IMG/VR virus record: IMGVR_UViG_3300032086_004492
Coordinates: 1 to 29,855 of that record
Direction: 5' to 3' (one strand)
Length of the DNA: 29,855 nucleotides
Origin: a virus
The notes beneath the pieces are model-generated. The model saw only the letters and a list, made by a program, of their open reading frames with translations, was not told where the DNA came from and did not search any database. Below, one piece after another: positions 1 through 29,855 of the stretch (its first letter is position 1; every line of letters begins with the position of its first letter). Both the position numbers and the translations under genes were made by a program.

Positions 1-378
1 TTGTAATTCAGTGGCAGTTGATGCTACACCAGTTAAGTCTCCATAGAATCCACCAGTAGAAGTTATGATGCCACTAGTATTAGCACTGAAAGTACCTGAT
101 AATGTAACTCCAAGCCCAACATCACCAGTGCCATCAAAGGATATCGTATGGCTTAATACATCACCAGAAACACTAAAGTTTCTTGAGTTTTGTAATTCAG
201 TGGCAGTTGATGCTACACCAGTTAAGTCTCCATAGAATCCACCAGTAGAAGTTATGATGCCACTAGTATTAGCACTGAAATCTGATGATAATGTAACTCC
301 TAATGCAACATTACTAGTACCATTAAAAGATACTGTATGGCTTAATACATCACCAGAAACACTAAAATCTCTTGAGTT
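1..378 (-). repeat. Two tandem 189-bp repeats inside the fibre gene
   Basis: Bases 1-189 and 190-378 are in-frame copies of one 63-codon unit. The first 90 bases of each copy are identical, and differences are confined to the second half. The array may continue beyond the window edge. From 379 the sequence diverges into related but non-identical fibre modules. Confidence 0.9.
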
Positions 379-750
379 TTCTAATGCGGTTGCAATACCT
401 GCTGTTTCGGCATAAGTCGATATTCCAGCACTATCAGCATAAGTTGCTGTAGATGCAGATTCAATTGTAATATCAGTGAGATTAGATCCATCTCCATAAA
501 ATGCAGTGGCGGATATAATTCCACTCGTTGAATCCATGGTAATTCCGGATCCAACCTTAACTGTTTCTGAAACAGATAAAGACCCAACGGTTGCCAATCC
601 AGAAATTCTTGTATCACCATAAACATCCAATATATGATTTTGTGGGAGGGAAGTTCCAATTCCCACAAGACCACTACCAGTGACTACAAAATTATCATTA
701 TCAACCTGAACACCATTCCTAAAATTAAATGACTTCCTATAATTTGCCAT
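1..750 (-). CDS. Tail fibre-like structural protein, N-terminal part (runs off window)
   Basis: The reading frame is open from an ATG at 750 to the window edge (250 codons seen, C-terminus missing). It begins MANYRKSFNFRNGVQVDNDN and continues with glycine-, serine- and threonine-rich beta-type sequence typical of cyanophage fibres, with phrases such as GFYGDLTGVASTATELQ and FYGDGSNLTDI. Two 63-residue repeats are almost identical, encoded by DNA repeats at 1-189 and 190-378. A GATAAATA late-promoter element lies 19 nt upstream, inside the stop codon of the preceding 1962-aa gene, so it probably makes its own late transcript. Role inferred: trimeric host-recognition fibre or tail-associated decoration. 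The exact fibre class cannot be named without the C-terminus. Confidence 0.8.
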   Translation of the reverse strand, partial: MANYRKSFNFRNGVQVDNDNFVVTGSGLVGIGTSLPQNHILDVYGDTRISGLATVGSLSVSETVKVGSGITMDSTSGIISATAFYGDGSNLTDITIESASTATYADSAGISTYAETAGIATALENSRDFSVSGDVLSHTVSFNGTSNVALGVTLSSDFSANTSGIITSTGGFYGDLTGVASTATELQNSRNFSVSGDVLSHTISFDGTGDVGLGVTLSGTFSANTSGIITSTGGFYGDLTGVASTATELQ

Positions 751-767
751 TATTATAAGCTTTAGAG

Positions 768-3700
768 TTATTTATCGGATAATTTTTCCTCTAATGCATC
801 AACCTTGCCAGAGAGTTCCTTGATTGCCTCTATGAGGAGTGGGACAAGTTTTTCATAACGGACTGCCTTGTATCCATTATCTCTCGTTGTGACTAGTCCA
901 GGAAGTCCAAGTGCCTCAATTTCTTGTGCGATGATACCAGTATCAGATCCTTCCTTATCACTATTCTCATTCCAATCAAATGTATTGCCACTGATCGAAA
1001 TGACTTTTGCAAGTGGATTATCAATAGGCGTAATGTTATCTTTCAGTCTTTCGTCAGAAGAAGCGAATGCTGTGATGTCACCTGTAACTGAAAGATCGTT
1101 TGTTGATGGATTATAGTAAATTCCAGCATCTGTATAAAGAGATTCGGCAGTACTAGTAGAGTTGTTAGAGTCAACAAATGTCAAATAATGAGTAACGTTG
1201 GTCGCTCGTCTTACAGTTTTAATCTTATCAGCATTAGTAGCATTAGTAGCAGTATCGGCATTACCCGTTAGATCACCCTCAACATTACCCGTTACATTAC
1301 CCGTTAAGCCGCCAGAAAAAGTAGCAGTAATTATTCCAGCATAGAATCCACCATTAGAATCACGAGCAACTATTGCTCCTCCAGTGTTTGTAGTTTTTGC
1401 GTTAGAAGTTACCGTAAATGTTACGGCACCCCCGTTATCATAAGTTGCTGAACCAGATAAACCAGTGCCATCAGTCCCCAGAGTTAAAGTATGCTCTAAA
1501 GATCCACTAAATGTCGTTGCTGTTGCAACACCAGTAATTTTTACACCAGCATCAAATGTTGAAGTTCCACTGGCATAAACACCACCATTAATCGTGACAC
1601 CGTATCCAGTTGTAGAGAGTCTTAGACCATCATTATTATTGGCATCTCCAGTATCATTAAGATAATAAAGTTCAACTGATCCCTTTCCTCCAGGGTTATT
1701 GACAGCACCAAGTGTGTTCGTCCACTTAGGATTGGTTGCTCTGATAAGATTCTGCCCATCAGTTCCCTCTACAATAAATACTCCATCTGTCTGAACACGA
1801 AGTGCTCTGTCAGTTGATGCACAACCTATAATATTTGCTCCATATCCTCCTGATCCGTTTGATGGAGAAGCATAAATTTCAAACTGATGATTCTTATCAT
1901 CAGGTGATGATGGATCAGTTCCAAATACTAATTTCTTATCATCAGGGAGGAATACACTTCCACCGATATTTACATTCTTATCAATACCAACACCACCTCC
2001 GATATTTACAGACTTACCAATACCAACACCACCCTCAACTACAAGTGCTCCAGAAGTTGTTCCTGTTGAGTCCTTATCATATGAAACTTTAATCGCAGGA
2101 TTTCCAGAAATGCTCTCATTATTTGTAAATCTAGTTTCATTATTGATTGTAACCGGACCATCAAATTGAGAGAGAATTTGTTTTGAGTCACCACCCTCAA
2201 CAACTAATCTTTCTTTTACTGTGACCTCATCAAATACGGCACTTAATCTTGATGGATTTTCACCTGTTACTGTTGGAATTGGAGTATCGAAAGTAACCTC
2301 TTCACCTGTAGCAGATGTCTTCTTCTGGTTTCCAATGAAAAAGTCACCTTTGTTATTCATTCCAGTATAAACAACAATACCACCACCTCTTTCCTGAGAT
2401 TGTACTAAAAACTCCTCTTTTTCAGTCAGAGTTTTATTTTGAACCTGAGGAAGTCCTGTGGAATAGTTTCCTGGACCATATCCAAGATACTCAAATGTAT
2501 GACCAGAAGCACGAATAATTGATGGTCTACGAAGTTCGATCGAAGGAACTTTGATTTTTTTAATTAAAGAACCTTCAGCATGAGTTTGTACCTGTGTTCC
2601 AAGAACTCCACGAAGAACAGTGATTTGATTATTATCAGTGCCGCTCAGAGAATCGCTGGCAATTCTCATAATTTCATTATTTACCTGAATATAAGAACCA
2701 AGTGGGAATCTCTCCTCAGTTCCAATTCCGGCATTACTGACTTCAAATATAGTAGTGGTAATACCTATCGAACCACTTTCAGAAAGAGTCATCGTTTCAC
2801 CATCAAAAATGGTAAATGCTCTTGATTGTAAGTTCTCTTCGGTTCTATCAGAAACTCCGGAATTGGATGATAATCCATGTTTTAAGATAAATCCAGAAGC
2901 ACCCCCAATTCCTCCAGTAACTTCAAATTCGTTAGGGAGAGTGGCAATTCCGACAATATAATCACCAAGATTATTTCCATTATCATCAATGGATCTAAAC
3001 TTGTTTCCAACCGAAAGACCATGTTGATTTGCAGTAATGGTGTTTCCGGATGCTGTGAATGCAACAGATTTTCCAATGATGAAACCATAATGATTTGTTC
3101 CAATTTCAGGATCTCCGGTTGTTCTTGAAATTGCTACTGTGGATCCTCCACCAACTGCGGTTATAATGCGATGATAAGTATCAGATACTGTTCCAACACC
3201 AGTAAATTGAATAACATGGTCCGTCGCAGAAGAAACTCCTGAGACAGTAAATCTAGCAGCCTCATCTCCTGCTCCTATTACGCTTTGATCAAAGAAAAGA
3301 TTATCACCAACATTATATCCAGAACCAGGATTTATAATTGTTGTAATGCCTACAGATCCATTAGAAACAACAACTGACGCAGTTGCTCCTTTCCAAGTTC
3401 CAGTTTGACTGACATTCAATAATCTAACATTTTGATAAGTGCCAGTGTTATAACCTGAACCTGCGGTTACATTTCCACTTACGATGCCATTTAATCCATG
3501 ATTTCTATCAAAAGTAATTATTGGTGTTGTAGATGTTGGATCATCTACACCAGATACTTGAAGACCAATACCAAGTGTCGTCAGTAACTTATCGGTCGTT
3601 TCTCTTGTAATACTTTTCTTAAGGTCATTTGTCTCAACTTCACCGATAGGAGACCTTAAAGCAAAAGTTTTTGCCGATTTTGGATCATCATTAATATTAT

Positions 3701-6656
3701 CTCTATCTAATTGTGGATAAAGGTCGGTTACATTCTGACTATACTTCAGATTTGTAAATTCTTCAGAAATTGCATTATCGGCATTCAGTAAGTACAAGTG
3801 GTATATACCATCTTGATCATCCTCCATATATTCAGAAATAACTTCATTTCTATAAATGTAAATATTTGTTTGAAGATCATTTCTTTCAAATCTTGGTGAG
3901 TTTATTGTTCTTAATGTGGTGTCATTTGTAAACGCTCCAGCAATACTTTCTAATTCATATTTAAATTCTAAATCATTATCAACATCACTGACAGTATAAG
4001 TTCCGTTGTATGCATTGCCTCCAGTGCTACTATCAGTTACATTTTTAATAATAACCGTATCACCAAGTTGTAAGTTGTGTGGCAATTCTGTTCTGACAGT
4101 TGCCTTTCCTGCTCCATGTGAACAAGTACTGATAAATCTTGGATTTCTTCCAAAATCATAATCATCAGCAATTGTAATCGATGTTTTAGTTACATCACCA
4201 TTCGCACGATATCCAGTAGAACTTGATTCTTGTAAAATGAAACCAGCTTCTGGTGTTTTTGCATTAGTAAGTTGTTTTGGAATGAAAAATCTAGCTTTAT
4301 AAAGTTTTTCATTAAGACTTCTAGTATCCGGTATTCTCTTAAGATACGTTGGTTCTGATACTCCACTAAGACCGGAAATTGCAGTATAAATGCCATTATC
4401 TCCAACTTTAATATACCACTGAGAACCATCCCACTGAACAGGGTGTGCAACATCACCGGACTGTTTATCTGATACTCTCGATATAACTTTTAAATTTGTT
4501 CCACCATAAACGGTAATTGCCTGTCGATTATCCGATTCTGCCTTTGATGCCGCAAGTTCAAATCTATTACCTGGATTACCACCCGAATCAATTACATAAT
4601 AAACAGTATTCGTCTTTAAATTTTCTGGTAAATCTCCATCATCACTTATAATAATAACTTTTTCTCCAGTCTCAAACCCGTGTCCTGTAGATACAAATTC
4701 ATTATTATCTACCTGACTAATAGGGACTTCTCTATAAGAAGAATCATTGCCACCATTATTCATCAAAATGGAGGCAGAATATTCTGTTCCTCCAATATCC
4801 AGATAGATTCTATCACCAACCTTAGCACCAACACGATATCCTTGCGTTAAGATGGGAGGTCTGACCGATTCATTATCAAATCCATTCAGATATAAACGTT
4901 GATTACTACCAACTTCTTTTGTTTTATCAATATCAATTGTCAACCAATCAATATTTTCTTCTTCGGAAACAATAGTTCTTGGTGGAATAATGTGTGTAAT
5001 AAATCCTTTATTATCTTTGTCAAATGCTTCCTTTTTAAATCCGCGAGATATTAATGACAGTTGTCCAAAGTTGGAGTTTGAGTTTGTTACAGAGGCATCT
5101 CCTCCGGTGTCTGTTTCGAAATGTTTATTATATCCAATCGCAAAAACCGAAACAATCTGAACAATCGCATCATTTGACATTTTGATGTGAGTTTGTTCCC
5201 AATCTTTTCTATAAATGGCATCAGAATCTAAATGATATACTGTACCACTAGATGAAGATTGTGATGATAATGTGGCACCGGTAACTGGTGAGATTGACTC
5301 TCCACTATATTCTCTACTTGATGGAATATATTTTACAAATGCTCTATCATCTTTCTGAAGGGACACTCCAGTAAACTGAGCAACAACCATTGAACGGAAA
5401 CCAGTTGCTTTGCTTCCATCCGCGTGCATACCGTTCATACCCCATACTGAACGCATGGAGATGTTGAAGATGTAAGGAGAAGCACCAGTTACGGTGTCTG
5501 TTTCCACTGTAACTATACCCTCATTTACAGTGGGGTTAGCTAATGCAATTTCTTTATCAGATGCTTCTATGGTATAAGTAAATTGTCTATTATCAATTGA
5601 TGATACAACTTTAGTGGAAATATTATATACGAAGTTGGCATCAGGCTTATTACCAAAAACACCACTAATACGAATAGGTGTTCCTACATTAAGATTATGA
5701 TCCGTTTGAGTGGTGACAGTAACCAATCTTGTTGGATTTGCTCCACCATCACCCAATTTGATTGATGTAATTGAAATAGGATCAGCAGCAAATGCCCCAA
5801 CTATTTCAAATTCGGGTCTTCTTGGACTAAATCCAACGACATCATTGGCATCAAATATATCATCAGAATCAATTGTTCTACCAGATCCAGTCCCGTAGGC
5901 ATAAGAAAGTTTTGCATAATACATTTGGAGGTCTGTTAAACCTTTATCATTTCCCTCGACAATTGCATTATTTACACCATCAACATATTCAAATACCGAT
6001 AATTTATGGTGAGAAAAAGTTGGTGTTGCCTTCGAATCAAAATTACTTGGCTGAGTGTAAACAGTTCCAAATTCATCTGCATCAAAAATGGAAAATTGCC
6101 AGAAATAACAGGCACCAGTAATTCTAAAAATAGAACTCTTTGGAATTGATTCTAATGTATATGTTGGGTTGGGAACATAAGTAGGTCTTATTTTTGTTTT
6201 TCTTAAATCAAGACCAACAATCGAAGTTCCTCTGGGTACAATAACTCCACCATTGACACTATTAAACTTATAAAGATCATTATCTCTCTGTGTTAAGTCG
6301 AAATTAGAATCTAAATCTAAATTTAATGCTCCTGTGTTGGAAACTGCAAATTTATCAGATGATTTTACCTCTACTGCCCCTCCATTTAATGCTATTGACC
6401 ATCCAGGACGGTTATCTACAACATGTTCTCCGGGCATAAGAAGAATCGTTGTCTTCTCAGTTTCGTCGTTACTATCTCCTTTTACATAAGAAAATCTGGC
6501 AGATTCTATAAGTGCTCTCTGTATGGTCTTAAATGGACGAGCAAGTGAATTACCTTGATTACTAATACTATCAGTCGCATCTAAATCTGAAGGACTCACA
6601 TATAAAATACGACCTTCAGTGTTCTTGATGATATTATCTAACTTATTCAGAGGCAT
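768..6656 (-). CDS. 1962-aa fibre/adhesin with beta-helix-like N-terminus and C-terminal S74 autochaperone
   Basis: Very long virion protein. The N-terminus (about 20-90) has the pattern FKTIQRALIESARFSYVKG followed by TTILLMPGEHVVDNRPG, the start of a right-handed beta-helix (pectate-lyase-like) common in cyanophage structural proteins. The middle holds GSGYN-type beta modules and short repeats (VNIGG; TGNVTGN/GDLTGNADTATNATNAD). The C-terminus is an intramolecular chaperone/peptidase S74 domain: SDERLK starts at Ser1867, giving the Ser-Lys dyad (S1867, K1872), then GIIAQEIEALG and a final coiled coil. By family knowledge, cleavage before the serine would release about 96 residues after trimerisation. 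Late promoter GATAAATA lies upstream. Inferred role: trimeric tail fibre or whisker contacting the host. Confidence 0.88.
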   Translation of the reverse strand: MPLNKLDNIIKNTEGRILYVSPSDLDATDSISNQGNSLARPFKTIQRALIESARFSYVKGDSNDETEKTTILLMPGEHVVDNRPGWSIALNGGAVEVKSSDKFAVSNTGALNLDLDSNFDLTQRDNDLYKFNSVNGGVIVPRGTSIVGLDLRKTKIRPTYVPNPTYTLESIPKSSIFRITGACYFWQFSIFDADEFGTVYTQPSNFDSKATPTFSHHKLSVFEYVDGVNNAIVEGNDKGLTDLQMYYAKLSYAYGTGSGRTIDSDDIFDANDVVGFSPRRPEFEIVGAFAADPISITSIKLGDGGANPTRLVTVTTQTDHNLNVGTPIRISGVFGNKPDANFVYNISTKVVSSIDNRQFTYTIEASDKEIALANPTVNEGIVTVETDTVTGASPYIFNISMRSVWGMNGMHADGSKATGFRSMVVAQFTGVSLQKDDRAFVKYIPSSREYSGESISPVTGATLSSQSSSSGTVYHLDSDAIYRKDWEQTHIKMSNDAIVQIVSVFAIGYNKHFETDTGGDASVTNSNSNFGQLSLISRGFKKEAFDKDNKGFITHIIPPRTIVSEEENIDWLTIDIDKTKEVGSNQRLYLNGFDNESVRPPILTQGYRVGAKVGDRIYLDIGGTEYSASILMNNGGNDSSYREVPISQVDNNEFVSTGHGFETGEKVIIISDDGDLPENLKTNTVYYVIDSGGNPGNRFELAASKAESDNRQAITVYGGTNLKVISRVSDKQSGDVAHPVQWDGSQWYIKVGDNGIYTAISGLSGVSEPTYLKRIPDTRSLNEKLYKARFFIPKQLTNAKTPEAGFILQESSSTGYRANGDVTKTSITIADDYDFGRNPRFISTCSHGAGKATVRTELPHNLQLGDTVIIKNVTDSSTGGNAYNGTYTVSDVDNDLEFKYELESIAGAFTNDTTLRTINSPRFERNDLQTNIYIYRNEVISEYMEDDQDGIYHLYLLNADNAISEEFTNLKYSQNVTDLYPQLDRDNINDDPKSAKTFALRSPIGEVETNDLKKSITRETTDKLLTTLGIGLQVSGVDDPTSTTPIITFDRNHGLNGIVSGNVTAGSGYNTGTYQNVRLLNVSQTGTWKGATASVVVSNGSVGITTIINPGSGYNVGDNLFFDQSVIGAGDEAARFTVSGVSSATDHVIQFTGVGTVSDTYHRIITAVGGGSTVAISRTTGDPEIGTNHYGFIIGKSVAFTASGNTITANQHGLSVGNKFRSIDDNGNNLGDYIVGIATLPNEFEVTGGIGGASGFILKHGLSSNSGVSDRTEENLQSRAFTIFDGETMTLSESGSIGITTTIFEVSNAGIGTEERFPLGSYIQVNNEIMRIASDSLSGTDNNQITVLRGVLGTQVQTHAEGSLIKKIKVPSIELRRPSIIRASGHTFEYLGYGPGNYSTGLPQVQNKTLTEKEEFLVQSQERGGGIVVYTGMNNKGDFFIGNQKKTSATGEEVTFDTPIPTVTGENPSRLSAVFDEVTVKERLVVEGGDSKQILSQFDGPVTINNETRFTNNESISGNPAIKVSYDKDSTGTTSGALVVEGGVGIGKSVNIGGGVGIDKNVNIGGSVFLPDDKKLVFGTDPSSPDDKNHQFEIYASPSNGSGGYGANIIGCASTDRALRVQTDGVFIVEGTDGQNLIRATNPKWTNTLGAVNNPGGKGSVELYYLNDTGDANNNDGLRLSTTGYGVTINGGVYASGTSTFDAGVKITGVATATTFSGSLEHTLTLGTDGTGLSGSATYDNGGAVTFTVTSNAKTTNTGGAIVARDSNGGFYAGIITATFSGGLTGNVTGNVEGDLTGNADTATNATNADKIKTVRRATNVTHYLTFVDSNNSTSTAESLYTDAGIYYNPSTNDLSVTGDITAFASSDERLKDNITPIDNPLAKVISISGNTFDWNENSDKEGSDTGIIAQEIEALGLPGLVTTRDNGYKAVRYEKLVPLLIEAIKELSGKVDALEEKLSDK
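769..776 (-). promoter_or_regulatory. T4-type late promoter element GATAAATA
   Basis: GATAAATA on the minus strand, 19 nt before the ATG at 750 and overlapping the stop codon of the 1962-aa gene. It matches the NATAAATA late element of T4-like cyanophages, which is recognised by gp55 with gp33 and gp45. Confidence 0.7.
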
Positions 6657-6689
6657 GGTATTACAACTTCTGGGGGGATTTCTATGTTT

Positions 6690-6697
6690 TATTTATC
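6690..6697 (-). promoter_or_regulatory. T4-type late promoter element GATAAATA
   Basis: Minus-strand GATAAATA about 33 nt before the start of the 1962-aa fibre gene (ATG at 6656). It overlaps the stop codon of the upstream 102-aa gene. Confidence 0.7.
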
Positions 6698-7001
6698 CCA
6701 GTAAATCTTCCTCACCATTGTAAAATGTTTGTATATCTTCTGGCAAATTCTCCGGATTTAATATCTCTATCGCGTCAAAGCAAGGATGACAATTCTCTAA
6801 GATAAGATAATTCGAACCTTTGTAAATATCGTCCACACTATATGCTATGTTTCTGTCTGCTTCCTCTACAATATTGTGGTCATACATATAACCTTCTGGT
6901 AAATCATCAAAGGTAAATGGAACATCATTCAAAAAGAACATCTTCACTATAACTTTATGATCGTTATACCAACAGTTCTTTGTCGATACTGTATAAGACA
7001 T
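6693..7001 (-). CDS. Hypothetical 102-aa acidic protein
   Basis: I do not recognise this family. The protein is acidic and has three cysteines, two of them in NCHPC near residue 70. No membrane segment or signal peptide is visible. It has its own late-promoter element (AATAAATA at 7020-7027) about 19 nt upstream, right behind the tRNA-cluster terminator, so it should be a late gene expressed ahead of the big fibre. The start codon is the only ATG near the promoter. Being real is supported by its tight fit between two late promoters and a terminator. Confidence 0.7.
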   Translation of the reverse strand: MSYTVSTKNCWYNDHKVIVKMFFLNDVPFTFDDLPEGYMYDHNIVEEADRNIAYSVDDIYKGSNYLILENCHPCFDAIEILNPENLPEDIQTFYNGEEDLLG

Positions 7002-7019
7002 AACACTTCTTTTTAATCT

Positions 7020-7027
7020 TATTTATT
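7020..7027 (-). promoter_or_regulatory. T4-type late promoter element AATAAATA
   Basis: Minus-strand AATAAATA placed 7-14 nt after the terminator hairpin that ends the tRNA transcript, and 19 nt before the ATG at 7001. It restarts transcription for the late genes to the left. Confidence 0.65.
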
Positions 7028-7033
7028 TTCAAT

Positions 7034-7061
7034 AAAAAAGGTTCCCGCACCACCAGGAACC
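7034..7061 (-). terminator. Rho-independent terminator ending the tRNA cluster
   Basis: Stem GGTTCC (7056-7061 arm) with its complement at 7040-7045 and a 10-nt loop. It is followed on the minus strand by six T (7039-7034). It lies downstream of tRNA-Leu, so it should terminate the tRNA transcript. Confidence 0.75.
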
Positions 7062-7157
7062 TCATATACACCACTTACCCATAGGAGAAAACCCTAATAT
7101 TAATCTCGGTTCTCGCAGAGTAACTTTACTAACAGTGGGGCAAACTCCTTCCCCTAG

Positions 7158-7242
7158 TGCGAGTAGGGAGACTTGAACTCCCACGACCGCAATGGTCAAC
7201 AGATTTTAAGTCTGGTGTGTCTACCGATTCCACCATACTCGC
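7158..7242 (-). tRNA. tRNA-Leu (anticodon UAA)
   Basis: 85 nt including discriminator A. Acceptor stem GCGAGTA pairs with TACTCGC. The anticodon loop CUUAAAA gives UAA (reads UUA). A long variable arm, D-stem GUG/CAC and T-loop UUCAAGU are present. No CCA is encoded. tRNA-Leu(UAA) is one of the commonest cyanophage tRNAs. It is read from the sigma70-type promoter at 7333-7361 together with tRNA-Val. Confidence 0.95.
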
Positions 7243-7246
7243 AAGG

Positions 7247-7318
7247 TGGGTGATACTGGATTCGAACCAGTGACCAATTGCGTGTAAAGCAACTGCGCTA
7301 CCACTGCGCCAATCACCC
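7247..7318 (-). tRNA. tRNA-Val (anticodon UAC)
   Basis: 72 nt. Acceptor GGGTGAT pairs with ATCACCC, discriminator A. D-stem GCGC/GCGC with a GG-containing loop, anticodon loop UUUACAC (UAC, reads GUA), and canonical T-arm CUGGUUCGAAUCCAG. CCA is not encoded. It sits 4 nt upstream of tRNA-Leu on the same strand. Confidence 0.95.
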
Positions 7319-7332
7319 GTTTGTATAGGACA

Positions 7333-7361
7333 ATCATACCACTTGGAGTGCTGATTGTCAA
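7333..7361 (-). promoter_or_regulatory. Sigma70-type early promoter for tRNA-Val/tRNA-Leu
   Basis: Minus strand: -35 TTGACA (7361-7356), exactly 17 nt, -10 TATGAT (7338-7333). It lies in the 44-nt gap between tRNA-Met and tRNA-Val, so transcription would start a few bases before tRNA-Val. Confidence 0.8.
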
Positions 7362-7362
7362 G

Positions 7363-7436
7363 TGCTGGTTGAGGGAATCGAACCCATCTTTAGCTGAATT
7401 ATGAGTTCAGAGCATTTACCAAATTGCTAAACCAGC
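7363..7436 (-). tRNA. tRNA with CAU anticodon (elongator Met, or Ile2)
   Basis: 74 nt. Acceptor GCTGGTT pairs with AACCAGC, discriminator A. The anticodon loop is CUCAUAA, the anticodon stem CUGAA/UUCAG, and the T-arm has loop UUCGAUU. The G1-C72 pair argues against an initiator. Whether the CAU is lysidine-modified (Ile AUA) cannot be told by eye. Its 5' end overlaps the last 10 nt of the HNH gene (stop codon at 7427-7429). Confidence 0.9.
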
Positions 7437-7801
7437 GTCAATAGATTGTTGTGGATTTTGCGATGGCAGTTAGCACATAATAGCACACACTTGCTCATCT
7501 CCTCTTCAATCTTTTTCCAAGAATTTGCCGAAAGCATAGAAGAAATTTGTTTTTCTTTTACACTTGGATCTAAGTGATGATGATCCATACAAGATGCTGG
7601 GTGAAATTCACCACAAGCAGCACACGATGCAGTTTCTTTTACTTCTGTGAGTAATCGTTTGTTTTCATCGTGCCTTTTTTGCTTGTTGGCATAATGCCTT
7701 GCCTTGTACTCAGGGTCATTTTTAAGTTTTTCTCTCAACCAGTTGCGTTGATACTCTTTGATAGCATCGCAATCAGCAGAGGTCTTTCTTTTTCTTGGCA
7801 T
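7427..7801 (-). CDS. HNH homing-type endonuclease
   Basis: 124 aa. It has a basic, helical N-terminal half (KEYQRNWLREKLKNDPEYKA, like DNA-binding linkers of free-standing HNH proteins), then a zinc-supported HNH core: C60-x2-C63, DHHH at 73-76 (catalytic His), and C109-x2-C112 followed by H113 and H117 (CANCHRKIH). Family role: DNA nicking or cleavage, usually for self-propagation. It sits inside the tRNA cluster and its stop codon overlaps tRNA-Met, typical of a mobile gene landed beside tRNAs. A 15-bp hairpin with a late-promoter-like TCTAAATA in its loop lies directly ahead of the ATG, suggesting stage-specific translation. Confidence 0.9.
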   Translation of the reverse strand: MPRKRKTSADCDAIKEYQRNWLREKLKNDPEYKARHYANKQKRHDENKRLLTEVKETASCAACGEFHPASCMDHHHLDPSVKEKQISSMLSANSWKKIEEEMSKCVLLCANCHRKIHNNLLTLV

Positions 7802-7808
7802 GACTCAA

Positions 7809-7847
7809 ATATAACTCATAACTATTTAGAAAAGTTATGAGTTATAT
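7809..7847 (-). promoter_or_regulatory. Perfect 15-bp hairpin ahead of the HNH start codon
   Basis: Arms 7809-7823 and 7833-7847 are perfectly complementary (core ATAACTCATAACT), with a 9-nt loop. The 3' arm ends 7 nt before the HNH ATG at 7801. There is no U-tract, so it is not a terminator. It could hide the ribosome site in read-through transcripts. Confidence 0.8.
7823..7830 (-). promoter_or_regulatory. Late-promoter-like TCTAAATA in hairpin loop
   Basis: The minus-strand octamer TCTAAATA lies in the loop of the 15-bp hairpin. The same variant occurs ahead of gp4, the gp54-like gene, gp48 and the FmdB-like gene. A transcript started from it would lack the 5' arm of the hairpin. The octamer also occurs by chance inside coding sequence, so support is moderate. 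Confidence 0.45.
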
Positions 7848-7854
7848 GTATAAT

Positions 7855-7926
7855 AGTGTAGATGACAGGGTTTGATACCTGCAATACTCTCCGACGAGGC
7901 GTGTTTCCTTACATCACATCTACACT
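7855..7926 (-). other. Degenerate tRNA-like element
   Basis: 72 nt bounded by a perfect 10-bp inverted repeat (AGTGTAGATG / CATCTACACT), like an acceptor stem with extra pairs. It is followed by a D-arm-like GUG...CAC with a GG in the loop (the same D-stem as the neighbouring tRNA-Leu) and a T-arm-like CAGG...CCUG. The central part is several bases too short and has no proper 7-nt anticodon loop. Best read as a decayed tRNA or a tRNA-like RNA. It sits between the HNH gene and the UAU tRNA. Confidence 0.4.
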
Positions 7927-7963
7927 TGGCGTCTTTTTAGGCTATCTGTCTAACGACTACCAA

Positions 7964-8051
7964 TACTCGTGGATGGATTCGAACCATCTCAAAGGCACTA
8001 ATCTGGTGCAAATCGCTTATAAGGCGACTCTGACTACCAAGTCTCACGAGC
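7964..8051 (-). tRNA. Class II (long variable arm) tRNA with anticodon UAU
   Basis: 88 nt including discriminator A. The acceptor pairs as GCUCGUG/CACGAGU (G1-U72 wobble). The anticodon stem GUCGC/GCGAU holds loop CUUAUAA, so the anticodon is UAU (reads AUA, normally Ile). The T-arm GAUGG-UUCGAAU-CCAUC is canonical. The variable region is 23 nt with stem GCAC/GUGC, a class II feature of Leu/Ser/Tyr tRNAs, not Ile. The D-arm is short (stem GAC/GUC, loop UUGGUA). The amino acid identity is therefore uncertain. Confidence 0.75.
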
Positions 8052-8067
8052 AAGAAAAAAGATGAAC

Positions 8068-8241
8068 TTACTGAGCTTCGTTATTATCCTCAGTGTATAT
8101 TCGCAAAAGTTCATCATCGGCAGGCATCATAATTGCTGCTCTACCTTCTTCGTTTATAATGCCTATTCGTTCTCCATTTTCCACTCTTTCAAACAATTCA
8201 TCAAAATTTTCTTCCCATTCTTTCACAGTGAAAATTTCCAT
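8068..8241 (-). CDS. Phd/YefM-like orphan antitoxin (57 aa)
   Basis: Translation begins MEIFTVKEWEENFDELFERV and continues ENGERIGIINEEGRAAIMMP, ending in an acidic tail. This matches the N-terminal fold of Phd/YefM antitoxins: a TVxEW...F..L..RVE-GE helix pair, then I-strand, a G-R-A turn, and a hydrophobic strand ending in P. In the family this part dimerises and binds DNA while the C-terminus neutralises a toxin. No toxin gene is adjacent. CATAAATA (8250-8257) lies 9 nt upstream, so it may be a late gene. It could be a defence-countering antitoxin against a host toxin, or an unrelated small phage protein with the same fold. Confidence 0.65.
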   Translation of the reverse strand: MEIFTVKEWEENFDELFERVENGERIGIINEEGRAAIMMPADDELLRIYTEDNNEAQ

Positions 8242-8249
8242 AGTTGGTT

Positions 8250-8257
8250 TATTTATG
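8250..8257 (-). promoter_or_regulatory. T4-type late promoter element CATAAATA
   Basis: Minus-strand CATAAATA, 9 nt before the ATG of the Phd-like gene and overlapping the end of the preceding 64-aa gene. The leader would be very short. Confidence 0.55.
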
Positions 8258-8447
8258 ATGATACGGCAAGGTCGGCATACTCAATCTGATCATCCTCAAG
8301 ATTAGAAGTCACATAGTCCAGTACACGCATAAACTCATCAACCGTGTCACATTGTACCATTCGTTCATCACCCTCATCTCCCAAAAGTAGAAAGGAACGA
8401 GAGCAGATGTCAATCACAATACCTTGTACGCATTCAGTGTTGTTCAT
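8253..8447 (-). CDS. Hypothetical 64-aa early protein
   Basis: Small acidic protein (MNNTECVQGIVIDICSRSFL...) with no motif I recognise. It lies 24 nt downstream of a perfect-consensus sigma70 promoter (8471-8499), so it should be made early by host polymerase. Its end overlaps the late promoter of the Phd-like gene by a few bases. Confidence 0.65.
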   Translation of the reverse strand: MNNTECVQGIVIDICSRSFLLLGDEGDERMVQCDTVDEFMRVLDYVTSNLEDDQIEYADLAVSS

Positions 8448-8470
8448 GGTGTGTCGTTGATTACCTTAGT

Positions 8471-8499
8471 ATTATAGGGCATCAGAGCAGGGTTGTCAA
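8471..8499 (-). promoter_or_regulatory. Perfect-consensus sigma70 promoter
   Basis: Minus strand: -35 TTGACA (8499-8494), 17-nt spacer, -10 TATAAT (8476-8471), identical to consensus in both boxes. Predicted start is about 8464, ahead of the 64-aa gene at 8447. It can feed the whole early island (Phd-like gene, UAU tRNA, HNH, other tRNAs) down to the terminator at 7034-7061. Confidence 0.9.
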
Positions 8500-8520
8500 C
8501 TGTGCCAGTCAGAGAACTGG

Positions 8521-10554
8521 TTAGAGATCAAATCTACCTCTGACTTCCTCAAAATTAGCAGTTATTTCTTCTTGTGTCAACTCTTTATTGTAAACACGGA
8601 AAAGAGCAACTTCCATTGGTAAATTATATTCACTGGTGGGATCGTCTTTTCTCCATCCACCTATCCTCCCTATTCCTGTAGATATTCCAGCTTGACCAAA
8701 AATCATCTTTTCTGAGGTATATGTTGCACCACTTCTCACTTCTTCTATTGATTCACTGACTCCATTAATATAAATTTTATTATTTAAAAGTTGATCTTTT
8801 ACCGATACTCCACTGGTGCTATTATACTTATGCATTACAAATGTATAGTGTGCCCATTGTGAGGGAAAAACATCCTCTACTCTTTCTTCTACTAATCGAT
8901 CATTATATAATCCGAGATCATTTACTCTCTGTGCCGTTAATCCGACCAATACACTTCCATCTATGTTAAAACCTAGTGCAGGAAATTCTGGATTATCAGT
9001 TTCCGATTTGACCCACACATCATAAGTGTTCCAACCAAACATCATTCCACCATCAACTTGGTTAAAAGATGTTAAAGTTGAACCTATAGTTATTTGAGCC
9101 AACATTTCTACGGTTACTGTATCAGGATCACCAAAGAAACTATCAGTAATATCAAAATCTACATATTCTCCTCCAGAATTATTGGACCCGGATCCTCCAC
9201 CAAATCTGAAATAATTTTTTTGAGAATCTAAAGGATCTTCTACAAATTTTGATGTAGATACTCCCAATAATCCATTAATCGTTCCGTTATCATCATAATC
9301 ATCATTAGAAACATCATACCAAATAGTTCCACTTCCAAAGTATGAGGAATTATCAGAGGCATCAAAATGCAATACAAGTCCTGCTTCTTGAACGCCATCA
9401 TCGTCAGAATCATCCAACTGTTTAATGGCGGCAATTAAAGATTTATTTTTAGTTTTTCTTACATTAACCTCATTCTTTGTATTTTGATAACCCCAGTGAG
9501 AGAGTTCTTTTTCTACTTTATTTTTCTTAAGTACATTTAGATTTTTACGATAAGAATCTCGTTCTCTTCTTAAATCAATGATCTCCGAATAAAGAGTATT
9601 GATACTATTTGCAATTCCTACGCATCTGGTTGCAGATTGGGCTGGGGTGTCATTTCCAACGACATCGGGATCAGATACTCCGTATTGATCGTAATTGTCT
9701 TGTCCCGAAGTAGCACTTTGAAATCCGACACCTTGATATGTCCAAACACCAAGACTTCCATCTGCAAAAGTAGTAGAATGATCATTCTCATCTGTACTAA
9801 TATCCAATCTTCCTTTTCCTATTTCCGGTCCACCACCATCAATTGTTGAGTAAAAAATTGTAAATCCAGCAGTTGTAGATCCAAAACCAACCCGGACAAG
9901 TTCTCCCGAAGAATCTTTTGTAAATGCGATTGGATTATTCTGAAAATTTTCATAACCAAATCCAGAATATGAAGAATTAAGTGTTACTGTTGTATCTGGA
10001 TCAAAAGGATTTTCTGCTCCCGGATTAAATCCAGGACCAGCCATTTTAGTGTAAATTTTAGTTTTTTCTATATCTTGATTAATATTAGCAAATCTTGCTC
10101 CATTATATCTAAACGATGCAGTACTATTAGTTCTTCCAAGTCCAGGAAAACAATTTCTACCAATTGCTTCCTCAGATAAATCAACTATAATTTGTTTTTT
10201 GGCATTAATTAATCCATTTAATCGAATAATTTCATTATCAAATGCTCTTGCTATTTCTTGAAGATCTTCTGCCTCTTGTTTAAATTTTTGTTCTTGTTCT
10301 TCTACTATACTTTCATCATAAAACTTTTGTTTGACTACTACATCCTCAGAAGAATATAATCCTTCTGAATTTTGTGTAATTCTTTTTTCAGTTCTCTCGG
10401 AAAATTGAGTATTTTTTGGTATGAACTCAGATTCCATTCCAGGAGAAACTCCTGGCACTGCTTGTCTATCGTAAGCACCTTCTAACTGAGTTTGTTCTTC
10501 TTCTAAAAAATTAATTGCTCTTTTTACAAGTTTATCATCAATATTAATTGCCAT
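8521..10554 (-). CDS. 677-aa virion adhesin with C-terminal LamG/concanavalin-like domain
   Basis: Residues about 80-130 and 318-380 look like coiled coil (EEQEQKFKQEAEDLQ; LYSEIIDLRRERDSYRKNL). From about 391 to the end runs a LamG/concanavalin-A-like jellyroll of the type common in phage tail proteins: AGLVLHFDASDNSSYFGSGT, IWYDVSND, NGTINGL, later KIYINGV and VALFRVYNKELTQEEI. Such domains bind carbohydrate. The start ATG (10554) overlaps the stop of the upstream S74 gene by 1 nt, so the two are translationally coupled. Inferred role: glycan-binding fibre or baseplate appendage. No catalytic residues are evident. Confidence 0.85.
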   Translation of the reverse strand: MAINIDDKLVKRAINFLEEEQTQLEGAYDRQAVPGVSPGMESEFIPKNTQFSERTEKRITQNSEGLYSSEDVVVKQKFYDESIVEEQEQKFKQEAEDLQEIARAFDNEIIRLNGLINAKKQIIVDLSEEAIGRNCFPGLGRTNSTASFRYNGARFANINQDIEKTKIYTKMAGPGFNPGAENPFDPDTTVTLNSSYSGFGYENFQNNPIAFTKDSSGELVRVGFGSTTAGFTIFYSTIDGGGPEIGKGRLDISTDENDHSTTFADGSLGVWTYQGVGFQSATSGQDNYDQYGVSDPDVVGNDTPAQSATRCVGIANSINTLYSEIIDLRRERDSYRKNLNVLKKNKVEKELSHWGYQNTKNEVNVRKTKNKSLIAAIKQLDDSDDDGVQEAGLVLHFDASDNSSYFGSGTIWYDVSNDDYDDNGTINGLLGVSTSKFVEDPLDSQKNYFRFGGGSGSNNSGGEYVDFDITDSFFGDPDTVTVEMLAQITIGSTLTSFNQVDGGMMFGWNTYDVWVKSETDNPEFPALGFNIDGSVLVGLTAQRVNDLGLYNDRLVEERVEDVFPSQWAHYTFVMHKYNSTSGVSVKDQLLNNKIYINGVSESIEEVRSGATYTSEKMIFGQAGISTGIGRIGGWRKDDPTSEYNLPMEVALFRVYNKELTQEEITANFEEVRGRFDL

Positions 10555-11336
10555 TATGATGCCTCCAGTGCTGCTACTTTTTCTTTCAATTCAGTAATTT
10601 CTTTTTGTTGTTCTTGAACTGCACCGATCAATACAGTCACAAGTCTTCCATAGTCAATACCTTTATATTCTTTATCATACAAAGGTTCTGTTTTGACTAC
10701 CTCAGGTATATATTTCTGAACTTCCTGGGCAATTAATCCAATCTGTCGTCCTTCTGGATAATTCTGTCGTAAAGAACTTGGAGTATTTTCTTTCCATTCA
10801 TAATAAACTGGATTTAATTTCATTACTTGCGATAATGATGCAGAATCTTCAATTCTTTTGATATTTTTCTTTAATCTAATATCAGAGTGGAAATGAAGAA
10901 GATCTAATGGTCTTCCACCATATTTCCAGAATCCATTCAAGTCTCCTTTTGCGGCAACATTACTACTTTTTGGGGTAGTTTCTTTTACACCAGGAGTTAC
11001 TTTTGAAAATAATCCTGTAATTTTCTGAGAAATTGCGTTATATGATGCTTCAAATGGTCCTAAAGATATACTGGTTCCTACTTTTACATCAGCACCAGTA
11101 ATATTACGAATTCCTGTCTCTTGAATTAATCCAGTGACATTAACTGAAAATGGTGCAGTTGCCGAAGGACCAACAACTAATGATCCTGTATAAGGTGTTA
11201 ATAATGCACCTTGTCCAAAATGCCCTTTGTGTGCCGCAAGTGATCCCGGTTCCCAAATGAATTTAGGACAATTAAGAGCACTTCCTAAAATTGGATTGGC
11301 AACATCTAAAGAACCACATACTAGTTTTTCCTGCAT
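10554..11336 (-). CDS. 260-aa structural protein with S74 autochaperone tail
   Basis: The N-terminal 150 residues are beta-rich (LTPYTGSLVVGPSATAPFSVN), and the C-terminal 110 are a peptidase S74/intramolecular chaperone: SDIRLK from Ser151 with Lys156, IGLIAQEVQKYIPEVV, then a coiled coil ELKEKVAALEAS. By family knowledge it self-cleaves before Ser151, leaving about 150 residues on the virion. SD AGGAG precedes the start, and the stop overlaps the start of the LamG protein. Together with the 677-aa protein it probably forms a short fibre or its tip. Confidence 0.87.
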   Translation of the reverse strand: MQEKLVCGSLDVANPILGSALNCPKFIWEPGSLAAHKGHFGQGALLTPYTGSLVVGPSATAPFSVNVTGLIQETGIRNITGADVKVGTSISLGPFEASYNAISQKITGLFSKVTPGVKETTPKSSNVAAKGDLNGFWKYGGRPLDLLHFHSDIRLKKNIKRIEDSASLSQVMKLNPVYYEWKENTPSSLRQNYPEGRQIGLIAQEVQKYIPEVVKTEPLYDKEYKGIDYGRLVTVLIGAVQEQQKEITELKEKVAALEAS

Positions 11337-11345
11337 TTTTTACTC

Positions 11346-11927
11346 CTATTTACAACCTAAAGCAATACCATTTAATAAATCTTTAAGACCACCTGGAAGA
11401 GTGGGAAGAGATCCGAATGGACTATTAGATTTTACATCAGCACACAATTGATAAAGAAATCCATTGGCATGTAGTGCAATCCAATCAGTGCTCGAAATAC
11501 ACATTTTTGCACCATTTAAAGTCATCATCTCTCCAGCAGACATGGTAATTGCTTCATTTGCAAAAACCATGAAAGATCCATTATTATCCTCACCAGTTGC
11601 CTCTATATAGACGTTTTTTGCCTTTAATCTGATATCTCCCCCCACACATGTAATTGCCAAATCTCCATTTTCAAGTCTTATGAGCTTAGTTACATTTCCT
11701 TCTTCTTTTATTTTTCTATCATCAATAGGTTTATTTCCTAAAACATGCTCATAATGACTTCCGGGAATAATATTTCCCTTATTACCATCATTGGTAATAA
11801 TTTCATCATATCCACACGATGTATTTAAATTATATTCAGTTTTTGTATCCTTCTCTCCACCAGGACCAAAAAACATTTTTCCATATGCATTATTGGAGAC
11901 AACATATTCAGGTTTTTTGGTTGCCAT
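11346..11927 (-). CDS. 193-aa spike-like beta protein (possible gp5 C-terminal spike equivalent)
   Basis: The middle (about 85-155) has alternating strands: NGDLAITCVGGDIRLKAKNV, YIEATG, AITMSAGEMMTLNGAK. This resembles the beta-helical prism of T4 gp5C and other tail-spike tips. It has no lysozyme motif. The start ATG is directly adjacent to the stop of the 769-aa gene (TAAATG). Since the upstream gp5-like protein here has only the OB domain, this protein could provide the spike. That is inference: it may instead be a baseplate fibre component. Confidence 0.6.
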   Translation of the reverse strand: MATKKPEYVVSNNAYGKMFFGPGGEKDTKTEYNLNTSCGYDEIITNDGNKGNIIPGSHYEHVLGNKPIDDRKIKEEGNVTKLIRLENGDLAITCVGGDIRLKAKNVYIEATGEDNNGSFMVFANEAITMSAGEMMTLNGAKMCISSTDWIALHANGFLYQLCADVKSNSPFGSLPTLPGGLKDLLNGIALGCK

Positions 11928-14237
11928 TTATCTTACACAATCAATAACTCTGATGATATTTATTTGCCCATTCGAAGTTGTAAATTTCAATTCATCATCT
12001 CCGGCAATTCTGGATCGTGTTATAACCTCTCGACGGGTCTTTGGATTCAATACTCTTCTCGTAAATGAATCAATAGAAATAGTCGGAACAGCATTTGGAT
12101 CAATACTACGTCTAGGAACATTTGGATCTAAATTACCATCACCAGGTCCAGTTCCGGTTTCATCATCTCCAGTTCCGGTTTCATCATCTCCAGTATCATC
12201 TTCAGGGACTAGAACTGGGGTTAGTTTTGGAACTATGACAGCACCATCACCCGTTTCACTTTCAATCTCAACATCTGGAACTTCTGTTATTCCACATACA
12301 GAATTTAAAAGTTGTATTTCTACAATTTGTCCATTTTCTGTCATCCTTACTGCAGCTTCAAGATTTTCTATTTCTGGAGTTATTTTAATTGTATCATTGA
12401 TAGTATAACCAATTCCAGTAGATGCAATGGTAAATCCAGTTAAACACACAACGTAATCATTTACAGGATCTTGTTGGTCTCCCCGATTTATTGGATCATC
12501 AAACTCATCAGATCCATCAGGTTCACTTAAATAACCACTACCATTGTTTGTCATCACAATTTCAGTAAGTCTGCCATTATCATCAATTTTTGCATATGCA
12601 GATGCACCACTTCCATTTCCACAAGTATCTGTGATAGTTACAAATGGTGGACTTTTATACAAGGTCGGAAGCCCAAAGTCTACTAAATCTACTCCCACAA
12701 CCTGACCAAGTTTATTAACAACAGCTCTTCCGGCAGCGTTCGCACCTCCACCACCAAAAATATCAACCGTTGGTGGTCCACATTCAAATGGATTTGTATC
12801 ACATTCCGTCAAACTACTTGGAATGTTTGCATTATCTAAATTAGGATCAAAAATACTACCAGGACCAAATACACCAGCATCAGAACCTTCTCCAGTTAAA
12901 AAACCGGTAATTTTATCTCCTGATGGAATGAATGTTGCAGCTTCAATCGCAGGAATCGCATCTGCCGGATCACCAATCCAACTTTTAACTGAAGGGCATT
13001 TTGGTTTTGCACAAAGATATGATTCGAACGCTAAAATTTGATCGATAATAGAAAAAACATTGGGTAAAGTTACGGCAAAAAACTCACTACCAAATATGTT
13101 ATTAACATCGTCTAAAAGTGGACCAAGTGCTTGTTCTATGTCTGCACCTAGTTTATTCATTATTCCACTTACCCATTGGTCAACAGCACAAAAAGGAACA
13201 TTAACAGCTTTAGCTGCAAGTTCGAATAAAAACTCTCCAACAGTATCAAGTAAATTTTCTCCAATATTTTTAAAGGCACAAAAAATATTATCAACAAGAG
13301 CTTGAATACCAATATCTTTCAATGTTTTTGCAACAGTTGGCAAAAGATTTTCAATTATAGGTTCTATCTGCTTTCTGATTTCTAAGATAATCCAATTTCT
13401 AATTCTTTGAATATAAGTCTTTAAAACTTTAGCAATTATACTTGAAGTATTTCTTATTAGATTAGAAATATTTGCTATTCTGTTTTGAGCTAAACTAACT
13501 GCAAACTGACCATAAGTTTTTATTGCCTTTAGAGTTTTCATAAAACTCAAAAGTGCATTGTTAATTTCCGCAAGAGTTCCTTTTCCACATGGGTCTGCCA
13601 AAGGAACTGGTGTTTTGTAAATATCACCTCTTATGGCAACGGCTGTTGTCTTTGTAAATTGTTCACATTCTGGTGTATTGTCAAAAGTTGCCTTACCTGA
13701 TTGTTGCGTAATACATTTTATTATTTTTCTACGTTCTAATTCTGCAGAAATTTCTTTTTTTTCAGCAAATAATTTGTTTATTTCCGCTTGGCCCTCTGGT
13801 GATTCTCCAGCTTTTTGTAGTTCTTGTATACGGTTTACTATTTCTGTTTGACGATCTTTTAAATCTTCATCGGAATATTGAGGATTGCCATTTATTTCAT
13901 TAGAAAATCGATTGGTTAATACCTTATTTGGATCACCAAAATCATCAACTATAATTGGGTTTCCTTTTGATCCTGATGTTGCTTCTGGTGTTGCTTCTGG
14001 TGTTGGTGTTGGTGTTGGTGTTGCTTGTACTGGTACTATAGATTGTCCTTGTTCTTCAAAATATAAGTCTGCAACATATGCTTGTGTTATACCATCTCTC
14101 CCATCTTGATCTGGTACAGGAGAAACTGTTCCATCGAGTTTAACTTCTTCCCACCGTTCAGTGATAGGATTAAAAACAAATGCTCTTTCAGTACGTAAAT
14201 CTCTAACTGTTGGTGTTGGATCAAAACTAGATGTCAT
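11928..14237 (-). CDS. 769-aa multidomain structural protein
   Basis: The N-terminus (RDLRTERAFVFNPITERWEEV) is followed by a proline linker PTPTPTPEATPEA near 75-87, a charged coiled segment (about 110-175), a long helical, hydrophobic region (about 225-420) with several cysteines, a glycine-rich stretch (GGGGANAAGRAV), then beta modules of the PPFVTITDTCGNGSG...NNGSGYL type found in many cyanophage virion proteins, and an acidic TGDDETG repeat. A late promoter CATAAATA and strong SD GGGAGG precede the ATG. I do not recognise a T4 homologue. Its position directly after gp27-like and gp5-OB suggests a hub- or baseplate-attached component. Confidence 0.8.
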   Translation of the reverse strand: MTSSFDPTPTVRDLRTERAFVFNPITERWEEVKLDGTVSPVPDQDGRDGITQAYVADLYFEEQGQSIVPVQATPTPTPTPEATPEATSGSKGNPIIVDDFGDPNKVLTNRFSNEINGNPQYSDEDLKDRQTEIVNRIQELQKAGESPEGQAEINKLFAEKKEISAELERRKIIKCITQQSGKATFDNTPECEQFTKTTAVAIRGDIYKTPVPLADPCGKGTLAEINNALLSFMKTLKAIKTYGQFAVSLAQNRIANISNLIRNTSSIIAKVLKTYIQRIRNWIILEIRKQIEPIIENLLPTVAKTLKDIGIQALVDNIFCAFKNIGENLLDTVGEFLFELAAKAVNVPFCAVDQWVSGIMNKLGADIEQALGPLLDDVNNIFGSEFFAVTLPNVFSIIDQILAFESYLCAKPKCPSVKSWIGDPADAIPAIEAATFIPSGDKITGFLTGEGSDAGVFGPGSIFDPNLDNANIPSSLTECDTNPFECGPPTVDIFGGGGANAAGRAVVNKLGQVVGVDLVDFGLPTLYKSPPFVTITDTCGNGSGASAYAKIDDNGRLTEIVMTNNGSGYLSEPDGSDEFDDPINRGDQQDPVNDYVVCLTGFTIASTGIGYTINDTIKITPEIENLEAAVRMTENGQIVEIQLLNSVCGITEVPDVEIESETGDGAVIVPKLTPVLVPEDDTGDDETGTGDDETGTGPGDGNLDPNVPRRSIDPNAVPTISIDSFTRRVLNPKTRREVITRSRIAGDDELKFTTSNGQINIIRVIDCVR
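12148..12189 (-). repeat. 21-bp tandem repeat (TGDDETG linker)
   Basis: Two exact copies of a 21-bp unit at 12148-12168 and 12169-12189, followed by a diverged partial copy. It encodes an acidic seven-residue linker repeat in the 769-aa protein and could vary in length by slippage. Confidence 0.85.
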
Positions 14238-14260
14238 CTATAATTGCCTCCCTGTGCTGA

Positions 14261-14268
14261 TATTTATG
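14261..14268 (-). promoter_or_regulatory. T4-type late promoter element CATAAATA
   Basis: Minus-strand CATAAATA about 24 nt before the ATG of the 769-aa gene. It is followed by SD GGGAGG, and should give a separate late transcript for the 769/193/260/677-aa block. Confidence 0.65.
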
Positions 14269-14278
14269 GTAAACTTCA

Positions 14279-14800
14279 TCAAACTTCTCTTCCAGTTTCA
14301 TCAAACTCTCTACCATCGGGGGGTGTTTTAGTTGCTTGTGTAAATGCTTCCTTCGGTGGTTTTTCTTGTCCTGTTGGTTTAGCACCAATAATTTGGTGAG
14401 GACCGGGAGATAATCCACTATTATATCTGTTTACATTTTTAAAATAAGTTGTGCCATTTATACAGTTTTTAATTCCCGGTTCGGTTATGTTTTTACCTAA
14501 AACAGCAATTATATACAATTGTTCATTTACATAAGAGCACATTACCCATTCTCCTCCCCATAAAGAGGAAGATTGTTGGTTTAAATTTCCCGTTGTTGTT
14601 GGATTTGATACAACTGCCCAGGGAAGATCATTATCCTGCACTTCTGGTCCAGCAGGATGTATACCAGGTATTCTTACTTTAACTCGATTTCCATAAGCCT
14701 TGTCCCATGTCGCATCTTTCAAAAATTCATTCTGTCCACATGCAACTTGGGCAAGAAAAAAACTATTAGTATCGACCTTTCCTAACTTATTTTTTGTCAT
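14279..14800 (-). CDS. 5: Baseplate hub protein gp5, OB-fold domain only
   Basis: 173 aa matching the N-terminal OB domain of T4 gp5: GNRVKVRIPGIHPAGPE, then LPWAVVSNPTT, GEWVMCSYVNEQLYIIAVLG (compare the gp5 pattern of GRVRVRVVGLHP and LPWMSVIQP). T4 gp5 (575 aa) continues with a lysozyme and a beta-helix spike. Here both are missing and the C-terminal 60 residues are a Pro/Gly-rich tail. It sits right after the gp27-like gene, its binding partner in the T4 hub. Role: links the gp27 torus to the spike at the tail tip. Confidence 0.82.
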   Translation of the reverse strand: MTKNKLGKVDTNSFFLAQVACGQNEFLKDATWDKAYGNRVKVRIPGIHPAGPEVQDNDLPWAVVSNPTTTGNLNQQSSSLWGGEWVMCSYVNEQLYIIAVLGKNITEPGIKNCINGTTYFKNVNRYNSGLSPGPHQIIGAKPTGQEKPPKEAFTQATKTPPDGREFDETGREV

Positions 14801-14826
14801 TAGAACTTTACTTATATGTAGTTGAT

Positions 14827-16089
14827 TTAACCATAAGAATCACGAACTAATGTCATTGATGTTTGCGATTTCATATCAGAAAAATGATGACAAAGATTTA
14901 ATATTAAATATTTTCCACTCTGAGATCCATCTTTAGTTCCCAGTACTTTTTCATCTTGTGATATAATTTCAAAATTACACTCAATCACATCTCCAGCACT
15001 TAATCTTGGATTACATGGAACCTGAACGTGAATGATTTGAGAGAGCAGAGAATTATATCTCATCGGAGATTTTGCCTGCCATTCGGTCGGATCATTATTC
15101 AATAAATTTTCAACACCAGGATCAAGTGTTCCATAATCCTTTGTCATAAGAAATGTTCTCGTAAAAGATTCTGAATTTGAAAACTCTGTTATTCTTCCTA
15201 AAGTTTTTGATAAGTCTAAAGTATTTTCTTTTTCAGTATACTCATGAGTGATGGGGTCAAAAAATATTGTTCTGTTTCTCAAAACTCCAGTTTTTTCTAA
15301 GTTTGCAATACTTCCTTTTTTTATGTCAGTATTAAGTAAAATTTTAAAATCATTTGTATCATTATCAAGATTTGCCTGCACAACGGCATTTTTGTAGTAT
15401 GTTTCCGCAGGTGGTTGAGAAATCAAACTATCAATTGATCTAAAATTAAATCCAGATTGTGTCTCATAGAAGAAAAATCCGGGATTACCATCTACAGGAA
15501 TTGATTTTGATGCGATATCAATTAATACACTAAAAACATCACGACTTTCTCCCGAAAAATTATAAGAGTTTTTTGTTTTTTCAACAGTAGATGGTGGATT
15601 ATTTAAGTAATCTTTAATTAATTTTGCGGCAGAATTTCCAATATTGCCACGATGTGTTTCATATACAGTTGATTCTGAATTTAATTTTTCATATTTGGAA
15701 TTTAAATTTATAACGGTTACACCTCTATTAGAATCTTCTGAAGGTGATGAGTGTGTATCATAAAGAAATGTATTTGATATTACTCCATATTTTGATTCAA
15801 TCTCGATCTCAAATTCTACATCACCATCAAGAGGAAGTGTAGAAACTATTGTTCCAGTTCTTTCTTGCGTATCATATTTACTATCATATGCAGATAATCC
15901 ACCAGTATCAACTAAACTCACAGTTGCGGTTATCTGTGGAGAAAAGAGACTCTCGTAATAATTAATTCCAATTACTTTGGTAGATGTTGGATTGGCCGTC
16001 AAATCTTCACTAAGATCTACTATTTTTCCACTACTAATTTTTTTAATTATAAATTTTTTAAATGAAGATTTACTTAAAGCTGGTGACAT
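14827..16089 (-). CDS. 27: gp27-like baseplate hub protein
   Basis: 420 aa, close to T4 gp27 (391 aa). The N-terminal beta domain has GINYYESLFSPQITATVSLV. The central part resembles gpD/gp27-type hubs (AAKLIKDYLNN...FSGESRDVFSVLIDIASKS). The C-terminal domain reads SQIIHVQVPCNPRLSAGDV, then SGKYLILNLCHHF and TSMTLVRDSYG, the usual ending of hub proteins where a tube-like domain carries a final strand. It is followed by gp5-OB. In T4, gp27 forms the trimeric hub that continues the tail tube. The assignment rests on these patterns and gene order, not an alignment. Confidence 0.72.
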   Translation of the reverse strand: MSPALSKSSFKKFIIKKISSGKIVDLSEDLTANPTSTKVIGINYYESLFSPQITATVSLVDTGGLSAYDSKYDTQERTGTIVSTLPLDGDVEFEIEIESKYGVISNTFLYDTHSSPSEDSNRGVTVINLNSKYEKLNSESTVYETHRGNIGNSAAKLIKDYLNNPPSTVEKTKNSYNFSGESRDVFSVLIDIASKSIPVDGNPGFFFYETQSGFNFRSIDSLISQPPAETYYKNAVVQANLDNDTNDFKILLNTDIKKGSIANLEKTGVLRNRTIFFDPITHEYTEKENTLDLSKTLGRITEFSNSESFTRTFLMTKDYGTLDPGVENLLNNDPTEWQAKSPMRYNSLLSQIIHVQVPCNPRLSAGDVIECNFEIISQDEKVLGTKDGSQSGKYLILNLCHHFSDMKSQTSMTLVRDSYG

Positions 16090-16094
16090 TTATA

Positions 16095-17744
16095 TTAACC
16101 TCTCCATATTGATGACAATTGTGGTGTTGGTGATGATGATGCGACTGGTGTTTCTACTGGCATTGGATATGGGAATGGAACATAAGTCTCAACTGGTTGT
16201 ACTGCGTAGATAAAAACTGATTGATTTCTACTACTATTTAATGGACCTAAGGAAGGACCACCACGGCCATATCCAGGACTTGCCACTGGTGCCACATTTT
16301 TCCCACCTTGTGCTTTTGCTTGTGGGTTTATTATTTTTTCTGGATTTAGTGGACCAGAATCAAGATGTCCAATTATGTATTTTCTTCCGTCGGGACCAAC
16401 AATTATTAGAGAATTTCCATATCCACTATTATATCCTTGATCATACTCCAAAAACTTTATTCCGCCTTGCAATTTAATTGGAGCACCAGATCTAATTGGA
16501 TAATCAAATCCACCATGATTTCTACCTGCATATAGTCCATCACCCATTTCATATGAAGATAATGGTCTGCCATCAACAATAATGTTTGATAGAATATTAT
16601 TTGGTATCTCACCATGAGAACCACTGTATCCATCACCAGTTTCTATATGGATGTGTGGTCCAGTAGATTTTCCAGTGCTTCCAACATGTCCAACTATTTC
16701 ATCGGTAATAACTCCCGAAGTGGATAATGGTGAATTAGAACCACGAGAACCAGGACCGGGACCAGGACCAGGACCAGGACCTGGAGAAGTAGGAGAAGTT
16801 GTTGTAATTCCAGATCTAAGTCCTCTATCCTTTTTCAGAACATCAGCATATAATAATATATTCTTCTCGTGTTCTTTTGTAACATCAATAATTTTATCAA
16901 CTGCTATTGGAAAATTGGTAAATCCACTATTTGCATCTCTTTGAGCTTTCTTACCCTCCGGTGATTGACGACTTTTTTGTGGTTGATATGCTTGTCTTTC
17001 CGAAAGTTTTTCAGGAGTGCTTTTTACTGTTCCACCACGATTAAATGATTGTACTGGGTTTTTTGCCGTTATTGGTTGAGTTGACTCTGGTTTTTGTGTA
17101 TCTGAAGGTTCTTTGGGTTCTTTGGGTTCTTTGGGTGTAACTGTCCTATCAGGTTCTGATTGAGGAGATTCGATAGATTGCTCCGGTTCATTATCTTCTA
17201 CACTCTGCCCCAAAAGTTTTTCAAGATTAATTATATCTCTCTCAGCACGATCCGCATTTTTTATATCTTCATCAATTATTTTATTAGTTTCATCGGCATC
17301 TTTTTTAATTTTATCTTGTTCGGATTTAGGAAACAATCCCACAAACTGTGCGAGTTGTAAAATGCCATTTCCTATAAATCCTAAAACATTACCAACACCC
17401 TTTATAAAATCACTATTGAAAAAATCTTCTACCTGTTTAAGAATAATAGGAAGATTTTGAATCAGTATGCCAGCGGCAATTAATCCAAAAAATTCCAAAA
17501 TTCGATCAAAAATACCCTTTACTGGAGAAGTAATTGTGCTCGCAATTTTGGAAAATCCAGATCCTATACCAAGATTTTTACTTTCTAATCTACCTTCTTC
17601 TTCTCTTAATGTTCTTTTTTTATCTAATCTCGAAAATAAATTAGTTTTATCCTTTTCTATTTTCTTTAATTCTTTATTATTAGAAAATAAAGAATTTTTT
17701 ATATTGGTGACATTAAGTTTGAGTTTTTCTACTTGTTGTTCCAT
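16095..17744 (-). CDS. 549-aa tail protein with a circularly permuted M23 (LytM) peptidase-like domain
   Basis: An N-terminal coiled coil (1-55) is followed by a hydrophobic module PVKGIFDRILEFFGLI (74-89) shared with the neighbouring tape-measure-like protein, a Lys/Glu/Pro linker (KEPKEPKEP near 205-213), FNRGGTV (234-240), a GP repeat (321-332), then an M23-like domain in swapped order. First comes VGSTGKSTGPHIHIET (HxH at H364/H366), then HGGFD (H410, D414) and YGNSLIIVGPDGRKYIIGHL (H460). All expected zinc and catalytic residues are present, but the usual C-terminal motif precedes the N-terminal one. SD AAGGAG lies before the ATG. Inferred role: tail-tip or tape-measure-associated protein that may cut peptidoglycan on entry. 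Confidence 0.8.
   Translation of the reverse strand: MEQQVEKLKLNVTNIKNSLFSNNKELKKIEKDKTNLFSRLDKKRTLREEEGRLESKNLGIGSGFSKIASTITSPVKGIFDRILEFFGLIAAGILIQNLPIILKQVEDFFNSDFIKGVGNVLGFIGNGILQLAQFVGLFPKSEQDKIKKDADETNKIIDEDIKNADRAERDIINLEKLLGQSVEDNEPEQSIESPQSEPDRTVTPKEPKEPKEPSDTQKPESTQPITAKNPVQSFNRGGTVKSTPEKLSERQAYQPQKSRQSPEGKKAQRDANSGFTNFPIAVDKIIDVTKEHEKNILLYADVLKKDRGLRSGITTTSPTSPGPGPGPGPGPGSRGSNSPLSTSGVITDEIVGHVGSTGKSTGPHIHIETGDGYSGSHGEIPNNILSNIIVDGRPLSSYEMGDGLYAGRNHGGFDYPIRSGAPIKLQGGIKFLEYDQGYNSGYGNSLIIVGPDGRKYIIGHLDSGPLNPEKIINPQAKAQGGKNVAPVASPGYGRGGPSLGPLNSSRNQSVFIYAVQPVETYVPFPYPMPVETPVASSSPTPQLSSIWRG
16350..16697 (-). other. Permuted M23 domain within the 549-aa protein
   Basis: Codons 350-465. 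Motif order is HxH (H364, H366) then HxxxD (H410, D414) then GHL (H460). In ordinary M23 proteins it is HxxxD, then HL, then HxH. The cut point corresponds to the loop after the HL strand of the canonical fold. Confidence 0.75.
16748..16782 (-). repeat. Gly-Pro hexanucleotide repeat
   Basis: Repeated ACCAGG/ACCGGG units encode PGPGPGPGPGPG in the 549-aa protein, a flexible linker just before the permuted M23 domain. Unit number is likely slippage-prone. Confidence 0.75.
17108..17134 (-). repeat. 9-bp repeat encoding KEP units
   Basis: Three copies of GGTTCTTTG on the plus strand encode KEPKEPKEP in the linker of the 549-aa protein. Confidence 0.8.
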
Positions 17745-17755
17745 TGTTTATCTCC

Positions 17756-19810
17756 TTATACCATAATACCATAAAGTTCTGGTACAAATAACATCCAAGG
17801 ATTTGCAACATTAGATGAAGGTACAGATTCAACACCAGTTGCAGGACTCTGCATTTGTGGAATTTGTGGTGGTTTTGATCTCTGTGGGGGCATCATCATT
17901 GGCAAGAAAGTCATTCCACCACCAGATGAAGATGGAGGTGTCATATTAACAGAAGCAATTTTTGGTTGTTTGGAAGTAACATCTTTAGAAGAAAATCCAC
18001 CTCTACCAGTCAATCTAAATGCCGAACCTCCTCCACCAATTCCACCAGTTCCAGAAGATATTTTTTCAGTCTTTAGATTTCTTAAGTAATTATCATGATC
18101 CTCTAAAGTATCGGCAAATTCTTTCTGAACATCTTCTTGATACTTGGAAACCATCATAAGTTTATTAATTCCCATCGTAAATAGTTCCCATAATCTTCCG
18201 GCATTATCATTAATATCTTTCAGAAGTGGTCTGAATAACATCGCAGATGCTGTTCTTATAACTTCTTCTCCTGGAGCAAGCCTTGCGGATACAGTATCAA
18301 CATTACCAGATCCTCTTCCAGGAACTGTCATTCCGTTTGATGCGAATATTGGACTTCCAGGAACTGTTCCACCACGATTAAATTTGGCAGGATCTACACT
18401 ATCAGGATCAACTTTTCCTGTTTTTGTTGCATCTTTTTGTTGTTGTTCGGCAACACCTTTTGAACTACTGTTTCCGAAGAATAAGTCATAAAGTTGTCTG
18501 CCTGCCCAGTCACCGGCAAGACCACCAATAAATGTTCCAATTGGACCACCCAAGAATGTTCCAATCGCACCAAGAAGTGCGGCACCAATTGCACCAAATG
18601 CCGCTCTACCAATATTTTCACCCATAGCCACCGATAAGGCAAAATCAATCAGTGCTCCAACAATTGGAATTCTTTTTAAAATTGGTCTGGCAAACTTTAA
18701 AAGTGATTTGACTAATGTTTTCTTTCCTGGACCGGCACCAAGAACTTTAAGGAAATTTCTCCCGAACATTTTTCCCTTAACTTCAAGTCCTTGAAGTGTT
18801 CTATTAAATAGATTTTTTTGTCTTGTTATAACCTCTACATTTTCTTTTATGGCACCACCTGCCACATTAAATCTTCCAGGAACAACCCTTGATTGAATTT
18901 CTCTACCTACAGTAAGACCTCTTCTTTGACCTGCCGTATTTCTAAATAATCCTCCACCTCTCCTGGCAGTATCTGCACCAGCACCAGCACCAGCAGAGGT
19001 TGATGCAGCAGATCTAAGACCAAATAACTGTAAAATTCTGCCAGGAAGTCTCCATAAAAATCTTCCTATTCTAAATAATCTTCTTCCCCATTTAAATATC
19101 TTATATCCTAATAATCCAACTACCAGATAAGGAATTGTAGTCCCAATAAAATTAAAAATATCACCCAATAACTTTTGATTTTTTTTATCTGCTAACCAGG
19201 TAAAGGCAACATTTGTAATAATGCCAGTGAGTATTAAACCAAAAAATTCTTTTATTCTATCAAAAATTCCTTTAACTGGTGCGGCAACTTTGCTAATTGT
19301 TCCGGTGATTCCGCCACTAATTTTTTTAACTGCCTCTACAGATTTTTCTTTAGCAGAAAATTTTCTCTTTGATTCTGCTTTCCTTATATTTGCAATTTCT
19401 TTTTTTTCTTTTGCAATTCTAGAAGAATAGTCTAATAAAAGTTGTTCCTGTATTTCTACAAGAATTTTATTTGTTTCTACAAGAGTCTGTTCAAAAGGAG
19501 TTTTTTCTTTTCTTAGATGTTTTGGATCTACGTTAGAACCACTACGAATACTCCCATATCCCATTCCTTTCGGAACTTTTATTACTTCTGTAGAAATCTT
19601 TTCAACTATCTTTGGTTTTTCTTCTACGACATTTGTAATTGCTTCAATTCGTTCAATATCTTTAGGTTTTGTATTAAAGACTACCCTTGAAATATTACTA
19701 ACATTTAACTTTGGTGCAGAAACACTGGCACCTCTACCAGTAAAAGAAGAGGAAGATATTTTATTACTTTTAATTGCTGGTGCCGTGAAAAGTTGGGAAC
19801 TAAATTCCAT
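17756..19810 (-). CDS. Probable tail tape-measure protein (684 aa)
   Basis: Features in order: a helical, Lys/Glu-rich N-terminus with coiled coil (105-160), the module PVKGIFDRIKEFFGLI (178-193), hydrophobic segments at about 190-206 and 218-238, a basic Arg-rich stretch (240-330), a Gly/Ala-rich hydrophobic span (380-432) able to cross a membrane, FNRGGTVPG (477-485) and VSARLAPGEEVIRTASAML (507-525). The APGE-V pattern recurs in phage tape-measure C-termini. It directly follows gp26 and the 61-aa ORF, the place of the tape measure after G/GT chaperones in siphophages and of gp29 (590 aa) in T4. Its start overlaps the 61-aa ORF by 11 nt. Role inferred: tail-length ruler, possibly membrane channel on entry. 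Confidence 0.68.
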   Translation of the reverse strand: MEFSSQLFTAPAIKSNKISSSSFTGRGASVSAPKLNVSNISRVVFNTKPKDIERIEAITNVVEEKPKIVEKISTEVIKVPKGMGYGSIRSGSNVDPKHLRKEKTPFEQTLVETNKILVEIQEQLLLDYSSRIAKEKKEIANIRKAESKRKFSAKEKSVEAVKKISGGITGTISKVAAPVKGIFDRIKEFFGLILTGIITNVAFTWLADKKNQKLLGDIFNFIGTTIPYLVVGLLGYKIFKWGRRLFRIGRFLWRLPGRILQLFGLRSAASTSAGAGAGADTARRGGGLFRNTAGQRRGLTVGREIQSRVVPGRFNVAGGAIKENVEVITRQKNLFNRTLQGLEVKGKMFGRNFLKVLGAGPGKKTLVKSLLKFARPILKRIPIVGALIDFALSVAMGENIGRAAFGAIGAALLGAIGTFLGGPIGTFIGGLAGDWAGRQLYDLFFGNSSSKGVAEQQQKDATKTGKVDPDSVDPAKFNRGGTVPGSPIFASNGMTVPGRGSGNVDTVSARLAPGEEVIRTASAMLFRPLLKDINDNAGRLWELFTMGINKLMMVSKYQEDVQKEFADTLEDHDNYLRNLKTEKISSGTGGIGGGGSAFRLTGRGGFSSKDVTSKQPKIASVNMTPPSSSGGGMTFLPMMMPPQRSKPPQIPQMQSPATGVESVPSSNVANPWMLFVPELYGIMV

Positions 19811-19985
19811 TCTGTTGCTGCGCCTTTAGATTTTCTTCCTCAATATATTGTTCAAGTAAAGTGAGATAAATATCTTTCTCCCACGGAATCATATTTTCTA
19901 ACTCTGTTAATGAATATTTATGGTGTTGCATCAAGGCAAAATTAACCTTATAGTATGACTCAAGATTAGTATGAGCCATACTCAA
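19800..19985 (-). CDS. 61-aa tail-assembly chaperone segment, probably made by -1 frameshift from gp26
   Basis: Predicted start TTG at 19985 overlaps the gp26 stop (TTGA); the first ATG is at 19979. The sequence (AHTNLESYYKVNFALMQHHK, then SLTELENMIPWEKDIYLTLL) resembles the short helical T-type part of phage tail-assembly chaperones. It lies in the -1 frame relative to gp26, and that frame is open across a T_TTT_TTC heptamer at 19994-19988. No Shine-Dalgarno at normal spacing precedes TTG or ATG; the only one, GGAGGG, is far upstream at 20009-20004. Shifted product: gp26 residues 1-239 plus Gln plus these 61 residues, about 301 aa. Alternatively a separate protein made by translational coupling. 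Confidence 0.75.
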   Translation of the reverse strand: MSMAHTNLESYYKVNFALMQHHKYSLTELENMIPWEKDIYLTLLEQYIEEENLKAQQQNGI

Positions 19986-20704
19986 CTGAAAAAACTTGCC
20001 AGTCCCTCCAGAACAACTTCAGATTCAACTCCAGTGTTTGGATTTTTGACCTTAATTTTATGAGAGAGTTTTGGCATCGTTGTAAAGAACTTTTCAATTT
20101 CCTTAAACTGCTTCGTATTCAGTTGTTCAACAAACTCATCAAGTTCTTTTTTGGTACAATCTGCCGCTTCCCAACTTTCTTCCTCATTATAAATCATCTC
20201 AATACAAGATGTAATCATCGAGAGTGATTGATTTACTTCACTGTTTGTTCCCGATACTTCGAAGTTATTTTCAATAAATTGATCGAGAGATGGATACTTA
20301 AGTTTCATCATAAGATTATCATCAAGTTTGATAATATTCTTATGTCCTCTGGTTTTATGAACTTTGATGGAATCGATTTCGATTTCCATCTCAACTTTAG
20401 TTTCCCCATCATCGGGACAAGTCACATTGACTTCTACTGTCTCACCAACGGACTTAGAACGAACATTTAAGAAAAGGTATTCAATATCAAAAGTCGCAAG
20501 AGATTCAACCTTGACATCTTTTGAAAGAATACAATCTCCAATAATTTGAACGATGGCATCGGTCATCTGTTTCATATCTTCAGATTCCATTGCCATAATC
20601 AGAATTTTTTCTTCTCTGACTAAAAATGGACGATATTTAATCTTTTTTCCACTTGAAGGTAATACCAACTCATAGGTTGGAGTATTAATCTTGGGTAAAG
20701 GCAT
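19982..20704 (-). CDS. 26: gp26 baseplate hub/tail-assembly protein
   Basis: 240 aa, comparable to T4 gp26 (208 aa) and the T4 base-plate protein family. Typical features: an N-terminal PTYELVLPSSGKKIKYRPFL, VREEKILIMAMES, a central VNVTCPDDGETK (a remnant of a Cys-rich turn), a Y-P-S-LDQF segment and an ENF...IEMIYNEEE helix region. In T4 gp26 was assigned to the hub but is thought by many to act as an assembly chaperone. Its place just before a short overlapping ORF and a tape-measure gene supports that. Late promoter GATAAATA lies about 27 nt upstream. The 3' end carries a candidate -1 frameshift site. Confidence 0.85.
   Translation of the reverse strand: MPLPKINTPTYELVLPSSGKKIKYRPFLVREEKILIMAMESEDMKQMTDAIVQIIGDCILSKDVKVESLATFDIEYLFLNVRSKSVGETVEVNVTCPDDGETKVEMEIEIDSIKVHKTRGHKNIIKLDDNLMMKLKYPSLDQFIENNFEVSGTNSEVNQSLSMITSCIEMIYNEEESWEAADCTKKELDEFVEQLNTKQFKEIEKFFTTMPKLSHKIKVKNPNTGVESEVVLEGLASFFS
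19988..20009 (-). promoter_or_regulatory. Candidate programmed -1 ribosomal frameshift site
   Basis: The slippery heptamer T_TTT_TTC (19994-19988) is in the right phase of gp26 codons 237-239 (AGT TTT TTC) and lies 3 nt before the gp26 stop. A Shine-Dalgarno-like GGAGGG (20009-20004) ends 9 nt upstream, the arrangement that stimulates -1 shifting at E. coli dnaX. No downstream structure was checked. Confidence 0.7.
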
Positions 20705-20730
20705 TTTAAAAAATACAACTCAGGTTTAGT

Positions 20731-20738
20731 TATTTATC
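20731..20738 (-). promoter_or_regulatory. T4-type late promoter element GATAAATA
   Basis: Minus-strand GATAAATA (followed by ACTAA) 27 nt before the gp26 ATG, in the 50-nt gap after the gp54-like gene. It should start the hub/tape-measure operon. Confidence 0.7.
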
Positions 20739-20754
20739 CCAGTTGGGGAGAGAT

Positions 20755-21471
20755 CTAAGAACGGGGGTTTTTATTCTCATTCCCCGTAGGGAGTTCTCCG
20801 TAAATAGTATCTCCTTTACCAGGATCTTGAACTACAACATCCGGAATATCAACATAGTTCATAAGATAACGATCATAGTTAAAACTTACATTCACTTTAA
20901 GTAAATCGGCAGGACCATAAGAGATTGGACTAACTGTCATTCCTTTTGGAAATGCATTAATAAAAGTATACTCTAATCTACTTCTAATATCTCTCTCAAA
21001 TTTTGTAATTTTCATTTTAGAAACTTTATAAGAGTCCGGATATGCCATTTTTCTAAAATATCCAGGTGATTTCGAAATATTAAACTGTGATATTTCTCCA
21101 GCACCAGAAATATAATCCATCCATCCCTCAAAAAACTTTATAGATTCATATTTCCCATCCACATAGAAAGTAAAATCTATATCGGCATAAAGTCGAGTAT
21201 GAGCAAATTCTTGTGTCACCCCAAGAAAATTATCCTTGACCTCTGCGGTTGCATATGATGATGTTGGTAATGATGCCTCTGAACAGAGAAGACCCAGTTT
21301 TCTTTCCGGAAACGTTTTATCAGATAATCTGGCATACTTTGTCATATGATTACTCAAATCAGTGCTAATTGCTTTGCCAGTCGGTATTTCGACCAAATAA
21401 TAATTATTAAGTGCGGGATTTCCAATTAATTCCCTGGCTTCCTTTATTGATTTGACAAGATTATTTGCCAC
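20755..21471 (-). CDS. 54: Tail-tube-fold protein, probably gp54 (baseplate-tail tube initiator)
   Basis: 238 aa with a GTG start (21471). The pattern fits a gp19-like tube fold: NYYLVEIPTG, then SEASLPTSSYATAEV (the switch-over loop found in tube proteins), a strand pair LYADIDFTFYVDGKYESIKF followed by FEGWMDYISG, a KMKITKFE strand, INAFPKGMTVSPISYG and a last strand LLKVNVSFNYDRY. T4 has three such proteins: gp19, gp48 and gp54. gp48 is assigned elsewhere in the window and gp19 normally neighbours gp18, so gp54 is preferred (T4 gp54 is 320 aa, longer). A TCTAAATA late-type element lies 35 nt upstream. Confidence 0.6.
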   Translation of the reverse strand: MANNLVKSIKEARELIGNPALNNYYLVEIPTGKAISTDLSNHMTKYARLSDKTFPERKLGLLCSEASLPTSSYATAEVKDNFLGVTQEFAHTRLYADIDFTFYVDGKYESIKFFEGWMDYISGAGEISQFNISKSPGYFRKMAYPDSYKVSKMKITKFERDIRSRLEYTFINAFPKGMTVSPISYGPADLLKVNVSFNYDRYLMNYVDIPDVVVQDPGKGDTIYGELPTGNENKNPRS

Positions 21472-21479
21472 TCTAAATA
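21472..21479 (+). promoter_or_regulatory. Late-type promoter element TCTAAATA (for gp4)
   Basis: Plus-strand TCTAAATA, 33 nt before the gp4 ATG, abutting the GTG start of the divergent gp54-like gene. It mirrors a minus-strand copy at 21506-21513. Confidence 0.55.
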
Positions 21480-21505
21480 CCTTATACGACTACTTTATTA
21501 TTAGT

Positions 21506-21513
21506 TATTTAGA
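21506..21513 (-). promoter_or_regulatory. Late-type promoter element TCTAAATA (for gp54-like gene)
   Basis: Minus-strand TCTAAATA followed by ACTAA, 35 nt before the GTG at 21471. Its first base pairs with the first base of the gp4 ATG on the other strand. Confidence 0.55.
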
Positions 21514-21944
21514 TGTCATATAAGGGAAAATATCAACCTTCTTATCCTAAAAAATACAAGGGTGATCACACTAATATAGTATATCGTTCCTTATGGGAGC
21601 GCAAGTTTATGGTTTATTGTGATAAGAATGAAAATATTTTAGAATGGGGAAGTGAAGAAATTGTAGTCCCCTATCGATCACCAGTTGATAACAGATATCA
21701 CAGATACTTCCCAGATTTTTATATCAAATATAAAGATAATAACGGGAAGATTAAAAAGTCAATTATTGAAATCAAACCATATAAGCAGTGTATTGAACCC
21801 AAAGTCCAAAAGAGAAAGACAAAGGGTTATATCTATGAAGTTATGGAATATGCCAAGAATCAGGCAAAATGGGAAGCTGCTAAAGAATGGTGTTTAGATC
21901 GTGGTTATGAGTTTAAGGTTCTTACGGAAAACGAACTTTTTTAA
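21513..21944 (+). CDS. 4: gp4 head completion protein
   Basis: 143 aa, close to T4 gp4 (150 aa). Recognised by SYKGKYQPSYPKKYKGDHTN, IVYRSLWERKFMVYCDKNEN, then YFPDFYIKY and KKSIIEIKPYKQC. The fold is an endonuclease-like (PD-D/ExK/TnsA-type) module: E..., D718-type PDFY and IEIKP motifs fit the catalytic strand pair. gp4 (also called gp50/65 in T4 literature) completes filled heads before tail joining. First gene of the plus-strand block, reading from its own TCTAAATA element. Confidence 0.9.
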   Translation: MSYKGKYQPSYPKKYKGDHTNIVYRSLWERKFMVYCDKNENILEWGSEEIVVPYRSPVDNRYHRYFPDFYIKYKDNNGKIKKSIIEIKPYKQCIEPKVQKRKTKGYIYEVMEYAKNQAKWEAAKEWCLDRGYEFKVLTENELF

Positions 21945-21947
21945 CCA

Positions 21948-22340
21948 ATGCCAAGAAAGACACTCAAACAAAGAAGAAATCCAACCGACGACCAAGAAAA
22001 TCGAGTTCGTGGTGTGGTTGATAGTTTAGTTGGTATCGAAAATCCAGATGATATTATGGAAGAACTGATTGGGGTTTTGAGTGAGAGTGGTAGGAGTGCT
22101 TCGGTTGGGAAATATTATACTTTCTTTTATACTGCAAAAACTCCGGGAGTTAGATATGATGAATTTCCACTTGTTGGTGTAACTGATGTCTATTCTTGGG
22201 GATTTCGTGGAATTAACTTTCACTGGGGTGATAGAAGACAATATAATTATGACCAAATTGCCGGACAACTGTATGAAGTTTATCCAGAAGAGATGTCTGA
22301 TGTTATAGAACTCAATTTTACAAGTGTTCGTTCTAAATAA
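21948..22340 (+). CDS. Hypothetical 130-aa protein in late block
   Basis: Starts 3 nt after the gp4 stop and ends with TCT AAA TAA, the same bases that form the late-type element ahead of gp48. Composition: a charged N-terminus (PRKTLKQRRNPTDDQENRVR), a helical segment, then an aromatic beta region YYTFFYTAKTPGVRYDEFPL and FRGINFHWGDRRQYNYDQI. I do not recognise the family. Its tight coupling to gp4 and gp48 suggests a virion or assembly role. No catalytic motif is evident. Confidence 0.75.
   Translation: MPRKTLKQRRNPTDDQENRVRGVVDSLVGIENPDDIMEELIGVLSESGRSASVGKYYTFFYTAKTPGVRYDEFPLVGVTDVYSWGFRGINFHWGDRRQYNYDQIAGQLYEVYPEEMSDVIELNFTSVRSK
22332..22339 (+). promoter_or_regulatory. Late-type promoter element TCTAAATA (for gp48)
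   Basis: Plus-strand TCTAAATA followed by ACTAA, overlapping the stop codon of the 130-aa gene and 22 nt before the gp48 ATG. The leader contains the ribosome-site-like AGAGAG. Confidence 0.5.
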
Positions 22341-22361
22341 CTAAAAAGAGAGAAAATATAA

Positions 22362-23651
22362 ATGAATCCTCAAACCCAGGCATATATAGATTGGATCAAA
22401 TCTAATGGAGCGACAGGTGTACGAGTCATTCCCGCTCCCTCCGCAAATGGTGGAATAGTAGTGACACCCTCTACTATTCCCTCAAACCTCGATCCTGCGA
22501 CCAAGACAGTTATACAACAAGCAATTGCAAATGGATCGACAAATGTAACAGTCACCGGACCAAATGGACAGACAATCACAGTAACCACTGTTCCAAGACC
22601 AGACCCATTTAATCGAACAGGAGACAAAACTAGTAAAAAACTTGGAGGTATTTTAAGATATCCATATGAAGCATTAACCAATGAGACAGATTATTTGCAA
22701 ATTGATATTAGGGAATATCAGTCTATCAAAGCATCAACTGGGGGATTAGTTTCTGGTAGATCAATAAGACAAAATCAAATAAACTCAGATGCACCAGGGG
22801 GATTTCTCCCAGTCAAAGATACTACTACTAGTAAGTTATCCACTAAAAAAGCAAAAGGAGCGATAGGAACAATACTTCTCCCAATGCCTTCCAATATTCA
22901 AGATGGGAATTCTGTAAATTTTTCTTCATCAAATCTTGATGGTTTAACTGCTGGAATTTTTAATACTATTCAAACATCTCAAGTAACCAATCCTCAACAA
23001 ACTGGTAACGCTATACAACAAATGATTGGTAATGCAACGACTACGGCAAATAATCTTGCAGGTTTTTTTGGAAATAATGTAGGTGCATTTTCTCAAATAC
23101 TTTCTGCAAATATATTTTCTCAAGCAGCAAATATTCCTCTCGGAGGTTCATTAACAAGAGATGCTGTTTTTGCTAGGTCATCTGGAGAAATTTTAAATCA
23201 AAATGTCGAACTTTTATTTAATGGAGTGACTCTCAGATCATTTAAGTTTTCTTTTAAAATGACACCCAGAAACGAAAACGAAGCACGACAAATAAAACTA
23301 ATTATTAATGCCTTCAAACAAAATATGGCAGCAAAACTGGGAGGACAAGAAGTAAACGAAACAAAAAATGGTAAAACTATTTCTGCTTCCAATGTATTTC
23401 TAAAATCTCCAAATGTCTTTGAACTTACTTATAAGCAGGGTTCACGGAAACATCCTTTCTTACATAGTTTTAAACAATGTGTTTTAACTGATATGTCGGT
23501 TAATTATACTGGTGAAGGTGTTTATGCAACTTATGCCGGTCAACAAGGTTCTCCAGTTTCTATGGTTTTAGAACTTGGATTTAAAGAACTTGAACCAATT
23601 TATGATCTTGATTATGATGATCCAATTGCATCAATAGGAGTAGGATACTAA
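22362..23651 (+). CDS. 48: gp48 baseplate tail-tube cap protein
   Basis: 429 aa (T4 gp48 is 364). The N-terminal 80 residues are a repeat-rich linker (NGSTNVTVTGPNGQTITVTT). The core matches the tube-cap/tube-fold of gp48-like proteins: GGILRYPYEAL, a disordered Gln/Asn/Thr-rich middle, then SSGEILNQNVELLFNGVTLR, FKFSFKMTPRNENEARQIK, LIINAFKQNMAAK, and a final VSMVLELGFKELEPIYDLDY. gp48 caps the baseplate hub where the tail tube starts. The next gene is gp53, another baseplate protein, starting 1 nt later. T4 places gp48 beside gp29 and gp54, whereas here it is on the opposite strand. Confidence 0.75.
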   Translation: MNPQTQAYIDWIKSNGATGVRVIPAPSANGGIVVTPSTIPSNLDPATKTVIQQAIANGSTNVTVTGPNGQTITVTTVPRPDPFNRTGDKTSKKLGGILRYPYEALTNETDYLQIDIREYQSIKASTGGLVSGRSIRQNQINSDAPGGFLPVKDTTTSKLSTKKAKGAIGTILLPMPSNIQDGNSVNFSSSNLDGLTAGIFNTIQTSQVTNPQQTGNAIQQMIGNATTTANNLAGFFGNNVGAFSQILSANIFSQAANIPLGGSLTRDAVFARSSGEILNQNVELLFNGVTLRSFKFSFKMTPRNENEARQIKLIINAFKQNMAAKLGGQEVNETKNGKTISASNVFLKSPNVFELTYKQGSRKHPFLHSFKQCVLTDMSVNYTGEGVYATYAGQQGSPVSMVLELGFKELEPIYDLDYDDPIASIGVGY

Positions 23652-23652
23652 A

Positions 23653-24318
23653 ATGGGTTATTTCAGAGAACTACCAAATCTTGCTTATCAGTCATTTTTG
23701 TCTGATGCAATTTCATCTCAAGATTATCTAGTAGTTAAAAATTTATTCAGAAGAAACAAACTTCGTGATGATTTAAAAGATGTTGTAACAGTTTTTGAAC
23801 AATATCAAATTCCTGATGGAGTGAGACCTGATGTTGTTGCCGAAGCATTTTATGGAAGTGCTCAACTTGACTGGGTTGTTTTAATGACAGCAGGTATTAT
23901 CAATGTAAGAGATGAATGGCCACTCACAAATTATCAATTATACAGACATGTTGAGAAAAAATATGGTGTAGAAAAATTGAATGAAACTCATCATTATGAA
24001 ACAAAAGAAATCAAAGATTCGAGTGGAAGATTAATTCTTCCTGCCGGTAAAGTGGTTAATGAAGGTTTTGTTTTAAACTATAGTGATAATGGATCAAAAA
24101 AAGTTATAAGTGGAGTTGATGTAAGAACCGGTATTTCAAATTACGTATATGAAATTCGTAAAAATGAAGAAAAATCCTCAATCTCTTTACTGAGACGAGG
24201 ATATTTACAACAATTTTTGAATGATATGAGATCTATTATGAGATATAGTAAGTCATCTCAATATATAAGTGACTCTCTAATTCAAACTGAAAATACGAGA
24301 GTCACTATTTCCAACTAA
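23653..24318 (+). CDS. 53: gp53 baseplate wedge protein
   Basis: 221 aa (T4 gp53 is 196). Recognisable core: GYFRELPNLAYQSFLSD, then LKDVVTVFEQYQIPDGVRPD, VVAEAFYGSAQLDWVVLMTA, INVRDEWPLTNYQLYRHVEK, the conserved Y-G-x-x-x-LDWV...W-P signature of the wedge protein. The C-terminal domain (SRLILPAGKVV...) is LysM-like in family descriptions. Role: completes each wedge and lets six wedges join round the hub. Its stop lies 1 nt from the stop of gp32 on the other strand, with no terminator between. Confidence 0.87.
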   Translation: MGYFRELPNLAYQSFLSDAISSQDYLVVKNLFRRNKLRDDLKDVVTVFEQYQIPDGVRPDVVAEAFYGSAQLDWVVLMTAGIINVRDEWPLTNYQLYRHVEKKYGVEKLNETHHYETKEIKDSSGRLILPAGKVVNEGFVLNYSDNGSKKVISGVDVRTGISNYVYEIRKNEEKSSISLLRRGYLQQFLNDMRSIMRYSKSSQYISDSLIQTENTRVTISN

Positions 24319-24319
24319 C

Positions 24320-25240
24320 TCAATCTGCTGCGAGTGCGGCAAAATATGAAAGAGTATCATCATCCTCTTCATTATTGGAAGAGAGTGTATCTAGTTCTTC
24401 CTTCATATTTTGAGGAACGGGAGGTGCGGAATCACCACGATTTTGAGCACGGAACTCTTCCTCTTCCTCAATAGACTCTTGATCTTGGAACTTAGGAGTG
24501 CCCTTAATGCCGAGCACATAGTCCAGACGCTTCTTCAGATCATCATAGGACTTGAACTGGTCGGGAGCAACAAACTCTTCCAGAGAATACTCCTTCTTCC
24601 AGATTGCCTCCATTGCATCATCGTCGTCAAGAAGTGCATCAGGACGTGCAAACTCTGAAGAGTCATAGTTACGGTAACCGGCAACGTTCTTTGCCTTCAG
24701 TTTGAAGTTAGCACCTTGCCAGAAGTCAAAGGGATCGATTGCTTCCTCGTCCTCGAACTCAGGTTGCATTGCGGCAGTGATCTTGTCAAAGATTTTCTTA
24801 CCGAACTTGTACAGGAAGACTTTACCTTCGTTCTCAGGATTTGCAGGATCCTTGACAACATAGATGTTGGCAACATAAGTCAGTTTACGCTTCTGCTTAC
24901 GTGCGGCATCTTTACCAGCATCGGTGCCGTTGTTCCACAGCATCGTGTTGTACTCAGACACAGGATCTTTCTGACCCAGAGTGGTCAGAGAGTTCTCGAT
25001 ATACCAACCACCAGGACCTTGAAAGGCATGGGAGTACAGTTTGACGAACGGCAGATCTTCACCGTTCGGGGCAGGCAGGAAACGAATAACGGCATAACCA
25101 TTACCGCCTTTATCTACTTCCAGTTTCCACAGACGATCATCGCCTGAACTACCTGCATTATTCATTTTTTCGACTTCCTTGACCAATTTGGCGGTCAGAG
25201 AGCCCAGTTTGGATTGCTTCTTAAGATCAGCAAAAGACAT
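24320..25240 (-). CDS. 32: gp32 single-stranded DNA-binding protein
   Basis: 306 aa from the ATG at 25240, chosen over an in-frame start at 25294 because GAGGT lies 8 nt before it and the upstream part covers the promoter. Domain order as in T4 gp32: a basic N-terminus (LKKQSKLGSLTAKLVKEVEK) for cooperative binding, an OB core with WYIENSLTTLGQKDPV, KRKLTYVANIYVVKDPANPE, KVFLYKFGKKIFDKI, then a long acidic tail ending DTLSYFAALAAD for partner binding. There is no cysteine at all, so the T4 zinc site is absent. It acts in replication, recombination and repair. Its leader holds a phased ATCC repeat, a candidate autoregulatory site. Confidence 0.93.
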   Translation of the reverse strand: MSFADLKKQSKLGSLTAKLVKEVEKMNNAGSSGDDRLWKLEVDKGGNGYAVIRFLPAPNGEDLPFVKLYSHAFQGPGGWYIENSLTTLGQKDPVSEYNTMLWNNGTDAGKDAARKQKRKLTYVANIYVVKDPANPENEGKVFLYKFGKKIFDKITAAMQPEFEDEEAIDPFDFWQGANFKLKAKNVAGYRNYDSSEFARPDALLDDDDAMEAIWKKEYSLEEFVAPDQFKSYDDLKKRLDYVLGIKGTPKFQDQESIEEEEEFRAQNRGDSAPPVPQNMKEELDTLSSNNEEDDDTLSYFAALAAD

Positions 25241-25242
25241 TC

Positions 25243-25284
25243 GGATTACCTCGGATTGTTTGGATTCGTTGGATTTACTTGGAT
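25243..25284 (-). promoter_or_regulatory. gp32 leader with five phased ATCC repeats
   Basis: On the minus strand ATCC (mostly AATCC) recurs at 25284, 25274, 25265, 25256 and 25246, spaced 10, 9, 9 and 10 nt. It fills nearly the whole stretch between the -10 box and the start codon, including the SD. The leader is A/C-rich and looks unstructured, as expected for a gp32 autoregulatory site. Confidence 0.6.
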
Positions 25285-25313
25285 AGTATAGCAAGAATTC
25301 TCTCAGTCGTCAA
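25285..25313 (-). promoter_or_regulatory. Sigma70-type promoter for gp32
   Basis: Minus strand: -35 TTGACG (25313-25308), 17 nt, -10 TATACT (25290-25285). Predicted start is about 25278, giving a leader of about 38 nt. The -35 box lies inside the end of the upstream 110-aa gene. Confidence 0.8.
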
Positions 25314-25635
25314 TATAGTCTTTGAGAGATTTGATTGTGGCATTCATACTATCAAATAAGGTTTGCATATCAGTCTCTGGTGGAAATCCCATCAGAGTGA
25401 CCGATTTGCGAAGATTCTCTTTCATCTCAATCGCTTGTGGATCGTCTGAAAGAGATAATCTAGTATACATTACTTTTTGCTTTTCAAGCAAGGTTGTAAG
25501 TATTTCAACATGCTCAAGTTTATCTTCACGGGTCATTGCTCCAAAGGAAAATAAACTTCCGTAAATTTTCTCTTGAAGTCGATTGATTTCATTCAGTTCT
25601 TCCTGAATAATTTCGGATTGAAAAAACTCACTCAT
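25303..25635 (-). CDS. Conserved 110-aa helical protein between gp59 and gp32
   Basis: All-helical sequence (SEFFQSEIIQEELNEINRLQ, TREDKLEHVEILTTLLEKQK, MYTRLSLSDDPQAIEMKENL, ending MNATIKSLKDYIDD). I recognise the general pattern from cyanophage replication clusters; it is reminiscent of the cyanobacterial DUF1825 group, but this was not verified. The start overlaps the gp59 end by 8 nt and the stop overlaps the gp32 promoter, so it is the last gene of the gp33-gp59 unit. Function unknown; a replication- or transcription-associated role is only suggested by neighbours. Confidence 0.75.
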   Translation of the reverse strand: MSEFFQSEIIQEELNEINRLQEKIYGSLFSFGAMTREDKLEHVEILTTLLEKQKVMYTRLSLSDDPQAIEMKENLRKSVTLMGFPPETDMQTLFDSMNATIKSLKDYIDD

Positions 25636-26224
25636 TTACAATTTCCCGCAAAATTTTTTTATATTTGAACACATCAGTATTTAGAAATGGAGAATACTTC
25701 TGTATTTTTAAACTGACGGTTTCCCACACAGGGTCTAGCAGTTTCTTATCAAACTTTTTCCTAAACGAGAATATCTTATCGTAGATTACGAAAGTCTCAA
25801 GACTTACGTCTCCACCAAGATACTTTTTTAACAGGATTGGATGCCCTTTCGAACAATCGAATAGATTCTCTAATTCGTTGTTCGAGAGTAATTCGTTGCT
25901 TTGTTCTTTGAACAAGTAAGTCGAACTCTGTTTCCTCCTTTTCCAATCGGCGTAAGTTCTTTCGCCAGAATTTATAATTTCCCCAATCCATAGGTTTTGC
26001 GGGTTATCGGCAGCAGTGAAATTAGATACAAGAAAATCTACAACTTCCTCATCAGAGTATTTACGTGAAGTTTTTTCGAACCAGTATTTGTCCTTCCTTT
26101 TGTTGAAGGATGCCATACTGGCACGGGTCTTCGCACCATACTTGAAGAAATCGTATTTTGGATTTGTGAAGTGATTTTTGAGTGACAAATAATGTTGGTA
26201 AGTATCAAATGGAGTCACTTTCAT
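25628..26224 (-). CDS. 59: gp59 helicase loader
   Basis: 198 aa (T4 gp59 is 217). The conserved beginning FDTYQHYLSLKNHFTNPKYD, FFKYGAKTRASMASFNKRKD and KYWFEKTSRKYSDEE parallels T4 gp59 (YKLYLMIKQHMNGKYDVIKY, KRRDKYFFQKLSEKY). Later ADNPQNLWIGEI matches the T4 AWIGD segment, and FVIYDKIFSF the second helical domain. It loads the gp41 replicative helicase onto gp32-coated forks. ATGA overlap (4 nt) with gp33 upstream. The gene order gp33, gp59, gp32 is as in T4. Confidence 0.9.
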   Translation of the reverse strand: MKVTPFDTYQHYLSLKNHFTNPKYDFFKYGAKTRASMASFNKRKDKYWFEKTSRKYSDEEVVDFLVSNFTAADNPQNLWIGEIINSGERTYADWKRRKQSSTYLFKEQSNELLSNNELENLFDCSKGHPILLKKYLGGDVSLETFVIYDKIFSFRKKFDKKLLDPVWETVSLKIQKYSPFLNTDVFKYKKILREIVNE

Positions 26225-26481
26225 AAAGGCAATTTTGCTCTCGAAGTTCGTTTCATAAAATTAAGTCTCGTAGCATCCCACTTCAATTTTTCTTTCAGTG
26301 GTTTAGATACAAGTTTAGTCACCGATTCTACCTCAAGTTCATTGAGTTCGCAATAGTGTACGATGGCATCAATATAATTAATTTTTTCTTCTGCAACAAT
26401 TTTTTCAATTTCTAATGCAAATTTAGATGGTGTCAAAAATTTGTTTTGAATTGCCTGTTCTAGTTCTTTATTCGGTTCCAT
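26221..26481 (-). CDS. 33: gp33 late-transcription co-activator
   Basis: 86 aa from the ATG at 26481 (MEPNKELEQAIQNKFL); the frame stays open back to 26580, but that part lies over the end of the exonuclease gene. The motif KFALEIEKIVAEEKINYIDA matches T4 gp33 (IIEKMVEEFGMSYLEA) in spacing and pattern, followed by a helix with ELEVESVTKLVSKPLKEKLK. T4 gp33 (112 aa) binds the polymerase beta-flap and links the gp45 clamp to late transcription. The start overlaps the exonuclease stop by 14 nt. It fits with the many NATAAATA elements in the window. Confidence 0.82.
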   Translation of the reverse strand: MEPNKELEQAIQNKFLTPSKFALEIEKIVAEEKINYIDAIVHYCELNELEVESVTKLVSKPLKEKLKWDATRLNFMKRTSRAKLPL

Positions 26482-27148
26482 AGAGTTCCAGTTTATCTCT
26501 AACAAACTTTCTAATATATTCGGTAAGAAGTTTGATGTACTTTGATTTGTCTCGTTCTTCATAGACGACGCATTCTCCATTTTCGCAAGCCATAATGATT
26601 ACAAGTTTTTTGACTGAAATACCAGTCAGTTCGTACAGCATACAACCATATGCCATGCACTGTACAAAATAGTGTTCGATCCACTCTCGTGGTTTTGGTT
26701 TTTTAGAGGTCTTAAAGTCAATTATTGCTAGTTCACCATCATATTCTGCAATACAATCGACGGTTCCAGCAATTCCTAACTGCTTACTATATAGGGAACC
26801 TTCAAGGGCATGAATATTATTTATGTTTTTGAGAGTTTGTTTAGAGATCTTAAATAAAAAATCTGAAATTGGTTGAACTTTTGGCAACTCTTCGTTTTTC
26901 AAAAAGTGCTCTGTGAGAGTGTGCATGTCAGTACCACGACTTGTTGCCGCCTTTGTGATACGATCTGCTTCCTCGTCTCCTACTTTCTTTCTCCAATTAA
27001 CAAAAATTTCTTTATTAAAATGACTGGTCACCGAAGTAATGGAGACCAGTCGGAGAAGTTCTTCTTCATCAGGAACGGAGTAATACCTTACTCCATCAAT
27101 CGTCTCCCTCTCAAGTTGAGGAAGACTAATATCAACATGATTAAACAT
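26468..27148 (-). CDS. PD-(D/E)xK exonuclease (MGME1/RecB-nuclease-like)
   Basis: 226 aa. RecB-family nuclease motifs are in order: RGTDMH (71-76), GTVDCIAEY with D131, AIIDFKTSKK with D144 and K146, and the QxxxY motif as Q163-x3-Y167 (FVQCMAYGCMLY). This is the set for metal-dependent single-strand-end trimming in MGME1-like proteins. Cyanophages commonly carry it in the phoH-gp59 region, where it probably processes DNA ends during replication or host-DNA breakdown. The start overlaps the phoH stop by 1 nt (TAATG), so it is in one operon. Confidence 0.87.
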   Translation of the reverse strand: MFNHVDISLPQLERETIDGVRYYSVPDEEELLRLVSITSVTSHFNKEIFVNWRKKVGDEEADRITKAATSRGTDMHTLTEHFLKNEELPKVQPISDFLFKISKQTLKNINNIHALEGSLYSKQLGIAGTVDCIAEYDGELAIIDFKTSKKPKPREWIEHYFVQCMAYGCMLYELTGISVKKLVIIMACENGECVVYEERDKSKYIKLLTEYIRKFVRDKLELYGTE

Positions 27149-27906
27149 TAAAAACCTGCTTCCATTTTTGCTGTAATGTATTCTTTGACAAGACCTGAAC
27201 GAACAATATCATCAACATCAAATTCAATTATATCAAATGATGGCATTTTACGCAAGATACTCATAAAGTCAACGATACCATTTCTTTCATTGGACTTATT
27301 CAAATCTGATTGACGTGCATCACCACAGAAACAAATTTTAGTATTCTCACCAACACGAGTGATAATAGAATCTAATTCATGGAAGTTGAGATTCTGAAAC
27401 TCGTCAACAATAATAATTGCATTATCAAGAGTTGTTCCACGAAGGAAAGAAGTGCTCCAAAACTTAATTGTTTCTTGTGCTTTCAGATTACCGTAGAGCA
27501 TCTCAAAATCTGCATCGCTTGGCATCTGAAACATATACTTTACCATATTCTTATAAGGAATCTGGTAAATATCTGCTTTGTCTTCATGAGAACCAGGAAG
27601 AAAACCAATCTCTCTAGTTGCGACTAGAGACCTAACAAGGTAAATTCTCTCGTAGGGTGTATATTCACTCAAAACATCTCTAAGAGCATTATAAAGAGTG
27701 ATAAAAGTTTTACCCGTTCCTGCACATCCATAAGCGACTAAGTGTTTTTGTTCTTCATATGAATTAAACAATCTTTTTTGATTGTCTGTAAGTGGATCAA
27801 TCTCAACCAGATACTCTGAACTTAGAGGTTTTTTCCTCTTCATCTGCTTTGCCGTGAGTCCAACCCCAATTGGTTGCTCTGCAGATGCTCTCTTTCTTCT
27901 TGCCAT
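27148..27906 (-). CDS. phoH: PhoH-like P-loop ATPase
   Basis: 252 aa. Walker A GCAGTGKT at 60-67, Walker B IIIVDEFQN from about 164, arginine-rich N-terminus (ARRKRASAE), sensor-like ICFCGDARQSDL and a C-terminal VVRSGLV-type end (DIVRSGLVKEYI). PhoH is a cytoplasmic ATPase of debated role, with reports of RNA helicase or nuclease partner activity. It is widespread in marine phages and is used as a marker gene. It is the fourth gene of the early operon, starting 1 nt after the FmdB-like stop. Confidence 0.95.
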   Translation of the reverse strand: MARRKRASAEQPIGVGLTAKQMKRKKPLSSEYLVEIDPLTDNQKRLFNSYEEQKHLVAYGCAGTGKTFITLYNALRDVLSEYTPYERIYLVRSLVATREIGFLPGSHEDKADIYQIPYKNMVKYMFQMPSDADFEMLYGNLKAQETIKFWSTSFLRGTTLDNAIIIVDEFQNLNFHELDSIITRVGENTKICFCGDARQSDLNKSNERNGIVDFMSILRKMPSFDIIEFDVDDIVRSGLVKEYITAKMEAGF

Positions 27907-27907
27907 A

Positions 27908-28156
27908 CTAGATTTTTCTTACTTTTGATTTTGGTGCTTTACTTGCCTTATCAAGGACTTCATTCCAACCAGGATTTTTTGCTACGAGTTTGTCTCTCCA
28001 CTCTCCAACTTCTCCTGGTTGAGGACATGTTGAAGGGTCAGACCAATCTCGTTGCCAATCGGGATTGTCTTCTTTCCATTGATCCCACTCGTGAACACTT
28101 AAAACCACCTCTTTCTGTTCACCAGTTTCTTTATGGACTACAGGATATGTTGCCAA
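27908..28156 (-). CDS. 82-aa FmdB-like small protein without zinc cysteines
   Basis: Chosen start is TTG at 28156, because AGGAGG lies 8 nt before it; a GTG at 28165 would overlap the SD. It begins MATYPVVHKETGEQKEVVLS, like FmdB-type zinc-ribbon proteins (M-x-T-Y start), but the CxxC pairs are missing (replaced by HKETGE) and only one cysteine remains. The tail KLVAKNPGWNEVLDKASKAP resembles the C-terminal helix of the cyanophage members, which end in a GF.-VLK..K pattern. Role unknown. Late-type TCTAAATA lies at 28184-28191. Confidence 0.7.
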   Translation of the reverse strand: MATYPVVHKETGEQKEVVLSVHEWDQWKEDNPDWQRDWSDPSTCPQPGEVGEWRDKLVAKNPGWNEVLDKASKAPKSKVRKI

Positions 28157-28183
28157 AACTATCACCTCCTAATGATATAAAAA

Positions 28184-28191
28184 TATTTAGA
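28184..28191 (-). promoter_or_regulatory. Late-type element TCTAAATA
   Basis: Minus-strand TCTAAATA overlapping the thyX stop codon (TAA), 28 nt before the TTG start of the FmdB-like gene. It could be a chance match, since the octamer also occurs inside genes. Confidence 0.35.
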
Positions 28192-28822
28192 CCCACTCCA
28201 GGGCTTCTGCCACTGTCGGAAACTGCTCCACAAAGATATTCTTACATGCTTCTGCGATGTCCATGTGTTCCTTCTGAGTTCCGTTTGCAGACCTCAGAGT
28301 TATATAATGGATCCATGACCTACATGATCCCGACATATAGAGTCTGGTAGGAGTAGCAAGAGGAAGCACAAAGCGAGCACATTCCTTTGCAATTCCCTCA
28401 TCAAGCATTTTTTGATACAAGTCCATTGCATCCTTAAAGTGATCCTGCATCAACATTTGATACTTCTGAATCGTAAACGGGTCAATATCATCAATAGAAT
28501 TCTGACGATTTTTGGTGTCTTGCCGACGCAGTTCAGGTAGAGGGATCTTATCACCAAGAAGTGAAGAATCAGCATATCGTTGGGAAAACTCTTGATATGT
28601 GAAACTACGGTGACGCAAAATTTGAGCCGCCAGACCACGAGTGGTCTCAATCTCCAGAGTCATAAATGCCTGCTCAAAGACAGACCAGTGCTGATGCTTC
28701 ACACAATATTTGAGAAGTCCTGCAACCTTAGGATTCTCTTGATTGGAAGGATTGCTTACACGAGCAACATAACCCATTGTCTTCTCCGCATCGGGAGTCA
28801 CACTAATCAATCGTACATTCAT
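28187..28822 (-). CDS. thyX: ThyX flavin-dependent thymidylate synthase
   Basis: 211 aa. Diagnostic RHR-x7-S at R70-H71-R72...S80 (RHRSFTYQEFSQRY), a HxHxSxFE motif at 43-50 (HQHWSVFE), and a C-terminal SGSCRSWIHYITLR active-site segment. It makes dTMP from dUMP using FAD, NADPH and methylene-tetrahydrofolate, boosting dTTP supply for phage DNA synthesis. The start overlaps the upstream small gene by 4 nt (ATGA). Confidence 0.97.
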   Translation of the reverse strand: MNVRLISVTPDAEKTMGYVARVSNPSNQENPKVAGLLKYCVKHQHWSVFEQAFMTLEIETTRGLAAQILRHRSFTYQEFSQRYADSSLLGDKIPLPELRRQDTKNRQNSIDDIDPFTIQKYQMLMQDHFKDAMDLYQKMLDEGIAKECARFVLPLATPTRLYMSGSCRSWIHYITLRSANGTQKEHMDIAEACKNIFVEQFPTVAEALEWV

Positions 28823-28989
28823 TTTCCAAATCCTTTTGAATTTTGTTTTTCTACTTCTGCAATTTGTTCTTTAATCGCACGTAATTCTATTTTCATCTCT
28901 TTGATACGTTCTTCATCATAAAGATGTTCTTGTTTAATTAACCTTTCAAGTAACTTTACAAGTTTTTTCGTTCTACTTGTGTCAGTCAT
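28819..28989 (-). CDS. 56-aa coiled-coil small protein
   Basis: Starts at the ATG at 28989 (MTDTSRTKKLVKLLERLIKQ); an in-frame ATG at 29013 lies deeper in the upstream gene. Highly charged helix: LYDEERIKEMKIELRAIKEQ. It overlaps the upstream 52-aa gene by 8 nt and thyX by 4 nt, so it is translated as part of the operon. Role unknown; coiled-coil dimerisation is likely. Confidence 0.6.
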   Translation of the reverse strand: MTDTSRTKKLVKLLERLIKQEHLYDEERIKEMKIELRAIKEQIAEVEKQNSKGFGK

Positions 28990-29140
28990 CATCATCCTCA
29001 AAAACTTCATCATAATCCGGAAGTCTAGATTTGACTACAGGACTTTTATAGGCATCAACATCAGAATAAATTTCTGCTTTTAAACCATCAACAAGCAATT
29101 CAAGATTGCGAACAATAAGTTTGAGTCGTTCTTTATCCAT
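28982..29140 (-). CDS. 52-aa acidic small protein
   Basis: ATG at 29140, translation MDKERLKLIVRNLELLVDGL then KAEIYSDVDAYKSP and an acidic end DEVFEDDDD. It is the first gene after the promoter at 29162-29190. The acidic run overlaps in another frame with the start of the next gene. No motif is recognised. It could be a small early host-takeover protein, which is only a suggestion. Confidence 0.65.
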   Translation of the reverse strand: MDKERLKLIVRNLELLVDGLKAEIYSDVDAYKSPVVKSRLPDYDEVFEDDDD

Positions 29141-29161
29141 ATGTGATTATTGTTTCACTGC

Positions 29162-29190
29162 ATTATACCATAAAAAAGAGGGGTGATCAA
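29162..29190 (-). promoter_or_regulatory. Sigma70-type promoter overlapping a terminator
   Basis: Minus strand: -35 TTGATC (29190-29185), 17 nt, -10 TATAAT (29167-29162). The -35 lies in the loop of the terminator hairpin 29177-29198. It starts the early operon from the 52-aa gene and thyX onward. Confidence 0.7.
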
Positions 29191-29198
29191 TCCCCTCT
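29172..29198 (-). terminator. Rho-independent terminator after the Cys-rich gene
   Basis: Stem AGAGGGG/CCCCTCT (29192-29198 and 29177-29183), 8-nt loop TGATCAAT region, then six T on the minus strand (29177-29172). On the plus strand the 3' side is also T-rich (CTTTTATATTTT), so it may work both ways. Confidence 0.8.
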
Positions 29199-29215
29199 AC
29201 TTTTATATTTTAGTA

Positions 29216-29386
29216 CTAACTAAGAATGTTGCGGCAAATACGTTTACATGTTGCCTGGTCATCATCGCATTCAATCAAGCAGTGGAAATAGTCGTTTACC
29301 AGATCTAGCTCCTCATTGCATCGGTCTAATGTACACTCAAAATGTCTCCATTCTGCTAATTGATTGCGAGATAAGATATCATGCAT
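29216..29386 (-). CDS. 56-aa cysteine-rich protein with twin CX3C
   Basis: MHDILSRNQLAEWRHFECTL continues to a C-terminal half with C36-x3-C40-x6-C47-x3-C51, plus C18 and C23. Two helices each with CX3C and an acidic DDD turn between them suggest a disulfide-linked helical hairpin or a small metal-binding bundle. The start at 29386 has GGAGG 4 nt upstream. It ends directly before a terminator and so is a one-gene unit with an upstream 160-nt leader region. I do not recognise the family. Confidence 0.65.
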   Translation of the reverse strand: MHDILSRNQLAEWRHFECTLDRCNEELDLVNDYFHCLIECDDDQATCKRICRNILS

Positions 29387-29465
29387 CTCACCTCCATGCG
29401 GTTGGTCAAATTACAAAAATGACGAAAGAGTTTGATCTCAGGTCATAACTGTACCCCTTAATTCT

Positions 29466-29500
29466 ATCACTATATAGACCATTTGTGTGTAAATTGACAC
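29466..29500 (-). promoter_or_regulatory. Weak promoter candidate upstream of the Cys-rich gene
   Basis: Minus strand TGTCAA, 17 nt, then TATATA, followed by a second A/T box GATAGAAT. Only the -10 is good. It sits in the 196-nt non-coding gap 29387-29583 between the Cys-rich and DUF4278 genes. Apart from this and the terminator at 29543-29565 I see nothing in that gap. Confidence 0.3.
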
Positions 29501-29542
29501 ATTTTAGCAATAAAAATTTATGCCTACGAGTTTATACCTACT

Positions 29543-29565
29543 AAAAAAGGAGGGTTTCCCCTCCT
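29543..29565 (-). terminator. Rho-independent terminator after the DUF4278 gene
   Basis: Stem AGGAGGG/CCCTCCT (29559-29565 and 29548-29554), loop of 4, then TTTTTT on the minus strand (29548-29543). Confidence 0.85.
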
Positions 29566-29583
29566 AAACGTTTTACAAGTAAT

Positions 29584-29751
29584 TCACTTGTTATAAGTAT
29601 GTCCACGATAGCAGAATGTACCGTGAGTATCATGTGGTTCATGACCACATACGTTATACTCAACACCACGATATGCAGTATGAGCAATTTGAGCGTCGTG
29701 AAGTGCAGATGCTTTGTCGATCTGCTTCTTGATCATGAGAAGTGTATTCAT
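29584..29751 (-). CDS. 55-aa DUF4278-like protein
   Basis: MNTLLMIKKQIDKASALHDA is followed by AYRGVEYNVCGHEPHDTHGT and FCYRGHTYNK. The two YRG boxes with a Y-x-Y/Y-x-Y spacing match the cyanobacterial DUF4278 family (YRGVxY ... YRG), which also occurs in cyanophages and supports a cyanobacterial host. SD AGGAG lies about 9 nt before the ATG. It is followed by its own terminator. The frame is also open upstream to the window edge, but the SD fixes this start. Function unknown. Confidence 0.8.
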   Translation of the reverse strand: MNTLLMIKKQIDKASALHDAQIAHTAYRGVEYNVCGHEPHDTHGTFCYRGHTYNK

Positions 29752-29855
29752 TGTAGGTACTCCTAAAAGAATGGGTAGTTTTTTCTCCTTTAACCCCGTA
29801 GGGTGATCCGAGTTCCCGTTCCTTGGAGCATAGAACGCAGAAAGGTTGAGATGAT

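Follow-up and report, generated by a model that had tools for sequence, protein, structure and literature searches.

A hairpin with a late-promoter motif across its loop lies immediately ahead of an HNH endonuclease gene in the tRNA cluster of a T4-like cyanophage, and we consider it fairly probable that this hairpin is a cassette-borne leader that gates translation of the HNH gene by the site at which the RNA starts. The anatomy of the leader is clear, the leader is conserved in close relatives and moves with the gene, and the same layout recurs with unrelated stems ahead of distant HNH genes.

The analysed stretch of 29,855 nucleotides (the window) is a fragment of a T4-like cyanophage, and its nearest relatives are S-SKS1 and other Synechococcus phages. 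The minus strand carries a tRNA cluster in the order tRNA-Ile(TAT) (7963-8052), HNH gene (7427-7801, ATG at 7801), tRNA-Met(CAT) (7362-7436), tRNA-Val and tRNA-Leu. The 124-residue HNH protein matches PHROG 3106 (HNH endonuclease, E 4e-26), and C60/C63, D73-H75-H76 and C109/C112-H113 are all found in it. Its membership of the PHROG HNH families and these invariant cysteine, histidine and aspartate residues point to a homing-type endonuclease with predicted cleavage activity, and a PDB sequence search with the protein gave no useful structural relative. Upstream of the hairpin, an extra 115 nt (7848-7962) that are missing in most relatives separate it from tRNA-Ile, where GTGTAGATG and CATCTACAC close a tRNA-sized stretch with no Rfam match at gathering level. 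Beyond tRNA-Ile lie a Phd/YefM antitoxin-like ORF (8068-8241), which is below the Pfam cut-off, is preceded at 8 nt by CATAAATA and has no toxin seen with it, and a DUF7294 ORF (8253-8447); both sit between tRNA-Ile and an early promoter at 8499-8471.

Read from the minus strand, the hairpin consists of the 5' arm ATATAACTCATAACT (7833-7847), a 9-nt loop TTTCTAAAT (7824-7832) and the 3' arm AGTTATGAGTTATAT (7809-7823), which is followed by 7 nt (TTGAGTC) and the ATG. The perfect 15-bp stem at this distance from the HNH start, as given in the preliminary description, is confirmed. It is the strongest inverted repeat in the whole window; in 40 shuffled versions of the window, perfect 15-bp stems with a loop of at most 20 nt never arose, and those of at least 13 bp arose 0.025 times on average. 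The folding energy of the RNA hairpin is -16.7 kcal/mol (z -4.5), and none of 200 shuffles is equally stable. Scanning the window leader for GGAG, GAGG, AGGA and AAGG reveals no Shine-Dalgarno sequence, so the stem does not sequester one. Because just 9 of the 26 window genes examined have a Shine-Dalgarno sequence, initiation may not need it. The hairpin does not resemble an intrinsic terminator either: the stem is A+T-rich, the tail is TTGAGTC, and the scan found no terminator on the minus strand.

The motif TCTAAATA (7823-7830, minus strand) had been placed in the loop, and it does lie there, read from 7830 to 7823, except that its final A opens the 3' arm. The published cyanophage late consensus is NATAAATA (PMC2984593). 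The string CTAAATA occurs 8 times in the window against 7.2 expected and is thus not over-represented. Its placement is more informative: 6 of the 8 window copies of TCTAAATA are located 18-42 nt upstream of a coding-strand start codon, as are 6 of 11 copies of NATAAATA, compared with 1 of 26 copies of [GT]TAAATA. This makes TCTAAATA a credible late promoter of the phage. TCTAAATA is also found in the loops of other hairpins (L337, L338), in agreement with such a role. In T4, late transcription starts 6 nt beyond the late motif. With this spacing, the +1 of the HNH late RNA is predicted at G7817 in the 3' arm, the same position as proposed before, and the transcript would have a leader of 16 nt (7802-7817). 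The HNH promoter is therefore placed so that its own RNA would be without the 5' arm.

RNA could also enter the HNH gene from upstream. A sigma-70 promoter, TTGACA-N17-TATAAT, lies at 8471-8499 on the minus strand and matches all 12 of the 12 consensus bases, where the preliminary description had noted a strong promoter. Because this promoter is perfect and no terminator-like site was found in the minus-strand scan between it and the HNH gene, early RNA likely reads through the HNH gene. A second strong sigma-70-like promoter (TTGACA-N17-TATGAT, 7333-7361) is located between tRNA-Met and tRNA-Val, and the downstream tRNAs therefore need not depend on RNA that crosses the HNH gene.

These elements suggest how the gate would operate. 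RNA entering from the early promoter at 8499-8471 would contain both arms, fold and hide the sequence before the AUG, and little endonuclease would be made. RNA from the HNH gene's own promoter, with TCTAAATA in the loop as the -10 element and a start near 7817, would lack the 5' arm, be unable to fold in this way and be translated. The T4 late type of this promoter would make the enzyme appear late. Predicted from sequence are thus the position at which the RNA starts, the block to translation, the late timing and the activity of the endonuclease. Folding calculations bear on the block: the 15 nt ahead of the AUG are predicted to become more accessible in 18 of 20 cases of the late type if transcription begins at the gene's own promoter, from 0.08 to 0.87 in S-RIM50, from 0.09 to 0.57 in L271 and from 0.24 to 0.45 in the window, while the change is small or nil in the close relatives L003, L009 and L013. 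In all families the own leader is predicted to be a short one of 12-23 nt. The anatomy lends good support to a reading along the lines of I-TevI and mobE.

We compared the hairpin among 17 full-length relatives of the HNH gene from IMG/VR (group A; 70-100% amino acid identity, with several near-copies and 8 distinct core hairpin sequences). All 17 keep the arms and, at the same place, the late motif (NATAAATA or TCTAAATA), so the conservation of stem and loop proposed as a check on the hairpin holds in the close relatives. The 5' arm core AACTCATAA is kept in every member and the arm cores are always 13 nt apart, whereas the late motif drifts among TATAAATA, AATAAATA, CATAAATA and TCTAAATA. 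Across all group A pairs, identity is 98.4% over the 18 arm bases and 69% at fourfold-degenerate sites; between the window and the other members the values are 94-100% and 41-61%, respectively.

The hairpin and the HNH gene also come and go together. The junction between tRNA-Ile(TAT) and tRNA-Met(CAT) is empty in L145, L317, L335 and L376, with the two tRNAs 0-3 nt apart, and occupied in L002, L003, L007, L008 and L140, with the tRNAs 411-412 nt apart. The insertion of about 411 nt consists of the hairpin leader and the HNH ORF and nothing more, and the flanks of an empty site (L335) and an occupied one (L002) are nearly identical. Its absence from matching sites in relatives indicates a free-standing, intronless cassette, with tRNA-Ile as the upstream flank of the insertion. 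The hairpin accompanies the HNH gene to other places as well, lying after an ORF in L015 and L016 and before HNH genes beside other tRNAs. Loose pattern scans of viral contigs gave mainly unrelated palindromes, and every copy that combined this stem with a TAAATA loop lay ahead of an HNH gene. Before tRNA-Met in L019 (5001-5108) and L020 (3414-3521), a 36-residue C-terminal remnant of a group A HNH protein (75% identity), with neither hairpin nor N-terminus, appears to be a decayed cassette. In L009, L013 and L113, the tRNA-Met downstream of the HNH gene is atypical in its T arm (GGTCGGGGCAGAACCGAC or a similar sequence) and is possibly a decaying tRNA gene.

Unrelated stems with the same layout occur ahead of distant HNH genes in S-RIM50, DSL-LC02, S-WAM2, phiM12 and many contigs. 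The hairpins are GTTCTAATTT-TTATAAAT-AAATTAGAAC in DSL-LC02, GGATGTAGT-TTTATAAATAGAATT-ACTACATCC in S-RIM50 (L146), GGTATGAT...ATCATACC in group D and TGGTATAA...TTATACCA in S-WAM2; that of phiM12 has AGAGG in its 3' arm, and group E and others likewise repeat the layout with stems of their own. We surveyed HNH upstream regions for a stem of at least 9 bp that lies at most 20 nt from the ATG and has the predicted +1 past half of the 5' arm. This arrangement is found in 37 of 106 HNH upstream regions, distributed over 14 of 52 protein clusters, compared with 3 of 1,060 dinucleotide shuffles, 11 of 1,748 control ORFs and 11 of 208 controls with a late motif. The position of the promoter relative to the palindrome varies between families, from the loop to the 5' arm to just upstream. 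Unlike the window, L396, L404, L271, L373 and L297 sequester a Shine-Dalgarno sequence; in these and in L302, the 3' arm or the loop contains it and touches the start codon. In groups C and D, early RNA must contain the hairpin because a sigma-70 (early-type) promoter sits 10-17 nt before the 5' arm. HNH relatives without the layout include that of ACG-2014f and, in S-RSM4 and S-WAM2, the HNH genes on the tail-fibre side, which no tRNA follows. Upstream of F-CphI of S-PM2, TATAAATA is found at 29 nt and is not enclosed by a hairpin of this kind; a terminator-like stem lies just before.

Among 33 hairpin-bearing cases that have a tRNA within reach, 19 have the HNH stop codon at positions 8-10 of the downstream tRNA (usually U8-A9-G10); the HNH gene borrows its stop codon from the tRNA. 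Six tRNA species are involved (Met, Gly, Val, Pro, Asn and Lys); the examples include the window, where the overlap spans 7427-7436 and the stop codon is 7429-7427, and L003, L146, L281, L332, L335, L346, L356, L359-L364, L367 and L407. In L337, L340, L346, L354 and L355, fragments of the 5' end of the HNH-downstream tRNA (tRNA-Ser, -Asn or -Gly) are located immediately ahead of the hairpin, which looks as though the cassette had inserted into the tRNA gene and provided it with a fresh 5' end. In S-RIM50, the hairpin's 5' arm copies the initial 11 nt of the tRNA-Gly gene downstream, suggesting tRNA remnants as one possible origin of a stem.

The promoter within the repeat is not always of the late type. 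In group B (L341, L342, L340 and L339), TTGACA-like and TATAAT-like boxes 17 nt apart stand where the late motif would be, inside an inverted repeat of the same kind (GGTTC-type), and the hairpins are weaker. In a cluster formed by L297, L302, L303, L307 and L310, the 5' arm of a 13-14-bp stem lies in the -35/-10 spacer and the 3' arm covers the Shine-Dalgarno sequence TTGGAGG up to the ATG; the outer stem pairs of L297 and L302 differ on both sides. A further HNH-like gene, in L376, has an 18-pair stem on the same sigma-70 plan. This plan is found in 9 of 106 HNH upstream regions, two of which are late-type hairpins that match it too, compared with none of 1,060 shuffles and 5 of 1,772 controls, one of these being the L376 HNH-like gene. 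Upstream of position 2501 in L352, the inverted arms GGATGTAGT and ACTACATCC remain only 3 nt apart, the late motif is lost and a sigma-70 promoter lies upstream. Relatives such as L352 without a late motif, or with a sigma-70 promoter instead, count against a gate defined by late transcription. Since the design persists in some relatives with a sigma-70 promoter, what is conserved may be the silencing of read-through and not lateness itself. Extending this, we tentatively propose, as a reading that has somewhat less than an even chance of being right, a single design rule for HNH cassettes regardless of promoter class: an arm that hides the start is built into the cassette's own promoter, either around a -10 element in the loop (late) or in the -35/-10 spacer (sigma-70: L297, L302 and L376), so that only RNA from this promoter would be readable at any landing site, while stem and promoter class turn over. 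The I-TevI-like logic put forward in the preliminary description is partly supported, by a layout that is kept in the close relatives and recurs with unrelated stems, and is qualified in three respects: the stem of the window holds no Shine-Dalgarno sequence, lateness is not universal, and invariant arms that show no compensatory change would suit a DNA operator as well.

An inverted repeat around a promoter could instead act mainly as DNA, as a palindromic operator around the -10 element at which the HNH protein or another regulator shuts the promoter, with the RNA hairpin as a by-product or a second layer. We regard this as unlikely, at about one chance in four, and several observations speak for it. 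The half-sites are nearly invariant within a protein subfamily, with fixed spacing (13 nt in group A and 15 nt in group D), and between subfamilies protein and half-sites both change. No compensatory base changes are found in group A, although the fourfold sites of the window and its relatives are only 41-61% identical; covariation counts in groups A and D are no better than those of shuffles, with nothing convincing in group D. Over all families G.U and A.C mismatches number 7 each, giving no sign of strand-specific RNA selection, and the group A sequences as such do not distinguish an RNA function from a DNA one. The sigma-70 variants of group B keep GGTTC...GAACC-like half-sites round the promoter although their hairpin is weak (z -0.3 in L342), and I-TevI offers a precedent, described in PMC2988022, of an operator over a late promoter. 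However, the arms or loops of L396, L271, L373, L297, L302 and phiM12 include the Shine-Dalgarno sequence and lie at or near the start codon, which counts against an operator because a transcription operator needs neither, and the varying position of the promoter relative to the palindrome fits it poorly as well. Unlike the I-TevI operator and homing site, the group A stem and its target tRNA resemble each other only at chance level (p 0.24-0.77). Among the families compared in this way, only S-RIM50, whose arm is a copied tRNA end, shows a significant resemblance, and the Val and L356 groups are borderline. The group A stem was also considered as a copy of the tRNA-Met anticodon loop, with which it shares CTCATAA, and the match is not significant. 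RNA gating and a DNA operator could both be true, as in I-TevI.

The hairpin lies within a co-transcribed tRNA cluster and begins 1-3 nt after tRNA-Ile in several relatives, as would suit an element for processing or stability of the tRNA transcript, at the tRNA-Ile 3' end or by slowing the polymerase, with a merely positional link to the HNH gene. This is very improbable: the hairpin follows the HNH gene and not the tRNA, being missing at empty tRNA-Ile/tRNA-Met junctions and present after an ORF (L015/L016) and before HNH genes beside other tRNAs, and it has no T tract, no G+C-rich stem and no minus-strand terminator in the scan. That an A+T-rich palindrome holding a TAAATA-like string arose by chance before a gene has almost nothing in its favour except that the window contains CTAAATA no more often than expected. 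None of the shuffled windows yielded a stem like it, all 17 relatives keep the hairpin with arms far more conserved than silent sites, and the layout recurs in 14 HNH clusters; the chance explanation is refuted by this conservation, and we give it next to no weight. Translational gating by the RNA start site is the reading that we carry forward.

The logic of a hairpin combined with an own promoter is established for I-TevI, segB and Aeh1 mobE, as described in PMC2988022 and PMC3014915, and PMC2988022 also gives I-TevII and I-TevIII as precedents. Genes of the I-TevI type, as presented there, share with the window a homing endonuclease, a hairpin at the translation start and an own promoter from which transcripts would lack the 5' part of the hairpin. 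They differ in being located in group I introns, in having the Shine-Dalgarno sequence inside the structure and in having been tested experimentally, whereas the window gene is free-standing between tRNAs, has no Shine-Dalgarno sequence in its stem and is known from sequence alone. Closer in type is mobE of Aeromonas phage Aeh1, described in PMC2988022 (citing Gibb and Edgell 2007, 2009) as a free-standing HNH gene of a T4-like phage with a late promoter and a hairpin; it lies in the nrd genes, however, and its hairpin demonstrably sequesters the ribosome binding site, while the window gene lies before tRNA-Met. According to the accounts in PMC2988022 and PMC13096335, segB of T4 and T6 is free-standing in a phage tRNA cluster, has a predicted hairpin and a late promoter, and shares a short sequence at its 3' end with a tRNA 5' end, but it belongs to the GIY-YIG family and not to HNH. 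In seg43 of Aeromonas phage 25, a very stable hairpin lies just upstream of the initiation region and does not include the ribosome binding site, although no embedded late promoter figures in its description in PMC2988022. Because it belongs to an HNH cassette anchored at a tRNA and sequesters no Shine-Dalgarno sequence, the window leader is best classed as a putative variant of the T4 endonuclease genes that are gated by hairpins. A search of the openly accessible literature found no account of leaders of this kind in cyanophages.

Recent work on SegB, in which this endonuclease linked to tRNAs multiplies tRNA genes to counter bacterial defence, names as an open question how such enzymes spare their own genome (PMC13096335). 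Many natural stem variants are now at hand to separate RNA folding from DNA binding. Homing endonucleases must avoid activation by whichever gene they land beside, and our results suggest that a portable leader with a promoter in a hairpin is a solution in wide use beyond the T-even phages, in the tRNA clusters of cyanophages.
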